A DNA stretch of 64,000 nucleotides, taken from positions 2,613,501-2,677,500 of the forward strand of contig NZ_OY781114.1 in the NCBI RefSeq assembly GCF_963676485.1, written 5' to 3'. Under the pieces are notes generated by a model that worked only from the letters and a program-made list of their open reading frames with translations, was not told where the DNA came from and did no database searches. A program made the position numbers and the translations under genes. This document shows, one piece after another, positions 1 to 64,000 of this stretch (the first letter of the stretch is position 1; the number at the start of each line of letters is the position of its first letter). This stretch comes from an uncultured Cohaesibacter sp. (GTDB taxonomy: Bacteria; Pseudomonadota; Alphaproteobacteria; Rhizobiales; Cohaesibacteraceae).

Positions 1-23
1 CACCATCCATTTTATGGATTATC

Positions 24-60
24 AAAACCACCTTGACCTTAACTGGTTGGGTGGTTTTTT
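24..60 (+). terminator. Rho-independent terminator of an upstream gene
   Basis: Perfect 9-bp stem (AAAACCACC at 24-32 with GGTGGTTTT at 50-58) followed directly by a T tract. It points rightwards, so it ends a plus-strand transcript whose gene lies outside the window. Confidence 0.75.
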
Positions 61-396
61 GTATTTGGCTATTTGCCGTGGCACAAAGCAGTTCCCTTTT
101 TATGAATTGAAGCGCGTGCTTTGGAAGTGAACCAAGCTACGAATGCTTGATTTCAAGTATAGACCAAAATTTTCAGTTCTCCGTGCGCCCTTTATTTGTT
201 CGTTTCTTTTGCCCGACAAGTGTTTGTGTTCAATCCCGTTCACTAACGTGGCACGCCCGGTTCTGTTGGATTTAAGTATGTGTTTGATTGCAAACCATAA
301 TCGTGTTAATTATTTGTTAACAATTGAATTGATTCTAAACTTGTCTTTATTTGATGTTTCCGGTGAAAAGGCGGTGTTGCTGACAGGGGGTTAGCC
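61..396. other. intergenic region upstream of the first receiver-kinase
   Basis: AT-rich stretch with no convincing gene; an 83-codon open frame at 143-394 has no family resemblance and an unnatural composition. It should hold the promoter for the gene at 397, whose ribosome binding site is a purine run (GACAGGGGG) ending about five bases before the ATG. No clear -35/-10 pair could be fixed by eye. Confidence 0.5.
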
Positions 397-1617
397 ATGC
401 ACTTGGAGGAATGGGATCTGGGGGGCTTGTCTTTAAGTGAAGCTCTGAGTGAAACTGCGTCTGGCGATTTGTTCTCGGAGGAGCATCATCCGCCTGAGAA
501 GACACTGCGCGTTTTGGTGCTGGAAGATGATGAAACGGACTTCCTGATTACCAAGAAAGCGCTTCTTTATCTTGATTCCTACAGTGTGGATCTGGATTGG
601 GAGACGTCTGTTTCCGATGCTGTGAGTGCTGCCAGAAAGAAGAGTTACGATGTGGTGCTCGTGGATTTCTGGGTTGGTATGGAAACGGGCGTGGCGGCGA
701 TCAACGCCTTCGGGGATATCAATTCCAATTCGGTCGTTATCCTGCTGACTGGAATGCCCGGCGAAGATGTGCAGAAAATCGCGCTCAAGGCAGGCGCTCG
801 GCATTGCATCAACAAAAGCCAGCTGACGCCTGTCTTGCTGGAAGCGACCATTCGCAGCGCACGCCATACCCATCGATTGGAACAGCAGCTGCAGCAAACA
901 ATTGCCAATCTCAAGAAGGCAAATGAAGCCAAGGATCGCTTTTATGCCACCATGGGGCATGATTTGCGCACGCCTCTTAATGCCATTCTGGGCTATTCTG
1001 AAATGATATTGGGCAACAGCCTCAATCTGCAGGTGCCTGAAGAATATCAGAAATTTGCAGCCAAAATCCATACCGGCGGTTTGCATCTGCTCGAGGTCAT
1101 CAACAATCTGATGCTGCAGAATGGGAATGCGCTGGAAACGGTCGAGCAACAGCTTGAGGATGTCTATCTCGATGAGGTGATCACCAGAGCGCACGAACTC
1201 GTTCAGTTCTTTGCGTCTGACAAGGGCATGGAGCTCGCCGTTCATTTGCCCGATGAAAGGCTCTGCGTGCGTTGTCATCGCTCGTTGATGACACAGGCAC
1301 TGGTAAACCTTCTGTCCAATGCGATCAAATATACTCCGGCGCATGGCCGGATCGATGTGACGCTCTTGGCGACACCGGATGTCTTTACCATGGAAGTTAA
1401 GGACAACGGGCCGGGCATGCTCCCCGAAGAGATTGAACTGGCCCGCAAACCTTATGGCCGTGTACAATCTCCTGCAGAGCTGGCGCAGGAGGGAACCGGG
1501 CTCGGGTTGCCAATTGTTGAGAAAATCATGGAGGGTCACGATGGGGCGCTTGTGATTGACAGTGCGCCGGGTAAGGGGACTTGTGTTTCCTTGCGTCTGC
1601 CCCGGACGCGAGAGTGA
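397..1617 (+). CDS. receiver-domain sensor histidine kinase
   Basis: A 406-residue cytoplasmic signalling protein with the order receiver, short coiled linker, histidine kinase. The receiver (about 37-155) has the acidic pocket EDD at 43-45, a phospho-accepting D90 in the unusual context VDFW, and K140. The kinase core has the H-box GHDLRTPLN with H188, N-box NLLSNAIKY (N308), G1 DNGPG (336-340) and G2 GTGLG (366-370), so it should be catalytically active. There are no membrane segments and no separate input domain, so the receiver itself probably regulates the kinase. It overlaps the next gene by four bases, so the two are co-translated. The signal is not deducible. A degenerate relative lies at 7973-9172. 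Confidence 0.9.
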   Translation: MHLEEWDLGGLSLSEALSETASGDLFSEEHHPPEKTLRVLVLEDDETDFLITKKALLYLDSYSVDLDWETSVSDAVSAARKKSYDVVLVDFWVGMETGVAAINAFGDINSNSVVILLTGMPGEDVQKIALKAGARHCINKSQLTPVLLEATIRSARHTHRLEQQLQQTIANLKKANEAKDRFYATMGHDLRTPLNAILGYSEMILGNSLNLQVPEEYQKFAAKIHTGGLHLLEVINNLMLQNGNALETVEQQLEDVYLDEVITRAHELVQFFASDKGMELAVHLPDERLCVRCHRSLMTQALVNLLSNAIKYTPAHGRIDVTLLATPDVFTMEVKDNGPGMLPEEIELARKPYGRVQSPAELAQEGTGLGLPIVEKIMEGHDGALVIDSAPGKGTCVSLRLPRTRE

Positions 1618-2057
1618 AAGAATTCTGGCAGTTGACTCCCGAAATCGAAAGCAAGGCAACCCTGTTGCTCGTCGAAGATGATCAGGCAGATGTGTTTCTT
1701 GTCAAACGCGCTTTGACAAAGCATGGCGGAAAAATACGTCTTGCCACCGCCCGTGACGGGGCTGAGGCATTGGAGATGTTGCGCGGCAAGCAGATTGAGC
1801 GCCCGTTCGTCATTTTGTCCGATCTCAATATGCCCGGCATGTCGGGATACGAGTTTCTGGATGAAATCAGGGCCGATGAGGCTTTGAGAGACAGTATCAT
1901 TTTTGTTATCTCCAGCTCCAATTTGGCCGAAGATGTCAATCTGGCCTATCAGCATTTCGCTTCCGGCTATATTGTCAAGGATATGGACCCCGCCAAAATG
2001 ACCCGCTCCATGCAGCTGTTGTTCGACTTTTGCGAGATCATCCGCTTGCCCTCCTGA
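1614..2057 (+). CDS. stand-alone response-regulator receiver (Rcp1-like)
   Basis: A 147-residue single-domain receiver with no output domain. The acidic pair is at 21-23 (EDD), the phosphorylation site is D70 in LSDLNMPGMSG, and K122 completes the pocket. The GTG start at 1614 overlaps the TGA stop of the preceding kinase (GTGA), and this start is preferred over an upstream in-frame codon at 1581. The insertion pattern and co-transcription with a kinase resemble the Rcp1 family of receivers that accept phosphate from phytochrome-type kinases. The partner is probably the kinase at 397-1617 or the giant kinase encoded convergently at 2074-6753. Confidence 0.85.
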   Translation: MKEFWQLTPEIESKATLLLVEDDQADVFLVKRALTKHGGKIRLATARDGAEALEMLRGKQIERPFVILSDLNMPGMSGYEFLDEIRADEALRDSIIFVISSSNLAEDVNLAYQHFASGYIVKDMDPAKMTRSMQLLFDFCEIIRLPS

Positions 2058-2073
2058 TGCTGGCTTGTTCCAA

Positions 2074-5000
2074 TTAATTTCTCTGCTTGGGCCAGATAAA
2101 ACGGAATGTGGTGCCCGGCTCTTTTGACGGGTCTGACAGGATCGTTAGCGTGCCGCCAATGGATTCAATGGCCTTTTTGACCAAGGCAAGCCCCATGCCG
2201 TTTCCGGGAACCTTGTCCTTGCGTTCGAGCTTTCTGAAAGGCAGCAAGATCTTGCCATGATGCTTGGGGTCAATACCGGGGCCATCGTCAGAGACAGAAA
2301 AGGCCCAGGCGTCGCCCAGATCCTCTTGCCAGACTTTTACAATGCCATGGTCTTTGTCGTGATATTTGATTGCGTTTTCAATCAGATTGCGCAGCACCAG
2401 TAGCAAGGGCGCTCGGAAGGTGTGAATGGTCTCGTGTGGTAGATCGGTTTCAAAGCGGATGGCGTCGCTGCCATCCACGATGTCGAATATGTCCTGCAAA
2501 CTGACGGTCAGATTGATTTCTTCGGCTTCCTGAACATTCGAACCGGCCTTGGAATAGTCGGAGAGATCGGCAATCAGGCTGCCCAAATGTGAAATCTGGT
2601 CTTTCAGTCGATCAATATGCTCCTTGATCTCGGTTTGGATATTATCACTCAGATCTTCCTCGATCCAGGTTGCCGTATGCTGGATGGCGCGCAGCGGTCC
2701 TGCCAGATCATGGCTGATGATATGGGTAAACTGATTGAGATTATCATTGATGAGCTTCAGTTCCTGATTTTGCGCTTCCAGTTCCTTTTCAGCTCGCACC
2801 CTGTCTGACACATCGGCCAGCACGGTGCGTGTCTGCTCGATGCCCCTGCCGTCTGCTACAATGATGGTAGACATTTCGACATCTATGATGTCGCCATCCT
2901 TCTTGACCATTTGGAACGGAACATTTTCGGCCTGCTTGCTCCTGTTCGTTTCGGGCAACACCACCTCACAGGCATATTGTCTGGAGGCCTCGGTCAAGAA
3001 GTCTTCCCAATGGTGGTCGATGACTTCCTCGCGTTCATAGCCCAGTGTTGTGAGCCATTCTTCATTGGCCTCAACGATGATGCCATCCTTGTTGAGGGAA
3101 TGCATGATGACCGGTGTTTCCATATAGAGTTGGCGGAACCGCTTTTCTTCTTCCATGAAGAGATTATTGAGCATTTCCAGCTTCTCTTGCTGATCCTGCC
3201 GAAACAGTTCATAGCCGATCCAGTCGGCAATGCGATCAACAATCGGCTGATAGTTTTCCAGATAGCTTTTGTTGATCGGGAACTTGGACGCGAAGAGAAT
3301 TGCTCCGTTCATCGCGCCATTGCTCATGAAGGGAGCGCCGATGACCGTTTGATAGCCTTGAGAATGGAATATGTCCGAGGTTCTGACAATGCAGTCGATG
3401 AAATCATCCCGATGAGGGGAGCCGTCATCAGAAGCCTTGCTATGCTGGCAAGACACGCAAGGGGTTGTGAAGGTTTGCCCGATCGAGAGCGCGCCCTTTT
3501 CAATCCCGATTAGGTTATCGATTTCTATCTGCTGATTTTCAAAGCTGATCTTTAGTGCCGCTGTCAGGCGCGAAACCTCTGATACGCGGGATAGAATCTG
3601 CTCGACCTTGTCGTTGAAGTCGAGGCCGGTATGGGCGGCTATGCGGTTGAATTCGCCAATCAGATTTTCCCGCTCGACAATCTCCGTCACATTATGCAGG
3701 ACTATCTGGATTTCAAAAATCGTTCCATGTTCGTCTCGCAGGATATTGAAGCGGGATTGCAGCCACTTTCTGGTCTTGTCCGCTTGTTCGAATTCCCATT
3801 CGAAAGAGACATCCTGTTCCGGATTTTCTATGGCATTGATCAGATCGTCTTTATGCGGTGCTTTTAAAAGACTCTTGAAAAGAATCCCTTTTGTCTGATC
3901 TGGTTCGAGGTTGAAAAAGGCACAAAAGGCACTGTTGGCATAGGTGATGGTTGTGTCGGGTTTGAAACGACAAATGAGATCGCTCTGTAGATCAACCAGA
4001 GCCTTGTAGAACTCGCGCTCCTGACGCACGCGCTCCTGAGCGCGCTTCAATTCGTCGACTTCGATCACAGTGATAACTGCGCCGGTCGTGGTGTCCTGTT
4101 CTGTCTTATAGGGTAGAATATTGAGCAGATAGACAATGCCGTCACATTCAACCTCTCTGGAATGCTCGGTGCTTCTGGAGATGGTTTGCAGTGTCTGTTC
4201 CAGCAAATCCGTGCTGTCGAAGCGACTGGTGACATGGCCAATCGGACGTCCGACATCGTGTGGCATAAGGTTGAATGCCTTGGTTGATGCTGGTGTGAAG
4301 CGCCGTATCCTTGCCTCCTCATCGAGGAAGACGGTTCCTATCTGCGTGCTCCGCAGCAGATTTTCCATGTCGTCCGTCAATTCTGTCAATTCGACAATCT
4401 TGCGCTGATGTTCGGCACTGACGGTATAGAGTTCTTCGTTGACCGAATGAAGCTCCTCATTCGTGCTCTGGAGTTCTTCGTTGGATGCGGTCAGCTCTTC
4501 GTTTGTGGCCTGTAGCTCCTCGTTGCTTGCTTCCAGCTCCTCAATGGTGGTCTGAAGACTTTCGCCTGTCGAGCGGAGTTCGTTTTCCAACTCCGCGATC
4601 CTGTTGGTGTAGATTTCCTCATTTTCCAGCTTTGGCGCATTGGGGTTTTTGATCGTGCTTTGGGAAGGAATTGCCTTTCTTTCTTCCAATGTAATCAGCA
4701 GGAAAATGTTGTGGCTTTCTACAGTCAGTATCCTGGTGACGCGGATGGTCACGCGGGTCGGATTGTCTTTGAGATCCTTTATCTGAATGGAGCGTTCGAA
4801 TTCCGGCTCATGACTGAGCGTCATGGCGCGTTCGACACCGTCTGTGATTGCGAGCCGGAGATCCTGCTGCACCAGATCCACGATGCGATTGCTGAAAATA
4901 CCTTTTCGCACCTGCAGGAACTTGTCTGCATTGCCAAAGACATGCATCAATTCGCCCTGCTCATTGACCAGAAATCCTGTTGGCGCGTAACGCTCAAGAA

Positions 5001-6753
5001 CCCTGTCATAGGCGTTATAGAGGGCTTGTCGGGCAAGGCTTTCCCTTTTGGCCACTGCGAGGTTGTGTGCGCGCGTGTCTCTTAGAGACAGCTCGTCCTC
5101 CATGCCCTCTCTGGAGCGAGATGTGGCTGGAAGCAGGAAGGCTGCATCCCGGATCTGGCTATTGCGTATTTTTTGAAAAATGCGCCATCTCTTGTCGATG
5201 GAATGGAACTCGTTGTCTAGATTGCCCACGGTCTCGCTTGATCCAAGAAACAGATAACCTTTATCCTTGAGGGCAAAATGGAAGAGTGACAGCACCTTGC
5301 GCTGTGCTAATTCATTAAAATAAATCAACAGATTGCGACAGGTTATGAGGTCGATTTTCGTGAAGGGTGGGTCTTTGAGCAGGTTCTGCGTCGAGAAGAC
5401 CACCTTGCGCCGGAGGCTCTTCTTCACCTGATAGCGGTTGTCGACATAATTGAAATAGTCTTCAAGGAGTGGCTCAGGGATATGAGCGACGCTCTCTGCG
5501 TTATAGCTGCCTTCCGCCGCAATGCCGAGCGACTTGAAATGGATGTCGGTTGCGAAAACTTTCAAATTGGGTGTGATGCCGTTGCGTTTGGCGATTTCGC
5601 TAACCAATATGGCAATGGAATAGGGCTCCTCACCGGTTGCGCAACCGGGCACCCAGATGCGGATTTGTCTTTCCTCTGACATATCTGCGACAAGCTTTGA
5701 GAGAACCTTCGTTTCGAGAGCTTCGAAGGCGCCTTTGTCCCTGAAGAATTCCGTGACACCGATCAGCAAGTCGCAATAAAGGGTGTCCATCTCGTCCTTG
5801 TCAAACAGCAGGCTCTCGCAATATTTATCAAGGCTGGGTTCGCGCTTGAGCAGAGCGCGGCGTTGGATCCTGCGATGGATTGTAGCATTCTTGTAGAACG
5901 TGAAATCCGTGCCATAAGACTTTTGCAAGATGCTCAGAATGCGGGCTTCAGGATTGTCTGCATCGATTGCTTCCGGCTCCGGGCGGGGGACTTTAGAGCC
6001 ACTGACCACTGCTTTGATGATTTCCGGCATGTCTTTGACGTCGGCCACATAGGCGGTGGGGATGGTGTCGATGACCTTGCGGGGCATGGAATCAAATTTT
6101 GCCGTGGAGGACTCTTGGGCAATGACGACGCCACCATTCTGGACGATTTGCAAGCTGCCCCTGGTGCCGTCAGATCCTGTCCCCGACAAGATAATCCCAA
6201 TGGCATGCTCGCCTTCTTCCTTGGCCAAAGAAGAGAAAAAGGCATCAATGGGCATGCTCAGCATATTGTTGTCTGGATAGGCCTTCGTAGACAGTTTGCC
6301 ATTTTCTATCGATAGTTCAGTTCTGGGGGGATTGAGATAGATGACATTGGGTTCGATCTCCATCTGATCTTCCGCATGTACAATGCGCATATGCGTGTGG
6401 CGTGCGATCAGCTGATCCATCATCGATTGGAAATTGGGGGAGAGGTGCTGAATGATAACAAATGCCACATTTGGCTTTGTGGGCAAGGCATCGAAAAACT
6501 GTTCTATGGGCTCCAGCCCGCCAGCGGATGCGCCGATTGCGACAACCCGGATCGTCCTGTTCGTTTCAGGTGCTTCAGGCGCTTCTGTCTCTGAGGCCTG
6601 ATGTTTGGTGTCCTCTGCTTGCGGACTGGCTACTTGCGCGGGTTTATCGTCTGCTGGCTGTGCAGAAGGAGCAGAGATATCTTGCTTGTCTGCCTTGCCA
6701 GCTTCTTGTGCCTTTGTCGCAGAAAGCTTTTTTGAATCAGTATCTTTACTCAT
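2074..6753 (-). CDS. CheB-CheR-PAS-GAF-histidine kinase fusion
   Basis: A 1,559-residue multidomain protein. After a low-complexity leader comes a CheB methylesterase domain (about 66-255) with the triad S76 (GASAGG), H103 (QHLSP) and D195 (GTGSDGT). A CheR methyltransferase (about 270-535) follows, with the SAM loop VPGCATGEEPYS near 368-379. Next are a PAS-like segment, a regular coiled coil (about 715-800) built on repeated NEEL units, PAS domains near 800-910 and 930-1040, a GAF-like segment, another PAS near 1245-1370, and a HisKA/HATPase core with FTHIISHDLAGPLR, ENAIKYH, DDGPG and GNGMGLAL. Receptor-modification enzymes are thus joined to a kinase. ATG at 6753 is chosen because GGGGAAGGA precedes it by a good distance; a TTG 18 bases upstream is the alternative. 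It converges on the receiver gene ending at 2057. Confidence 0.92.
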   Translation of the reverse strand: MSKDTDSKKLSATKAQEAGKADKQDISAPSAQPADDKPAQVASPQAEDTKHQASETEAPEAPETNRTIRVVAIGASAGGLEPIEQFFDALPTKPNVAFVIIQHLSPNFQSMMDQLIARHTHMRIVHAEDQMEIEPNVIYLNPPRTELSIENGKLSTKAYPDNNMLSMPIDAFFSSLAKEEGEHAIGIILSGTGSDGTRGSLQIVQNGGVVIAQESSTAKFDSMPRKVIDTIPTAYVADVKDMPEIIKAVVSGSKVPRPEPEAIDADNPEARILSILQKSYGTDFTFYKNATIHRRIQRRALLKREPSLDKYCESLLFDKDEMDTLYCDLLIGVTEFFRDKGAFEALETKVLSKLVADMSEERQIRIWVPGCATGEEPYSIAILVSEIAKRNGITPNLKVFATDIHFKSLGIAAEGSYNAESVAHIPEPLLEDYFNYVDNRYQVKKSLRRKVVFSTQNLLKDPPFTKIDLITCRNLLIYFNELAQRKVLSLFHFALKDKGYLFLGSSETVGNLDNEFHSIDKRWRIFQKIRNSQIRDAAFLLPATSRSREGMEDELSLRDTRAHNLAVAKRESLARQALYNAYDRVLERYAPTGFLVNEQGELMHVFGNADKFLQVRKGIFSNRIVDLVQQDLRLAITDGVERAMTLSHEPEFERSIQIKDLKDNPTRVTIRVTRILTVESHNIFLLITLEERKAIPSQSTIKNPNAPKLENEEIYTNRIAELENELRSTGESLQTTIEELEASNEELQATNEELTASNEELQSTNEELHSVNEELYTVSAEHQRKIVELTELTDDMENLLRSTQIGTVFLDEEARIRRFTPASTKAFNLMPHDVGRPIGHVTSRFDSTDLLEQTLQTISRSTEHSREVECDGIVYLLNILPYKTEQDTTTGAVITVIEVDELKRAQERVRQEREFYKALVDLQSDLICRFKPDTTITYANSAFCAFFNLEPDQTKGILFKSLLKAPHKDDLINAIENPEQDVSFEWEFEQADKTRKWLQSRFNILRDEHGTIFEIQIVLHNVTEIVERENLIGEFNRIAAHTGLDFNDKVEQILSRVSEVSRLTAALKISFENQQIEIDNLIGIEKGALSIGQTFTTPCVSCQHSKASDDGSPHRDDFIDCIVRTSDIFHSQGYQTVIGAPFMSNGAMNGAILFASKFPINKSYLENYQPIVDRIADWIGYELFRQDQQEKLEMLNNLFMEEEKRFRQLYMETPVIMHSLNKDGIIVEANEEWLTTLGYEREEVIDHHWEDFLTEASRQYACEVVLPETNRSKQAENVPFQMVKKDGDIIDVEMSTIIVADGRGIEQTRTVLADVSDRVRAEKELEAQNQELKLINDNLNQFTHIISHDLAGPLRAIQHTATWIEEDLSDNIQTEIKEHIDRLKDQISHLGSLIADLSDYSKAGSNVQEAEEINLTVSLQDIFDIVDGSDAIRFETDLPHETIHTFRAPLLLVLRNLIENAIKYHDKDHGIVKVWQEDLGDAWAFSVSDDGPGIDPKHHGKILLPFRKLERKDKVPGNGMGLALVKKAIESIGGTLTILSDPSKEPGTTFRFIWPKQRN

Positions 6754-7224
6754 ATTCAATCCTTCCCCCAAGGAATGAAAACCAAGACCCGTGCTGTAAA
6801 TCCGTGTCTTGACCTGCTTTTCTGGAATTGATGCAAAAAGGCAGTTTTATCTAGGCATATCTGACGCTTAGGGAAAAGGTTAGCACTAAATTGACCATAG
6901 TTAAATATGCTTATGCATCTCATGGTTGCTTTATGGAGGATTTTTATTTTGCCAAGGTTGTATATTTTCTAAATAGGGAAGATCAGCTTCTTGAAATTCT
7001 CGGCCAATAGAGGCTGTTGGCATGGTCCATCGATAATCATTTTCGTTTTTCTATGCAGAATCCCTGGCAACTTTCTTTGGCAGGTGGAGGTCTCGCCAAA
7101 GGCGAGCCGTTCCTTGCGCTGCTAGCTGACAAGTGCTTGCCCCTTTGGGCCTTTCTGTATCTTGACGAAGGATGGCTTTGCCAACATCCTTGTGTGCTTG
7201 AGGGAAGCAAAGGGGGGGAGCTTT
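6754..7224. promoter_or_regulatory. divergent promoter region between two signalling genes
   Basis: A gap of 471 bases between the minus-strand giant kinase and the plus-strand short kinase, so it should contain divergent promoters. An FNR/FixK-like near-palindrome TTGAC-CATA-GTTAA lies at 6891-6904, one mismatch from TTGAY-N4-RTCAA. The element may be chance. No gene was recognised here; open frames in it are short and composition-poor. Confidence 0.4.
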
Positions 7225-7914
7225 ATGACAGAGCAGGAAGAGGGCGATGCCTTTTCAACTGGGCAACGCATGGAGGCACGCTACGAGCTCAGTCGGCGGA
7301 TAGCCCATGATACGAAGGCACCTATCCGGCAAATTGCACAACTGACCGAGATCCTGGTGGCTGAAAATTCCGGCTCGCTTGATGAGGATGCACTTTCCAT
7401 CCTGAGCATGGTGCAAGACAAGGCCCGGCATCTGGGTGAGATGACACAAGCCGTGCGCGATTACACTGATGCCATGTGCAAGCCGCTTGCTGTTCAGAGG
7501 ATCGACTTCACAGTGCTCTTGAAGGCAGAAATAGAATCACTCCAATTCGAAAATATCCTTTTCAAATGTGAAAATCCGATCTTCGTGAACGCCGATCCCC
7601 AATTTTTACGGCGGGTTGTTCAACAGCTCTTGAACGTGGTTTCTATTGACCCTTCTGGACGTAAAACCGGAGACGTGACGATTGCCGTCCATGGTGCAGA
7701 GACTTCAGCCACCCATATCGCTTTGATATTCTCTCCCTGCAGCATTGATTTTACGGGGAAACTCCCTTTGACAGGGCTTGCGCAGTATAAGTCGGCAAAC
7801 CTCTTCGAACTTCTTTCTATTTCTGAGTGTAGTGAGATTTTGCTCCGGCATGGCTGGACAATCTACATGGAGAAGACCGATGCAGAGACGCTCGAAATGA
7901 ATATCTGTTTGTGA
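7225..7914 (+). CDS. short histidine kinase-like protein with decayed ATPase half
   Basis: A 229-residue protein beginning with a dimerisation and phosphoacceptor segment: RRIAHDTKAPIRQ contains H28 in an H-box-like setting. The C-terminal half aligns in layout with a HATPase domain (LRRVVQQLLNVVS resembles an N-box) but lacks recognisable G1 and G2 glycine motifs, so ATP binding is doubtful. The ATG at 7225 follows a strong AGGGGGGGAG ribosome binding site; an upstream TTG at 7162 lacks one. It lies 58 bases before a receiver-containing gene on the same strand, probably one transcript. It may act as a phosphotransfer or regulatory partner rather than as a kinase. Confidence 0.7.
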   Translation: MTEQEEGDAFSTGQRMEARYELSRRIAHDTKAPIRQIAQLTEILVAENSGSLDEDALSILSMVQDKARHLGEMTQAVRDYTDAMCKPLAVQRIDFTVLLKAEIESLQFENILFKCENPIFVNADPQFLRRVVQQLLNVVSIDPSGRKTGDVTIAVHGAETSATHIALIFSPCSIDFTGKLPLTGLAQYKSANLFELLSISECSEILLRHGWTIYMEKTDAETLEMNICL

Positions 7915-7972
7915 TTTGCAGATTTTTATCTATCCTTTTCTGGACCGATATTCTGATCACGGGGGCTTTCAG

Positions 7973-9172
7973 ATGTGTGCGGCCTGGATGAACGATTCTC
8001 AGGGAATGGCGAGCGAACTCGAGCGGATATCTCAAGTCGCTGGAGAGGAGATTCATCTTTCTTGTCTTTTGCTGGATGATGATCCGATTGACAGACGCTA
8101 TGTGCATTGGTTGTTGCAACAGCTCGCGGGGTTCCGGTTTAATGTCACCTTTGCCGACAGCTTGAATGAGGCCAAGCGGCTTTGCTCGGAAAAACGCTTT
8201 GATCTTTATCTCTTCGATTACTGGATGGGGGAAGATTCCTCTGCTTCCCTTGTTTCTTTCTTGAGGGAAGAGGGGGACAATGCTGGAACGATTGTCGTCC
8301 TATCATCGCTGGACGATGCGTCCTTTCAGGATGTCAGCCTCAAGTCGGGCGCGGACATGTTTCTGGCCAAGCAGGAGCTTTCGGCCAAGACCCTTGAACG
8401 GATGCTGCGCAACATTGCCCAGATCGCATCCAATGCCCGCTTGCAATATCATCAGAAGCAGCTGGATGCAGACAAGATTGGCGGCTGGCTGAAGCATGTC
8501 AATGGCGGGCTTGATCAGTCCCACGGCTTTGCCGTTCTGGCTCTGGATGCGCTCAAGGCCGGGCGCGGGCAAGAGGCTGAACACCTGATTTCAGATGCGC
8601 TCGAGCAGATTGCCGCCTTGCGCAATGAAGTGTCCTATGTCGGTGTCGGCATGTCCATGCTGAACAAGGAGAGCGCACTCAATCTCAGGCCGTTTGACGT
8701 CAGCTCGATCTTGACCGAGGTGGTTGAGGACTGTCGCTTCGAGGCGGAACAATTCGGCAAGACGCTCAATTTCTGTGAGCATGTGTCGGATTCGATTGTC
8801 CTCAGTGATGAAGGGCTGCTCAAGGAGCTGTTGTTTGTCTTGCTACGCGGTGCCGTGCGCTATTCAGGCGAAAGGACCGATGTCGCTGTGAGCTACGAGC
8901 TTGGCCCTGAGGCTTTGGTTGTTTATATCTCCGAGTTCGGCTCGGCAGAGGATCATGGGTTGGATCTTCGCAAATTTGATGTTTCGGGCACCATCAGTCT
9001 GGCCTATCTGTTTGGAACAGAAAGGGCGGGCAGTCTTTTGGTGGCCGAACATATCCTGCAAATACTTGGCGGCGACTGGTCGGTTGGCTATGCGAACCGC
9101 AATCTTGAAATACGCTGCCGGATTCCTCTCAATGTAGACCTCTTGTCGGATGACAGCTCGGGCCAGCCATGA
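7973..9172 (+). CDS. receiver fused to a degenerate histidine kinase module
   Basis: A 399-residue relative of the protein at 397-1617. The receiver is intact: LDDDP at 34-38, D82 within FDYWMGE, and K133. The aromatic-rich D-x-W-x-G signature after the phospho-Asp matches DFWVG in the first copy. The region corresponding to the H-box (WLKHVNGGLDQSHG) does not match the canonical H-E/D-L-R-T-P motif. The N-box is VLLRGAVRYSG without the usual Asn pair, and the G1 and G2 glycines are lost (SEFGSAED, GSLLVAE). The output is therefore probably non-enzymatic. The ATG at 7973 follows a GGGGG run; a TTG at 7916 is possible. It converges on the hydrogenase gene ending at 9197. Confidence 0.72.
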   Translation: MCAAWMNDSQGMASELERISQVAGEEIHLSCLLLDDDPIDRRYVHWLLQQLAGFRFNVTFADSLNEAKRLCSEKRFDLYLFDYWMGEDSSASLVSFLREEGDNAGTIVVLSSLDDASFQDVSLKSGADMFLAKQELSAKTLERMLRNIAQIASNARLQYHQKQLDADKIGGWLKHVNGGLDQSHGFAVLALDALKAGRGQEAEHLISDALEQIAALRNEVSYVGVGMSMLNKESALNLRPFDVSSILTEVVEDCRFEAEQFGKTLNFCEHVSDSIVLSDEGLLKELLFVLLRGAVRYSGERTDVAVSYELGPEALVVYISEFGSAEDHGLDLRKFDVSGTISLAYLFGTERAGSLLVAEHILQILGGDWSVGYANRNLEIRCRIPLNVDLLSDDSSGQP

Positions 9173-9196
9173 TGCGCCAGCCCGAGTGGTAGAGGC

Positions 9197-11056
9197 CTAA
9201 TACTGCATCGAGCTCATGGACAGACTGTCCCAGATTTCCTTCACCGTATGCTGAAGATCCTTGCGGCGGTCTTCATAATGGGTGTGCAACAGGTGATGGG
9301 CTTTTTCCGAGTTGGGGGCTTCAAGGAAATCCCTGTAGAGAGCCTGAACCTGCAGATTCTTGTGCGACTGGCGCACATTGGTTTTGCGGTCGACATTATA
9401 AATGGTTTCCCGCCGCGCCATGGCGAGAGGCAGATAGGCCTTTTTGGAGCGCAAGGAGCCGCCGCCGTCGACGCAGCCTCCCGGACAGGCCATGACTTCT
9501 ATGAAATCATAATCGGCTTTGCCAGCACGGACCATTTCGACCAGCTTGCGCGTGTCGCCCAGCCCGTGCACCATGGCCACCTTGACCGAGCCGATCGGGC
9601 CGCCCAGATCGACCATTGCCTCACGCACGCCTTCAAAGCCACGCAACTGTGTGAGCTCTACCTTATCGAGTTCCTTGCCGTTGACTACCGAATAGATGGT
9701 CCGCACCGCCGCTTCCATGACACCGCCCGTGGTGCCGAAAATGGCTGCTGCTCCGGAATATTCACTCATGTAGGGATTGTCGAAGCTGGAGGGCTTGATG
9801 GTCTTGAGATCAATCCCCTCGCGCCGCAGAAGGCGAGCAAATTCGCGCGTGGTCAGCACCACGTCCGTATCCTGCTTGCCGGCTTCTCCCAATTGTGGGC
9901 GGGCTGCTTCGTCCTTCTTGGCGATGCAGGGCATGATGGAGATGACACGGATTGTTTCCGCCTCGATTTCCTGCTTTTCGGGCAGATAGGCTTTGGCGAT
10001 GGTAGAGAGCACCTGCTGGGGTGACTTGGTTGAAGACAGGAGCGGCAGGATATCGGGATAGTGGGTTTCTGCGAAATTGATCCATGCGGGACAGCAGGAG
10101 GTGAAGGTCGGCTTGCGGCCCTCCTTGAGGCGAGCGAGCAATTCGGTGCCTTCTTCCATGATGACAACGTCAGCGGCGAAATTGGTGTCGAGCACGATAT
10201 CGACGCCGATCTTGCGGCAAGCGGCAATCACCTGCCCCTCAACATTCGTGCCCGCAGGCATGCCGAACTCTTCCCCGAAGGCAACGCGCACGGCTGGAGC
10301 GAATTGGACCACCGTGGTGATAGCGGGATCGCAGATATAATCGAGCGCCTTGTCGATCTCGTCTCTCTCGCCCAGAGCGCCTGTGGGGCAGACCAGAACG
10401 CACTGGCCGCAGGAGACGCAGATATTGCTCATCGGGTCGTTGCCATCACGCAAGGCTACGACGCGGTCATTGCCGGTGCCTTCCATGACAAGGGCATCGA
10501 TGCCCTGATGATCGCGGCAAATGGCGACGCATCGTTGACAGCGGATGCAGCGGCGCATGTCACGTATCATGGATGTGGATGCTTCATCCACCGGACGGCT
10601 TTCAGCAAGATCCCGATCAAAGAAGCGGTTTTCCGAAAGGCCCACATATTGGGCGACATCCTGCAATTCGCAATCGCCATGGCGAATGCAGGTGGCGCAA
10701 TCCTGCAGATGGTCTGCCATGAGCAGCTCGACCTGGAGCTTCTGCATGTCCCGGGCTTTTTTGGACCGGGTCTGGACGGTCATGCCTTCTCGGACAGGGG
10801 TGTTGCAGGACGTGACGATCTGCGCGCCCTTGTGCTTTGAATGGGTAATCTCCACCACGCAGACACGGCATGTGCCCGGCGTGTGATCGATGTCATCCAG
10901 TTCGCACAAGGTGGGGATGTAGATATCATGGCGTCTTGCGCATGACAGGATGGTCTCGTTGGGAAAGGCCATGCATGGCTTGTTGTTGATTTCAAGCGAG
11001 ATGGTTGCTTCGGCGGGGTTGCGTCCGGCATGGCTGACAGGTTCAGTGATGCACAT
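9197..11056 (-). CDS. hydA: [FeFe]-hydrogenase catalytic subunit, group A (A2-like)
   Basis: A 619-residue iron-only hydrogenase that interconverts protons and H2. The N-terminus has a NuoG-like [2Fe-2S] domain (C51, C63, C66, C84), a His-Cys [4Fe-4S] site (H116, C120, C123, C129) and two [4Fe-4S] clusters (C170/173/176/180 and C213/216/219/223). The H-cluster signatures are all present: TSCCPAW (C321 as likely proton-relay Cys, C322), MPCIAKKDE (C377) and EVMACPGGC (C524, C528). The last 60 residues carry the small-subunit-like tail with SEKAHHLLHTHY. There is no signal peptide, so it is cytoplasmic. It starts three bases after the stop of the oxidoreductase partner. HydE, HydF and HydG, needed for H-cluster assembly, are not in this window. 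Confidence 0.95.
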   Translation of the reverse strand: MCITEPVSHAGRNPAEATISLEINNKPCMAFPNETILSCARRHDIYIPTLCELDDIDHTPGTCRVCVVEITHSKHKGAQIVTSCNTPVREGMTVQTRSKKARDMQKLQVELLMADHLQDCATCIRHGDCELQDVAQYVGLSENRFFDRDLAESRPVDEASTSMIRDMRRCIRCQRCVAICRDHQGIDALVMEGTGNDRVVALRDGNDPMSNICVSCGQCVLVCPTGALGERDEIDKALDYICDPAITTVVQFAPAVRVAFGEEFGMPAGTNVEGQVIAACRKIGVDIVLDTNFAADVVIMEEGTELLARLKEGRKPTFTSCCPAWINFAETHYPDILPLLSSTKSPQQVLSTIAKAYLPEKQEIEAETIRVISIMPCIAKKDEAARPQLGEAGKQDTDVVLTTREFARLLRREGIDLKTIKPSSFDNPYMSEYSGAAAIFGTTGGVMEAAVRTIYSVVNGKELDKVELTQLRGFEGVREAMVDLGGPIGSVKVAMVHGLGDTRKLVEMVRAGKADYDFIEVMACPGGCVDGGGSLRSKKAYLPLAMARRETIYNVDRKTNVRQSHKNLQVQALYRDFLEAPNSEKAHHLLHTHYEDRRKDLQHTVKEIWDSLSMSSMQY

Positions 11057-11059
11057 GGC

Positions 11060-13057
11060 TCAGGCCGCTCCTTCAGGGATGGAATGCTTGGTGATGACCG
11101 AATAGAGGCGATAGCAGCGCATGCAGCGCTGCGCCTCTGTGTAGGCGTCTTCCAGACTGATGGTCTGTTCCACCTCGCCGAACATCTTCTTGCGCAAGTC
11201 CGGATCAAGGGCGGGATTATGCACGCGGTAGCCGTTGCGTACCGGTGTTTCGACCGCGTCATTGGCAAGGAAGGCATTCTCGTTGATCAACTCCCTCATA
11301 CGGGAGCGCTTGAAGAAGCGCGGTGTGCCAAACTGGATCCAGTCGTCAATGCTGCGCGCCGCTTTCAGCCCTGCCGACATGGCATAGATGAGGGTGGAAG
11401 GGCCGGTGACGCAGTCGCCTCCAGCAAACACGCCGGGTCTGGATGTGGTCAGGGACTTGTCCGCCTCCACGCATTTCCATTTGTTGAAGTCGATGCCTTC
11501 CTCTGCGATGATTTCCTGACTTTCCACCTGCTGGCCAATGGCCGCGATAAAAGTCGTGCAGGGCATGACATGTTCCGTTCCGGGGATGGGGCGCACCTTG
11601 CGCCGTCCGCTTTCGTCCGGTTCGGTTTCTTCCATGTGTACCAGCTCAATGCCGGTGATCTTGCCATTTTCGCTGAGAATGCGGGTTGGTGTGCACAGGG
11701 TGTGGAAGTCGATATCTTCCCTTTCGGCTTCTTCCACCTCTTCGGTATCGGCAGGCATGGCGTCGCGGGTGCGGCGATAAATCAGGTGTGCATTGTCGGC
11801 CCCCAGACGCACAGCCGAGCGGACACAATCCATGGCAACATTGCCGCCACCGACCACCACCACGTCGCCCTTGAGCTGGAAGGTGTCTATGCCATCCACA
11901 TGATCATGGACTTTGAGCAGGAAATCGATGCCTGTGAAATAGCCCTCCCGAACCTTCTCTTCATTTTTGAGACCAAGCATCGTGCCTTCCTGACAGCCAA
12001 GCCCGAGGAACACGGCCTTGTAACCGCGCTGGAAGAGATCGTCGATGGTGAAGTCGGTCCCCAGTTGCTGGCCAAACAGGAACCGTCCACCCAGATCGAC
12101 AATGATGTCGGTTTCCATGGCAAGGGTATCCTTGGGCAGGCGATAATTGGGAATACCGATCTGGGCCATGCCACCTGCTTTGTCCTGCTTTTCAAATACA
12201 TCCACATGATAACCATGCAGCAGCAGATGATAGGCGCAGGAAATTCCTGCGGGCCCTGCTCCGACAACGGCGACTTTCATGCCGTCTGCGAGCGGCTTCT
12301 GGATCATTTCGCGGGTGAATTTAAGCGCATGCGGGCCCTTTTGCTGGTCGGCGACGAAGCGCTTGAGGGTCTTGATGCCCACCGCTTCATCGACGAATTT
12401 GCGCCGACAGGCCTGTTCGCAATATCGCACGCAGACACGACCGCATGTGGCGGCCATGGGATATTTCTGCAAAAGGACACCCAGCGAGTTTTCCGGCTTT
12501 CCATCGCGGATATAATCAATATAGCGCGGCACATTGACCTTGGACGGGCAGGCCTCAATGCAGGGGGCGGTCATGTAGGCCATGCCGTGCTGAGCGCGGA
12601 TTGGCATATGATCGGCCACTTCCTTTTCGATCTGCTCACGGAAGTGATGGATGACCTCCAGAAGGGCGATGCAACAGGTTTGTCCCAGCCCACAAAGGGA
12701 GGTTTCTTTCATCTGGTTGGCGAGCATTTCGATGTCGTCGAAATCGAGCGGCGTATCAAGGCCGCGTCGCATCTTGTCCAGCGCGTCCCGTATCAGCACA
12801 GTGCCCATGCGGCAGGGCGTGCAGGCGCCGCAGGATTGTTCTGCCGCCTTGTTGATGTAATGGAAAAGCCCTTCGACCAGACTGACGGTTTCATCAAAGA
12901 CGAAAAAACCCCTGTCTGCGAAAAAGGCGCGGACAGCGTTTCCTTCATCGAATTCATCGAAATTTTGCAAGGCTGCGAGCGGGGTGTCATGGCCGGGCAA
13001 ATTGCGCCGTGCATCATGAACAACCCCATCCCAAACGCCATACACCACTTGTGTCAC
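11060..13057 (-). CDS. NuoF-stub/GltD-type NAD(P)H oxidoreductase, hydrogenase partner
   Basis: About 665 residues. The first ~100 resemble only the C-terminal cluster-binding end of NuoF (SCGACTPCRMG and a downstream CGLGQTCC); the FMN and NADH part of NuoF is missing. The rest is a GltD-like module: an N-terminal Fe-S half-domain (ATCGRVCVRYCEQACRR), an FAD Rossmann fold (VVGAGPAGIS), a pyridine-nucleotide fold (VVGGGNVAMD) and the FAD-closing motif FAGGDCVTGPS, ending in a Cys pair (RCMRC). It probably passes electrons between NAD(P)H and the hydrogenase encoded three bases downstream. The GTG at 13057 has GGGGG upstream and is preferred; an ATG at 13123 adds an unlikely Cys-rich leader. 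Gene order supports HydDB group A2, called glutamate synthase-linked. Confidence 0.85.
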   Translation of the reverse strand: MTQVVYGVWDGVVHDARRNLPGHDTPLAALQNFDEFDEGNAVRAFFADRGFFVFDETVSLVEGLFHYINKAAEQSCGACTPCRMGTVLIRDALDKMRRGLDTPLDFDDIEMLANQMKETSLCGLGQTCCIALLEVIHHFREQIEKEVADHMPIRAQHGMAYMTAPCIEACPSKVNVPRYIDYIRDGKPENSLGVLLQKYPMAATCGRVCVRYCEQACRRKFVDEAVGIKTLKRFVADQQKGPHALKFTREMIQKPLADGMKVAVVGAGPAGISCAYHLLLHGYHVDVFEKQDKAGGMAQIGIPNYRLPKDTLAMETDIIVDLGGRFLFGQQLGTDFTIDDLFQRGYKAVFLGLGCQEGTMLGLKNEEKVREGYFTGIDFLLKVHDHVDGIDTFQLKGDVVVVGGGNVAMDCVRSAVRLGADNAHLIYRRTRDAMPADTEEVEEAEREDIDFHTLCTPTRILSENGKITGIELVHMEETEPDESGRRKVRPIPGTEHVMPCTTFIAAIGQQVESQEIIAEEGIDFNKWKCVEADKSLTTSRPGVFAGGDCVTGPSTLIYAMSAGLKAARSIDDWIQFGTPRFFKRSRMRELINENAFLANDAVETPVRNGYRVHNPALDPDLRKKMFGEVEQTISLEDAYTEAQRCMRCYRLYSVITKHSIPEGAA

Positions 13058-13123
13058 AGTGACCCCCGTCGCGCAGAATAACCAACATAAGCAGGAAGGT
13101 GCCGAAGCTTGGCTGCAGAGCAT

Positions 13124-13607
13124 AAAGGCAAAGCGTTCCGCAGCTATTTTGGTGCCTTCATTATAGATCCACTCTTTGGACTAAGTTATCTTGTTGCTTG
13201 CGATTATGTTCGGCCAGAAATGGGTGAAAACCTTGCGGTAAATCAAAGTGGTTCATAGCAACGAATGGCCAATAAGGATGTATGTTTTTAATTCACCTTG
13301 TGAAATATTTTATGGCTCTTTGTTTCGGTATCTCATTTGTTTGAAAAGGTGTTTAGATTGAGTGTATTACGGAAAATATGCTTTTTTCTTCAATATGTTG
13401 TTTTGTCGCGGTAATAATACAGAGGGTTGCTCTATTTTGAGCGGGATAGATATTTTTATACTTTCGTATTATGGGTAAGAAAGATGTGTTGAATGTGATC
13501 CTTTGGGATTGGTTTTGGCAATTATTTGTCGAATTCTATTCTTCTCTTCGAACCTTTCTGGTTTTCTATTGGGTGGAACAGACAAGGGTTAAAAGGGAGG
13601 TTGGGAG
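13124..13607. promoter_or_regulatory. divergent control region of hydrogenase operon and importer operon
   Basis: An AT-rich gap of nearly 500 bases between the divergent hydrogenase and ABC-importer operons. It contains an FNR/FixK-like element (13233-13246) on the hydrogenase side. AAAAGGGAGG just before 13608 serves the importer gene. An 87-codon open frame at 13471 reads through into the importer gene in another frame and is judged spurious. Confidence 0.5.
13233..13246. promoter_or_regulatory. possible FNR/FixK-type box upstream of the hydrogenase operon
   Basis: TTGCG-GTAA-ATCAA matches the FNR/FixK consensus TTGAY-N4-RTCAA at eight of ten conserved bases, with the right half-site intact. 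It lies about 180 bases upstream of the preferred GTG start of the hydrogenase operon. Anaerobic control would suit an oxygen-sensitive enzyme, but the left half is imperfect and no -10 element was fixed relative to it. Confidence 0.35.
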
Positions 13608-14621
13608 ATGCTTTTACAATCCGACAGACAGCTTGATCGGCGCTCTTTGCTCAAATGGGCTGGATGGCTGGCCGCTGCGGGGACGCCCTTTCTTCCTGGG
13701 TGCCTTTCGGCCCGTGCCGCTTCGGGCGGCCTGACTCTTTGGGGCATTCCGGCTTCCCCTTCTGCAGTCTTTGCCCGGGCGGTGGCTTCGGGTGCTTTGG
13801 ATCACATCGCTCCGGATATGCGGTTTGCTGTTTGGAAGAGCACTGACCAGATGCGGGCGGGCATTGTTTCTGGTGATTTCAAGCTGTTTGCGACCTCCAC
13901 CTATGCTGCCGCCAATTTCTTCAATCGCGGAGCAGGCACGGTGATGCTCAATGTGGTGACTTGGGGTGTCCTCTATGTAATGGCGCGCGAGGAGGGCATA
14001 ACCAAAATCGAGGATCTGGCGGGCAAGCGGGTTTTATTGTCGAACAAGAATGAGGCGCCCGACCTGTTGTTCCGCCTTGTGCTCACATGGGCGGGAATGG
14101 ATCCGGACAAGGATGTCATTCTGGACTATGTCGGATCGCCGGGAGAAGCGGTGCCGCTTTATCTTGCAGGGCGCGGCGATGTGGCTCTGCTGCATGAACC
14201 AGCCTCCACGGCGGCGTTGTTTCGCGCCAGCAAGGCCGGGGTGCCGCTCTATCGCGCCATCGATATCACGGAGGTTTATGGCAACCATACAGGGCGGGGG
14301 CCGCGTATTCCGCAAGTGGGGTTGGCAGTCAATCCGGCCTTTCTTGAGGAACAGCCTGAGATTGTTGCTGCCGTTCATCAGGCCTGTGTCGATGCGGGAG
14401 AATGGACAAGGGCCAACTGGGGGGCAGCAGGGAAGCTGGCGGCGCACTCGCTGCCCTTGCCTGCGCCGGTGATCGCCCAGTCGCTACCCTATGTGCATCT
14501 GGATGTACAATCGGCCAAAGAGGCGCGGGCTGATATCGACCTCTATTTCGAGCATCTCATGAGCCTTGATCCGGGCATCATTGGTGGCAAGATGCCTTCA
14601 TCGGGCTTTTACTGGGGGTAA
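13608..14621 (+). CDS. ABC importer substrate-binding protein (SsuA/TauA/NMT1 type), Tat lipoprotein
   Basis: A 337-residue periplasmic binding protein. The N-terminus has a twin-arginine motif (DRRSLLK, 10-16), a hydrophobic stretch and a lipobox LPGC, so it is probably exported folded and lipidated. The body follows the SsuA/NMT1 layout, with ITKIEDLAGKRVLLSN as the typical hinge segment. An ATG with AAAAGGGAGGTTGGGAG upstream sets the start. It is followed by the permease and the ATPase in the usual order. Substrates of this family include sulfonates, nitrate, thiamine precursors and aromatic acids; the sequence does not tell which one applies here. It is divergent from the hydrogenase operon. 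Confidence 0.85.
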   Translation: MLLQSDRQLDRRSLLKWAGWLAAAGTPFLPGCLSARAASGGLTLWGIPASPSAVFARAVASGALDHIAPDMRFAVWKSTDQMRAGIVSGDFKLFATSTYAAANFFNRGAGTVMLNVVTWGVLYVMAREEGITKIEDLAGKRVLLSNKNEAPDLLFRLVLTWAGMDPDKDVILDYVGSPGEAVPLYLAGRGDVALLHEPASTAALFRASKAGVPLYRAIDITEVYGNHTGRGPRIPQVGLAVNPAFLEEQPEIVAAVHQACVDAGEWTRANWGAAGKLAAHSLPLPAPVIAQSLPYVHLDVQSAKEARADIDLYFEHLMSLDPGIIGGKMPSSGFYWG

Positions 14622-14624
14622 CGG

Positions 14625-15419
14625 GTGAGCAATCGCTACCAGAAACGCGCCAGACAGTTAAGACGCAGCCTGTTGTTTACTGCAGGGGTGTTGGTGATGC
14701 TGGCACTTTGGCAGATTGGGCATGACGCCTATGGTTCGCTCGTTCTGCCCGGAGTGGGCGAAACCTTTGTCATGCTTGGGCGGATGATCGGATCTGGTGA
14801 AGTGGTCGCAGCCCTTAAGGCCACGGCCTTCAATGCCCTTGCGGGCTGGAGCATCAGCGTGGTGATGGGCGTGATTGCCGGAGGAATAGCCGGGCGGTTC
14901 GAGATTGTGCGTTTTTTGCTTCAGCCGGTTTCCATCATTCTCATTGGCATTCCGGCGATTGCCTGGGTGGTGCTGGCGCTTTTGTGGTTCGGCGGTCGAT
15001 GGGCCGTGGTCTTTACGGTCGCGGTGGCTACTGCGCCGATGATTTTTGCCGCTGCAGTGCAGGCGGTGCGCAGCCTTGACGGAGATCTGGCGCGTATGGC
15101 GCGCGCCTTCAAGACCCCGCCGGGGGCGATGGTGCGTGACGTTTATGCGCCACACATGCTGGCCTATCTCTATCCGGCACTGGCCACAACGCTGGCCATG
15201 TCCTGGAAGGTCTCTATCATGGCCGAGTTGCTGTCCGGTTCTGGTGGCATTGGTGATGGCATTGCAGCGGCAAGGGCGCGGGTGGATACGGCGCAATTGC
15301 TGGCTTGGGTGGTCGTGGTTGTGATCATCCTGCTTGTGCTCGACCAGCTGCTGCTGAGCCTTGTGCGCGAGCGTATGCATGTTTGGCGCAGTCAGGAGGA
15401 AGGGGGCAGGCATGGATGA
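14625..15419 (+). CDS. ABC importer permease (SsuC/TauC type)
   Basis: A 264-residue inner-membrane permease of the binding-protein-dependent transport family with about six hydrophobic segments. The cytoplasmic EAA-type loop is visible as ARMARAFKTPPGAMVRDVYAPH, and the C-terminus has the family's GGIGDGIAAAR pattern. Translation starts at GTG 14625, three bases after the stop of the binding-protein gene, with GGGGGTAACG upstream. Its end overlaps the ATPase gene by eight bases. It forms the channel of the importer with the proteins on either side. Confidence 0.88.
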   Translation: MSNRYQKRARQLRRSLLFTAGVLVMLALWQIGHDAYGSLVLPGVGETFVMLGRMIGSGEVVAALKATAFNALAGWSISVVMGVIAGGIAGRFEIVRFLLQPVSIILIGIPAIAWVVLALLWFGGRWAVVFTVAVATAPMIFAAAVQAVRSLDGDLARMARAFKTPPGAMVRDVYAPHMLAYLYPALATTLAMSWKVSIMAELLSGSGGIGDGIAAARARVDTAQLLAWVVVVVIILLVLDQLLLSLVRERMHVWRSQEEGGRHG

Positions 15420-16170
15420 TCGTCTGCTCACGCTTGAAGCTGTCGACTTTGCTTATGACAAAGAGCCGGTGCTGTCGGGCATTGCTCTTCGCGTTGGCAA
15501 GCGGCAAGTGGTGGCGCTGATGGGGCCTTCGGGCTGCGGCAAGACAACGCTGCTTTCCTTGATCCTGAGGGAGCTGCATCCCGATGCGGGCCGCATCGAG
15601 TGGGCTGCAGAGCGCCTTTCTGTGATGTTCCAGGATCCGCTGTTGCTGCCGTGGCGCACCGTCCTTGACAATGTCGCGTTCGCCCTGAAGGGGCAGATCG
15701 CATCACGCGAGAAGCGGGAAGAAAAGGCATCAGCGATGCTGAAGGCGGTTGGGTTGCCTGAAGAGCATTTTCGGCAGTTCCCCCACCAGCTTTCCGGAGG
15801 CATGCGCCAGCGGGTGTCGTTGGCGCGGGCGCTTGTTGTCGAGCCGGATATGCTGCTGCTTGATGAACCGTTCCATGGGCTCGATTTCAATCTGGTGCAA
15901 CAGATGCAGGCCCTGCTGCGCAGCCATGTAAATGAGCGCGGGATGGGGCTTTTGATGGTGACCCATGATGCGCGCCATGCCGCTGCGATGGCAGACGAGA
16001 TTCTCGTTCTGTCTTCAGGGCCTGCATGCGTCATGGCCCGCTTTGATGCGCGTTTCTATGATGCTAAGGGAGAGAGCGCTGTTCCCTCCCATCTGCTGTT
16101 GGCCGATGAGATAGAGCAAGCCTTCATGGGGCCTATCAAAGGATGCTCCGTGCGCCGCCAAAAAGCATGA
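15412..16170 (+). CDS. ABC importer ATPase (SsuB/TauB type)
   Basis: A 252-residue ATP-binding subunit with Walker A GPSGCGKTT, the signature LSGGMRQRVSLARA, Walker B MLLLDEPF and the switch histidine in VTHD. The ATG at 15412, behind AGGAAGGGGGCAGG, is preferred over an upstream in-frame codon at 15361 because it begins exactly at the family N-terminus and overlaps the permease stop. It energises the importer encoded by the two preceding genes. Its 3' end overlaps the convergent TauE-family gene by 35 bases. Confidence 0.92.
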   Translation: MDDRLLTLEAVDFAYDKEPVLSGIALRVGKRQVVALMGPSGCGKTTLLSLILRELHPDAGRIEWAAERLSVMFQDPLLLPWRTVLDNVAFALKGQIASREKREEKASAMLKAVGLPEEHFRQFPHQLSGGMRQRVSLARALVVEPDMLLLDEPFHGLDFNLVQQMQALLRSHVNERGMGLLMVTHDARHAAAMADEILVLSSGPACVMARFDARFYDAKGESAVPSHLLLADEIEQAFMGPIKGCSVRRQKA

Positions 16171-16903
16171 GCAGCGCCAACGCCGTGATGATCACTCTGA
16201 AGATCTTGCGAAACAGAGTCTCATCCATGACATGGAGCAGCTTGCTGCCGGCGCGGGTGCCCAGATAGCCAGACAGGATCATGGCGCCGATAAGACCCAG
16301 CCAGTTTGTGAAGGCAAAGCCTAAAAAGCCGAACGCGATGATTTTCAGGGCATGAGAGAGCGTCATGGCTGCTGCATGGGTTGCGACGACCCCTTGCCGG
16401 TTGGCAATCTTACCTGAAATAAGCCCGGCGATGAGCGGGCCTGTGGCTCCCACAAACATACCGGCCAGAGAGGCGATGAATGCCCCAACGCCAACGGCAC
16501 TGTCTGCATTGGTGACCAGTCGCGGAATGGGGAGCCAGGTGATCGCCAGAATGAACAGGGCAAGAATGATCTGGAGCAGGGCTTCGGGCAAGGCGATGAC
16601 AATCTGTGACCCCACAAGAGTGCCAGCGATCGTTCCCAGCAGGATAAGACCGATCAGACGCCAATTGATATGCTCGCGCAGGTGCCATGCGCGTCCGGCG
16701 TTGGACCCCAGTTGCACGGTGCCGTGTAAGGGAATGAGTGTGGTAACAGGAATGACCATGCCCAGAATGGCCAGTAAGGTCACGCCGCCGCCGATGCCGA
16801 AGGCTGCTGTAAAAGCTGAGGTAAAGAAGCTCGCGATAATGAGCCCCCAGAGCGTGACTTCGCTAAGCTGGGTATGGGCAAAGAGGGGTAGGGTTTCCAG
16901 CAA
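16136..16903 (-). CDS. TauE/SafE-family membrane exporter
   Basis: About 255 residues and roughly eight hydrophobic segments with the family hallmarks AAFGIGGGVTLLAIL near the start and a repeated GATGPLIAGL in the second half. TauE/SafE proteins export sulfite, sulfoacetate or related organic anions. Together with the convergent SsuABC/TauABC-type importer this hints at organosulfur handling, although the two are on opposite strands. The start is uncertain: no ATG exists near the N-terminus. A TTG at 16903 is used here, while a TTG at 16951 would begin inside the upstream gene's terminator. Confidence 0.75.
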   Translation of the reverse strand: MLETLPLFAHTQLSEVTLWGLIIASFFTSAFTAAFGIGGGVTLLAILGMVIPVTTLIPLHGTVQLGSNAGRAWHLREHINWRLIGLILLGTIAGTLVGSQIVIALPEALLQIILALFILAITWLPIPRLVTNADSAVGVGAFIASLAGMFVGATGPLIAGLISGKIANRQGVVATHAAAMTLSHALKIIAFGFLGFAFTNWLGLIGAMILSGYLGTRAGSKLLHVMDETLFRKIFRVIITALALLMLFGGARSIL

Positions 16904-16952
16904 AGGTCTTCTATCTTTCTTCTGCAATGGAGGGTAGGGCCTGCGGGGCAAC

Positions 16953-16985
16953 GAAAAAGAGCCGGGCTTGGTGCTCCGGCTCTTG
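16953..16985 (-). terminator. terminator of the M20 amidohydrolase gene
   Basis: Nine-base-pair stem AAGAGCCGG (16958-16966) with CCGGCTCTT (16977-16985) and a ten-base loop. On the minus strand it runs into a T tract (CTCTTTTTCG). It lies 14 bases after the amidohydrolase stop. Confidence 0.85.
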
Positions 16986-16998
16986 CAACTGGCTTGCT

Positions 16999-18165
16999 TT
17001 AAGCTGGCAATAACTCTTCGACCAGTTTGGCCCAGTAGGACGCGCCGACGGGAATGACTTCATCGTTGAAATCATAGTCCGGGTGATGAAGAGGAGCTGA
17101 ATCACCATTGCCGAGAAAAATGAAGGCTCCCGGACGTTCTTGCAGCATGAAGGAAAAGTCTTCAGCACCCATGGTTGCAACGAAATTGTCATTTACCTTG
17201 TCCGCACCGGCGATGGACTTGGCCACCTTGACGGCGGTCTCCGTCTGGGCTGGATGGTTGACCGTGACCGGATAATCGCGCTTGTAATCGAGGGTTGCCT
17301 TGGCACCATAAACGGCCGCCGTGCCTTCGATGATTTCCTTGAGGCGCTTTTCGGCCATGGTGCGAACTTCCGGATCAAGCGTGCGCACGGTGCCTTCGAT
17401 CAGGCCTGTTTGCGGGATTACATTGTCGGTGAAGCCTGCCTCAACATGACAAAGGGAAATGACAATCGATTTCTGCGGATCGACCGTGCGGCTGGCGATG
17501 GTCTGGATGGCCTGAATGATGGCGGAAATGACCACCACAGTGTCGATGCATTCATGAGGTTTGGCTGCATGGCCCCCCTTGCCTTCGACAGTGATGTAAA
17601 TGCGGTCGGCTGAAGCCATCAGGGCGCCCGGGCAAATTTCGAATGCACCAGCCGGAATGCCCGGCCAATTGTGCATGCCGTAAACCTGCTCGATATTCCA
17701 GCGATCCATCAGGCCGTCTTCCACCATGGCGCGTGCGCCGCCGCCGCCTTCTTCTGCAGGCTGGAAGATGAGAACCACTTCGCCATCGAAATTGCGCGTT
17801 TCCTGCAGATATTTGGCCGCAGCCAGCAGCATGGAGGTGTGACCATCATGGCCACAGGCATGCATTTTGCCTTCGACCTTGGAGGCGTATGGTTTGCCGG
17901 TCGTTTCTTGTAGTGGCAAGGCATCCATATCGGCGCGTAGGCCGATGGTGCGCCCTGACTTGTTGCTCTTGCCCTGAATAACGGCAACAACGCCGGATTG
18001 GCCGACGCCGGACGTGATGTTGGAAATGCCGTAGGATTTCAACTCGGCTATGACGCGGGTTGTCGTTTTGTGGACGTCATATTGCAGTTCCGGATATTCA
18101 TGAAGGTCCTGACGTACTTTCTTGATCTGGTTCTGAAATTCGGCAATTCGGTTGATAATAGGCAT
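16999..18165 (-). CDS. M20-family amidohydrolase (hippurate/N-acyl-amino-acid hydrolase type)
   Basis: A 388-residue zinc peptidase-like enzyme of the M20D group (HipO/AbgB/DapE-like deacylases), which cleave N-acyl groups from amino acids or related amides. Metal-binding motifs are MHACGHDGHTSML and the acidic pair in PAEEGGGGA; GMHNWPG and GAEDFSFML are further family signatures. No signal peptide, so cytoplasmic. It begins at ATG 18165 and is probably monocistronic, ended by its own terminator. The exact substrate cannot be told from sequence. Confidence 0.88.
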   Translation of the reverse strand: MPIINRIAEFQNQIKKVRQDLHEYPELQYDVHKTTTRVIAELKSYGISNITSGVGQSGVVAVIQGKSNKSGRTIGLRADMDALPLQETTGKPYASKVEGKMHACGHDGHTSMLLAAAKYLQETRNFDGEVVLIFQPAEEGGGGARAMVEDGLMDRWNIEQVYGMHNWPGIPAGAFEICPGALMASADRIYITVEGKGGHAAKPHECIDTVVVISAIIQAIQTIASRTVDPQKSIVISLCHVEAGFTDNVIPQTGLIEGTVRTLDPEVRTMAEKRLKEIIEGTAAVYGAKATLDYKRDYPVTVNHPAQTETAVKVAKSIAGADKVNDNFVATMGAEDFSFMLQERPGAFIFLGNGDSAPLHHPDYDFNDEVIPVGASYWAKLVEELLPA

Positions 18166-18481
18166 TGAAGTGACCTTTTGCTTTTCCGGGAGGCTTCTCG
18201 CGCGTCGTCAATTTACGGCGATTTTTATGTCTGGATAAGACTGCATGGTGATGTGGTTTGCCATGCTTTTGGGAGCAGATTAGTCATATGGCTAGGAGGG
18301 GGCAAGCGCTTTTGTTGCAAAATCGAACCTTCTTCGCACCCTTTCTTGCCCTCTTCGTGCGGGAGGGGAGAATGGATCTTTGAAGGGCTGCTCTCTTGTT
18401 CATGCCATGATCTTGCGCTAGAGAAGGGGCTGGATAATTTGCCAAGCCATCGCCCGCTGTTTTTGGGAGCTCTCTTTTTTC
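18166..18481. other. divergent intergenic region
   Basis: A gap of 316 bases between the amidohydrolase (minus) and the DD-carboxypeptidase (plus). It should hold both promoters. No RNA gene, repeat or recognisable regulator site was seen. Confidence 0.4.
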
Positions 18482-19705
18482 ATGATCGACCTTTCTGTCA
18501 TCAGATGCCTGCGTCTGTCCATCAAACGGGCGGTCTGCCGTCCTTTTTTCTTGGCCTTTTTGATGCTGGTTGCCGTTTTTCATGCCCAGCTGGCCTTGGC
18601 CAACGCTGCCGCAAATGGACAGAATAACCTGCCGGATCTTGAGATTTCTCCCAATCCCTTGTTGCTGATGGATGTGGCGACGGGCAACGTGCTGTATCAG
18701 CGTGATGCCAACAAGAAATGGTATCCGGCTTCGCTGACAAAGCTGATGTCGGCCTATGTCATTTTCAAAGCCATCGAAGCGGGCGAGATTTCTGAAGACA
18801 GCGTGCTGACGGTTTCCAAGCATGCACTTTCCTATCCGCCCTCCAAGATGGGGTTGCCGGTGGGGACAAAACTCACCGTGGGCAATGCCCTGCGCATGAT
18901 GCTAGTCAAATCTGCAAATGATATAGCGGCAGCGCTAGCAGAGCGGGTTGCCGGCAGCGAGCCTGCATTTGCCAAGCGCATGAATGCCGAGGCGCAGCGG
19001 CTTGGCATGCACGCTTCCCATTTTGTCAATGCCAACGGGCTCTATGCATCGGGGCATATTTCATCCGCGCGGGATATGGCGTTGGTCGCAAGACAGCTTC
19101 TTGTCGAGTTTCCGCAATATCGGACCTTGTTCCAGATCCCGGCCATCCGGCATGGAAAGAAGGTTCTGCGCTCTTACAATATCTTGCTGGAACATTTTCG
19201 CGGAGCCAATGGCATGAAAACGGGCTTCGTGTGCGCATCCGGGTACAATATCGTCGCGTCGGCCACCCGTGGCGGGCGACAGTTGCTTGCTGTGGTCATG
19301 GGCGCGCCCAATGCGCAAATCCGAGCGGAAACCGCCGCTTTCCTGCTGACCGAAGGTTTCCGGCGGCAGGATATGCGCAGTGGAGCTGGCGTTCCGATCA
19401 CTCAGGAAGCTGCCTTCGGGCCCATCACGTCTGCGGGCAATATGCGCTCTGTGGTCTGCCCCAATGGGCAAGTCAAATGGAACCCGAAAGTGAAATATAG
19501 CAGCAGCTATCTATCGCCTCGCTTCAAGCTCATGGAGCCGGTGCGGGTCTATGCGGGTGTTCGTTCTGTGGAAAGACCGGTGATCCTGCCTCACATGCTG
19601 CCGCAACTGCCTTTGTATGCGCCGAGAGAAAAATCCGTGCTGCCGCTCAAGCAGCAGAAGGGCTCGATCGTCAAATTGGTTCAAATGCCGCGGTCCAAGC
19701 CATAA
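18482..19705 (+). CDS. D-alanyl-D-alanine carboxypeptidase (penicillin-binding protein, DacA/DacF type)
   Basis: A 407-residue S11-family peptidase that trims the terminal D-Ala from peptidoglycan stem peptides in the periplasm. After a positively charged N-terminus and hydrophobic segment (about 20-40, cleavable or anchoring, LALANA) come the three active-site motifs: SLTK (S84, K87), SAN (144-146) and KTG (246-248). A C-terminal basic stretch may aid membrane association. The ribosome binding site is weak (GGGAG 13 bases upstream), so an in-frame start nearby cannot be excluded. It is single, flanked by divergent and convergent genes. Confidence 0.9.
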   Translation: MIDLSVIRCLRLSIKRAVCRPFFLAFLMLVAVFHAQLALANAAANGQNNLPDLEISPNPLLLMDVATGNVLYQRDANKKWYPASLTKLMSAYVIFKAIEAGEISEDSVLTVSKHALSYPPSKMGLPVGTKLTVGNALRMMLVKSANDIAAALAERVAGSEPAFAKRMNAEAQRLGMHASHFVNANGLYASGHISSARDMALVARQLLVEFPQYRTLFQIPAIRHGKKVLRSYNILLEHFRGANGMKTGFVCASGYNIVASATRGGRQLLAVVMGAPNAQIRAETAAFLLTEGFRRQDMRSGAGVPITQEAAFGPITSAGNMRSVVCPNGQVKWNPKVKYSSSYLSPRFKLMEPVRVYAGVRSVERPVILPHMLPQLPLYAPREKSVLPLKQQKGSIVKLVQMPRSKP

Positions 19706-19819
19706 TGTTCTTTTGTGTCTCATTGGCCCAATGCGTGCGCCTTTTGTCTTGGCCTTTGCGTTTTGTGCAGGCATGATGGCGCTTTAAGGGTGGCCCATAC
19801 GGGGAATGGGCATCCGAGT

Positions 19820-20056
19820 TCAGCTTTGCCCTGCCTGTGATCCTTTTTCAATGAGAAAGGTCAGGACATCGCCTTCCTTGCTGCTTTCCAGCAGTTTGTG
19901 GCCTTTCTGATTGCAAAAATGTGGCAGGTCAATTGCTGCCATGGGGTCTGTGGCGAGAACGCGCAACTGGGCCCCTGACGGCATTTGTCCGATGGCCTTT
20001 TGGGTATGAAGGACGGGCAAGGGGCATTTGAGGCCCGTCAGATCCAGATCTTTCAT
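19820..20056 (-). CDS. TusA-family sulfur carrier protein
   Basis: A 78-residue protein with the TusA/SirA signature LDLTGLKCPLPVL, whose C11 would carry the persulfide sulfur. The family relays sulfur to tRNA 2-thiouridine, molybdenum cofactor or other pathways in the cytoplasm. The ATG at 20056 is chosen because GGAG lies six bases upstream. A longer form starting at 20110 would add a short Cys-containing leader but has a poorly placed ribosome binding site. It is divergent from the DUF924 gene. Confidence 0.88.
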   Translation of the reverse strand: MKDLDLTGLKCPLPVLHTQKAIGQMPSGAQLRVLATDPMAAIDLPHFCNQKGHKLLESSKEGDVLTFLIEKGSQAGQS

Positions 20057-20201
20057 CTGCTGCTCCAATTCCTTGTGTGCGGGGCAGGTCATGTTGGGGC
20101 AAGCAGACATAGGCCAGCGTGGCTTCCTGCTTGTCTTCCATTTTTCATTTAAATCTGCAAAAGATCTATATGCGTTTTTGCCTAACTTTGCGAGACAAGA
20201 T

Positions 20202-20741
20202 ATGACTGAACCAAATGATGTCCTGAATTTCTGGTTTTCTACTGATCCCAAGCTCTGGTTCAGCAAGAATGCCGCCTTTGACATGCGCATCCGTGTGGCC
20301 TTCGGGCTGGCGCTGGAAGAGGCGCGCGCGGGGCGTCTTGAGCATTGGGAAAGGGACCTTCGGGGCAAGCGGGCTCTGATCATTCTGCTCGATCAATTTT
20401 CCAGAAATCTGTTTCGGGGGCTTCCCGATGCATTCTCCCATGATGATGTTGCCTTGAAGCTTGCCTATGAGGTGGTTGCGATGCCTGGTTGGGATGACCT
20501 TGAAGCCGCCGAGCAGCAGTTTTCTGTCATGCCGATGATGCATTCAGAGGCGTTGGAAGATCAGCAGAATTGCCTTGCATGGATGAAGCGGATTGGCATC
20601 GAAGCGGCGATTGAGGCCGCGCAGGAGCATTGTGACATTATCAAACGCTTTGGCCGCTTTCCCCATCGCAACGCGGTTTTGGGGAGGAAGACGACAGACG
20701 CCGAGCGTTCATTCCTCGCCAATGGCGGCTTTTCGGGCTAG
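20202..20741 (+). CDS. DUF924 family protein
   Basis: A 179-residue helical protein of the DUF924 family. Visible family features are the N-terminal LNFWFSTDPKLWF, the block LIILLDQFSRNLFRG, MPMMHSEALEDQQ, and FGRFPHRNAVLGR near the C-terminus. The biochemical role of the family is not established; conserved charged and aromatic residues suggest a small-molecule pocket. The start at ATG 20202 leaves a 145-base divergent promoter region with tusA. It is followed by a 240-base gap before the next gene. Confidence 0.85.
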   Translation: MTEPNDVLNFWFSTDPKLWFSKNAAFDMRIRVAFGLALEEARAGRLEHWERDLRGKRALIILLDQFSRNLFRGLPDAFSHDDVALKLAYEVVAMPGWDDLEAAEQQFSVMPMMHSEALEDQQNCLAWMKRIGIEAAIEAAQEHCDIIKRFGRFPHRNAVLGRKTTDAERSFLANGGFSG

Positions 20742-20984
20742 CGTAACGGGCATTTTTTAGTATTTGCGGTTAACCAAAATTTAAGGATTGGGTTTCTTGT
20801 CGGGGGTAATGCGTATAGATTGGCGCTCAGACAAGCGAAAGCGTGGTTGAGGCGGTCTTGACTTTATCTTTGGTAAGAAGCTTTCTAATCTTTGCATTTT
20901 GGAAACGCATTTGTGAAAAAATCTCGTTCTCCAATCGGCTATAAACCAACCGAATGACCGCCGTTTTTTGGGGAAATTGCATTA

Positions 20985-22091
20985 ATGCTCCAGCAGACGA
21001 GGTTTACTCAGAAAATTGCCAGTTTGACCGATCAGTTTGATAATCCATTTGTTGATGACACCTTTATGCGCGCCAGTGAGGGCTTCTTTACGGCGGGCAC
21101 ACTCGATTGTGTCCAATCGGGTGGATATCGACTGCCGTTTGAACATATACGCAATGCAAGCTCGCTGGGCGTCCCCGTTGTGCGGTTTCTTGCTCATGGC
21201 AGCAGTCCTATTGGTGGGGCTTTCTTCAATCCGGAAGGAACGCATGTGCGTGGGGAAGCTGCTTTTCATGCTGCCCTTGATCGTCTCGCTGCTGAAGCGA
21301 AGGCTGATATGTTGCTCTGGCCCTTCTTTCCGCTGGAAGCGCGGGAATATGCCTGGCTGGAAAACTGGTTGGCAAACCGGTTTGGTCTTTCCGATGCGTC
21401 GCATTCCATTCCCATGGCGCGACGCCATAAACGCGCCTATCTCAATTGTGCGTCGGACGCTGTTACCGCCGAGAATGGCGGGCTGCATTTAAGCCGAAAC
21501 AAGCGCAAGACAACAGGGCGCCAATGGCGCAGACTGTCCGAGTTGGGCAAGCTTGAAGTCCTGTCCACACAGGATAGCCTGGATCACACAGAAGCCATCG
21601 AAACTTTCCTGCATGTGGAAGCGTCCGGCTGGAAGACCTCAAAGGGCACGGCTCTTGCTGTCGATGCCCAGTTGAATGCCTTTGTACATACAGTGTTGCC
21701 CACGATGATGGCTGAGGATCACGCAAAGATTGATCTGCTGGTGCTTGACGGGCGGTGTATCGGCGGCCTGGTCAGCTTCAAGGTAGGGCGCGGGCTCTTC
21801 ACCTGGAAGACCGGGATGGACGATGTGTATAAGCGCTATTCTCCCGGCGTTCAGATTCTGCTGGAGACAAGCCGACACGCTATCGCGGATCCGAGTATCG
21901 ATTATATTGACAGTCTGGCAGATAGCGGCCATCCGATTGCGGAGCATATCTGGGGTGGGAGACGATCCGTGGCCTTGCTGTTCATTCCCCTCAATGCACG
22001 CGGCAAACTTGCCGCGTATGGTTTGAGTAAGGCCTATATCGCCAGAGACAGTGCCCGTTATTGGGCGAAAAGGGCACTTGGTCGTGTTTGA
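20985..22091 (+). CDS. GNAT-superfamily acyltransferase (CelD/BcsL-like)
   Basis: A 368-residue protein resembling the acetyltransferases annotated as cellulose-biosynthesis CelD/BcsL-like proteins in Hyphomicrobiales. The C-terminal half has the FemAB/GNAT fold pattern: a helix with IETFLHVEASGWKTSKGTAL, then strands LLVLDGRCIGGLVSFKVG and FTWKTGMDDVYKRYSPGVQIL. No membrane segment or signal peptide was seen. GGGGAAATTGC before ATG 20985 is a good ribosome binding site. Neighbouring genes do not encode polysaccharide synthesis, so the substrate is unknown. Its last 34 bases overlap the convergent CAP-domain gene. Confidence 0.72.
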   Translation: MLQQTRFTQKIASLTDQFDNPFVDDTFMRASEGFFTAGTLDCVQSGGYRLPFEHIRNASSLGVPVVRFLAHGSSPIGGAFFNPEGTHVRGEAAFHAALDRLAAEAKADMLLWPFFPLEAREYAWLENWLANRFGLSDASHSIPMARRHKRAYLNCASDAVTAENGGLHLSRNKRKTTGRQWRRLSELGKLEVLSTQDSLDHTEAIETFLHVEASGWKTSKGTALAVDAQLNAFVHTVLPTMMAEDHAKIDLLVLDGRCIGGLVSFKVGRGLFTWKTGMDDVYKRYSPGVQILLETSRHAIADPSIDYIDSLADSGHPIAEHIWGGRRSVALLFIPLNARGKLAAYGLSKAYIARDSARYWAKRALGRV

Positions 22092-22624
22092 CTGAGCGGC
22101 TGATGGTTGATGCCGTCATCCGGCTTGGCCAGAATGAGAGACCAGAAGACCTTGTATTTCGCGTCACCTCTGAACTGGGTGGCGATCCCCATTTCGGTCA
22201 CGCCTTTTTTGAGCATATTCTTGTTATGCTTGCGAGAATCCCGCCAGCCTGAAAAGGCTTCTGCCAGGGTCCAGTATCCAGCTCCGATATTCTCAGTGGC
22301 CAGAACCGGATCATATCCCGCGCGCTTGAGACGCTTGATGAGAGTCAGATTCGGAGTGAGGGCATGGCTGACCTTGACGGCCTTGGCCATGGCATCGGCT
22401 TCTTCCTGAGCGGCTTCGTTGAGCTTTTCATTGAGGGTCAAGGTCGAGAGCCCGTGGCGCTGGCGGTAGGCGTTGAGCATGTTCAGCGCCGCCTGCGGGT
22501 TGACGCTGACATCGCCTCTGCCAAGATTATCATACATTGCCGGAGAGCTCGGCCCCGGGCCGTTTGAGCAGCTTGCAACGAGCAAGGTCGCCACTGCAGC
22601 TGCTATCATTTTTGTCTTAGTCAT
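22058..22624 (-). CDS. CAP/SCP-domain lipoprotein
   Basis: About 188 residues. The N-terminus is a lipoprotein signal with lipobox LVASC (C19), so the protein is probably anchored in the periplasm. The remainder is a CAP (SCP/PR1-like) domain: LNAYRQRHGLSTLTLNEKLN, SHALTPN, ATENIGAGYWTLAEAFSGWRDSRKH and GVTEMGIAT. Function in bacteria is mostly unknown; envelope or extracellular roles are proposed. The ATG at 22624 overlaps the stop of the upstream mechanosensitive-channel gene by eight bases, implying translational coupling. A second ATG at 22633 is possible. The 3' end overlaps the convergent GNAT gene. Confidence 0.85.
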   Translation of the reverse strand: MTKTKMIAAAVATLLVASCSNGPGPSSPAMYDNLGRGDVSVNPQAALNMLNAYRQRHGLSTLTLNEKLNEAAQEEADAMAKAVKVSHALTPNLTLIKRLKRAGYDPVLATENIGAGYWTLAEAFSGWRDSRKHNKNMLKKGVTEMGIATQFRGDAKYKVFWSLILAKPDDGINHQPLSQTRPSALFAQ

Positions 22625-25274
22625 CGGCCGCATCGACGTCACCTTCTGCTGTGTCTATGGTCTGGGCATCTTCAATGTCAATTTCGTCGGCTTTGGGGCG
22701 GCTTTTGCTTTTCCTCGATTTTCCCGTTACGGCCTTCAGTTCTTCAGGCATAGTGACCGAGCGCACATGCACATCGCGCTGCGGGAACGGGATTTCGATT
22801 TTTGCCTCTTTGAGAGCGCTGAAGATTTCAAAGCGCAAATCGCTCTTCGCCGTCAGCGAGTTGTTGACATCCTGCACATAGCAGCGCAAATCGAAATCGA
22901 GCGAGGAAGCACCGAAATCCATGAAATAGACAACGGGAGCCGGGTAGCTCGTGACATAGTCATTGGCGTCGGCCACCGCGAGCAGGATTTCGCGGACACG
23001 GTCCGGATCGGCATCATAGGAGACGCCAATAGGAACGATGATGCGGCCCATGGAGCCGTTATGCATCCAGTTCATGACCCGGTTGGAAATCAACTCCGAA
23101 TTGGGCACCACCACAGTGGCCCGATCGAAGGTTTCGATCGTTGTGGCACGCACGGAGATTTTCTTCACATAGCCCTGATCAGCCCCCACAACGACCCAGT
23201 CACCGGTCTTGATCGGGCGCTCTACCAGCAGGATGAGGCCGGAGACGAAGTTATTGACGATGCTCTGTAAGCCAAAACCGATACCAACCGAAAGAGCACC
23301 GGCAACCAAAGCGATGTTGGAAAGATCAAGCCCCATATAGGAAAAGGAGACCATCGCGGCGATGATCACGCCCAGATAGCCAAGGCTTGTCTGAATGGAA
23401 CTCTTGAGCCCTGAATCGAGATTGGTGGCGGGCAACCAGCGTTGTTCAATCCAGCGTTCGACGCTTTTGAGCAGCACGATTGCAATGACGAACACCACCA
23501 ATGCACCGATGATGTTGATCGGCGATATGGTCAGGTCACCCAGCTTGACGTTGAAGATGGCATTCTGCAGTGAGGTTATGAAGTCTGTGGACTCAACGCC
23601 CCAGGGCGTGAAGATCAATAGCGCGGCGCTGATATAAAGGAAGATCCGGACGATACCATTCAGCAATACGCCAAGCTGGTTGACCGCGCTGGTGGATACA
23701 CCGATCGCCTTTGAAATGCGTTTCTTGGGCCCATCCGTCGAGCTGAGATGTTCAAGCAGGAAATTGTCTGTGAGGGCGGAGAAAATGCCAAGAAGCCCCA
23801 AAATGACGAACAAGCGCCCCAGTTGCTCGGCGACGAAGGCACCCAGCGAGACATATCCGAGGATGGGGGCCACCGCGATGATCACGCAGATCAACCAGAT
23901 CAGTGGTTGCAGAAAGCGAATGAAGCGGGGCAGGGAAAAACCGCCTTGCTTTTCTTCTGGTAGCACTGTTGTGCCATCACTGTCAGGCTGGGCCGCAATC
24001 AGCATGCGCATGCCGAGGGTGACGAACAGAGCCACGAGGAAAGACGCCGCGCCGTTGATGAAGATGGTGGTTTCCAGTGGAGCGAAGAGCAGCTCGTCCA
24101 CTTCATCAAACAGGGTTTCCACCATGAAGATAGTGATCAGGGCCAGCGTAATGCTGAAGAGGCGGGTCGCGGCGCCTGTTTCCAGATTAAGCGGACGGTA
24201 GTTTGGTCGTCCAGGTGCCAGGAGCACCCGCGCAAGGCCATAAGACAGAGAGGAGGCAAAGACCACAAAAGACAGATGGTGGAACAACATCTCGATACGG
24301 CCGGGCAACAGGTTGGCGTTGCTCAGGATAAGCGTGATGGCCCAGAAAACGGAAATGGGGAAAATCGTGTAGACCAACACGGCCCAGCTGGCAAAATAGC
24401 TGCGTTGCAGCGCTGTCGGCGATTCAAGGCGTGCAAGGCGCGATAGCCCCGTAAAAAGCAAAATGCGCAAGGGGCCGAAGATGAGCAGGAAGACGAAGGT
24501 TAGCGTGGCGAGTATCTGCCAGATCTGCTCGGAGCCCTTGGTGGAAAGATATCCGCCCCAATCGGACATCAGGGTCATGGTGACGCGCCATGTTGTGACG
24601 AGACCGGCCAGCCCTTTAACCCAGAGGGTGGGATCGAGGATCGTATTGCTGCGCTCGAGCAACTGGCTTGTGAAGCGCTTCTGCCTTGCCACTGTGATGC
24701 GGTTGCTCAGCTGTTCGGCGCGCACAAGGGTTGCCGTGACCAGCTTCAGCTGGGAATCAAGCTCGGAGATGTGGGCTTCAAGTTCGTTGCGGCGTTTGGC
24801 CAGCTCTTCGGTTTCGCTGTTTGGACCTGCGATGACCGGTGGTGCGGCTGCTGTGGTTGTCTCCGTATCGCCCTGCGTATCTTCTGACTGTTGCTGCAAT
24901 TGTAACGGATCGGTGAGAGAGGGCGTTTGGGTATCGCTCTTGGCTTTGCTGTCCGGCTGGGGCGTGGCCGGTTTGAGGGCGTCAAACCGAGCCTGGGCTT
25001 CCTGCAGCTGGGGTTGCAAGCGCTCTTTCTGGTTGGTTGCCTCGGTCTTGATATCGTTGAGCTCTGTTCTGAGTTCGGCATAGGCCTTATCGGATAGAGA
25101 CGTCCGTGACAGAGTGGCCTCTATTTTATCAAGTCTGGCAATAAGCGACTCGGTGCTGTTGGAGCTGGAAGTCGGTATGGTCTGCGCACTGGCAAACGAG
25201 AGTGCAGCAAGAAGCAGGCATATTGCCAGATTGGCAATGATCAGGAAGCGATGAACAGGGTTGGTATGTGCCAC
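22617..25274 (-). CDS. MscS-family mechanosensitive channel with DUF3772-type periplasmic region
   Basis: An 885-residue large MscS-like channel. A signal peptide (ending near FASAQ) leads into a periplasmic coiled-coil and low-complexity region, then about ten transmembrane segments. The MscS core includes the pore helix ALSVGIGFGLQSIVNNFVSG, the beta-domain IKTGDWVVVG and RATTIETFDRATVVVPNS, and a C-terminal vestibule. It would release solutes on hypo-osmotic shock. The GTG at 25274 is preferred because AGAGGA precedes it by seven bases and the signal peptide follows at once; a longer start at 25316 has neither advantage. It is co-transcribed with the CAP lipoprotein. Confidence 0.88.
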   Translation of the reverse strand: MAHTNPVHRFLIIANLAICLLLAALSFASAQTIPTSSSNSTESLIARLDKIEATLSRTSLSDKAYAELRTELNDIKTEATNQKERLQPQLQEAQARFDALKPATPQPDSKAKSDTQTPSLTDPLQLQQQSEDTQGDTETTTAAAPPVIAGPNSETEELAKRRNELEAHISELDSQLKLVTATLVRAEQLSNRITVARQKRFTSQLLERSNTILDPTLWVKGLAGLVTTWRVTMTLMSDWGGYLSTKGSEQIWQILATLTFVFLLIFGPLRILLFTGLSRLARLESPTALQRSYFASWAVLVYTIFPISVFWAITLILSNANLLPGRIEMLFHHLSFVVFASSLSYGLARVLLAPGRPNYRPLNLETGAATRLFSITLALITIFMVETLFDEVDELLFAPLETTIFINGAASFLVALFVTLGMRMLIAAQPDSDGTTVLPEEKQGGFSLPRFIRFLQPLIWLICVIIAVAPILGYVSLGAFVAEQLGRLFVILGLLGIFSALTDNFLLEHLSSTDGPKKRISKAIGVSTSAVNQLGVLLNGIVRIFLYISAALLIFTPWGVESTDFITSLQNAIFNVKLGDLTISPINIIGALVVFVIAIVLLKSVERWIEQRWLPATNLDSGLKSSIQTSLGYLGVIIAAMVSFSYMGLDLSNIALVAGALSVGIGFGLQSIVNNFVSGLILLVERPIKTGDWVVVGADQGYVKKISVRATTIETFDRATVVVPNSELISNRVMNWMHNGSMGRIIVPIGVSYDADPDRVREILLAVADANDYVTSYPAPVVYFMDFGASSLDFDLRCYVQDVNNSLTAKSDLRFEIFSALKEAKIEIPFPQRDVHVRSVTMPEELKAVTGKSRKSKSRPKADEIDIEDAQTIDTAEGDVDAADD

Positions 25275-25321
25275 GCAGTGATCCTCTTGCAAAGTGAAAC
25301 AGGCAGAGCCCGCCAAGCAAA

Positions 25322-25446
25322 GTGTCTTTGTTGTCTAATGGAAATCGAAGGCGAACTCAATTCCTTCGATGGGGCAATCAAATCATACGCCAAATATGAA
25401 GGAAATATGTCTTTTTGGAACTTCCCTACTGGTGTCTTTGTTGTCT
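25322..25446. repeat. 15-bp direct repeat pair upstream of ppk2
   Basis: GTGTCTTTGTTGTCT occurs exactly at 25322-25336 and again at 25432-25446, 110 bases apart, in the gap between the channel gene and ppk2. It could be an operator pair or a duplication scar. No coding role is apparent. Confidence 0.5.
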
Positions 25447-25498
25447 CAGCAGTAGGTTTTAATTCAGGATGCTTGATTAAAGAGGGTGAAGCAATAAT

Positions 25499-26341
25499 AT
25501 GACGTTATCATTTGATCTGGACGATCCCGTATTTCCCAAGAAAATCAAAAAAGAAATCATGCAAAGCGGGGGATATCCCTACAAGAGCAAACTCAAGCGC
25601 AAAAAATATGAAGAAGAGCTTGAGGCTCTGCAAATTGAGTTGGTCAAGGCGCAGGAATGGTTGAAGGAAACCGGGGAGCGCGTGGTCTGCGTATTCGAGG
25701 GGCGTGATGCGGCTGGCAAGGGCGGCTGCATAAAGGTGTTGACCCAATATACCAATCCCAGAAATGTGCGCTCTGTTGCGCTTTCCAAACCCAGTGATGT
25801 GGAGCGTGGGCAGTGGTATTTCCAGCGCTATGCTGCACAATTGCCGACACGGGGCGAAATCGTCTTGTTCGATCGCTCCTGGTATAACCGCGCAGGAGTG
25901 GAGCCGGTTATGGGCTTCAGTACGCCAGAGCAGACGGAAAAATTCCTGGTGGATGCGCCGCGCTTTGAGAAGATGGTGCGCGACAGTGGCACACGGCTAT
26001 TCAAATTCTGGCTGAATATCGGGCGCGAAATGCAGTGGAAGCGATTTCATGATCGTCGCCATAGTCCACTCAAGCATTGGAAGCTGTCGCCAATCGACCT
26101 CGAGGCGCTGGAAAAATGGGACGATTATACCGAAGCGCGCAACCGCATGCTGAAAGAGACTCACAAGGATCATTCGCCATGGATTGTCATTCGCGCCAAT
26201 GACAAACGCCGGGCGCGGCTCAATATGATGCGGTATCTGCTCAATGAGCTGCCCTATCCCAAGAAGGACCAATCCGTGCTCGATCCGATTGATCCCAAGA
26301 TTCTGGGCTTTGGCTATGACTTTCTCAAAGAAGGCGACTAG
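25499..26341 (+). CDS. ppk2: polyphosphate kinase 2
   Basis: A 280-residue PPK2-family kinase that transfers phosphate between inorganic polyphosphate and nucleotides, usually making NTP from NDP. The P-loop [10 protein letters not shown] (67-76) and Walker [10 protein letters not shown] (about 123-131) are both intact, as are the lid-region residues [16 protein letters not shown]. Length and the single catalytic domain suggest class I. ATG 25499 follows AGAGGGTGA at a good distance. It is a single gene that ends at a hairpin shared with the convergent znuA. Confidence 0.93.
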
Positions 26342-26387
26342 GCTTGAAGAGTGAGACGAGAAGGCAATAGGCTTGAGGCCAGATATA

Positions 26388-26417
26388 AGAAAAGCGGATA
26401 TTGCTACCCGCTTTTCT
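26388..26417. terminator. bidirectional terminator between ppk2 and znuA
   Basis: Perfect ten-base-pair inverted repeat AGAAAAGCGG (26388-26397) and CCGCTTTTCT (26408-26417) with a ten-base loop, between two convergent genes. The T-rich right arm serves ppk2 and the mirror-image A-rich arm serves znuA. Confidence 0.75.
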
Positions 26418-26503
26418 CACTTCGAATGTCTACAGTCGCTGGTCTTTTGATCGGGAAACAGCGGCGATGCCCAACAATGTGATCGGGACTGCTGTTGGCA
26501 ATC

Positions 26504-27553
26504 TTACTGCAAGCATTCGTACAGCTTGTCTGCGTTGTACTGCATAAGCTCGACATAGAGGTCGGGGCCGAGATCAAGATTGGTGCCAAGCGGATCTAGC
26601 TGGCCGATCTTGGTGTCCGTTCCCTCAATCAGAGTGGAGAGTATCTTGTCGGAGAATTGCGGTTCGGCCATGATGCAAACCACATGGAGATCCTTGAGCT
26701 TTGAACGAATTTCCCTGACCCGCGCAACGCCGGGTGCAACGCCCGGCTGCAGCATGACGGAGCCGACGGCAGAAATGCCAAAGCGATTTTCATAATAGTG
26801 ATAGGCATCGTGGAAAACGATATAGGGTTTGCCCTTGATCTTGGCTAATTCGGCCTTGATGCTATCGGTTGCTGCGGTCAGCTTTTCTTCAAACGCCTTT
26901 TCGTTGGCCTTGTATTTTGCTGCATTTTCGGCATCCATGGCACTGAGAGATGCGGTGATGGCTCTGGCCATCGTCAGGCCATTCTGCGGATCCAGCCAAA
27001 CATGGGGATCATGGCCGCCATGATCGTGCGCGTCGTGGTCTTCATGGTCATGGTCGTTATGGGCTTCATGATCGTGATCATCGTGGTCATGGTCATTGTG
27101 GGCTTCGTGATCGTGATCATCGTGGTCAAGCGCCTCATGGTCATGATGCTCATCATGGTCGTGAACATGCTTTTCCCAATTTCCACCAGTTCTCACGTCC
27201 AGCTCAGTCAAACCATCGAGTTCGCCCAATGTCAGGATCTCTGCCTTCGCAGGCAGGGTTTCAATGGGTTTTTCAAGGCTTGGTGTGAGATGTTCTCCAA
27301 TCCAGATGACAAGGTCGGCCTCTTGCAAGGCCTTTGCATCCGATGGGCGCAACTTCGCGGAGTGCGGAGAGGTTGCCTGATCAATCAAGAGGCTCGGGGT
27401 GCCAACATCTTTCATGATCGCTGCTGTGATGGAATAGACCGGCGCGATTGATGTGGCGACCTTGGGGGCTGCTTGTGCGGCATGGTTGGCGGCTGTTGTG
27501 AGGAACAAGGCCGATGCGGCAGCGAGCATGGTTTGTTTGGTTCTGATATTCAT
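26504..27553 (-). CDS. znuA: zinc ABC transporter substrate-binding protein ZnuA
   Basis: A 349-residue periplasmic metal-binding protein of the cluster A-I family. It has a Sec signal peptide (cut near AAQAA), the conserved WIGEHLTP and DPHVWLDPQNG segments, and a long His/Asp loop (about 130-190) typical of zinc-specific members. The C-terminal segment CIMAEPQFSDKILSTLIEGTD fits ZnuA. A strong Zur-box match lies 49-71 bases upstream of the ATG. The ZnuB and ZnuC partners are not adjacent, which is unusual, since znuA is often divergent from znuCB; here the divergent neighbour is a chemoreceptor. Confidence 0.93.
   Translation of the reverse strand: MNIRTKQTMLAAASALFLTTAANHAAQAAPKVATSIAPVYSITAAIMKDVGTPSLLIDQATSPHSAKLRPSDAKALQEADLVIWIGEHLTPSLEKPIETLPAKAEILTLGELDGLTELDVRTGGNWEKHVHDHDEHHDHEALDHDDHDHEAHNDHDHDDHDHEAHNDHDHEDHDAHDHGGHDPHVWLDPQNGLTMARAITASLSAMDAENAAKYKANEKAFEEKLTAATDSIKAELAKIKGKPYIVFHDAYHYYENRFGISAVGSVMLQPGVAPGVARVREIRSKLKDLHVVCIMAEPQFSDKILSTLIEGTDTKIGQLDPLGTNLDLGPDLYVELMQYNADKLYECLQ
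27046..27123. repeat. 39-bp tandem repeat in the znuA histidine-rich loop
   Basis: Two adjacent 39-base units (27046-27084 and 27085-27123) differ at three positions and encode repeated EAHNDHDHDDHDH-like blocks. The in-frame 13-residue unit suggests expansion by slippage or unequal crossing-over. Confidence 0.8.
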
Positions 27554-27895
27554 GATCTGATGCGATGCCCTTCAGGTGTCTTAGGCGGGATGTGTTTGAA
27601 TTAAATGGTATGTTATAACGTTTCACTTACAGCTTTGTCGAAATTATGTCAAGCATTGCCTTTTCTATCACGCTTGAGCGTTCCACAGGCCTCTTGCGAG
27701 CGACCGAAAATCGGGATTGGTTTCCAGCTTATTTTGATCGCCTGATGACAATATAGAATTTGTTTTCCCTGACTTTTAGATAAGCAATTTTCCTAAAGCA
27801 AAATTTTCTATTAACCAGCATTGTTTACTTGCGGTTGAGGTTTCGCAATTTGAATAAAATGTGAAACGTCAAGAGCGCACCGGGAGGAGCGGGGA
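27554..27895. promoter_or_regulatory. divergent promoter region of znuA and a chemoreceptor gene
   Basis: AT-rich gap of 342 bases. Besides the Zur box it contains the chemoreceptor ribosome binding site CGGGAGGAGCGGGG. No RNA gene was seen. Confidence 0.5.
27602..27624. promoter_or_regulatory. Zur box
   Basis: The 23-base element beginning TAAATGGTATG and ending TATAACGTTTC matches the alphaproteobacterial Zur consensus (GAAATGTTATA-N-TATAACATTTC) at 18 of 22 specified positions. It is placed 49-71 bases upstream of the znuA start, as expected for zinc repression. Confidence 0.75.
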
Positions 27896-29401
27896 TTGTT
27901 CAATTTCGCGAAAAACAACATGGTCTCGAAAGACAACCAAAATATGGTGGCTGGCACGAATAACGCTTTTGTCGACCAAAACACTGATGCGCGCGCTCCG
28001 GAAAGGGCGGTGGACACATCTGAAAGGGACAATGCCGATCTTGCCAGATTGTTGGGAGACCTCAATGGTCTGGGGCAGGATATGGCCGATGTTGCCGGGG
28101 AAGTTGAGATGATCAACAAGGAAACGGAAGCCTGTTTCCAATCCCTCTCGCAGCTGGTTTCCGCTTCCAGCGAAGTGCAGAAGACCAATGACCAGATTCT
28201 GGATTCTGCGAGCCGGTCCTTTGCCATTGCAGAACAGACCTCCAGCGATGTCGGGCGCAGCCGCGAGATGTCGGAGACCACGCTTGAAAAGGTTGGAGAG
28301 CTGATGCAGGCGATTACCGGCATCAGTCAGCAACTGCAGGGCTTGCAGGCGGCCTTCTCTTCTGTTCGGGATGTGGCCGGGGTGATTGATGCCATCGCGC
28401 GTCAAACCAACCTTCTGGCGCTGAATGCGACCATCGAAGCGGCCCGCGCTGGCGAGGCGGGGAAGGGGTTTGCTGTTGTGGCAACCGAGGTGAAGGCGTT
28501 GGCGAGCCAAACCAGCAAGGCAACCGAGACAATCGGAGCCACCTTGAGCGAGCTGGATAGCGAGGCACAAGCGCTTATTTCTCTGAGCGATGAGGCAACC
28601 AGCTTTATGGGCGAGGTGGAAAGCAGTACAGCGTCCATGCAAGAGGTTATACAGGATCTCGATCAGGCCTTCTCGACGATCCGCGAGACGTCAGCCTCTA
28701 TCGAGGCGCAAGTGGCGGAAAATAACAGCTCGCTTGGCAGTTTAGTAGGGGATGTGGATGCCGTTCACACGGCTTTTGATCTCACCCATTCTGGTCTCGA
28801 CAAGGCCAGCAAGCGGCTTTTGCAGTCCGCGGCCAAATCGGACAAGATGATTGCGGAAGCCTCTCTGGGGGGCGTGGAGACAGAGAATACTTTCTGTATC
28901 CAGTCTATCCAACGGTTGGCAGGTGAGATCGGGCGCGCTTTTGAGGAAGAGGTCAATGAAGGGCGCATTTCGCTCACGGATCTGTTTGACTCCTCCTACA
29001 CTCCGATTCCGGGGACAAATCCCGAGCAGGTGATGACACCCTTCACAGCGATGACGGATCGGGTGATGCCGCAGTTTCAGGAACCGATTGTGGCCGAGAA
29101 TGACAATGTGGTGTTTGTGGCTGCCGTTGATAAAAACGGCTATTTGCCGACCCATAACAAGGCTTTCTCCAAGCCGCAGGGCGATGACCCCGTTTGGAAT
29201 GCTGCCAACTGCCGCAACCGCCGCATCTTTGATGATCGGGTGGGGCTTGCTGCCGGGCAAAATACAGAGCCCTTCCTGCTGCAGACCTATCGACGGGACA
29301 TGGGCGGGGGGAATTTCGTTCTGATGAAGGATGTCTCAGCGCCGATCTATGTGCGGGGACGCCATTGGGGCGGGTTGCGCATGGGATACCGCGTGACCTA
29401 G
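27896..29401 (+). CDS. cytoplasmic methyl-accepting chemotaxis protein with C-terminal sensory domain
   Basis: A 501-residue chemoreceptor without any transmembrane segment. The signalling hairpin is clear: [41 protein letters not shown] around residues 160-205 (quoted here only as landmark motifs [11 protein letters not shown] and [13 protein letters not shown]). The C-terminal ~120 residues form a separate conserved block ([52 protein letters not shown]), likely a ligand-binding fold found in other soluble receptors. Translation probably starts at TTG 27896 behind GGGAGGAG. It would sense an intracellular signal and feed a CheA array. The ligand is unknown. It is ended by a strong terminator. 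Confidence 0.85.
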
Positions 29402-29415
29402 CATGAGATGCAAAT

Positions 29416-29440
29416 AAGGGGGCGGAATGCCCCCTTTCGT
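29416..29440 (+). terminator. terminator after the chemoreceptor gene
   Basis: Stem AAGGGGGC (29416-29423) and GCCCCCTT (29429-29436) with loop GGAAT, followed by a short T-rich tail. It lies 15 bases after the stop. Confidence 0.8.
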
Positions 29441-29499
29441 TCGTATGGTGGTATCAGCTTTTCTGCATTTACTCGATGAGGGCACACCGGATCGTGCCG

Positions 29500-30780
29500 T
29501 TAGCGGGCCTGTGGCAGCGTTTTAAGAGTGACAGCTTCCTCGTTCGTGCTTTCGCTGCTGCCTTCCGCCAAGGGTTTGAAGGGCTTGCTGATGGCAGAGC
29601 CGAGCTTTGAGAAAAAGCTGTTGGAAGCGGGTGCGCCGGCATTGGGCTGCGCCTTGGGGGCTGGCATCTGAGGCGCCTGTGTCTGGGATACCTGCGTCTG
29701 GGTTGCTTGCGTTTGGGGGGCTGCAGGCTGAGAGGTCTGGGTGGCAGGGGACGGATTGCCTTTCAAGAGGCCCGCCAGAAATCCATCTGGGTTCTTGCCC
29801 TCGGCAATGCGCTCCTTGCGCTGCAAGACTTCCAATTGGGCTTCAACCATTTCGTCATTGGCTTTGGCTTCAGCCTTCTGGTCTGCGGCTTCCAGTTTCT
29901 GCACAGCCTGACTGAAGCGTACATTCTCTTGCGCACGCAGCTTTTGCAAAGAGGCCAAAAGGGTCGGATTAAGGGTATAATCAGGGCATGGGGCCGAGGC
30001 GCTGAAATGACCGGCGCCTTGCGGGTCAAAGACATAGGTTCGGTTGCACACTTCCACCTTTGGCGGCACATGGGTGATCTGGAAATGATCATAGCCATTT
30101 TTCAGATTCTGCCAGAAGGCGAAATTGTCGTTGTTGCGCACCCGCGCCATATTCTCCGGCGTCATGCGGAATGGAAAGGCATGCACAGCAAAGGAGCGTT
30201 GTCCGCCTTCGAAGGATTCCCGCCCGAGGGCATAGATTTCTGCAATCTGGTCGTCTTCCATCGCGTAGCAGCCGCGCGAAGAGCATGACCCATGCACCAT
30301 GAGATGTTTACCGGTGCGTCCATAGGAGCGATCGAACTTGTTGGGATAGCCGATATTGAAGGATAGGTAATAGCTGGAATGCGGGTTCATCTGGCCGGGC
30401 GTGATCGTGTAGAAGCCCTCAGGAGCCTGCCGGTCTCCTTCTTTCTTCTTGGGGCCGATCTTTCCTGAATAGGCGCAGATGGGATAGCTTTTAAGCAAGC
30501 TATAGGTGCCATCCTTGGTCTGCTTCCATGCCTCTAACACCGCTTCTTCCTTGAAGATTCGGATATAGAGTGGTGCCCCTGGGGTCGAGCCGATTTTCTG
30601 GATCTGGTGTTTGAGCTTGATCGGCAGCGGCTGCGAGGCCTTGCCATCTTCGATCAGTTCAGGGTTGCAGGCGCTCAGGGCAAGACTGCCCATCAGCGTT
30701 GTCACAAGAGCGATATTGCGGACCCAATGGCTGTGGTGCTTTTTCACGCAGTAATCCTGACTCACGTTTGTTTGCTCCAT
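29500..30780 (-). CDS. L,D-transpeptidase family (YafK-like) murein lipoprotein
   Basis: A 426-residue YkuD/YafK-like protein. The signal ends in lipobox LSAC (C38), so it is a lipoprotein in the periplasm. The catalytic signature is KHLMVHGSCSSRGCYAM, with H163 and the presumed nucleophile C171. Such enzymes form or cut L,D crosslinks in peptidoglycan or link it to lipoproteins. After residue ~290 the sequence becomes a charged helix and then a Gln/Thr/Pro/Ala-rich tail. ATG 30780 is preferred because AAGGGA sits seven bases upstream; two in-frame ATGs at 30798 and 30813 are weaker. Single gene. Confidence 0.85.
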   Translation of the reverse strand: MEQTNVSQDYCVKKHHSHWVRNIALVTTLMGSLALSACNPELIEDGKASQPLPIKLKHQIQKIGSTPGAPLYIRIFKEEAVLEAWKQTKDGTYSLLKSYPICAYSGKIGPKKKEGDRQAPEGFYTITPGQMNPHSSYYLSFNIGYPNKFDRSYGRTGKHLMVHGSCSSRGCYAMEDDQIAEIYALGRESFEGGQRSFAVHAFPFRMTPENMARVRNNDNFAFWQNLKNGYDHFQITHVPPKVEVCNRTYVFDPQGAGHFSASAPCPDYTLNPTLLASLQKLRAQENVRFSQAVQKLEAADQKAEAKANDEMVEAQLEVLQRKERIAEGKNPDGFLAGLLKGNPSPATQTSQPAAPQTQATQTQVSQTQAPQMPAPKAQPNAGAPASNSFFSKLGSAISKPFKPLAEGSSESTNEEAVTLKTLPQAR

Positions 30781-31012
30781 ATTTTTCCCTTCTGCCATGT
30801 TGTCCGGATTCATTCAAGGATGAACCGGTCACATCATCGGGAGCAGAACTGGCGGCTCAAAACTGGCAAGGAGCCATCCGCTGGGCAATAGGCTTTGACC
30901 AAACGTTAACCAAAACAGATTGATAGATTGTTACCGACTTTTGCAAGGGCAATCGGGCCAGAGTGTGGCGGGCTTGATCGCGATGTGGTGATGCCAAGAA
31001 GGCGTGAAGGTA

Positions 31013-31042
31013 TAAAAAAGGCGGCAGATGGGCTCTGCCGCC
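31013..31042 (-). terminator. terminator of accA
   Basis: Nine-base-pair stem GGCGGCAGA (31020-31028) and TCTGCCGCC (31034-31042), loop TGGGC, followed on the minus strand by six T residues. It lies just beyond the accA stop. Confidence 0.92.
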
Positions 31043-31073
31043 TGATGATTGGCTGAGTTTGGATCAACTGGGC

Positions 31074-32027
31074 CTAGAGTTTGGTTCCGATGGTGAGGAA
31101 CTTCTCGCGGCGCAGTTTGCGGATTTCATCAGCGCTCATGCCGTCGAATTCGGCAAGGCAATCGGCAATCATGTTGCCTGCGCGCTTGATGACCTTTTCC
31201 TTATCGCGATGGGCGCCGCCAACCGGTTCGGAAATGATCCGGTCGATGATCTTGAAGTCCATCAGATCCTGCGCGGTGATCTTCATGTTGGTTGCAGCAT
31301 CTTCGGCGCGGGTTGAATCGCGCCACAGGATGGACGCGGCCCCTTCAGGCGAGATAACGCTGTAGATTGAATGTTCCAGCATCAAAACGCGGTTGGCCGT
31401 TGCAATGGCAATGGCGCCGCCGGAGCCACCTTCGCCGATGATGGTGGCAACGCTCGGGGTGCCAAGGGCAAGGCAGGCATCGGTGGAGCGAGCAATAGCT
31501 TCGGACTGGCCACGCTCTTCTGCGCCGATGCCGGGATAAGCACCGGCTGTATCCACAAATGTTATGAGAGGCATCTTGAAACGGTTAGCCAGTTCCATGA
31601 TGCGCACGGCTTTGCGATAGCCTTCAGGGCGGGCCATGCCAAAGTTATGGCGCAGACGGCTTTCTGTGTCGCTGCCCTTTTCCTGCCCGATTACGGCAAC
31701 AGGGCGCCCGCGAAAGCGGCCAAAACCCGCCTGAATGGCTTCATCTTCCGCAAATTTGCGGTCTCCGGCCAAAGGCGTGAATTCGTCGATCAGGCTGGCT
31801 ACATATTCATTGAAATGAGGGCGATCCGGATGACGGGCGATCTGGGTTTTGTGCCAAGGGGTCAGATTGGCATAGAGATCCTTGAGGGCATTGTCCGCTT
31901 TTGTTTGCAAACGTTTGATCTCGTCGCCTACATCAACGGCTTCCCCGGTTTCCTGCAAGACAAGCAATTCTTGCACTTTGCCTTCAAGATCAGCGACGGG
32001 TTTCTCGAATTCCAGATAACTATGCAT
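31074..32027 (-). CDS. accA: acetyl-CoA carboxylase carboxyltransferase subunit alpha
   Basis: A 317-residue alpha subunit of the acetyl-CoA carboxylase carboxyltransferase, which with AccD makes malonyl-CoA for fatty-acid synthesis. Full family length with the N-terminal YLEFEKPVADLE, the crotonase-like core TFVDTAGAYPGIGAEERGQ and GEGGSGGAIAIA, and SPEGAASILWRD. ATG at 32027. It lies downstream of xerD on the same strand across a 276-base gap that may contain its own promoter, an arrangement common in Hyphomicrobiales. Confidence 0.97.
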   Translation of the reverse strand: MHSYLEFEKPVADLEGKVQELLVLQETGEAVDVGDEIKRLQTKADNALKDLYANLTPWHKTQIARHPDRPHFNEYVASLIDEFTPLAGDRKFAEDEAIQAGFGRFRGRPVAVIGQEKGSDTESRLRHNFGMARPEGYRKAVRIMELANRFKMPLITFVDTAGAYPGIGAEERGQSEAIARSTDACLALGTPSVATIIGEGGSGGAIAIATANRVLMLEHSIYSVISPEGAASILWRDSTRAEDAATNMKITAQDLMDFKIIDRIISEPVGGAHRDKEKVIKRAGNMIADCLAEFDGMSADEIRKLRREKFLTIGTKL

Positions 32028-32149
32028 AGCGGGTTTGATCCAACTTCTTTCCTATTGGTATCCAGGCACCTTGCGCTCTGGCAGTCTCACCCCGCGCACC
32101 AGCACATTTGGCAAGACAGACAACAGCAGAGCGGGGCCATTTTCTTGCT

Positions 32150-32206
32150 CGTCCTGATCAATCAGGAGGCATGAATAAAATGTCGCGGCCACGTTGGCCT
32201 TTTTTC
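32150..32206 (+). ncRNA. possible plus-strand RNA or small ORF between accA and xerD
   Basis: Two plus-strand hairpins lie close together: CCTGAT-CA-ATCAGG just before AGGAGGC, and GGCCA-CGT-TGGCC (32187-32199) followed by six T residues, a terminator-like end. An ATG at 32171 behind the Shine-Dalgarno could open a 43-codon frame to 32302, but that frame reads through the terminator. Either a short RNA or a small peptide is conceivable; both may be chance. No promoter was recognised. Confidence 0.25.
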
Positions 32207-32303
32207 GGTCCGGCTGTCAAGCAACAGACATGGTTCGGTCTGCGCTTTGGGTTCTTAACAACAACTATGATTAAGACAATGGCGGAAATAGGTCGCGCCT
32301 GAT

Positions 32304-33266
32304 TTATTCTGCCTTCGGTTTGAACTGATCGGACAGCGGGTGGTGATGCTCTACCAGCTCAATCAGTCTCTCATCAAGGATATGGGTATAGATCTGCGTG
32401 GTTGAAATATCGCTGTGACCCAATAATTTTTGCACGGCACGCAGGTTGGCCCCATTTTGCAGCAAATGGCTGGCAAAGGCATGGCGCAACACATGGGGGG
32501 AAACCGAACCCGCATCAAGTCCGACATCGCCTGCCAAGGCCTTGAGTTCGCGTGCAAAGGCCTGTCGGGTATAATGTCCTTCCTTGCCAGATGAGGGAAA
32601 GAGCCATGGCTGCGCGTTGGTGCTTTTGGGCCCGCCAGTTGCCTTGAGCATCTTGCTGTAATCACGCATGGCCTCTTTTGCGCGTTCGGACAGGGGCACC
32701 AGACGTTCCTTGCTGCCTTTGCCGACAATCGAGAGAAACTGCCCGTCCATATGGGCTGCCGAGCTTGGCAGGGTCACCAGTTCGGAGACGCGCAAGCCGG
32801 TCGCATATAGCAATTCGAGCAGCACATAGAGCCGCATGGCGCGAATTTGGCGCTTCGGGGTGGGGCCTTCCAGCGATGCATTGAAACGGGCGGCTTCAAT
32901 CAGGCGGTCCACTTCCTGCACGGTCAGGATTTTCGGCAAGGATCGGGAGCGCTTGGGGGCCTTGAGCATGGTGGAGGGATCATCTGAGCGGAAGCCGTCG
33001 CGATAAAGAAAACGGAAGAGCTGCCGGATGGAGGAGATTTTGCGTGCAACGCTGGAAGCAGCCAGATCGCGATCTGCCAAATCCGCCAGATAATCTCGCA
33101 GATGATCGTTGTTACAGCTTTCAAATTTTATGCCCTTGGCTGACAGCGTGCTGTCCAGATCATCCAGATCGCGTTGATAGGCATCCAGCGTGTTGCCCGA
33201 GGCGCCTTTTTCTGCGCTCATCGAATCCAGAAAAAGATGAATGGCCTGATGGTTTGCCAGTGTCAC
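32304..33266 (-). CDS. xerD: site-specific tyrosine recombinase XerD
   Basis: A 320-residue tyrosine recombinase with an N-terminal SAM-like core-binding domain and a C-terminal catalytic domain. Catalytic residues are visible: Arg in ATGLRVSEL, HVLRHAFASH (H-x-x-R), LLGHSDISTTQIYTH with the second His and the Tyr nucleophile. With XerC it resolves chromosome dimers at dif. GTG start at 33266. The position between accA and aroK matches the conserved chromosomal xerD of Hyphomicrobiales and argues against a mobile-element integrase. Confidence 0.93.
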   Translation of the reverse strand: MTLANHQAIHLFLDSMSAEKGASGNTLDAYQRDLDDLDSTLSAKGIKFESCNNDHLRDYLADLADRDLAASSVARKISSIRQLFRFLYRDGFRSDDPSTMLKAPKRSRSLPKILTVQEVDRLIEAARFNASLEGPTPKRQIRAMRLYVLLELLYATGLRVSELVTLPSSAAHMDGQFLSIVGKGSKERLVPLSERAKEAMRDYSKMLKATGGPKSTNAQPWLFPSSGKEGHYTRQAFARELKALAGDVGLDAGSVSPHVLRHAFASHLLQNGANLRAVQKLLGHSDISTTQIYTHILDERLIELVEHHHPLSDQFKPKAE

Positions 33267-33333
33267 GGCGGTATCTCTGTTGAAAGGGCGTTAGGATTGC
33301 AAATCTTGTCTGGAGCCAGGTTGGCCGGGGAGC

Positions 33334-33474
33334 CTAGTTGATGGTTCTGGAGGGAATGCGAACGACCATTTCGCGCTGTGTTGGTTCAACGAAGTTGGCC
33401 AGTGCGAAAATGCCCCCTGCAATCAGTCCGCCCAGAACGAGGAGAAACACGAGTGCTTTGATCAGACTAGGCAT
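33334..33474 (-). CDS. 46-residue single-pass membrane protein
   Basis: A very small gene. ATG at 33474 is preceded by AAGGA at eight bases. The product starts MPSLIKALVFLLVLGG, giving one transmembrane helix (about 4-28), then a short polar tail with NFVEPTQREMVVRIPSR. Basic residue before the helix and the acidic/polar tail suggest an N-in orientation with the tail in the periplasm. It sits between xerD and aroK on the minus strand, where related bacteria often have a similar small membrane ORF (from memory, not checked). It is about 65 bases upstream of xerD and probably co-transcribed. Function unknown. Confidence 0.65.
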   Translation of the reverse strand: MPSLIKALVFLLVLGGLIAGGIFALANFVEPTQREMVVRIPSRTIN

Positions 33475-33701
33475 TGAACATTCCTTGATTTTGGTTTCGC
33501 CATATTACCGTGCCAACCTAGCATCAATAGTCTGTTAATGTCATTTTTTTGACGTTTCTTTCCAATCCATTTTGGTTGAATTGGGGACGGTAGCGCTTTG
33601 AAAGCGTTGAATTCGAAATGGTTGCTTGACAGATTTAACCTTTCCGGCGCAAATCTGGGCCGATCTTCAACGGGACAGGATGTACGGGCTCAGGGACACA
33701 T

Positions 33702-34292
33702 ATGGCGGATACGAAGACAGCTGGGAACAAAGAACGGGAAGCACGCGTAGTGGCAGCCCTTGATGGGCGCCCGATTGTGCTTGTCGGGCTTATGGGAGCC
33801 GGCAAGACAACCATTGGACGACGTCTTGCCAAACGTTTGTCTATTCCTTTCCGCGATGCTGATCATGAGATCGAAGCCGCAGCCAATATGACCGTTGCCG
33901 AAATTTTTGCGCAACATGGGGAAGCCCATTTTCGCGATGGGGAAAAACGCGTGATTGCGCGGCTGCTTGACGAGGGCGACCAGGTTATCGCCACAGGCGG
34001 CGGCGCCTGGATGAATGAAGAGACGCGTGCGCTGGTTGCCGAACGAGGCATTTCCGTTTGGCTGAAAGCCGAGTTCGATGTATTGATGGAGCGCGTCCGG
34101 CGCAGATCCCACCGCCCTTTGCTCAAAGATCCCGATCCCGAGGGTGTCATGCATCGCCTGATGGATGAACGCTATCCTGTTTATGAAATGGCAGATGTTG
34201 TGGTGCTTTCGAAAGAAGCGCCGCACGATCGTATTGTAACATCCGTCATCGAGGCACTGGAGTGCCACACGGGTATTGCCAATAAGGCTTGA
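33702..34292 (+). CDS. aroK: shikimate kinase
   Basis: A 196-residue enzyme phosphorylating shikimate at the 3-hydroxyl in aromatic amino-acid synthesis. P-loop GLMGAGKTT, shikimate-binding DADHEIE, the GGGAWM motif, the lid RRRSHRPLL and RYPVYEMAD are present. An N-terminal extension of ~25 residues is common in alphaproteobacteria. It is followed 130 bases later by aroB on the same strand, the normal operon order. Confidence 0.96.
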   Translation: MADTKTAGNKEREARVVAALDGRPIVLVGLMGAGKTTIGRRLAKRLSIPFRDADHEIEAAANMTVAEIFAQHGEAHFRDGEKRVIARLLDEGDQVIATGGGAWMNEETRALVAERGISVWLKAEFDVLMERVRRRSHRPLLKDPDPEGVMHRLMDERYPVYEMADVVVLSKEAPHDRIVTSVIEALECHTGIANKA

Positions 34293-34421
34293 TCAGGCTG
34301 TCCGATTGGCATGGCGCCGAATAAGAGGTCTGTGGTGATCGCCGTGCACGCGCATCAAGCACGGCCCTGTCTCTGACTGCTTGTCTGGGGCTGAGGCTGT
34401 TTTAAGGATTGAGGGAATGAC

Positions 34422-35540
34422 ATGATAAATGGTGTGAAGCAAACGGTGCGTGTTGATCTTGGTGATCGCAGCTATGACATCCTGATCGGGCGGTCGATCC
34501 TGTCCGGACTGGGGAGCGTTTTCAAAGAGCTGTTTCCGTCTTCTAGCGCCGTTATCATCACTGACGCCAATGTGGCCGGGCTGCATCTTGATGCCGCCGA
34601 GGCTTCTTTGCGGGAGGTCGGCGTCGAACCATATGTGATTGTCATGGAGCCGGGCGAGAAGAGCAAGAGCTACAAGGGCTTGATGAAAGCCTGCGATGCC
34701 GTGCTCGACAGCAAGCTGGAGCGCGGCGATATCGTCATTGCGCTTGGCGGTGGTGTTATCGGTGATCTGGCCGGTTTTGTAGCCGGGATCGTCCGGCGGG
34801 GCATGCGCTTCATTCAGGTGCCGACAACGCTTTTATCGCAAGTGGATTCCTCTGTCGGAGGCAAGACCGGCATCAATACTGCGCATGGCAAGAATCTTGT
34901 GGGGCTTTTCAATCAGCCGCATCTGGTGCTGGCCGATACCGCGGTTCTGGATACCCTGACACCGCGCGACTTCAAGGCGGGCTATGCGGAAGTGGCCAAA
35001 TATGGCCTCATCAATGACCCTGATTTTTTTGAATGGCTGGAAGCCCATTGGCAGGGCATTTTTGATGGTGGTCCGGAGCGAGAGGAGGCGATTGCGCGTT
35101 CCTGTCAGGCCAAGGCCGATGTCGTGGCTGCCGATGAGAAGGAAGCCAATCTGCGGGCTCTATTGAATCTGGGACATACCTTCGGGCATGCGCTGGAAGG
35201 TATGGCCGAATATGATGCCGATCGCATCGTCCATGGTGAAGGCGTGGCTATCGGCATGGTGCTGGCTCATGAATTTTCCGCTCGGCAAGGGCTTTGCGAT
35301 CCGGTCGTGACGGATCGTGTGATTGCCCACTTGCAAGCAGTGGGGTTGCCTACCCATATAAGGGACATTCCGGGACAATTGCCGAAAGTGGACCTTTTGA
35401 TGGACTATATTGCTCAGGACAAGAAAGTGTCCCGGGGAAATCTGAATTTCATTCTGACGCGCGGCCTGGGCCAATCCTTCCTTGAGAAGGGGGTGGAACC
35501 AGCTGCGGTGCGTGCTTTCCTTGAGGAGAAACTGGGCTGA
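34422..35540 (+). CDS. aroB: 3-dehydroquinate synthase
   Basis: A 372-residue NAD- and metal-dependent enzyme converting DAHP to 3-dehydroquinate. Signature segments are EPGEKSKSYKGL, ALGGGVIGDLAGFVAGIVRRG, QVPTTLLSQVDSSVGGKTGIN, GYAEVAKYGLI and the zinc-binding LGHTFGHALEG. ATG at 34422 with TTGAGGGAATGAC upstream. It overlaps the next gene by one base (TGATG), so aroK-aroB-CBS protein form one operon. Confidence 0.97.
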   Translation: MINGVKQTVRVDLGDRSYDILIGRSILSGLGSVFKELFPSSSAVIITDANVAGLHLDAAEASLREVGVEPYVIVMEPGEKSKSYKGLMKACDAVLDSKLERGDIVIALGGGVIGDLAGFVAGIVRRGMRFIQVPTTLLSQVDSSVGGKTGINTAHGKNLVGLFNQPHLVLADTAVLDTLTPRDFKAGYAEVAKYGLINDPDFFEWLEAHWQGIFDGGPEREEAIARSCQAKADVVAADEKEANLRALLNLGHTFGHALEGMAEYDADRIVHGEGVAIGMVLAHEFSARQGLCDPVVTDRVIAHLQAVGLPTHIRDIPGQLPKVDLLMDYIAQDKKVSRGNLNFILTRGLGQSFLEKGVEPAAVRAFLEEKLG

Positions 35541-36802
35541 TGGCTACCGGGCTTTGGCTGATTGCTCTGGCTATACTGATCCTGATTGTGATGTCGGGCT
35601 TTTTTTCTGGTTCTGAAACGGCTCTGACCGCCGCTTCGCGTGCGCGCATGCATCAGAAGGAAAAGAATGGCGAACCGGGCGCGCAGGCTGTCAACCAACT
35701 GCTCCAGATAAAGGAGCGGATGATCGGATCCCTGCTGCTTGGCAACAATCTGGTCAATATTCTGGCATCTGCGCTGGCGACCAGCCTGTTCATCAATCTG
35801 TTCGGGCAAACCGGCGTTGTTTATGCAACGCTGGTCATGACGCTTGTTGTGCTGGTGTTCGCCGAGGTGTTGCCCAAAACATGGGCGATCTCCGATCCGG
35901 ATAGCTTTGCGTTGCGGGTTGGTCCCTATGTCAATGTCATCACAAAGGTTTTCGGGCCTGCCATGGCTGCGGTGGAATGGGTGGTGACCCGGATTATGGC
36001 TGCCCTCGGCATTGAGGCCAAGGACAATCCCGCCCAGTCTGGGCAGGATGAATTGCGCGGTGCTGTCGATCTGCTGCATATGGAAGGCAGCGTGGTCAAG
36101 GCGGACAAGGATCGGTTTGGAGGCCTTCTTGATCTGGCCGAGCTGGATGTGTCCGATGTGATGGTTCACCGTACGGGCGTCAAGTCCATCAATCTGGACG
36201 ACGGCCCGGAATCCATCGTCGAGCAGGTGCTGAAAAGCCAGTATACCCGTATTCCCTTATGGCAGGGTGAGCAGGATAATTTTATCGGTATTCTGCATGC
36301 CAAGGATGTGTTGCGGGCACTGGCTGAGGTGAGGGGCGAAGCCAAGGATCTGGATATTGTCGCTGTGGCGTCCGAGCCCTGGTATGTGCCCGATACAACG
36401 AGCCTCAAGGCACAGCTCAATGCCTTTCTGAAACGCAAGAGCCACTTTGCGCTGGTCGTTGACGAATATGGCGAGGTAATGGGGCTGGTGACCCTTGAGG
36501 ATATCATTGAGGAAATTGTCGGGGACATCGCCGACGAACATGATATCGACGTCAAGGGCGTGCGTAAGGAGCCGGATGGCTCGGTGCTGGTGGACGGCTC
36601 TGTGCCTATACGTGACCTGAACCGGGCACTTGATTGGGAATTGCCCGATGAAGAAGCCACGACGATTGCAGGGCTCGTCATCCATGAAGCCCGCCAGATC
36701 CCCGAGCCGGGGCAGGGCTTCACCTTCTATAATTTCCGCTTCCGCGTGCTGCGCAAGGAAAGAAACAGAATCACTTCCTTGCGGATCACGCCGGTGCAAT
36801 AG
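35540..36802 (+). CDS. CNNM/CorC-type membrane protein with CBS pair
   Basis: A 420-residue hemolysin-C/CorB-like protein. A DUF21 (CNNM) membrane domain with about four helices (starting LWLIALAILILIVMSGFFSGSETA, quoted in part) is followed by two CBS domains (VHRTGVKSINLDD to ILHAKDVLRAL; FALVVDEYGEVMGLVTLEDIIEEIVGDI) and a C-terminal CorC_HlyC domain. Relatives transport Mg2+ or control its efflux. The start overlaps the aroB stop by one base, so translation is coupled; this aroK-aroB-CBS arrangement is common in Hyphomicrobiales. Confidence 0.92.
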   Translation: MATGLWLIALAILILIVMSGFFSGSETALTAASRARMHQKEKNGEPGAQAVNQLLQIKERMIGSLLLGNNLVNILASALATSLFINLFGQTGVVYATLVMTLVVLVFAEVLPKTWAISDPDSFALRVGPYVNVITKVFGPAMAAVEWVVTRIMAALGIEAKDNPAQSGQDELRGAVDLLHMEGSVVKADKDRFGGLLDLAELDVSDVMVHRTGVKSINLDDGPESIVEQVLKSQYTRIPLWQGEQDNFIGILHAKDVLRALAEVRGEAKDLDIVAVASEPWYVPDTTSLKAQLNAFLKRKSHFALVVDEYGEVMGLVTLEDIIEEIVGDIADEHDIDVKGVRKEPDGSVLVDGSVPIRDLNRALDWELPDEEATTIAGLVIHEARQIPEPGQGFTFYNFRFRVLRKERNRITSLRITPVQ

Positions 36803-36831
36803 GATGGCCGGTATGGAAGGCCGGGTATCCT

Positions 36832-37092
36832 TCAGGGCTTGATGGTTTCCAGCGCGAGCGCATGGATTGGACCTTTTAGCTCTTCTTTGATAGTATCATG
36901 CACCATTCTGTGGGCTTGGACCCGAGAGAGGTTTGCAAAGAGAGGGCTTGCGATGCGGACTCTGAAGTGGGATTCCCCCTCAGGGCGCGCGTGCTGGTGG
37001 CCTATGTGAAGGTCTGATTCATCAATCACCTCTAACATTGTGGGCTGAAGTTGATTGTTCAATTTTTTCTCGATGTTCTGCTTGACGGTCAT
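36832..37092 (-). CDS. BolA family protein
   Basis: An 86-residue BolA protein with the class-typical helix-turn-helix-like core ESDLHIGHQHARPEGESHFRVRI, the FANLSRVQAHRMVHDTIKEE helix and a conserved His. BolA proteins bind Fe-S glutaredoxins and influence Fe-S handling and cell shape. ATG at 37092, ends 30 bases from the convergent CBS protein gene. It is divergent from a J-domain gene across a palindrome-containing gap. Confidence 0.92.
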   Translation of the reverse strand: MTVKQNIEKKLNNQLQPTMLEVIDESDLHIGHQHARPEGESHFRVRIASPLFANLSRVQAHRMVHDTIKEELKGPIHALALETIKP

Positions 37093-37405
37093 GGCTGGGA
37101 ATGGTGAACTGTCGCACTTCCTGATTTTGGGGTGATTTGGGTCTCTTTGTTATCTTTACGCAAATGGGAACAATTTTGCCGTTTTGCAATAGAGTTCAAA
37201 TTCAAATTGCAGATTTGCAATTTGCGATCCTGTCATCCTTGGCAGCATCTTGGAAGAGCCTGTGAGGCTTTTCTTTGAAAGATGGCTGCTCAAAGAGCAA
37301 CTCGGAGTGTTTCAACGCTGGTATCCGGCGCAGTTAACCTCCTTGATCATACACTAGAGAAACCGACACGAGAGATAACCGGCGTCCGGAGACAAGATTA
37401 GATTC
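37093..37405. promoter_or_regulatory. divergent region of bolA and the J-domain gene
   Basis: A gap of 313 bases rich in TTGCAA-like words, containing the perfect palindrome at 37203-37224. No gene seen. Confidence 0.45.
37203..37224. repeat. 22-bp perfect inverted repeat, candidate operator
   Basis: CAAATTGCA and TGCAATTTG separated by GATT form a perfect palindrome with 9-base arms, about 110 bases upstream of bolA and 180 upstream of the J-domain gene. Partial copies of the half-site word (CAATTTTGC, TTTTGCAA) occur just to the left. This fits a dimeric regulator's operator; the regulator is unknown. Confidence 0.5.
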
Positions 37406-38038
37406 ATGAACCTCGACTCGAAACTGTTCGACTCTATCCGCATCAAGCCTGATACGGATCGTCGTAAAAAGAAACAGCAAGAAGAAACGTGCGAGTGGCC
37501 TGGGTGTGAAAAGAAGGGCGGCTGCAAAGCCCCCAAACGTGGCTCGGGCGGTCGCGAGTTTCACAATTTCTGTGAAGCGCATGCCCGTGAGTTCAACAGG
37601 AACTATAACTATTTTTCCGGTATGGACGACGACACCGCAGATACCGTAAAGGCCAGCACGGCGACCGGTGATCGACCAACCTGGAAGATGGGGGTCAATG
37701 CCTGGGGCAACGCCACAGAAACGGCCGGTGAAACCATGGGCAGGAGCTGGGAAACCACCGGCTTTTCCGATGGCAGAGCCCAGCGTGCTGCCGAGCGCAT
37801 GAAGCGTCGCTCCCGCCATAAGGACCAGACCCGTAAACTGCGTCCTTTGGAAGCCAAGGCATTTGAAACCCTTGGGTTGAAGCTGCCTGCAACCGCTGAC
37901 GATGTAAAGCGGGCCTACAAGCGCTTGCTCAAAGAGAACCATCCGGACCTCAACAAAGGGGATCGGGCTTGCGAAGAACGTCTTCAGGATGTGATCGCAG
38001 CCTATAATACCCTACGTGCAGGCGGCTATGTTGGATAG
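37406..38038 (+). CDS. J-domain (DnaJ-like) protein
   Basis: A 210-residue protein with a C-terminal J domain (about 150-205): AFETLGLKLPATADDVKRAYKR (in part) and the HPD motif in ENHPDLNKGDR that stimulates DnaK ATPase. The N-terminal part has a possible metal-binding Cys/His cluster (CEWPGCEKKGGC and FHNFCEAHARE). Similar proteins sit immediately upstream of cobS in Hyphomicrobiales, so it may be a co-chaperone for the cobaltochelatase; this is inference from synteny. ATG at 37406. Confidence 0.88.
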   Translation: MNLDSKLFDSIRIKPDTDRRKKKQQEETCEWPGCEKKGGCKAPKRGSGGREFHNFCEAHAREFNRNYNYFSGMDDDTADTVKASTATGDRPTWKMGVNAWGNATETAGETMGRSWETTGFSDGRAQRAAERMKRRSRHKDQTRKLRPLEAKAFETLGLKLPATADDVKRAYKRLLKENHPDLNKGDRACEERLQDVIAAYNTLRAGGYVG

Positions 38039-38117
38039 CCTTGCCCGGTGTCTGGCCATTCTTGGCCAGACCGACCCCGGCCCCGCAGGCCTCTTTTCCC
38101 AGTGTCTTCCGACAGCC

Positions 38118-38158
38118 TTCCTACAGCGCGCTTTGTTGCTTTTTTGGCGCTGTAGGAA
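38118..38158. repeat. 12-bp-arm hairpin upstream of cobS
   Basis: TTCCTACAGCGC (38118-38129) and GCGCTGTAGGAA (38147-38158) are a perfect inverted repeat with a 17-base T-rich loop. It lies after the J-domain gene. A second small stem, GAAAGA-CATAA-TCTTTC, follows with T-rich sequence (about 38158-38185) and could end the J-domain transcript. No B12 riboswitch features were seen. Confidence 0.5.
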
Positions 38159-38315
38159 GAAAGACATAATCTTTCCTTTTCTTTTCGGTCGCGTTTGCTT
38201 TAAGTTGCCCAACTGAACAGCTAGGCTTTTCCAGAAGGCCATCTTCAGGTGTTGATCACAACCCTTTCCAGTGACGTATATGCGAGTCGAGAGCGGCCTC
38301 ACCCAGAGCAGTGTT

Positions 38316-39302
38316 ATGAATGATATGAGCAACGAGATTTCCAATTTGCCGGATACCGAAGTGTCTGTGCGCGACGTATTTGGCCTTGATATCGATCTGA
38401 TGGTTCCTGCCTTCAGTGAGAAAAGCGATCATGTGCCTGACTTTGATCCCGACTATCTGTTTGACAGGGAAACAACGCTGGCGATCCTTGCGGGCTTTGC
38501 CCATAACCGTCGCGTGATGATTTCCGGTTATCACGGTACAGGTAAGTCCTCTCATATCGAACAGGTCGCAGCACGCCTCAACTGGCCTTGTGTTCGCGTC
38601 AACCTCGACAGCCATATCTCCCGAATCGACCTGATCGGCAAGGATGCGATTGTCTTGAAGGATGGCCAGCAGATTACTGAATTCCGCGACGGTATCCTGC
38701 CATGGGCGCTGCAGAATAATGTTGCTCTGGTCTTTGATGAATATGATGCCGGCCGCCCGGACGTGATGTTCGTTATCCAGCGCGTGCTGGAAGTCGCAGG
38801 TCGTTTGACGCTGCTCGACCAGAACCGTGTCATTCGTCCGCATCCTGCCTTCCGCCTGTTTGCAACGGCCAACACGGTCGGTCTTGGGGATACGTCTGGG
38901 CTTTATCATGGCACCCAGCAGATCAACCAGGGCCAGATGGACCGTTGGTCTATCGTGACCACGCTCAACTATCTGCCTCATGACAATGAGGTCAATATTG
39001 TGCTGGCCAAGGTAAAATCCCTCATCGGTGACGATGGCAAGGACACGGCCAACAAGATGGTGCGCGTGGCTGATCTGACAAGAAATGCCTTCATGAATGG
39101 CGATCTGTCGACGGTCATGAGCCCGCGCTCGGTCATCACTTGGGCTGAAAATGCCGAAATCTTCGGCGATCTCGGTTTTGCTTTCCGGGTTACGTTCCTT
39201 AACAAATGCGATGAACTCGAGCAGCCTCTGGTGGCTGAATTCTATCAGCGTTGTTTCGGTGAGGAATTGCCCGAATCATCCCTGAATGTGGCGGTAAGCT
39301 AA
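38316..39302 (+). CDS. cobS: aerobic cobaltochelatase subunit CobS
   Basis: A 328-residue AAA+ ATPase that, with CobT and CobN, inserts cobalt into hydrogenobyrinate a,c-diamide in aerobic cobalamin synthesis. Walker [10 protein letters not shown], Walker [12 protein letters not shown], sensor [11 protein letters not shown] and the arginine-finger region QMDRWSIV are present. The start is chosen at ATG 38316, giving the family's usual N-terminus ([23 protein letters not shown], shown as [15 protein letters not shown]); an in-frame GTG at 38271 is upstream. cobT follows after 51 bases. Confidence 0.95.
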
Positions 39303-39353
39303 GGCTTGCTGTCATCGCATCGATCAAGAGGGAACAGGCAGGAATAACAAGGC

Positions 39354-41249
39354 ATGTCGAGTAAGTCTTCATCCAAACTGGGCGGATCTGTTGATCCAAA
39401 CGAACGGTTCAAGCAATCTGTGGGCGGAACGCTCAAGGCGATTGCGGGGCCTGTCGAGTTGGATGTGCATTTTTCGGCGGATCGCCCGATGCTTGTCAAC
39501 GGGCAGGCCCGTCTGCCTGAGCCCCCAAGGGCGCTGACCAAGGAAAAGGCCGCGATTCTGCGCGGTCAGGCCGATAGCCTAGCCATGCGGGTGGCCTGCC
39601 ATGATCCGCGTGTGCATGCCAAGCTTGCTCCGGACGGGGCCAGAGCGCGTGGCGTTTTCGATGCTGTGGAACAGGCACGTGTAGAAGCGATTGGCTCTCA
39701 GCAGATGACAGGGCTGGCTCAGAATGTCTCTGCCATGCTGGAAGACCGCTACAGCCGCTTTGTCAGTGGCGATTCCTCCCGTGTGGAAGAAGCGCCGCTT
39801 GATCATGTGCTCTCCTTGCTGGTGCGTGAAAAGCTGACCGGTGCGCCTATCCCGGATTCTGCCCACCATCTGGTGGAACAATGGCGCGGCTGGGTGGAAG
39901 AAACCGCTGGCGACAGTTTGGACAATCTTGGCGAGGATATGCTCGACCAGACCAAGTTTGCGCGGCATCTGCGCCGGGTTTTGGCTGATCTGGATGTTGC
40001 CGATGATCTCGGCGGCGAGCCCGAAGACAGCGAAGAGAATGCCGACGACACCGAAAATGGCTCGGAAGAAAGTGCGGATAGCAGCAATAACTCCGAGGAT
40101 GCCGAAGGCGGGGAACAGGACGAACAACAGCAGACCGAAGCCGGAGCCGAAGATCTTGAAAGTGGGCAATCGGAATCCGACGAACAGCTCAGCCAGGACA
40201 TGGATGACTTTGATGAGCTGGATGGTGATGATTCAGGCGAATCCGTCATGCCGCCGGTGCATGGTAAGAATGAACCGGATACGGGATATAAGGTTTTCAC
40301 CCACGCTTTTGATGAGGTGATCCACGCCGAAGAATTGTGTGAACAGGCCGAATTGGACCGTTTGCGCGGGCATCTGGACAAACAACTGCAGAATATGCAT
40401 CAGGTTGTTGCTCGCCTTGCCAACCGCTTGCAACGCCGGTTGCTGGCCCAGCAGAATCGTGGCTGGGATTTTGACCTGGAAGAGGGGCTGCTGGATACTG
40501 CCAGGCTGACACGAGTTGTCACTGACCCAATGCGGCCGCTCTCCTTCAAGTGGGAGCAGGACACCGAATTCCGCGATACCGTGGTGACGCTGTTGCTGGA
40601 TAATTCCGGCTCCATGCGCGGCCGTCCGATTTCCATTGCTGCCGTCTGTGCCGATATTCTGGCCCGGACGCTGGAACGCTGCAATGTGAAGGTGGAGATT
40701 CTCGGGTTTACGACCAAGGCCTGGAAGGGTGGGCAATCTCGCGAGGCTTGGCTGAAGGCTGACAAGCCAGCCAATCCGGGGCGTTTGAATGACCTACGCC
40801 ACATCATCTACAAATCTGCCGATAGTCCATGGCGCCGGTCGCGGCGCAATCTGGGCCTGATGATGCGCGAAGGCCTGCTCAAGGAGAATATCGACGGGGA
40901 AGCTCTGGATTGGGCGCACAAGCGTTTGCTGATGCGGCCTGAGCAGCGCAAGATCCTGATGATGATTTCGGATGGTGCGCCGGTTGATGATTCCACGCTG
41001 TCGGTCAATGCAGGCACCTATCTTGAAAAGCATCTGCGTGAAGTGATTGAAGAGATCGAAACCCGCTCTCCTGTCAATCTGCTGGCGATTGGTATCGGTC
41101 ACGACGTAACACGTTATTACAAGCGTGCGCTGACGATCATTGATGCTGAAGAGCTTGGGGGCGCCATGACCGAAAAGCTGGCGGAATTGTTCGATGAGAA
41201 TGCGTCTCAGGAACCTCATGCGCCCGCGCGTCGCCTGCGGAGACGGTAA
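39354..41249 (+). CDS. cobT: aerobic cobaltochelatase subunit CobT
   Basis: A 631-residue partner of CobS. The N-terminal CobT domain is followed by a long acidic Asp/Glu/Ser linker (about 220-305) and a C-terminal von Willebrand A domain whose MIDAS motif is [13 protein letters not shown]. Together with CobS it forms a chelatase ring complex similar to the BchI/BchD magnesium chelatase. ATG at 39354. It lies 51 bases after cobS and five bases before the next gene, so the three are probably one operon. The cobN subunit is not in this window. Confidence 0.96.
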
Positions 41250-41253
41250 GGGC

Positions 41254-42318
41254 ATGCAGTCCATTCAGAACGGCTTGTTGAGGAGAAGCAGACTGCGGTT
41301 GTCAGTCTGCTTTTCTGTTTTGGTGGGTATCGCGTTTGGTTTTGCTGCGCAAGGCAATGCCGCATCTGTTGATGCGTTGCCAAAGGCTGCTCCAAGCAGC
41401 GTTGCCATTGATGTTTCCTCGGAATTTATTGAGCATCTTGGCCGGTTTTCTTCCGGCAGGAAGATGTATGGCCAGTTGGAATGGCTTGGTGGGCTCTCGC
41501 TTTCAAGCGATGAACCGACCTTTGGTGGTTTTTCTGGTTTGGCCTTTGTGGATCCGGATCATTTTCTGGCGATCAGCGACAGGGGCAGCGTTCTGTCGGC
41601 GCGCCTTGTGCGCGAAGGCGGGCGGCTCACAGCGCTGGCGGATACGTCCATGCGCCCGTTGCCCGGTATTGGTCTGGAATTGCCAAGATGGCGCAGGGAT
41701 GCCGAGGGGCTCGCGCTGAAGGATGATGAGGCCTTTGTGAGCTTTGAGGGCGAAACGCGGGTGATGCGCTATCGTCTCAAGGGCAATGAATTGACGTGGC
41801 TTGAAGGGCCTCTGCCGCTCTCACAGGAGATTGACGCTGCCAATCAGGCGAATCGCGGACTGGAAGCGATTGCGACCATTCCGGATGGGGCGCCTTATGC
41901 CGGGAGCTTTGTGATTCTCTCCGAGAAGCCAAGGAATGGACGAATTCTGGGCTGGATCATCGGATCTGGGCCCATTAAGTCCTTCTCCTTGCCGCAATCA
42001 GGGGAGCTGTTGGCTGCGGATGCAGATTTCACCGCGCAAGGTGATCTTATCATTCTTGAGCGGAATTTTTCTATTCTGAGTGGGCTTGTGGTCCAGATGC
42101 GCCGCGTAAGGGCAGAGGATTTCCGCGCCGGGTCTATCGCTCATACCGATCTGTTATTCCGTGCGAATCTTGGGGATGGTATGGATAATATGGAAGCTCT
42201 GGATATTCAGCCTATGGGCGACGAGGGGGACAGTCTGGTGTCTCTCATGTCTGATGACAACTTCAGTTTCATTCAGAGCACCCTATTGCTGCAGTTTCGC
42301 CTGCCTGGGAAGCGGTGA
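41254..42318 (+). CDS. esterase-like activity of phytase family protein
   Basis: A 354-residue exported protein of the phytase-like esterase (PF13449-type) family. A signal peptide (CFSVLVGIAFGFAAQGNAA) precedes a beta-propeller-like domain with GFSGLAFVDPDHFLAISDRG, RDAEGLALKDDEAFVSFEGE, NRGLEAIATIPDG and DNMEALDIQ. It is probably periplasmic. ATG at 41254 is chosen because the upstream in-frame extension lies inside cobT and interrupts the signal peptide logic. Location directly after cobST is a conserved Hyphomicrobiales trait; any role in B12 synthesis is doubtful. A strong terminator follows. Confidence 0.85.
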   Translation: MQSIQNGLLRRSRLRLSVCFSVLVGIAFGFAAQGNAASVDALPKAAPSSVAIDVSSEFIEHLGRFSSGRKMYGQLEWLGGLSLSSDEPTFGGFSGLAFVDPDHFLAISDRGSVLSARLVREGGRLTALADTSMRPLPGIGLELPRWRRDAEGLALKDDEAFVSFEGETRVMRYRLKGNELTWLEGPLPLSQEIDAANQANRGLEAIATIPDGAPYAGSFVILSEKPRNGRILGWIIGSGPIKSFSLPQSGELLAADADFTAQGDLIILERNFSILSGLVVQMRRVRAEDFRAGSIAHTDLLFRANLGDGMDNMEALDIQPMGDEGDSLVSLMSDDNFSFIQSTLLLQFRLPGKR

Positions 42319-42372
42319 AGGCCTCAAGCAAGCGGAAGGTGCAGGGCAGCGACTATGCGCATGGGCAAAGAT

Positions 42373-42402
42373 AAAGCCGGTCTGGGGCAGACCGGCTTTT
42401 TT
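42373..42402 (+). terminator. terminator of the cobS-cobT operon
   Basis: Eleven-base-pair stem AAAGCCGGTCT (42373-42383) and AGACCGGCTTT (42389-42399), loop GGGGC, followed by T residues. It lies 55 bases after the last gene of the operon. Confidence 0.95.
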
Positions 42403-42442
42403 CATGGATGAATCGTTAGCCTTTGTTTCTCCGCCGCCTTTT

Positions 42443-43078
42443 TCAGGCGGTGGTGGGCAGGGCATCCTGACGGCTGAGCAGAAGCCTATAAGGCGCCAGC
42501 ATAAACAGCGCGACAACCATCTTGCAGGAATAGTCGACGATGGCCCAACTGACCCAGCGAGGCGCATCGATCAGGCCAAGGCTTAGCAGGGAAGAAGCTT
42601 CCGTCGGGAAGACATCCGGCGCCATGCCAAAGCCCAAGTCCAGAAAGGCGAAGGACGCGGAAAAGCTGAAGCCGAAAAAGATCACGGTGTCTAGAACCGA
42701 GCCGAAGAAAGAGGACGCCAGCGGGGCCTTCCACCAGCTATTGCGGCGCAGACGATTGAAGACAGTGATATCGAGGAGCTGGGCGACCAGAAAGGCCGAA
42801 CCGGACGCGATGGCAATGCGCGGAGTGGCCAGCCAGATCGAGATCAGAACGGCGATGGCAAAACCGGCGGCCACAACGATGCGGGCATTTTTCGAGCCGC
42901 ATTTGCGGTTGGTCAGATCGGTTACCAGAAACGCCATCGGGTAGGTGAAGGCGCCCCAGGTCAAGAGATCTTGCAGGCCAAACGGTTTGAACGGGAATTG
43001 CACGAGATAGTTGGACGCAGCAACGACGCCCACCATGGCCAGTGCGGAAAGGCCAAGGGTTTTACGAGTAGCAACCAT
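42443..43078 (-). CDS. queuosine precursor transporter (YhhQ/VUT family)
   Basis: A 211-residue membrane protein with about six helices, of the VUT/YhhQ family that imports 7-deazaguanine precursors for queuosine tRNA modification. Landmarks are QDLLTWGAFTYPMAFLVTDLTNRKCG, the helix FLVAQLLDITVFNRLRR and SWAIVDYSCKMVVALFMLAPYR. ATG 43078 has a perfect AAGGAGGGTGAC upstream. A preQ1 riboswitch was looked for in its short leader and not seen. Confidence 0.9.
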   Translation of the reverse strand: MVATRKTLGLSALAMVGVVAASNYLVQFPFKPFGLQDLLTWGAFTYPMAFLVTDLTNRKCGSKNARIVVAAGFAIAVLISIWLATPRIAIASGSAFLVAQLLDITVFNRLRRNSWWKAPLASSFFGSVLDTVIFFGFSFSASFAFLDLGFGMAPDVFPTEASSLLSLGLIDAPRWVSWAIVDYSCKMVVALFMLAPYRLLLSRQDALPTTA

Positions 43079-43139
43079 ATGTCACCCTCCTTGATGTTGG
43101 CCGCGAATGGGAGAATAGCCCAAAGCAGCGTTGGATATG

Positions 43140-43163
43140 AAAACAGCGCCAAAAGAGGCGCTG
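43140..43163 (-). terminator. terminator of rpmB
   Basis: Stem CAGCGCC (43144-43150) and GGCGCTG (43157-43163) with loop AAAAGA, followed on the minus strand by TTTTC. Located 46 bases beyond the rpmB stop. Confidence 0.8.
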
Positions 43164-43208
43164 CTTCTTAACGATCAAGCAAGATTTTCGGACTGATCCG
43201 AAACTGCA

Positions 43209-43499
43209 TTAAGATGCAGCAACCTGTGCTTTTTCAATTTTTCTTTTGACCAGCAGCGCATTGGCTGACAGATCTGCTTCTTTGGCTTTGGCCAGGAAAG
43301 CGTCAAGGCCGCCACGATGTTCAACAGAACGCAAAGCGTGAGCGCTGACGCGCATCTTGAAACCTGTGCCGAGGGTCTCGCTCAGCAGAGTCACATTCAC
43401 CAGATTTGGCAAAAAGCGACGGCGGGTTCTGTTTTTTGCGTGGCTGACATTGTTACCGGACTGAACGCCTTTGCCGGTCAGTTCACAGCGACGTGCCAT
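43209..43499 (-). CDS. rpmB: 50S ribosomal protein L28
   Basis: A 96-residue L28 protein. The N-terminus [32 protein letters not shown] and the segment [20 protein letters not shown] (both typical of alphaproteobacterial L28) are intact. ATG at 43499 with GAGGGA upstream. It is divergent from the DUF3108 gene and ends with its own terminator. Confidence 0.97.
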
Positions 43500-44018
43500 G
43501 GAAAATCCCTCACAAATTAGTAGGACGCCAATGGCGCCCGCTCATTTTCTGTTCTGTGCTCTGCCGTTTCGCTAAACTGCTCTACGGCGGAAAGTTGCCT
43601 CGGTATAGTGATCCTTGCGCCGCTCGTCAAGCATTTCTGGGTGGTTTCGCATGTTCTTTTCAAGATTCTGACTTATTTTGCGAATAATCCGTGAACTATC
43701 GTTGGTTTTCAATAGGTGGCAGCGCAGCCTGTTGCACGTTTCTGTTGAAGGTGAGAGCGAGGTCTTGTGTGGTGCGTTGCATAATTGGCGCAGGTTGCTC
43801 TCACTTTCCCGGACGCGATCCTTGCGCTGCAAGCGTGATTGTAATTTGTTAACCATATTCAGTGAGAGTGGGAAAGTGATATCTGGTGTTTGGTCTATTG
43901 GCCCCGCTTTGCTCGTTAGAGCTGGGGACAGATTGCCATCTTGTCCAGATTGGTCAACAAAGCCGAATTGTTCAACGAGACAACCGTGCTGTAGATTTTA
44001 GGGTGTTTGGGGAAAACC
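43500..44018. promoter_or_regulatory. divergent region of rpmB and the DUF3108 gene
   Basis: A gap of 519 bases. Open frames here are short and unconvincing. It must include the rpmB promoter and that of the DUF3108 gene. No repeat or RNA gene seen. Confidence 0.4.
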
Positions 44019-44885
44019 ATGCTTGAATGGAAATGCATGACCTCACTTGGCAATATTTATCCGTCTTGGCCCGCTAAATGGGCGAGGCCTTTGCGTGCTG
44101 CTGCCATTGCTGGCGCAGTGCTTGGCTTTGCTGCCTTTGCTCCACAGGCACAGGCGACGGATATCGATGCGAAATTTGCCATATCCATTGCAGGTATTCC
44201 TGTGGGGAGCGGCTCTGTTGAAGCATCGGTCAAAGGGCATCGCTATTCGATTGATGCCTTTGCCAAGACGTCCGGTATCTCGCGCCTGTTCATTGATAGC
44301 AAAGGGCGGGCCGTCAGCGAGGGCTCTTTCCGTGGAGATCGCATGCTGCCCTCCATGTATGCCCTGAATTCCAAGGAAGACAAGATTCACAATATTGTTC
44401 AGATCGCGATGCGGTCTGGCAATGTGAGCGATTTCTCTGCGTCTCCTCCATTGTCCAAGCATTCGGATCGCATTCCGCTGCGGCGTGTGCATACCCGCGG
44501 CATTGTCGATCCGCTGAGCGGCTTGCTGATGTCCGTGCGTTCCAACAAGCACAGGGTCGGAAAGTCTGTGTGCGACCGCACTGTCCGGATGTTTGATGGC
44601 CGGTGGCGCTACAATATCGAGTTGTTCTACAAGGAAACCAAGCAGATACGGTCTTCCCGCAAGAATGCCTATTCCGGTCCCGCCACCGTGTGTGGTGCCC
44701 GTATTCGATTTGTGGCTGGGCATCGACCAAATAAGAAGAGCACCAAATATATGGAAGAGAACAAGGATCTGGAAGCCTGGTTTGTGCCTGTCGGTGATGA
44801 GCCTGTGGTGGCCATCTATCGGCTGCAGATCGGCACGATGGTTGGACGCATGGTGCTGTCAGCGCGGGAGTTGACCATCAAGTAG
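44019..44885 (+). CDS. DUF3108 domain exported protein
   Basis: A 288-residue protein with a signal peptide (hydrophobic AAAIAGAVLGFAAFAPQAQA), followed by a DUF3108-type beta-rich domain: KFAISIAGIPVGSGSVEASV, TSGISRLFIDSKGRAVSEG, HTRGIVDPLSGLLM and a C-terminal RLQIGTMVGRMVLSA. It is presumably periplasmic; function unknown. ATG 44019 sits six bases after GGGGAAA; another ATG at 44037 is possible. A terminator follows 27 bases after the stop. The position beside rpmB is conserved in the group. Confidence 0.85.
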   Translation: MLEWKCMTSLGNIYPSWPAKWARPLRAAAIAGAVLGFAAFAPQAQATDIDAKFAISIAGIPVGSGSVEASVKGHRYSIDAFAKTSGISRLFIDSKGRAVSEGSFRGDRMLPSMYALNSKEDKIHNIVQIAMRSGNVSDFSASPPLSKHSDRIPLRRVHTRGIVDPLSGLLMSVRSNKHRVGKSVCDRTVRMFDGRWRYNIELFYKETKQIRSSRKNAYSGPATVCGARIRFVAGHRPNKKSTKYMEENKDLEAWFVPVGDEPVVAIYRLQIGTMVGRMVLSARELTIK

Positions 44886-44911
44886 ATGGTCCTTTATATG
44901 AATTGTGAAGC

Positions 44912-44936
44912 AAGGGGCCGCGGGCCCCTTTTTTAT
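44912..44936 (+). terminator. terminator of the DUF3108 gene
   Basis: Stem AAGGGGCC (44912-44919) and GGCCCCTT (44923-44930), loop GCG, followed by TTTTT. Confidence 0.92.
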
Positions 44937-45152
44937 TGCCTTTTTGCCGGATCGAGTGTGGCTGGGCTGCAGAAAAGCAGGGCGCGACTGTTTGCAATTT
45001 GCGACGCGCCTTTTGGCAGAAACGTGAATAGCTGTTTCATTTCGGGAAAATATCTTAATAAACCCGCGCAGCCCTTTCTTCTTCCATTCATGCGCCCTTG
45101 TGAGCGTTACCAGATATGGTGACCAATCTCTTTTGCGGCCTGCATTTGGTGA

Positions 45153-45212
45153 GAACAAAATGAGAATACATGTTCATGTCCGATTCGTGCTGATTTTGTT
45201 CCGGCTGCGTTC
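45153..45212. promoter_or_regulatory. three LexA/SOS-box-like direct repeats
   Basis: The alphaproteobacterial LexA box is the direct repeat GTTC-N7-GTTC. Within 60 bases there are GAAC-N7-GAAT (45153-45167, one mismatch on the opposite strand), GTTC-N7-ATTC (45172-45186, one mismatch) and a perfect GTTC-CGGCTGC-GTTC (45198-45212). The clustering is what makes it notable; single matches would be expected by chance every ~30 kb. Confidence 0.4.
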
Positions 45213-45451
45213 AAATGGTTAACGGCGGTAATTGTCGCGGGCTTCTCTGCTTAATGAATTGAAAAAGCGAGTTTGTTTCAAATTGGAGCATTTTGATTAA
45301 AAAATCTGAACGCTCGGGAAGAGGCCTTTTATTTCCTGGCAGAGCTTGAAATGCTATGCGCACCAGATTTGGTGGCTGGCATGAAAATGTCATCCAGATC
45401 TATCGGGAACAAAGCAAGAATCTGGGAGAGTCGCCGATTCGGCCATGATTC

Positions 45452-45466
45452 GTTCCAGACTCGTTC
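45452..45466. promoter_or_regulatory. second perfect GTTC-N7-GTTC element
   Basis: GTTC-CAGACTC-GTTC, a perfect match to the alphaproteobacterial LexA box, followed 7 bases later by TATTAA that could be a -10 element. It is about 280 bases before the helicase start. Confidence 0.4.
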
Positions 45467-45585
45467 CAATTATTAATTTGCTCTGCTGTGTAAATGGTTT
45501 TACCGATAGGGCTTCGTCAAGTCTGCTAAAGCGCGTACCCGTTGCGGATGGGTCGAATTGTTGTAATGATGTTGGTCGAACAGAT

Positions 45586-45611
45586 GGAACCGGGCGCTTT
45601 CTTGTTGCGTT
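45586..45611 (+). promoter_or_regulatory. possible EcfG general-stress promoter before the helicase
   Basis: GGAAC followed after 17 bases by CGTT matches the sigma-EcfG promoter of alphaproteobacteria (GGAAC-N16/17-CGTT). Transcription would start about 130 bases before the helicase ATG. Nine fixed bases, so a chance match is quite possible. Confidence 0.3.
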
Positions 45612-45746
45612 CGCGCAATTGGCTCACTATCTGACGTGAAATGGGTTGGCGATGCTTTGATTGATTGCCTGCCTTGCTGAGACAACGACAATGACTGAGC
45701 CGACATATATCGATGATTGGCTCAGAGATAGGCTATTGCCAAGCCC

Positions 45747-48700
45747 ATGAGCAAAAAACACGATAGCGATTCCCCCTTTGCTTCGCTGGCTGAATTCGGA
45801 CAATCCCTGAAAACCGAACTCGACAAAAAGGCCGAGGCCGAGAAGGCCCGCCGGGCAGCGGAAAAAAAGCGGGCATTGAAAGCAGATCCGGCAGGCGGGT
45901 TCTCCGGCGTCGAGGCCGAGCTTATGCGGCATGCCCGTTCGCAAGGTGCAGCGTTGGGCAAGGGCAAGAGCGCGGATCCTGATGCAGTTGATCTGCGCAA
46001 GATGGAAGAGAAAGCCAAGCTCAACAAGGCGAAGGCCTCTGCATCTGTGGTCTCTTCATCAGTTGATTCGGGGACGTCTCCTACCGTCAGAGCTACTGCT
46101 AAGCCCTTTGTGGCCGAGGAGGGGCACACTGTTAGTCCGGCAAAACCCAAAGTGTCGCCTGCGCCAGCTCCGCATGCCCGGAACAAGAAGAATCAGGCAG
46201 AGATGCTTGGTGTCAGGGCGCCAGGTTGGGCCGACGAATTTGGCGGCAAGGCCTCCAATGCGGCGGCTAAAGGGCGTGTGACCGCGGTTTTGGGGCCGAC
46301 CAACACCGGCAAGACCTTCATGGCGATTGAGCGCATGGTGGCCCATTCCTCCGGGATAATCGGGCTGCCCTTACGGCTTCTGGCTCGCGAAGTCTATGGC
46401 AAGCTGGTGGACAAGGTCGGCAAGGATCTTGTGGCTTTGCATACCGGCGAAGAGCGAATCGTTCCTGATGGCGCGCGCTATCATGTCTGCACGGTTGAGG
46501 CGATGCCTGCTGAGGCCGATGTTGCCTTTGTCGCAATTGACGAGGTGCAATTGGCGTCCGATTTCGAGCGGGGGCATGTATTTACCGATCGGCTTCTGCA
46601 TTTGCGTGGACGCGAGGAAACGCTTCTTCTTGGCGCTGAAACCATGAAACCGATGATCGAGATGCTTTTGCCTCATGCGACAATCATTTCCCGCCCGCGT
46701 CTCTCCCAGCTATCCTATATCGGCCAGAAAAAGCTCTCCCGACTGCCAAGGCGATCTGCGGTTGTCACCTTCTCGGTCAATGATGTTTATGCCATTGCCG
46801 AGCTTGTCCGGCGTCAGCGGGGCGGGGCGGCTGTTGTTATGGGCAGTCTCAGTCCACGCACACGAAACGCGCAGGTGGAGCTGTTCCAGAATGGTGACGT
46901 TGAACATTTGATTGCAACCGATGCGATTGGTATGGGGCTCAATCTGGATCTCGATCACATTGCTTTTGCGGCGGAGAAGAAATTTGACGGTTTTCAACAC
47001 CGCCGTCTGACGGCACCCGAACTGGCCCAGATCGCCGGTCGGGCCGGTCGCCACACCCGCGATGGTACTTTTGGCGTCACGGGCAGGGTCGCGCCGTTTG
47101 AGGATGATCTAGTCGAACAGCTGGAAATGCATGTCTTCCAGCCCATCAAGATGTTGCAGTGGCGCAACCGTCTGCTTGATTTTTCCAGCTATTCGGATCT
47201 GATTGCTTCGCTTGAAGTGGCACCCGGTCGTCCGGGGCTGACTCGGTCCCTGCCTGCCAGTGATGTGCAGGCTCTGGAGTTGTTATACAAGAATAGGGAC
47301 ATCCGGAAGCGGGTTCACGAGGCTGATCAGCTTAAATTACTGTGGGATGTGTGCCAAGTTCCCGATTATCGCAAAATTGCGCCTACCAATCATGCCGAAT
47401 TGATTGGTATGCTGTTCCAGCAGCTCGAGGAGCGGGGCACTTTGTCTCAGGAATGGCTTGCTGCACAAATTTCATATGCGGATAGAATTGATGGCGATAT
47501 TGACACACTCGCCAATAGAATTGCACATATCCGCACTTGGACCTTTGTTGCTAACAAAAAGGGGTGGCTAGATGATCCTGTTTTGTGGCAAGAGAAGACC
47601 AGAGCCGTGGAGGATCGTCTGTCCGACGCCCTGCACGAGCGACTTACCAAGCGCTTCCTGGATAGGCGCACTAGTGTATTGATGAAACGTCTGAGAGAAA
47701 AAGCAATGCTCGAAGCGGAAATTACTCCTGCCGGTGACGTGCTGGTAGAAGGCCAGCATGTTGGTCAATTGCACGGATTTCGCTTTGCGCCCGATGTGAG
47801 TGCCGAAGGCAACGATGCCAAAGCCATTCATGCCGCTGCGCAGAAGGTCCTGTCTGTTGAGTTTGAAAACAGATCGGAAAAAATAGCCGGAGCGGCCAAT
47901 GATCAGTTCTTGCTGTCTGGTGACGGCATGCTGCGTTGGCAGGGAGCCCCGATTGCCAGACTGGTGGCCGGCGACACGGTTTTGAAACCGCGTTTGGCCA
48001 TCCTGGCAGATGAAGGTTTAAGCGGTGTGGCACTCGAAAATGTCCAGTCCCGTATCAACCTCTGGCTGAATAACCACATCACCCTCTTGCTGCAGCCTCT
48101 GGTTGAGCTGTCCAGCACAGAGGAATTGGATGGGATCGCCAAAGGCTTGGCCTTCCAACTGGTTGAAAATCTAGGGATTCTGGACCGTAGATCGGTTGCG
48201 GAGGACGTTCGTTCTCTGGATCAGGATGCCCGTGCTTCCCTGCGCAAGTTCGGTGTTCGATTTGGTGCTTACCATATCTATATCCCGGCGCTGCTGAAGC
48301 CTGCACCCAGCACTCTGCTGGTGATGATGTGGGCTCTGCATAATGGCGGGATCGATCAGGAAGGCGTTGTCGAGGTTCCATCCTTGTCTGCGTCGGGTCG
48401 TACATCGATACCGGTCAACGAGGCGATTTCTCCCGCGCTCTACAAGACCGTCGGCTTTGGTGTCTATGGCAAGCGTGCGGTACGCATCGATATTCTCGAG
48501 CGTCTGGCAGACCTTATTCGTCCGCTGTTGAGCTGGCGTCCAACCGAGGAAACACCGGAACCACCTGAAGGGGTTATGGATCGTGGCTTTACCGTTACGG
48601 TCGCCATGACGTCACTTCTGGGGTGCGCCGGGGAAGATTTCTCTACCATCCTGAAGTCGTTGGGCTATCGGGTCGAGCGTCGTAAGATTGAGCCGAATCC

Positions 48701-49226
48701 GGCTGAAGCGGATGCTGCCAAAGATGATTCCAACGGGGATGAGGCAGCTGAAAAGACGGCCGACATTGCGCCTGTTGAGGCCGAAGCACCCGCTGAAGCC
48801 GCTGCAGAGGCGAGTTCTCCACAGGATAGTATGCCTGCATCTGAGAGCGCTGCTGAAGCTGAAACTGCACCTTCAGACGCTACGGCAGAGGCCGCTGAGG
48901 AAGAAGAGCAGTGGCTTGAGATCTGGCGTCCGGGCGGTCGCGGTGATCGGCGTCCGAATCGGTCCGGTCAGCGTCAAAAGTCTGGCGCACGCGCCGGTGG
49001 GCGAGACGGGCAGAAGGATGGACAGAAGGATTTCCGCAAGGGTGGAAAGCGCTCAGGTCCTCGTTCCGAAGGCGGCTTCAAGGGCGGCAATCGCTCTGGT
49101 GGCGGTGAAAAGGGGCGTGGCAAGCCGCGCGATCAGTCCTCTCGCAAACCAGAGAAGGTTGCTGATCCTGATTCCCCATTTGCAGCATTGGCTGCCTTGA
49201 AGGCCAATCTGGACAATAAAAAGTAA
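45747..49226 (+). CDS. SUV3-like DExH RNA helicase with basic C-terminal tail
   Basis: A 1,159-residue superfamily-2 helicase of the mitochondrial-SUV3-like type found in alphaproteobacteria. Walker A is GPTNTGKT (183-190), motif II is DEVQ (265-268), motif III-like MGSLSPRTRN follows, and motif VI is QIAGRAGRHTRDG. A long middle region (about 500-950) lacks recognised motifs. The C-terminus is Ala/Glu-rich and then Arg/Gly/Lys-rich, likely RNA-binding. The sequence SPFASLAEF near the N-terminus recurs as SPFAALAAL near the C-terminus. It probably unwinds structured RNA in turnover or ribosome maturation. ATG at 45747 has only a weak ribosome binding site. Confidence 0.88.
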   Translation: MSKKHDSDSPFASLAEFGQSLKTELDKKAEAEKARRAAEKKRALKADPAGGFSGVEAELMRHARSQGAALGKGKSADPDAVDLRKMEEKAKLNKAKASASVVSSSVDSGTSPTVRATAKPFVAEEGHTVSPAKPKVSPAPAPHARNKKNQAEMLGVRAPGWADEFGGKASNAAAKGRVTAVLGPTNTGKTFMAIERMVAHSSGIIGLPLRLLAREVYGKLVDKVGKDLVALHTGEERIVPDGARYHVCTVEAMPAEADVAFVAIDEVQLASDFERGHVFTDRLLHLRGREETLLLGAETMKPMIEMLLPHATIISRPRLSQLSYIGQKKLSRLPRRSAVVTFSVNDVYAIAELVRRQRGGAAVVMGSLSPRTRNAQVELFQNGDVEHLIATDAIGMGLNLDLDHIAFAAEKKFDGFQHRRLTAPELAQIAGRAGRHTRDGTFGVTGRVAPFEDDLVEQLEMHVFQPIKMLQWRNRLLDFSSYSDLIASLEVAPGRPGLTRSLPASDVQALELLYKNRDIRKRVHEADQLKLLWDVCQVPDYRKIAPTNHAELIGMLFQQLEERGTLSQEWLAAQISYADRIDGDIDTLANRIAHIRTWTFVANKKGWLDDPVLWQEKTRAVEDRLSDALHERLTKRFLDRRTSVLMKRLREKAMLEAEITPAGDVLVEGQHVGQLHGFRFAPDVSAEGNDAKAIHAAAQKVLSVEFENRSEKIAGAANDQFLLSGDGMLRWQGAPIARLVAGDTVLKPRLAILADEGLSGVALENVQSRINLWLNNHITLLLQPLVELSSTEELDGIAKGLAFQLVENLGILDRRSVAEDVRSLDQDARASLRKFGVRFGAYHIYIPALLKPAPSTLLVMMWALHNGGIDQEGVVEVPSLSASGRTSIPVNEAISPALYKTVGFGVYGKRAVRIDILERLADLIRPLLSWRPTEETPEPPEGVMDRGFTVTVAMTSLLGCAGEDFSTILKSLGYRVERRKIEPNPAEADAAKDDSNGDEAAEKTADIAPVEAEAPAEAAAEASSPQDSMPASESAAEAETAPSDATAEAAEEEEQWLEIWRPGGRGDRRPNRSGQRQKSGARAGGRDGQKDGQKDFRKGGKRSGPRSEGGFKGGNRSGGGEKGRGKPRDQSSRKPEKVADPDSPFAALAALKANLDNKK

Positions 49227-49262
49227 GTCTGTTCCCGGGAACAGGCTCGATATCAATTAATC

Positions 49263-49311
49263 GGCATGCCGCAAGGTCGCATTACAAGGCGGCTTTCCGG
49301 CGTGCCTTTTT
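49263..49311 (+). terminator. possible terminator or attenuator between helicase and S4 genes
   Basis: GGCATGCCG (49263-49271) can pair with CGGCGTGCC (49298-49306, one G-T wobble) and is followed by five T residues, ending 13 bases before the S4-protein ATG. A separate perfect palindrome CTGTTCCCGGGAACAG lies at 49229-49244 just after the helicase stop. Confidence 0.5.
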
Positions 49312-49323
49312 ATTGGGTGAGTG

Positions 49324-49713
49324 ATGAGCGAAGAAAGTGCCAAACTGCGCATAGACAAGTGGCTCTGGTTTGCCCGGGTCGCCAAGACGAGAAGCCTGGC
49401 CGCCAAACTTGTAACCGCAGGCAATGTTCGCGTGAACAAGGACAAGGTTTCCGCTGCTAGTCGGCAGATCAAGCCTGGTGATGTGCTGACGATTGCCAAG
49501 GCTGGTCATATACGCATCCTTGAAGTCGTAGCGCTCGGCACGCGCAGAGGCCCTGCACCCGAGGCCCAGCTTCTCTATCATGATCATTCACCTGCTCCTG
49601 AGAAGAAACAGGACGAATCGGATGTCGGCATTGCCCATGAGGCCCATACGGGGCGCCCGACCAAAAGAGATCGCCGCCAGTTGATGCGACTCAAGCAGGG
49701 GTCTTTTGACTAG
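49324..49713 (+). CDS. S4-domain RNA-binding protein (Hsp15/HslR-like)
   Basis: A 129-residue small RNA-binding protein. The S4 domain is clear: LRIDKWLWFARVAKTRSLAAKLV and GNVRVNKDKVSAASRQIKPGDVL, the classic Hsp15 layout. Hsp15 rescues stalled 50S subunits bearing nascent peptidyl-tRNA. The C-terminal tail is charged. ATG at 49324 is chosen; a GTG three bases earlier is equivalent. It follows the SUV3-like helicase, a conserved pairing in Hyphomicrobiales that suggests shared work on ribosomal RNA. Confidence 0.88.
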   Translation: MSEESAKLRIDKWLWFARVAKTRSLAAKLVTAGNVRVNKDKVSAASRQIKPGDVLTIAKAGHIRILEVVALGTRRGPAPEAQLLYHDHSPAPEKKQDESDVGIAHEAHTGRPTKRDRRQLMRLKQGSFD

Positions 49714-50143
49714 CGACAAAGGAAACTGGGAAGCCGGTCGACCTCTTCAGTTTCTTGATTCCGGTTGGAATTTGAAGTTTGCCCTAAATGTGGACTTGTG
49801 AATGCATCTTTCATTTGTAAAAGTGGGGCGCGGTTTGAGGCTTTTGGTTCGCTGAACGGTCTTCAAACGGATTGGCTCTGTGGCTTCAGGTATCGGGCCT
49901 GAGAGAGTTCAGTGCTGAAGCCAAAGAGATTTGATATTGCTTGAACGCCGGGCGCAAAAGCGATAGCTAGAAGATAACTCGAATGGGAGTGGTCTTTATA
50001 CAGTCACATTGAGTTTGCCGCTCCGGCTTCCAGATCGATGACAGATTTGATCGGCAAGGAGCGGGACGTGACCGTGTGTTGCTCCCGTAATAGACCAATT
50101 TTGCGAATGCAGAGACCAAGCTGCATCGTATGCGGAGTTTGTG
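49714..50143. other. intergenic region before fdxA
   Basis: A gap of 430 bases between the S4 protein gene and fdxA. No gene, repeat or RNA signature was recognised. The fdxA ribosome binding site GGAG is at its right end. Confidence 0.4.
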
Positions 50144-50479
50144 ATGACTTACGTCGTGACCGATAATTGCGTCAAATGCAAATACACCGATTGTGTGGAA
50201 GTTTGCCCGGTTGACTGTTTTTACGAGGGCGAGAACTTTCTGGTAATCAATCCGGATGAATGCATCGACTGTGGTGTGTGTGAGCCGGAATGTCCGGCTG
50301 AAGCGATCAAGCCGGATACTGAGCCCGGGCTTGAAGAGTGGCTTAAGATCAATGCGAAATACAGCGAATCCTGGCCCAATATTACGGTTCAGAAAGAGCC
50401 CATGGCAGAGGCCAAAAAGTGGGATGGCGTAGAAAACAAACTGCAATATCTCTCAGCCAACCCCGGAGAAGGGGATTGA
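50144..50479 (+). CDS. fdxA: 7Fe ferredoxin FdxA
   Basis: A 111-residue seven-iron ferredoxin carrying [3Fe-4S] and [4Fe-4S] clusters. The N-terminal [21 protein letters not shown] and [18 protein letters not shown] provide the cysteines; the C-terminal half with [18 protein letters not shown] is typical of the alphaproteobacterial FdxA. It is a cytoplasmic electron carrier. ATG 50144 has GGAG eight bases upstream; a GTG three bases earlier is alternative. It lies upstream of carD as in related genomes, separated by an FNR-box-containing gap. Confidence 0.94.
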
Positions 50480-50644
50480 GAATGGGAGTTATGCAATTTT
50501 AGTATAACCGAGCCGGGCGCCTGTCATTGAGCGACCGGCTTTTTGTTTGCTCAAAAAAACACAGCCCACTCTATCCGAAATGGCAGAAATCTGCGTCTTC
50601 ATGCATGGTCTGGATGGATTTGAAGGCAAGGGAGCGAATAGAGT

Positions 50645-50670
50645 CAAACTTTGATCACAATCAAAGTTTG
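50645..50670. promoter_or_regulatory. perfect FNR/FixK palindrome
   Basis: The core TTGAT-CACA-ATCAA (50651-50664) is an exact FNR/FixK consensus. The symmetry extends further: eleven-base arms (CAAACTTTGAT and ATCAAAGTTTG) flank the four-base centre CACA. Its centre lies about 41 bases before a plausible transcription start near 50699, with TGATAT at 50688-50693 as a -10 element, the geometry of a class II activated promoter. Confidence 0.8.
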
Positions 50671-50698
50671 GAAAATATACAAAAATGTGATATTCTCC

Positions 50699-50752
50699 CT
50701 TAATCAGCTGATACAGGAAGGTTCACAGAGCTCCTACTTCAGGAGTTTTTTT
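50699..50752 (+). ncRNA. candidate FNR-controlled short RNA (or leader)
   Basis: From the start predicted by the FNR box to about 50752 there is a short transcript ending in a hairpin CTCCT-ACTTC-AGGAG (50731-50745) followed by seven T residues, terminator-like. It also contains the palindrome ATCAGCTGAT near its 5' end and pyrimidine-rich CTCC words that could pair with Shine-Dalgarno sequences. The same AGGAG could instead be a ribosome binding site for the small frame at 50753. Confidence 0.45.
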
Positions 50753-50833
50753 ATGCGTATTTCGAGCAAGATGCAATGTGAAAGTGCGCAATCCACATGC
50801 GTGTGCCTATCTGATTTTGACGCGAAATTGTAG
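50753..50833 (+). CDS. candidate 26-residue Cys-containing peptide
   Basis: An ATG at 50753 lies seven bases after AGGAG, ideal spacing. The product begins MRISSKMQCESAQ and has three cysteines (one in MQCES, two in TCVC). The ribosome binding site is within the CTCCT/AGGAG hairpin, so translation would be blocked unless the hairpin opened. Transcription would come from the FNR-box promoter. If real it may be a leader peptide or an anaerobically induced small protein; it could also be chance. Confidence 0.3.
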   Translation: MRISSKMQCESAQSTCVCLSDFDAKL

Positions 50834-50985
50834 ATCCGGAACGGGCCTTCTGAATGTAGGCGGGCTGCAGACCGGTTTTACCTTGAGAGAATGCCGACAA
50901 AGAGGGAGTTCCCTCTTTTGTTTTTGGAAGATCAGGCGGGCGATGTGTCCGCTTGGAAATTATGTGACGCGGGAGTTTCAAGCGT

Positions 50986-51540
50986 ATGGCAATCAAAAAA
51001 GCCACCCAACGTCAGGGCTTTAAAATCAACGAATTTATTGTCTATCCGGCTCATGGTGTGGGTCAAATTGTCAATATCGAGGAACAGGAAGTTGCTGGCC
51101 TCGCTCTTGAATTGTTCGTTATCAATTTTGAGCAGGACAAAATGACCTTGCGTGTTCCAACGGGCAAAATTGCTTCGGTTGGTATGCGTAAACTCTCGGA
51201 TGAAGAGGCTGTTGAAAAGGCATTGACGACGGTTACAGGGCGCGCTCGTATCAAGCGCACCATGTGGAGTCGCCGCGCACAGGAATATGAAGCAAAGATC
51301 AACTCCGGCGACCTGCATTCGATTGCAGAGGTTGTCCGCGATCTTTATCGCTCCGATACTCAGCCAGAGCAGTCATATTCCGAACGTCAGCTTTATGAAG
51401 CTGCTATTGATCGGATGGCACGTGAAGTGGCTGCTATTCGCAAGCTGTCCACCACGGAAGCTGTACATCTGATTGAGAAAAACCTCTCCAAAAGCCCCCG
51501 TCGTGGTGCTGGCAAAAGCGAAGAGGAAGTTGCAGCCTAA
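50986..51540 (+). CDS. carD: CarD-family transcriptional regulator
   Basis: A 184-residue CarD/TRCF-domain protein that binds RNA polymerase beta and stabilises promoter open complexes. The N-terminal Tudor-like RNAP-interaction domain starts INEFIVYPAHGVGQIVNIEEQE; the helical DNA-binding part includes RARIKRTMWSRRAQEYEAKI and VVRDLYRSD. ATG at 50986 behind GGGAG. It follows fdxA in the same orientation but has its own promoter region, and ends with a strong terminator. Confidence 0.95.
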   Translation: MAIKKATQRQGFKINEFIVYPAHGVGQIVNIEEQEVAGLALELFVINFEQDKMTLRVPTGKIASVGMRKLSDEEAVEKALTTVTGRARIKRTMWSRRAQEYEAKINSGDLHSIAEVVRDLYRSDTQPEQSYSERQLYEAAIDRMAREVAAIRKLSTTEAVHLIEKNLSKSPRRGAGKSEEEVAA

Positions 51541-51586
51541 GGATGCCGCTTCAGGCATTGTTTGCTGTAATGGCAGTTGTTGTTTG

Positions 51587-51618
51587 AAAAATCCCGGAAG
51601 CTTGCTTCCGGGATTTTC
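51587..51618 (+). terminator. terminator of carD
   Basis: Long inverted repeat AAAATCCCGGAAG and CTTCCGGGATTTT (about 51588-51600 and 51605-51617) with a four-base loop, ending in a T-rich tract, 47 bases after the carD stop. Confidence 0.92.
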
Positions 51619-51659
51619 TTTTGTCTGCCATTGGCTCAATTATTCTGTGCTCTACCGCA

Positions 51660-53135
51660 TTATCTCATGGGCGTGACGAGTTTTACCTTCTGTCCCCGTT
51701 TGAGATGCGAGCCTGTCTTGATGTCATTGAGAATGCGGAACAGCGTTTCTCTGTCATCCGCGCCAGCCATCCGGGCAGCCATTTTCTGAACCGTGTCGCC
51801 ATAGCCCGCCGTAACCACCGTAATTTGCAATGGTTTGAAGGCGGAGGCCTGAGCTTGGGTCAGCGTCTGGAAGCTGTTGACGGTTTCCGCAATCGCACTT
51901 TCAAAGGCTGTGTTGGGTTTGGTGGTTGCAAAAACAAAGCGATAGGTGGCGGACTTGACCCGAATAAGGGCGATACGGAATGTCCAGCCCTTTGCTTCGG
52001 CTGCCGCCAGGACTGCCGGATGGCCATTGATCACCTGTTCGCGAATTGAGCCTGTTATCAGGCCGCTTACCCAGCCGGATGTGAGATAGGTGGTCAAGGG
52101 AACATCCGGGCTCACATTTACTCCGTCGAACCGCATGGCCGATCCATCTGGCGCGACGGCCAAGACGGCTTTGGAGGTATTTTCCAGTCGATAGCCTTCA
52201 GGTGGGCTGAAGCGGATGCGCAGGGCCGGATGGATATATGAATGGCCACGCACAAAACCCTCATCAGGCGCATCGCCAAACAGAATGCCATCGATTGCGT
52301 TCAGATAGGCATCCCTTTCCCGTGTGCCGATTTCCGGCCCGCCATAGCGGCGCGCTGCAAAGATGGCCGCCTTTATGCGTTCAGGGGTGGCCGGATGGCT
52401 GGAAAGGAAGCTGGCTTTGTTGCTTTGCTCGGAGCGACCTGTCAGATAGGCGGCATAGTCGCCCATCGTTTCCAGAAAGCGGCTCGCGGCGAAGGGGTCC
52501 AAGCCTGAAAGATAGGTGGTTTCTATGCCGATTTTGTCTGCTTCAAGCTCTTGCACCTGACTGAAACTGGCGAGCGTGACCAGATGGCGTGCCTTGATGG
52601 TGGCGCCTTTGGTGCGCTGGCTGACCATCTTGTCCATGACCTTGGATACAAGTTCGGAATTCTGTCGGGCCGCAGCTCTGGCGATGGCATGCCGGGATGT
52701 GACATGAGCCATTTCGTGAGCCAATACGGCGGCAAGTTCTGCCTTGTCATTGGCAAGAGCGATGAGGCCGCGTGTGACATAGAGATAGCCACCCGGCAAG
52801 GCGAAGGCATTCACGGTCGGAGAATTCAGGATGGTAACGCGATAGGGGCGGCTTGGCTCGCTTGAGGAGCCCACAAGGCGCCCGACAAGCTTGGAGACCA
52901 TCTGCTCGAGCTTGCGGTTTTTATAAGCGCCGCCATAGGCCTTGACGATTTTGGGATGCTCTTTGGCGCCGATGGCGCGCTCCACACTATCATTGGGAGA
53001 GAGCCCGGCAGGAGCAATGCCTGAAATGGTCGGTTCTTCTGATCCGGTCATCAGGCTTTTGCAGCCAGCAAGAAGCATGAGCGAGAGGCAAAGGGCTCCT
53101 GCCATCTTCATCTTGTCGAGGCGTTTCTTGCTCAC
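51660..53135 (-). CDS. M48-family metalloprotease lipoprotein
   Basis: A 491-residue periplasmic peptidase. The signal ends at lipobox LLAGC. The zinc motif is AHEMAH (H-E-x-x-H), with the downstream Glu in QELEADKIGIE. After the protease domain a region with GIREQVINGHPAV-like folds leads to a C-terminal LysM-like tail (VTAGYGDTVQKMAARM, LKRGQKVKLVTP). It is related to BepA/YfgC-type envelope quality-control proteases. GTG start at 53135 overlaps the stop of a small upstream frame (GTGA). Probably co-transcribed with the SNase-like gene. Confidence 0.88.
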   Translation of the reverse strand: MSKKRLDKMKMAGALCLSLMLLAGCKSLMTGSEEPTISGIAPAGLSPNDSVERAIGAKEHPKIVKAYGGAYKNRKLEQMVSKLVGRLVGSSSEPSRPYRVTILNSPTVNAFALPGGYLYVTRGLIALANDKAELAAVLAHEMAHVTSRHAIARAAARQNSELVSKVMDKMVSQRTKGATIKARHLVTLASFSQVQELEADKIGIETTYLSGLDPFAASRFLETMGDYAAYLTGRSEQSNKASFLSSHPATPERIKAAIFAARRYGGPEIGTRERDAYLNAIDGILFGDAPDEGFVRGHSYIHPALRIRFSPPEGYRLENTSKAVLAVAPDGSAMRFDGVNVSPDVPLTTYLTSGWVSGLITGSIREQVINGHPAVLAAAEAKGWTFRIALIRVKSATYRFVFATTKPNTAFESAIAETVNSFQTLTQAQASAFKPLQITVVTAGYGDTVQKMAARMAGADDRETLFRILNDIKTGSHLKRGQKVKLVTPMR

Positions 53136-53251
53136 TTCATTGTTCCCATACTCGCTTGCTGGCCTGTCGGCTTTTTCGCAAAGCGGATAATGCTGCCATT
53201 CTTCTGGAGGGTGATCGCTGATTGACTATCGAGCGTTGCTGCGATTTTCAT
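53132..53251 (-). CDS. candidate 39-residue protein coupled to the M48 protease
   Basis: A small frame from ATG 53251 to a TGA that overlaps the protease GTG by four bases, a common translational-coupling arrangement. It begins MKIAATLDSQSAITLQK and ends near GQQASMGTMK; no motif is recognised. It overlaps the 3' end of the SNase-like gene by 26 bases. A moderate ribosome binding site (ACAGG) precedes it. It may simply deliver ribosomes to the protease gene. Confidence 0.35.
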   Translation of the reverse strand: MKIAATLDSQSAITLQKNGSIIRFAKKPTGQQASMGTMK

Positions 53252-54062
53252 TGTTGCCTGTCTCAATCAATTGAGAGGCATCCTGAAGCTCTATCAATGG
53301 CCCCCCACGATCTTCTACCCAGCCTCGAACATATATGGGCTTGCTGAGTAAATCATCCAAAAATTTATTTTGGGCCTCCCATTTCTGTAGGCCCTTCCTG
53401 CTCAATGCAATGGTGAAATCTTCATACCAATTGTCGCCAAAATTCATATAGCTTGTCCCATCTTCATTGCGATGAACGGACGAGACAACGCCAGAAATAA
53501 TCTGGTAGGTGGACACAATGGCAGAAAGGTGGAGAGCGTCTGCCTTTTTTACGCTATAGGCAGTCTCTTTCCACAAGCCCTTCTGCGCGCGTCGGGCTGC
53601 TCTTTCCAGGGAGAGAAGGTGATGCGCACAGTTTGCCTCAAGATTGTCGGTCATTACCCGTGCCAGACCGTTCGAGACGAGGATGTCCTGTAGCAGGATT
53701 TCTTTGCCATTTTCGCTTCGGGCCAAAAAAGCTGCATGCCGGCCGTAGCGGTCCGGTTTTCGTTGGCCCTCTAGATAGGCCTTTATTGGCGCATTGCCTA
53801 TAAAGGCATTGATTTCCTTTTTCTTTTTTCTCTCTAATTTATCGTTGGCAAAAAGGTCCGGTACAAGCCCCTTTAATGTGAAGCCACCATTCTCAAAGGA
53901 TTTGAGGCCAAAAGGGGGGCTGTAAGACAGGCCATCCTTCAGCATGATCGGCCTTGCCGATGCAATACAGGAAGAAGGCACGGGGGGCTTCTCTTCTCCG
54001 AAGGCATGGCCGGTCAGCAGCAAAAGGCTGCTGCTGATGATGATGAGTGAAGGTCTATGCAC
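53226..54062 (-). CDS. SNase-like (thermonuclease-fold) exported protein
   Basis: About 278 residues. A signal peptide (SLIIISSSLLLLTGHAFG) is followed by a TNase-fold region with AYLEGQRKPDRYGRHAAFLAR and ILVSNGLARVM, LERAARRAQKGLWKE. The catalytic Arg/Glu/Arg set of staphylococcal nuclease cannot be fully matched, so nuclease activity is uncertain. The start is uncertain: GTG 54062 begins directly at the signal peptide; a much longer frame upstream is judged non-coding. It lies upstream of the M48 protease on the same strand. Confidence 0.7.
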   Translation of the reverse strand: MHRPSLIIISSSLLLLTGHAFGEEKPPVPSSCIASARPIMLKDGLSYSPPFGLKSFENGGFTLKGLVPDLFANDKLERKKKKEINAFIGNAPIKAYLEGQRKPDRYGRHAAFLARSENGKEILLQDILVSNGLARVMTDNLEANCAHHLLSLERAARRAQKGLWKETAYSVKKADALHLSAIVSTYQIISGVVSSVHRNEDGTSYMNFGDNWYEDFTIALSRKGLQKWEAQNKFLDDLLSKPIYVRGWVEDRGGPLIELQDASQLIETGNNENRSNAR

Positions 54063-54309
54063 GAAGTTGTTGCACCATGAAACTGAATAAATCGAAAGGG
54101 TTATGCTGAATTGCGAGTGTGGCTGGTTGATCTGGGATTGTTGAAATGATACAGAGCGACAGCGTTTTTGAAATGCTGATCCGCGCTTGATATGTCTGAG
54201 CTCAATTCTAGCAAATTCTTCAAGCCGGGATAAGCCTCTCCAAACACAGAGCAACCCATTGCTGTGGTTTTTGAGAGCGCGTTCCTTGGTCGATCGGCAA
54301 AGAAAACAA

Positions 54310-54386
54310 GGCCCCGTAGCTCAGCTGGATAGAGCAACCGCCTCCTAAGCGGTAGGTCGTGCGTTCGAATCGCGCCGGGGTCACCA
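54310..54386 (+). tRNA. tRNA-Arg (CCT)
   Basis: A 77-base cloverleaf: acceptor GGCCCCG paired with CGGGGTC (one G-T pair), D-arm GCTC/GAGC, anticodon stem ACCGC/GCGGT with loop CTCCTAA (anticodon CCT, decoding AGG), T-loop TTCGAAT and encoded CCA. No intron. A T-rich tract follows. tRNA genes of this kind are common integration sites, but no element boundary is seen here. Confidence 0.97.
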
Positions 54387-54613
54387 TTTTCTCTTATTCT
54401 GATGGTCACCTTTCTGAACAGACCGACTTGATCCGTTCTAAGGTTTCGGTTTATGCGTTTTAGACAGAATGTTCCATGTTTTCACCCAAGCTGATTGCCG
54501 ATGCTGGTTTTGAGCTTGGGATCCTTCATCTCCTACCATTTCTGGCGAACGGCAGCCCAGTTTCGTTCCGCTGTTGGTCTTGTTGATCCTTTCTGCCACG
54601 AAAGCAGGCCTAT

Positions 54614-56011
54614 ATGAATTTTTCGCGTTTGGTTGAACCCTTCTTCGGCTGGGTCGTTGTTACCGTCATCATCATGCAGGCTTTGCTCGAATGGACCGGA
54701 GTTGAGTGGGTGCAGATGCCTTTGATGGTGGCGCTCATTCTGATGGTGGGGATGATGGCCATTAGCGCGAAACGCGTTGGGCGGATCTTTTTGCTGGTCT
54801 GTGCAGGTCTCACTGTGGCGATGGTGCTTGTCAACGACGACTGGCAGCAGGCATTGCAGGCAGCTGTTGTCAAAACGGGTTTCCTGGCTTCCTTCTTTAG
54901 TGCGCTTGCTGTCTTGCGGGAAGCTGCATCGGCGTCTCCCGCCATGGGCCGGGCGGGGGGCTTTCTTGCCGCCCAGCCTCCTGGTCGTCGCTATATCTCG
55001 CTTTCGCTCGGGACCCAGATTTACGCGCTCTTGCTCAATTTCGGCTCGATCCAGCTGTTGGGAACGCTTGCGCTTGCCAGTGGCAAGGACGAGCCTGACG
55101 AGGAAATTCGGCAGATCCGGACGCGAAGGATGCTGCTGGCTATTCAGCGCGGTTTCATTTCAGCACTGCCATGGTCGCCGATGGCTTTTTCGACAGCCAT
55201 GGCTGTCGCCACCATTCCCGGCATCACTTGGCTCGGTGTTGCGTTGCCGGGGCTTGTGACGGCTATGATCCTTTTGGGCACAGGCTGGGCGATGGACACG
55301 CTCTTCAAACCGAAGCTATCGCCCAATGCAGCTGTGTCCAAGCCAGTGCGAAGCGATTTGCACTGGACCGTCCTGTTGCCGTTGGGGGCCTTGCTGGTGA
55401 TTATCCTGTTGCCGGTGCTGGCGCTTGAGCTGCTTTTGGGCATTCGCATTGTCGGTATCGTGTTGGTGATCGTCCCCATTCTTTCAGTTGGCTGGCTCTA
55501 TATCCAATTTCGGGATTGGGCGGTCGTTCGCTCCCGGATGGTGAATTATGTGCACAAGGAATTGCCAGCCTTTCGCGGCGATCTGCTTTTGTTGATGAGT
55601 GCCGGTTATATCGGTGTGGTCGGATCGTCCGTTCTGGTGCCCCTGATGGCGCGTGCCGGGATTGATCTTACCGTTGTGCCGCCTTGGTTGTTGTTGATTG
55701 CGCTTTTGTGGATCATGCCGGTGTTGGGGCAATTGGGGGGAAACCCGATTTTGACCCTGTCGTTGGTTGCGCCTTTGTTGCCAGATGCGGCGCTGTTTGG
55801 CCTTGATCCTACAACCTTTGCTGTTGCCATGCTGGCCGGTTGGGCTCTGACGGGGCTGACATCGCCCTTTACAGCGACGAATATGATGATCGGGCGCTTT
55901 GGCAGCATCCGGACAGAAGATGTCGGGCGGGTTTGGAACCGCTCCTATTTTCTTGTCGCGGTCAGTTTGCTGGCTGTCTGGATTCTCATCTATGCCTATT
56001 TCGTCGTGTAG
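54614..56011 (+). CDS. polytopic membrane protein of unknown specificity
   Basis: A 465-residue integral membrane protein with roughly eleven or twelve hydrophobic segments, a two-half layout and a cytoplasmic loop between them (DTLFKPKLSPNAAV, then HKELPAFRGDLL). The C-terminal half has GQLGGNPILTLSLVAPLLPD and GLTSPFTATNMMIGRFGS, reminiscent of ion-transporter-superfamily permeases (CitMHS/arsenite/DctM-like proteins). I cannot assign a substrate. ATG at 54614; the ribosome binding site is weak. It stands alone after the tRNA gene and converges on cstA. Confidence 0.6.
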   Translation: MNFSRLVEPFFGWVVVTVIIMQALLEWTGVEWVQMPLMVALILMVGMMAISAKRVGRIFLLVCAGLTVAMVLVNDDWQQALQAAVVKTGFLASFFSALAVLREAASASPAMGRAGGFLAAQPPGRRYISLSLGTQIYALLLNFGSIQLLGTLALASGKDEPDEEIRQIRTRRMLLAIQRGFISALPWSPMAFSTAMAVATIPGITWLGVALPGLVTAMILLGTGWAMDTLFKPKLSPNAAVSKPVRSDLHWTVLLPLGALLVIILLPVLALELLLGIRIVGIVLVIVPILSVGWLYIQFRDWAVVRSRMVNYVHKELPAFRGDLLLLMSAGYIGVVGSSVLVPLMARAGIDLTVVPPWLLLIALLWIMPVLGQLGGNPILTLSLVAPLLPDAALFGLDPTTFAVAMLAGWALTGLTSPFTATNMMIGRFGSIRTEDVGRVWNRSYFLVAVSLLAVWILIYAYFVV

Positions 56012-56053
56012 ATCTTTGGTTGGGATGCTGCGTCCGCCTGAAAAACAAGGGAA

Positions 56054-56082
56054 AGCCACGTTGATCGGGGATCAACGTGGCT
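56054..56082. terminator. 13-bp hairpin between two convergent genes
   Basis: Perfect stem AGCCACGTTGATC (56054-56066) and GATCAACGTGGCT (56070-56082) with loop GGG, halfway between the membrane-protein gene and cstA. It lacks a clear T tract on either side but its position suggests a bidirectional terminator. Confidence 0.6.
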
Positions 56083-56132
56083 AATTGCTTTGTGGCTGTG
56101 TGGGGTGCCACAAAGCGCGTTGTCAGGGCCGA

Positions 56133-57563
56133 TTATTCGGCCGGTTCAACCTCTTTGCCAATTTCGTCTGTTGGCCGCACCAGAATAAGGAAGGCGACCA
56201 ACGCGATTGCAGCAACAATGACGGACACGATATTGGAAATATCTGCCGGTAGGTTGAAGCCGATCTTGGCTTGCATGATGAAGGCCGTATCCACGGCTGT
56301 CATGAAGACGGCAGGCACCGTGGCGATCCAATGCAGTTTGCCCTTACGGCCAAGCCAGATAGCGGCGCTCCAAAGCACGAGCATGGAGAGCGTCTGGTTG
56401 GACCAGCCGAAATAGCGCCAGATAATATTGAAATCAACAAGGCTGATTGCGAAGGCCACTGCGAACAGCGGAATGGCAATCATAAGGCGTTTGTTGATCT
56501 TGGTCTGGTCCATTCTCAGGGTTTCAGCCAGAATGAGGCGGGTTGAGCGGAACGCCGTGTCACCGCTGGTGATTGGCAGGATAACCACGCCGAGGACAGC
56601 AAGGAAGCCGCCAAAGACACCCAGAAGTTCGGTGGAAACCTGATTAACGACACCGGCGGGAGACTGTGCGGCAATCACTGCATTGAGGGCTTCGGGGCTG
56701 TCATAGAAGGACATGCCTGCGGTGGCCCAGACCAATCCGATGATGCCTTCTGCGATCATGGCACCATAGAAAACGACGCGACCGTTTTTCTCGTTGCGCA
56801 TGCAGCGCGCCATCAAGGGCGATTGGGTTGAATGGAAGCCACTCAAGGCGCCACAGCTCAGCGTGATGAAGAGCAGCGGGAAGAGAGGCAGATCACCAGG
56901 ATGCACATTGGTCGTGAGGTCCATGTTCGGCAGGAATTCATAGCCATGATAAATAAGGCCGAAGGTGATGCCGATGGTCATGAAGAGCAATAGCGCACCG
57001 AAAATGGGATAGAGACGGCCAATGATCTTGTCGATCGGCAGGATCGTTGCGACGAAATAATAAACAAAGATCAATGCGACCAGAAGCTGGACATTGAAGC
57101 CGGTCATGCTGCTGAGCAATTTTGCGGGGCCAAGAATAAAGACCACACCAACAAGAAGAAGCAGGATGACCGAGAAGACGCGCAGGGTTTGACGGGCAAA
57201 CTGGCCCATCTCGTCACCAACCACTTCAGGGATGGATTTGCCACCACTGCGGACTGAAAGCATGCCCGAGAAATAGTCATGCACCCCACCGGCAAAGATG
57301 GAGCCGATGACGATCCAGAGCAAAGCTTGCGGACCATAAAGAGCGCCCAGAATGGGGCCGAAGATCGGGCCCAGGCCTGCGATGTCGAGCAGCTGGATGA
57401 AGAAGACTTTCCAGGTTGGCATGTTGATATAGTCAACACCGTCTTCCTTGGTCCAGCAGGGTGTTTCTCTTTCTGGCTGGATGCCGAAAATCTTCTCAAC
57501 AAAGACGCCGTAGGTGAAATAGCCCAGGACAAGTATCCCGACGCATAATAAGAAATAAAGCAT
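56133..57563 (-). CDS. cstA: CstA/BtsT-family carbon starvation transporter
   Basis: A 476-residue polytopic membrane protein of the CstA family, which includes the E. coli pyruvate/peptide transporters CstA and BtsT (YjiY). Landmarks are ETPCWTKEDGVDYINMPTWKVF, IAGLGPIFGPILGALYGP, GGVHDYFSGMLSVRSGGKS and WRYFGWSNQTLS. ATG 57563 is chosen because AAGGAGGAACGGT stands right before it and the family N-terminus MLYFLLCVG starts there; the upstream open frame is not coding. It lies downstream of a LytS/LytTR pair and behind three phased repeats, so that pair probably controls it. Confidence 0.93.
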   Translation of the reverse strand: MLYFLLCVGILVLGYFTYGVFVEKIFGIQPERETPCWTKEDGVDYINMPTWKVFFIQLLDIAGLGPIFGPILGALYGPQALLWIVIGSIFAGGVHDYFSGMLSVRSGGKSIPEVVGDEMGQFARQTLRVFSVILLLLVGVVFILGPAKLLSSMTGFNVQLLVALIFVYYFVATILPIDKIIGRLYPIFGALLLFMTIGITFGLIYHGYEFLPNMDLTTNVHPGDLPLFPLLFITLSCGALSGFHSTQSPLMARCMRNEKNGRVVFYGAMIAEGIIGLVWATAGMSFYDSPEALNAVIAAQSPAGVVNQVSTELLGVFGGFLAVLGVVILPITSGDTAFRSTRLILAETLRMDQTKINKRLMIAIPLFAVAFAISLVDFNIIWRYFGWSNQTLSMLVLWSAAIWLGRKGKLHWIATVPAVFMTAVDTAFIMQAKIGFNLPADISNIVSVIVAAIALVAFLILVRPTDEIGKEVEPAE

Positions 57564-57667
57564 ACCGTTCCTCCTTAACCGGGGTAGTTCCAACTTGAAA
57601 CTACAAATGCTTCCCCAGCCTGAGAGGCTAGTTAACAAAGTCTGAAGAGCCAAAGGAAAGCGCGTGG

Positions 57668-57718
57668 GAGACATCTTTGCTGGTGTGAAATGCATCTGCG
57701 CCGGGCTGGAATGCATCT
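57668..57718. promoter_or_regulatory. three direct repeats at 21-bp phasing, candidate LytTR operator
   Basis: AATGCATCT occurs at 57689-57697 and 57710-57718, exactly 21 bases apart, and a weaker copy GAGACATCT lies at 57668-57676, again 21 bases away. LytTR-family regulators bind pairs of direct repeats spaced by two helix turns. The repeats sit 105-155 bases upstream of cstA and downstream of the genes for a LytTR regulator and its kinase. Confidence 0.6.
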
Positions 57719-57867
57719 CTGCATTTGGCGAAAGGGCGAATCGTTGCGCCGGATTGATGCGCGGTTTCGGGCATCATTCCCGTTCTTGAAGGCACAACAT
57801 GCTGGATGCTTGCGGGCTGAGTGAGCGGCGCTCTTTGGTGCCCGAATGGGGATACGTCCTTTGGATT

Positions 57868-59586
57868 TCAGGATGCCTTGGGCAGCAGCTCTTGTCGGTT
57901 CGGAATTGAGAAGCTGATATGTGTGCCCTTGTTCGGGGTCGTTGCAATCTGCATGGCATGCTCAGGGCCATAGATATGTTCAAGGCGGAGATTGGAGTTG
58001 CGCAGGCCGATCCCCTCATGATGCGATTCAATCTGTCGTTTTTCCAGGAGCGAAACCAGAATATTGTTCGGAATACCCGCGCCGTCATCATAGACGGTGA
58101 TGTGAAGCTGGTTGTGGGTCTGGCATATCTTGAGACCGACAATGCCCGCTCCTGCGCGTTCCTTGAGACCATGCTTGACGGCATTTTCCACCAGCGGTTG
58201 GATGATCAGCGAAGGAATGGGCCATTCCTCGCAGCCGTCTTCGATATCCAGCTTGACCTGGATGCGTTCGCCAAAGCGCGCCTTTTCGATGGCTAGATAG
58301 GAGTTAATTTGCTCCAGTTCATCAGACAGGCGAATGAAGCCGCGGCTGGAATCGAGATTCTTGCGCATATAGAGCGAGAGATCGAGTATCAGCTCGCGGG
58401 CCCTGTCTGGTGCTGTGCGGCAGAAAGAGGCAATGGTGTTGAGTGAATTGAACAGAAAATGCGGATTGATCTGTGCCTGAAGGTGCCGGATTTCTGCATG
58501 GGCCAGCATGCGATCTTTGACCTGAAGATCCTGCAATTCGAGCTGGATGGAGAAGAGATCCGTCAGCCCTTTGGCAAGTTCGAACAGAACCGAGTTCAGT
58601 TCGCGATGGGCCGAGCCGTAGAATTTGAGGGTGCCGACGATTTTGTCGTTCTTCTTGAGTGGTACGATGATGGCCGAGGTGAAGGGGCAATGAGGATCAC
58701 TGCAGCCGATCAAATGTGGGTCTTTGAGGAAAATGGGGTCGCCGGTCTTGATGACACGGAAGGTTGCCTTGGTCACAAAGGGCTCGCCGGGTAGATGGTG
58801 GTCGGCCCCTTCGCCTGCATGCCCTATGACGGTGTTGGCATTGGTGACGGATACGGCGGCCACCGGCAGTTTCTCCAGAATGATGCGGGCCAATGCCTGA
58901 GCGCTATCGCCATTAAGGCCGGAGCGCAGGTGGGACACCGTGCTGTTGGCGATTTCAAAAATTTTCTGTGTGTGGTCGGAGGCTTTGCGCTCGCGCAGGC
59001 CTTTGATCGAGTTGAGAATATGAATGAATAGAACGGTGCCAAGAGAGTTGCCGATCAGCATTGGCAGCATGATGACTTTCACAAGCGCCAGCGCATCGTC
59101 AAAGGGGCGTGAGAGCAGCAATACCATGCCCATATGCAGGGTTTCGCCGATGACGGTCAGGAAAAAGGCCACGCTCCAGTCCATCGCCCTGTCTTTGAGA
59201 TAGCGCTGAAGCCAACCGGCGAGAAAGCCTTCCATTATCGTGGCCAGCGCGCAGCCCAATGCGGAAAAGCCCCAAGGGTCGATGATGAACCGATGCCCCC
59301 CCGCCACGAGCCCGGCGCCAAGGCCAACGACGGGGCCGCCAAACAGTCCCGCTGTGATAACCGCCATGGCGCGAAGATTGGCGAATGAGTTGAAAATCTC
59401 GTTGCCGCCATAGGTGCCCAGGATGCCCAGAAAGCCAAAGAAAAGGATCAGAAACAACCGGTTGAAAATCGAATCCTGTCGAAAGTTGATTTCCTGCACC
59501 GGGGATACAGTGAGCAGCACAAAGGCCCCGGCCACCAGCAGGGCGACTTGCTTGAGAAGGAACGCCATCAGAGCAACGATCGACAT
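57868..59586 (-). CDS. LytS/BtsS-like sensor histidine kinase
   Basis: A 572-residue membrane kinase: a 5TM-Lyt sensor (about 10-190, with GLFGGPVVGLGAGLVAGGHR), a GAF domain (about 220-355) and a HisKA_7TM-independent LytS kinase core. The phospho-accepting His is in HLQAQINPHFLFNSLN, the N-box is LVENAVKHGL and the G-box DDGAGIPNN plus GIGLRNSNLRL. In E. coli BtsS senses pyruvate and drives BtsR to activate the CstA paralogue BtsT; here the same set of gene types is adjacent. ATG 59586 with GGGGAG upstream. Confidence 0.9.
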   Translation of the reverse strand: MSIVALMAFLLKQVALLVAGAFVLLTVSPVQEINFRQDSIFNRLFLILFFGFLGILGTYGGNEIFNSFANLRAMAVITAGLFGGPVVGLGAGLVAGGHRFIIDPWGFSALGCALATIMEGFLAGWLQRYLKDRAMDWSVAFFLTVIGETLHMGMVLLLSRPFDDALALVKVIMLPMLIGNSLGTVLFIHILNSIKGLRERKASDHTQKIFEIANSTVSHLRSGLNGDSAQALARIILEKLPVAAVSVTNANTVIGHAGEGADHHLPGEPFVTKATFRVIKTGDPIFLKDPHLIGCSDPHCPFTSAIIVPLKKNDKIVGTLKFYGSAHRELNSVLFELAKGLTDLFSIQLELQDLQVKDRMLAHAEIRHLQAQINPHFLFNSLNTIASFCRTAPDRARELILDLSLYMRKNLDSSRGFIRLSDELEQINSYLAIEKARFGERIQVKLDIEDGCEEWPIPSLIIQPLVENAVKHGLKERAGAGIVGLKICQTHNQLHITVYDDGAGIPNNILVSLLEKRQIESHHEGIGLRNSNLRLEHIYGPEHAMQIATTPNKGTHISFSIPNRQELLPKAS

Positions 59587-59645
59587 GAGACTTCAACTCC
59601 CCTCAAGGTAAAGTCTTGCATTCAACAGCTGCGCTCCCTGTCTGG

Positions 59646-60443
59646 CTAAAGACCGAGGCGCAATTTGAAATCCTTGACGCGAGACCGGCTGACCGTCAGC
59701 TCGCTTTTTTTCCGGTCATTCATGGTCAGGCTATATTTGCCATTGAACCACGGACTGAATTCGGAAATCGCATCCAGATTCACCAGCGTGGAACGGTGGG
59801 CACGGAAAAAGCAGGTATTGGCCAGATGGTCCTCCATCCGGTCCATACTGGCGATACCGTAAACGGGCAGGGTGCCATCAAAGGTATGGGCGAAAACCCT
59901 GTTGTCTTCGCACTCGCAATAGATGATGTCGTCAGGGTCCATCAGGCGAATGCGGCCATTCATCACGACGGATACCTTGGTGTATGGCTGCGCCGGCTTG
60001 TTGGCGGCTTCCTTTTGTCGAGCCACTTCGGAGAGCAGGGTTTCCAGCTTTTGTTTGAGCGGATCCCGCGTTTCTGCATGCATCTTGCGCACGCGATCCA
60101 GCGTTGTGGCGAGGCGCTGCTCGGATACAGGCTTGAGAATATAATCAATGGCGCTGGCTTCGAATGCCTCCACAGCATAGGAATCATAAGCTGTCACGAA
60201 AACGAAAATCGGAGGATGCTCGATCCGGCGCACCAGATTGCGGATCACATCAAAGCCGTTCTGGCCTGCCATCTGGATATCCAGAAAGATCAGATCGGGC
60301 AGAAGATCCAGACTGAGCTCTATTGCTTCTTCAGCAGACTGAGCTTGCGCAAGAATCTCGATATCACTCTGACGGGAGAGTAAATAACTCAACTCATCTC
60401 TTGCAGGCTTTTCATCATCAACGATTAAACATCTGATCTGCAT
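59646..60443 (-). CDS. LytTR response regulator (BtsR/LytR-like)
   Basis: A 265-residue regulator. The receiver has DDEKPARDEL, a phospho-Asp in LIFLDIQMAGQNGFD and the switch Lys in DYILKPVSEQRL. The C-terminal LytTR domain has the segment IIYCECEDNRVFAHTFDG, FFRAHRSTLVNLD and SRSRVKDFKLRL. It should bind repeated sites such as those upstream of cstA. ATG 60443 matches the family N-terminus (MQIRCLIVDDE); an in-frame ATG at 60509 is further upstream. It is the first gene of the regulator-kinase pair. Confidence 0.9.
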   Translation of the reverse strand: MQIRCLIVDDEKPARDELSYLLSRQSDIEILAQAQSAEEAIELSLDLLPDLIFLDIQMAGQNGFDVIRNLVRRIEHPPIFVFVTAYDSYAVEAFEASAIDYILKPVSEQRLATTLDRVRKMHAETRDPLKQKLETLLSEVARQKEAANKPAQPYTKVSVVMNGRIRLMDPDDIIYCECEDNRVFAHTFDGTLPVYGIASMDRMEDHLANTCFFRAHRSTLVNLDAISEFSPWFNGKYSLTMNDRKKSELTVSRSRVKDFKLRLGL

Positions 60444-60841
60444 GCTAAAACGAGGTCCGATTATCTTCCTGTCACTGTGGCGGAGGAACTTTTCCATATT
60501 GCTTAGCAAGTTTTTCCTTCGTGGGCCTAGATCTAGATCAGGAGCCGGTAAAAGGATATCTTTCTAAGGAACTAAGTAGAATTCCGCTTATAAATACGAT
60601 TGCATGAATGATCAATGCTGATCCATGATTGTTTGTTGGGCCGTGTATAATATAAAACTCTTGATGGCCTAGCTTGCATGTTCGAAAGATGTACGGATGG
60701 GCAGGCTTAAATCTTTCCTAACAGAAGCTTTGTATTCTTCATCGCAGCATCAGGCGGTGGGCACAGCTGCGCATCGTAGGCACGATAAGTCTTGAAAAAG
60801 GGGAGGCGGACATTCGATCAATTGTCGCTCCGGCATCCTTG
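60444..60841. promoter_or_regulatory. divergent region of the LytTR regulator and a membrane protein
   Basis: A gap of 398 bases. A TATAAT element at 60646-60651 could serve the plus-strand gene, though no good -35 was found. A small inverted repeat GATCA-ATGC-TGATC lies near 60610-60623. No gene recognised. Confidence 0.4.
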
Positions 60842-62356
60842 ATGTCGGTTTCTCCCTTAGATCATGAAAGTGATGCCCAATCCTCCCGGGATGAAACGGC
60901 TCTGGGGGCCTTTGAGCATGTTCTGGTTTTTCTGCTTTGCCTGACGCTGACGGTGGTGCCGCTGGTGTTGCATTTCGTCAACCCGTTGTTGGCTGTTGCG
61001 ACCCAGCTCGTTATGGCTTCCTGTGTGGTGCTTTTCTTTACTCCTTATGCGCCGCTTGTTGTGGTCTTTGCCTTGTTGTTCCAGAACCTGTTCATCTCGA
61101 TGATGTCGGGCTTTCTGGTGACCAAGAGTGACTATAATTTCGTGCGCGGGTATAATTTTTTCACCACTGCGGTCTTCTGGCTATGGTTGTTTGGTCATTA
61201 TGCTTTGAATTGGCGCTCTTTCAGCCGGATGACGAACAAGGTCATGGTAATGGGCCTGATCGGGTTTGCGCTGATTGGGGTCTATTTTCTGCTTGGCCTG
61301 ACCAAAAGTCCTGCTGGCGCAGTCGTTTATTTGCGCAACATCATCACACCGCTTATGGTTTTGCAGATTTTCTTTCTGGCAACGCTGAAGCGACAAATTC
61401 CCATGGTGCCCTTTTTCACGATCCTGACGGTGATCGTGATTGTCATGGGATATATCGAGATGATCGACCGCCGACTGTGGCTGGATTTGACCAACGGCTG
61501 GACCCTTTGGGAGTTTTCCAATCGCGATGCGATGCTCAATCTGATTGCCGACAAGTCTGCGCGCACCACGGGGCAGTATATTACGGGCATCTTGGATCTG
61601 ATGAAGGTGCAGCTGTTCAACACGCCACTGCTGGGGGATTTACGCCTGATCATTCTCAGGATGAATGGTCCCAACGGTCATGCAATCAGCTATTCCTACG
61701 CTCTGGTGTTCCTGTGCATTCTCATGCTGACCAACAAGCGCTGGTATCTTGCCGTGCTTATGGCGCCGCTTGTGCTGATGGCAAGTGCCAAGGGGGCCAT
61801 TATCATGGGGTTGTTGGCATTCTGTGCGCTGATTGCTCGCAAGCTCTTTGGGGCCATATTCGCAATCGGATCCTTGGTGTTCGTGTTGGTGGTCTATGTC
61901 CTGTTGGGTGTTATCACCGGGCTAAAAATCGGTGACTTCCATGTGCTTGGCTTTATGGGCGGGGTCTATAATTTCATCGCCTATCCCTTTGGCAATGGTA
62001 TTGGCGACGCGGGCAATCTGTTGACCAACTTTGACAAGCTCGACTGGTCGGCCTATCAGCATGCGGGCCGCACACCGGTTGCCATGGAAAGCGCGGTCGG
62101 GGTGCTTTTGCACCAGATGGGCATTGCTTCATTCGGGTTGTTGGCAATCTATTTCTGGATTGCGCTGCAAGTTTATAAAGTATCCTTTATCAGCCGGGTC
62201 AATCTGCATTCGCTCGCCTGCTTCATTACGATGACGGTCGTTGTGAATGGCATTTTTCAGGAAGAGGCTCTCTTCTCTCCTCTCTCTCTCGGGCTGATCA
62301 TGGGATTGAATGGCTATATTCTTGGAAAATTTGCCCGCGGTGGCGGAACTCTCTGA
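60842..62356 (+). CDS. polytopic membrane protein, O-antigen ligase/polymerase-like
   Basis: A 504-residue protein with about ten to twelve transmembrane helices. The large non-helical loop (about 210-290, with DLTNGWTLWEFSNRDAML and NGPNGHAISYSYALVF) and late conserved FPFGNGIGDAGN-like segment (YPFGNGIGDAGNLLTNF) followed by VAMESAVGVLLHQMGIASF resemble the Wzy/O-antigen ligase superfamily, where a periplasmic loop carries the active residues. The match is by layout only. The ATG at 60842 has no strong ribosome binding site. No glycosyltransferases lie nearby, so the polymer is unknown. Confidence 0.55.
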   Translation: MSVSPLDHESDAQSSRDETALGAFEHVLVFLLCLTLTVVPLVLHFVNPLLAVATQLVMASCVVLFFTPYAPLVVVFALLFQNLFISMMSGFLVTKSDYNFVRGYNFFTTAVFWLWLFGHYALNWRSFSRMTNKVMVMGLIGFALIGVYFLLGLTKSPAGAVVYLRNIITPLMVLQIFFLATLKRQIPMVPFFTILTVIVIVMGYIEMIDRRLWLDLTNGWTLWEFSNRDAMLNLIADKSARTTGQYITGILDLMKVQLFNTPLLGDLRLIILRMNGPNGHAISYSYALVFLCILMLTNKRWYLAVLMAPLVLMASAKGAIIMGLLAFCALIARKLFGAIFAIGSLVFVLVVYVLLGVITGLKIGDFHVLGFMGGVYNFIAYPFGNGIGDAGNLLTNFDKLDWSAYQHAGRTPVAMESAVGVLLHQMGIASFGLLAIYFWIALQVYKVSFISRVNLHSLACFITMTVVVNGIFQEEALFSPLSLGLIMGLNGYILGKFARGGGTL

Positions 62357-62530
62357 AGTCGGGTTTCTGAGCTCAATCCTGTTCTTTCTTATCAATATGT
62401 ATTTATTGTATTGATCTAATGTATATTTTCTTTGTTAAATATATGTGGCGATTTTTGGATTATTTTGTTTATTATAATTATTAACTTATGCATGGCGTAA
62501 TATTTTCCGAGAATAGATCGGGGATATATT

Positions 62531-64000
62531 ATGCTATCGTTGTTCAATAATCTTTCGCTTTCCGCGCGCATCGCTGTTCTTGCTTTAATTCCTCTTTTTG
62601 CTGTTGTCGGGGTAGGTATTTCCGATTTGCTCAAAGAACGGAAAAAGGCGGCGGAGGCCCAATCAGTTGCCGATGTTGTGGCTCTGGCGCCGGTTGTTTC
62701 CGGACTGGTCCATGAGCTGCAGAAAGAGCGCGGCACTTCTGCTGGCTTTATCGGCTCCAAGGGCGCAAAGTTTGCAGACTCCATTGGTCAAACTCGGTCT
62801 GATACAGATCGGGCGCTCAATGCTTTCCGGGCCCGTATTCCCGAGGCGACGGGACGTCTTGATTTCGCTGGCTTCAAGGTTCCGTTTGAAAAAGCCATGT
62901 CTCAGCTGGATAAGCTGGCAAGCGTGCGGGCGAATGTGGATAGCTTTTCAATCAATGTTCCCAAAATGGCAGGCTACTATACGCCCCTTATTGCGGAATT
63001 GCTCAATATGGTAGAAAGCGTCGCGTTGACCAGTGATGACGGGCGGGTGGTTCGTCATATGGTCTCTTATATCGCTTTTCTGCAAGCCAAGGAACGGGCT
63101 GGGGTTGAGCGCGCCATGGGCGCAACGGGGTTTGGTGCAGGGCAATTCGCTGAACCGGTCTATCGGAAATTCGTCGGACTGGAAGCGATGCAACGCTCCT
63201 TCATGTCTATCTTTGATCGCTTCGGGCATGAGCAAGCCAAAGAGGCTTGGCGCTTGGCTTTAAAGGGCGAAGAGCAGGCTGCTGTGGATCAAATGAGGGC
63301 GGTTGCCAACATGGCTCCCTTTGGCGGCGATGTGGCCGAGATAAGTGGGCCGCAGTGGTTCGAGGCCAGTACGCGCCGCATCGATCAGATGAAAATTATC
63401 GAAGACCACATTGCCGAAGGTATTGTTTCAATCACAACGGATATCGCCAATGCTGCGAAACGCGATTTTTGGATCATTTCTGCGCTTCTTACTCTCTTGA
63501 CCTCCGTTGTGATCGGTTTGTCGGTCATTTTGGGTCGCTCAATCACAAAGCCGCTTTATTGTCTGGCTGAGAATATGACCTATCTGGCGCAAAATGACAC
63601 GGATGTGCGTATCAATGGGCAGGAGAGAAAAGACGAGATTGGCAGTATGGCGCGGGCGGTTGCTATTTTCCGGGATAATGCCGTCGAGCGCTTACGTCTG
63701 GAGCGGGCACAGCAAAACGAGCGGGCAAGAGAGCGTAGTCGGCAGCGAGAGCTGGAAACGCTGGTGGGCAACTTCAAGAATGTAATCGATCAAACCCTCA
63801 AGGCTGTCGATGGACAGGCGGACTCGATGAAGGGCTCTGCTCGGAAACTATCCAGCGTGGCCAATCAAGCATCCAACGAAGCCAACATGGCCGAGCGTGC
63901 TTCTGAAGAGGCCTCTTGCAATGTGCAATCCATTGCCGGAGCTACGGACTATATGGTGTCCAGTGTGCGTGATGTGGCTGGCCGCGCGTCGCACGCTAAC
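62531..64000 (+). CDS. NIT-domain methyl-accepting chemotaxis protein, 3' end outside window
   Basis: The first 490 residues of a membrane chemoreceptor; the frame is open to the last base. A short N-terminal helix (about 12-33) leads into a periplasmic NIT (nitrate/nitrite-sensing type) domain, recognisable from VSGLVHELQKERGTSAGFIG, VRHMVSYIAFLQAKERAGVERAMG (in part) and the following helices. A second transmembrane helix (about 317-340) precedes a HAMP domain (SITKPLYCLAENMTYLAQNDTDVRI). The methylation/signalling region has begun when the window ends. ATG 62531 follows GGGGATATATT. Confidence 0.88.
   Translation, partial: MLSLFNNLSLSARIAVLALIPLFAVVGVGISDLLKERKKAAEAQSVADVVALAPVVSGLVHELQKERGTSAGFIGSKGAKFADSIGQTRSDTDRALNAFRARIPEATGRLDFAGFKVPFEKAMSQLDKLASVRANVDSFSINVPKMAGYYTPLIAELLNMVESVALTSDDGRVVRHMVSYIAFLQAKERAGVERAMGATGFGAGQFAEPVYRKFVGLEAMQRSFMSIFDRFGHEQAKEAWRLALKGEEQAAVDQMRAVANMAPFGGDVAEISGPQWFEASTRRIDQMKIIEDHIAEGIVSITTDIANAAKRDFWIISALLTLLTSVVIGLSVILGRSITKPLYCLAENMTYLAQNDTDVRINGQERKDEIGSMARAVAIFRDNAVERLRLERAQQNERARERSRQRELETLVGNFKNVIDQTLKAVDGQADSMKGSARKLSSVANQASNEANMAERASEEASCNVQSIAGATDYMVSSVRDVAGRASHAN

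Follow-up and report, generated by a model that had tools for sequence, protein, structure and literature searches.

The [2Fe] subcluster of [FeFe]-hydrogenases is considered to be built by three dedicated proteins, HydE, HydF and HydG. The solved HydA1 enzymes 7q4v and 8a6t, which we take to be members of group A3, are matured by HydEFG. The hydrogenases of Giardia and Entamoeba are not known to be accompanied by it. Missing maturases have already been published for one alphaproteobacterium: in the available part of PMC4967309 the Rhodospirillum rubrum genome is said to have no [FeFe]-hydrogenase maturase genes, and the authors suggest that the enzyme is inactive or has another role. Among the literature matches listed, this was the only source on missing maturases in alphaproteobacteria, and none of the matches gave evidence on the breadth of, or selection on, maturase-less enzymes. 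Group A2 (glutamate synthase-linked, putative), whose role is given as undetermined in HydDB, is defined in the available part of PMC5037454 by a downstream protein with a GltA or GltD domain and without NuoF. For the bifurcating group A3 of HydDB, the mark is a NuoF domain in the neighbouring protein.

The window, a stretch of 64,000 nucleotides from an uncultured Cohaesibacter sp., contains a hydrogenase gene, the gene of a partner flavoprotein and a divergently transcribed ABC transporter (Table 1).

Table 1. Positions of the hydrogenase operon and the adjacent features in the window.
Feature	Positions	Strand	Remarks
hydA, group A [FeFe]-hydrogenase catalytic subunit	9197..11056	minus	619 aa; ORF and profile matches
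Partner, NuoF C-terminal [4Fe-4S] domain, Fer4_20 and GltD-like FAD/NAD(P)H oxidoreductase	11060..13057	minus	665 aa from GTG
TTGATTTACCGCAA, putative FixK/FNR-type palindrome	13233..13246	minus	fits TTGM-N6-KCAA; weak alone, 17 matches in the window
ABC substrate-binding protein, SsuA/NMT1-like	13608..14621	plus	below the SsuA family cut-off; divergent from the operon
ABC transporter permease	14625..15419	plus	profile match
ABC transporter ATPase	15361..16170	plus	nearest to the taurine type, below cut-off; first codons maybe over-extended

The hydA frame is uninterrupted and of complete length in the ORF list of the window. Its product consists of NuoG-like N-terminal Fe-S domains, the H-cluster domain and the small-subunit tail. 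In profile searches it scores 300.7 bits with Fe_hyd_lg_C (cut-off 22.1) and 75.7 bits with Fe_hyd_SSU (cut-off 24), also matches Fer2_4 and NADH-G_4Fe-4S_3, and exceeds the cut-off of the group A model TIGR02512 (518.3 against 405.95 bits). All three H-cluster motifs are present: TSCCPAW at residue 319, MPCIAKK at 375 and MACPGGC at 522. The accessory clusters are represented by a His-Cys stretch at residue 116 and CxxCxxCxxxC stretches at 170 and 213. The nearest solved chains by sequence are HydA1 of 7q4v (500 bits) and the electron-bifurcating HydA1 of 8a6t (496 bits). The model score, motifs, cluster stretches and small-subunit tail bear out the sequence-only reading in that the group A [FeFe]-hydrogenase is complete and has a GltD-like partner. 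Its further claim that the enzyme should be active is not deducible from motifs alone and is unsupported as worded; the search for HydEFG elsewhere in the genome was negative.

The partner gene precedes hydA in transcription, with an intergenic gap of 3 bp. The N-terminus of its product is the NuoF C-terminal [4Fe-4S] domain (PF10589, 77.4 bits), and so the protein is not GltD-like alone. No complete NuoF subunit was found in the two-gene operon by profile search: TIGR01959 covers the partner only at model positions 308-410 of 410, scoring 60.5 bits where the cut-off is 558.65. Close homologues align from residue 23 of the partner ORF, where the codon is GTG (13057-13055). This is the likely start, and thus the operon most likely spans 9197-13057 rather than extending to 13123. 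A partner homologue is encoded beside the hydrogenase in all of the best 80 related loci. By neighbour-gene clustering, which used crude ORF calls and overlooked the partner itself in 6 of 23 loci, hydA and the partner are all that the maturase-less loci were found to share. The products of the two genes may form a [FeFe]-hydrogenase of the cytosol that is linked to NAD(P)H, in which electrons would pass between the GltD-like flavin site and the H-cluster via the Fe-S chain. As regards the suggested assignment to group A2, the GltD linkage fits, but the protein sits upstream and holds a NuoF piece, unlike the HydDB rule. The score with the NCBIfam model of group A6 NADH-dependent enzymes, NF040763, is 718.9 bits, below the threshold of 765. 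Second hydrogenases, taken as A3-like, occur in six related loci and are only 37-38% identical.

Profile searches of the window's genome (96.7% complete) for hydEFG, a check proposed along with the claim of activity, found none of HydE, HydF and HydG over cut-off. The HydG and HydE models have no matches at all, the former not even at E 0.001, and HydF has ten matches below cut-off, the best of which reaches 79.2 of 325.55 bits on the GTPase part. HydA is encoded in 13 of the 18 Cohaesibacter genomes examined, six of the 13 being single contigs of 98-100% completeness; the HydF-specific domain, HydG over cut-off and HydE over cut-off were each found in 0 of the 18. Among 49 other HydA genomes, reached via the related loci, HydF and HydE are present in one and the same set of 26, and HydG in 24 of those. 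The remaining 23, which come without a completeness figure, have none of the three over cut-off. With three duplicates removed, there are 33 distinct HydA genomes without all three maturases, and maturation by HydE, HydF and HydG as a trait of group A was found neither in the window's genome nor in these.

We favour, at a probability of about one half, a functional hydrogenase that is linked to NAD(P)H and has an H-cluster which would be made without HydEFG. The protein would still hold the [2Fe] subcluster and act on H2, and the cluster would be assembled by a route without recognisable HydEFG. It is improbable that maturases are present but have diverged beyond recognition, or that they are encoded in unassembled sequence. 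The incompleteness of the window's genome, the missing completeness figures for the 23 genomes and the existence of a radical-SAM protein without assignment (L148) leave some room for this. However, all three proteins would have to be missed jointly in 33 distinct genomes, the six single contigs among them, while 26 of 49 relatives give HydF and HydE matches over cut-off in the same searches, and HydG is unmatched in the window's genome even at the relaxed threshold.

Several substitutes for the maturases were considered and rejected. The window's genome has 14 radical-SAM matches, 12 with named functions; besides L148, there is one (L146) of the PA0069 family, whose function is unknown, and no pathway that could replace HydEFG was found among the 14. 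Weak paired HydE/HydG-like matches, none of them in the window's genome, occur in other Cohaesibacter and in Rhodoplanes-type genomes. They occur also in three hydrogenase-less genomes (G002, G007, G009), and presumably represent CofG/CofH or fused FbiC. HypCD as a source of Fe(CN)2CO is not general. HypD was found in 8 of the 13 HydA genomes of the genus and is missing in five, including the window's own and two single contigs (G011, G014); among the 23 maturase-less genomes it is present in 17 and missing in six. Nor was HypD found in the genome with the Rhodopseudomonas pentothenatexigens locus (G021). As HypD was not found, Fe(CN)2CO would not be borrowed from HypCD in the window's genome.

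The foremost alternative, which we consider unlikely though not greatly so, is that the protein is no longer a hydrogenase and carries only the [4Fe-4S] part of the cluster, serving as an enzyme of NAD(P)H-linked electron transfer or of redox sensing. The genome shows no source of the [2Fe] subcluster, and inactivity or a different role is what the available part of PMC4967309 proposes for the R. rubrum enzyme. Against this, the 34 maturase-less rows, which represent 31 distinct proteins, show no variation at 15 of the 16 active-site residues examined. The 15 include the cluster ligands and nearly all residues of [2Fe] binding and proton transfer; in CpI numbering they are equivalent to A230, P231, E279, E282, C299, C300, S319, Q325, M353, C355, K358, F417, M497, C499 and C503; C299 corresponds to HydA C321. 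The equivalent of R286 is Arg in 33 rows and His in one. Other motif positions vary in the same rows: position 319 is T in 27 and S in seven, and 378 is I, T or V. Of the 15 invariant residues, 14 are just as constant in the 26 maturase-bearing rows, and therefore the invariance shows retention only; the pocket might have been preserved to hold a different ligand. Two further comparisons are of little use. An MCP-fused homologue (G012), in which most of the active-site residues are altered as read by eye, is a weak control for a protein with the cubane only, because sensory [FeFe]-hydrogenases with altered sites may still hold the H-cluster; all that the homologue shows is that these positions tolerate substitution. 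A237 occurs in every row of the two maturase-less clades, whereas all 26 maturase-bearing rows have V. However, we take this apparent marker of maturase-less enzymes as a coincidence: V is also found in maturase-less L055, and A in L050, which has hydF nearby.

In the tree the maturase-less enzymes fall into two clades with strong support and a single MAG sequence, and Hyphomicrobiales are interleaved with Rhodobacterales. The two hydrogenase lineages of Cohaesibacter are 77-78% identical to each other and 79% identical to the enzyme of Rhodovulum, which belongs to another order. Thus horizontal movement, one of the two origins offered by the sequence-only reading, is probable. Its statement that such enzymes are uncommon in alphaproteobacteria is not supported as worded: 48 of the 80 best relatives, ranked by similarity and thus biased toward near kin, are from this class, and therefore the hydrogenase is recurrent in it. 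Cohaesibacter and at least one further lineage of alphaproteobacteria appear to have retained the enzyme without HydE, HydF and HydG, and the operon may have moved between orders without the maturases. A decaying relic of hydEFG loss would be plausible insofar as sister lineages such as Pleomorphomonas have maturases. However, hydA is under strong purifying selection in Cohaesibacter, with dN/dS of 0.031-0.055 in five close pairs, and all 13 copies of the genus have an open frame of 620 codons without internal stop. Such dN/dS values (0.03-0.06) bring the relic close to refutation, and the probable transfer between orders also speaks against it.

The protein could also be matured from outside, the H-cluster precursor being imported, perhaps by the linked ABC transporter, whose binding protein begins with what by eye is a twin-arginine-type motif (RRSLLKW). 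A homologous transporter is found near the hydrogenase in 27 of the best 80 loci, in three different arrangements, and in all 16 rows of the Cohaesibacter-Rhodovulum-Rhodopseudomonas clade, the window among them. However, it is also linked in six of the seven maturase-bearing Pleomorphomonadaceae rows, was not found near hydA in six of the seven rows of the other maturase-less clade, nor seen beside hydA in G015 (L138), and its profile resembles that of sulfonate importers. Linkage thus does not track the lack of maturases, and import is very unlikely.

A candidate FixK-type site precedes the operon; TTGM-N6-KCAA is presumably the FixK/FNR-type consensus. In five of seven Cohaesibacter loci a site lies 184-190 bp before the partner start on its upstream side; L017 and L138 lack it. 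Of the upstream stretches of 50 of the 80 loci, 9 contain such a palindrome, versus 40 of 2000 random ones, which is suggestive only, as the loose pattern was picked after looking and the count is inflated by near relatives. Strict FNR and sigma-54 sites show no excess over chance in the window, and a first scan found no clear FNR site upstream.

Returning to the favoured working hydrogenase, its extension to the class is somewhat less probable than even: Alphaproteobacteria would have an assembly of the active [FeFe] H-cluster independent of HydEFG, and in the window's genome also of HypD, in at least two lineages, carried between orders with the two-gene operon. Culturable bacteria that keep the enzyme under tight selection, with maturases not found, offer a direct test of the need for HydEFG. 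Either there is a second route to the CO/CN organometallic cluster, or the fold of the H-cluster serves a role unrelated to hydrogen for which the whole active site is preserved. Both outcomes matter for the similar maturase-less hydrogenases of protists, and for the practice of annotating [FeFe]-hydrogenases as H2 enzymes on motif evidence alone.

The locus resembles known systems in part. Like the HydDB A2 type, it has a group A catalytic subunit adjoining a GltD-like flavoprotein, but here the partner is upstream and has the NuoF C-terminal domain, and the genome has no maturases over cut-off. HydA aligns with HydA1 of 7q4v and 8a6t over nearly the full length, from the N-terminal Fe-S domains through the small-subunit tail, whereas the operon has no full NuoF subunit. 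The hydrogenases of Giardia and Entamoeba are likewise encoded without recognised maturases, but in eukaryotic hosts. With R. rubrum, going by the available part of PMC4967309, the locus shares an alphaproteobacterial hydrogenase and the reported lack of maturase genes; in contrast, the absence described here extends over 33 genomes (two clades and one MAG) and is accompanied by evidence on selection and the active site.

The genome to which the window belongs (5.08 Mb in two contigs, 96.7% completeness) encodes one Fe_hyd_lg_C protein, the [FeFe]-hydrogenase HydA. The sequence-only reading had named hydEFG elsewhere in this genome as a check, and none of the three maturases is found there over the cut-off. 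Profile searches gave no HydG or HydE matches at E 0.001, and the ten HydF matches are all far under the cut-off, the best being to the GTPase part. The hydrogenase is present in 13 of 18 Cohaesibacter genomes, and six of these 13 are single contigs with 98-100% completeness. None of the 18 contains the HydF-specific tetramer domain, HydG over the cut-off (weak matches in 14, best 31.4 against 312 bits) or HydE over the cut-off (weak matches in 16, best 57.6 against 254.6 bits).

A wider sample of 50 of the best 80 related loci, with isolates preferred, covered 49 genomes. HydF was found in 26 of them, HydE in exactly the same 26, and HydG in 24 of these, the exceptions being the MAGs of L036 and L073. 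The remaining 23 genomes have none of the three over the cut-off. Three genomes are common to the genus and locus sets (same match coordinates, identical proteins), and thus 33 distinct hydrogenase-bearing genomes lack HydE, HydF and HydG. HypD is required for the Fe(CN)2CO group of [NiFe] enzymes. It was found in 8 of the 13 hydrogenase-bearing Cohaesibacter genomes and in 17 of the 23 maturase-less genomes from related loci, and was not found in the window's own genome or in the single-contig genomes G011 and G014.

Features of the window and of two further loci
Feature	Position	Strand	Remark
hydA, group A [FeFe]-hydrogenase, 619 residues	9197-11056	minus	ORF and profile matches
GltD-like partner, ~665 residues, GTG start	11060-13057	minus	ends 3 bases upstream of hydA
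FixK/FNR-like palindrome	13233-13246		distance conserved in 5 of 7 Cohaesibacter loci
ABC importer, sulfonate/NMT1 type	13608-16170		
CheB-CheR-PAS-histidine kinase fusion, 1565 residues	2074-6771	minus	
Two small regulators	7162-9172		adjoin the fusion
Radical-SAM protein, 528 residues	L148:916-2502		own genome, C1 near 836795
Second Fe_hyd_lg_C protein, MCP fusion	L135:3218-5056		G012, contig 1

In profile searches HydA begins with NuoG-like N-terminal clusters, continues with the H-cluster domain and ends in a small-subunit tail. Its best solved relatives by sequence comparison are the HydA1 chains 7q4v and 8a6t, and it is 95% identical to the hydrogenase of C. marisflavi, a member of the same genus (G018, present also as G005); the host is accordingly a Cohaesibacter. 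The partner combines a NuoF C-terminal [4Fe-4S] domain, Fer4_20 and a GltD-like FAD/NAD(P)H oxidoreductase. It has a homologue in all 80 best related loci, and thus the pair is a stable unit.

Alignment positions were mapped from comparison with solved hydrogenase chains. The 16 residues checked are, by CpI numbering, what we take to be ligands of the cubane, lining of the [2Fe] pocket or proton carriers. Fifteen do not vary across the 34 maturase-less rows, which represent 31 distinct proteins; at the R286 equivalent 33 rows have Arg and one has His. Fourteen of the 15 are fixed also in 26 maturase-bearing rows (Q325 is Met in four), and thus the site was retained, not gained, in the maturase-less rows. 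C300, the second Cys of TSCCPAW, needs care as a label, being Ser in 6/6 outgroup hydrogenases. Of the 285 columns of the H domain, 135 stay constant across the maturase-less rows plus the window, so these rows are not merely too similar to vary. HydA residue 237 (loci L010-L089) is Ala in all rows of the two maturase-less clades and Val in 26/26 maturase-bearing rows; L055 and L050 are exceptions, and it therefore fails as a marker of missing maturases.

NG86 estimates of dN/dS lie at 0.031-0.055 for five close hydA pairs within Cohaesibacter, values that are approximate at dS 0.8-1.1, and at 0.113 for one wider pair. Four other maturase-less pairs gave 0.073-0.207, and four maturase-bearing pairs 0.075-0.259.

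A tree of 52 proteins contains two maturase-less clades, each with support 100/100. The first (16 rows) comprises Cohaesibacter, Rhodovulum, Rhodopseudomonas, Tropicimonas, Aliiruegeria, Rhodobium and one MAG; maturase-bearing Pleomorphomonas and Oryzibacter are its sister (100/99). The second (seven rows) comprises Rhodoplanes, Blastochloris, one Xanthobacteraceae bacterium and Rhodovulum sp. PH10. The MAG L055 is the single maturase-less row outside both. Maturase presence and absence require at least three state changes, two of them forced by starred branches. The two Cohaesibacter hydrogenase lineages (77-78% identity) are no closer to each other than to Rhodovulum adriaticum of the Rhodobacterales (79%) or Rhodobium (78-80%). 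Thus the operon was probably transferred between orders without maturases. The C. celericrescens genome (G001/G024) has 8% contamination, which calls for caution about the second lineage; G004 and G015 (1% contamination) carry the same lineage by identity.

The retained site, the selection, the two clades and the probable transfer without maturases together argue that the hydrogenase would perform chemistry requiring the entire active site. The simplest such chemistry would be H2 turnover by a complete H-cluster, and this would require cluster assembly without recognisable HydEFG; we give this reading a probability of about one half. The main alternative, somewhat less probable, is that the site functions with the cubane alone. 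It keeps its weight because no replacement assembly pathway is visible in the own genome. The 14 radical-SAM matches there include 12 with named functions, one of an unknown-function family and one unassigned. For the L148 protein, NCBIfam gives no family at E 1e-20, and its sole Pfam domain is the generic one.

The maturase-less Cohaesibacter G012 also encodes a chemoreceptor-type fusion. By eye, it has AQPCPAV, SPCISKK and NCAQGC in place of TSCCPAW, MPCIAKK and MACPGGC, both glutamates are missing, and the cubane-type cysteines are kept although most residues of the [2Fe] site differ. This shows that [2Fe]-site positions can vary in a relative. The protein may be a sensory-hydrogenase-type chemoreceptor. 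It is no proof of an absent [2Fe] cluster, because such a cluster is described for sensory [FeFe]-hydrogenases whose sites are altered.

A homologous importer lies close to the hydrogenase operon in 27 of the 80 best related loci, on the opposite strand upstream (14), the same strand downstream (12) or the same strand upstream (1). In the first clade all 16 rows, including the window, have it linked; in the second it is found in 1/7 (L038, ~4 kb away), and none was seen near hydA in G015. We interpret the importer as a functional neighbour. The binding protein of the window's importer starts, by eye, with a twin-arginine-type signal, unusual for this class. The palindrome is weak evidence, compatible with low-oxygen expression. 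Anaerobic metabolism of the host is plausible, because three glycyl-radical activases are encoded in its genome, one of them a pyruvate formate-lyase activase. In L010 and L011, homologues of the CheB-CheR fusion and small regulators adjoin the hydrogenase.

None of the openly licensed papers listed describes a maturase-less clade or the hydrogenase gene of Cohaesibacter; such a description may exist in older or subscription publications. Complete maturase sets were found here in genomes of Pleomorphomonas and of Magnetospirillum molischianum and Magnetospirillum fulvum, the latter two presumably Phaeospirillum. Passages of PMC4967309 likewise give complete maturase sets for Pleomorphomonas and Phaeospirillum, and a hydrogenase of this kind with maturases missing for R. 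rubrum, which earlier studies considered probably inactive or of a different role.
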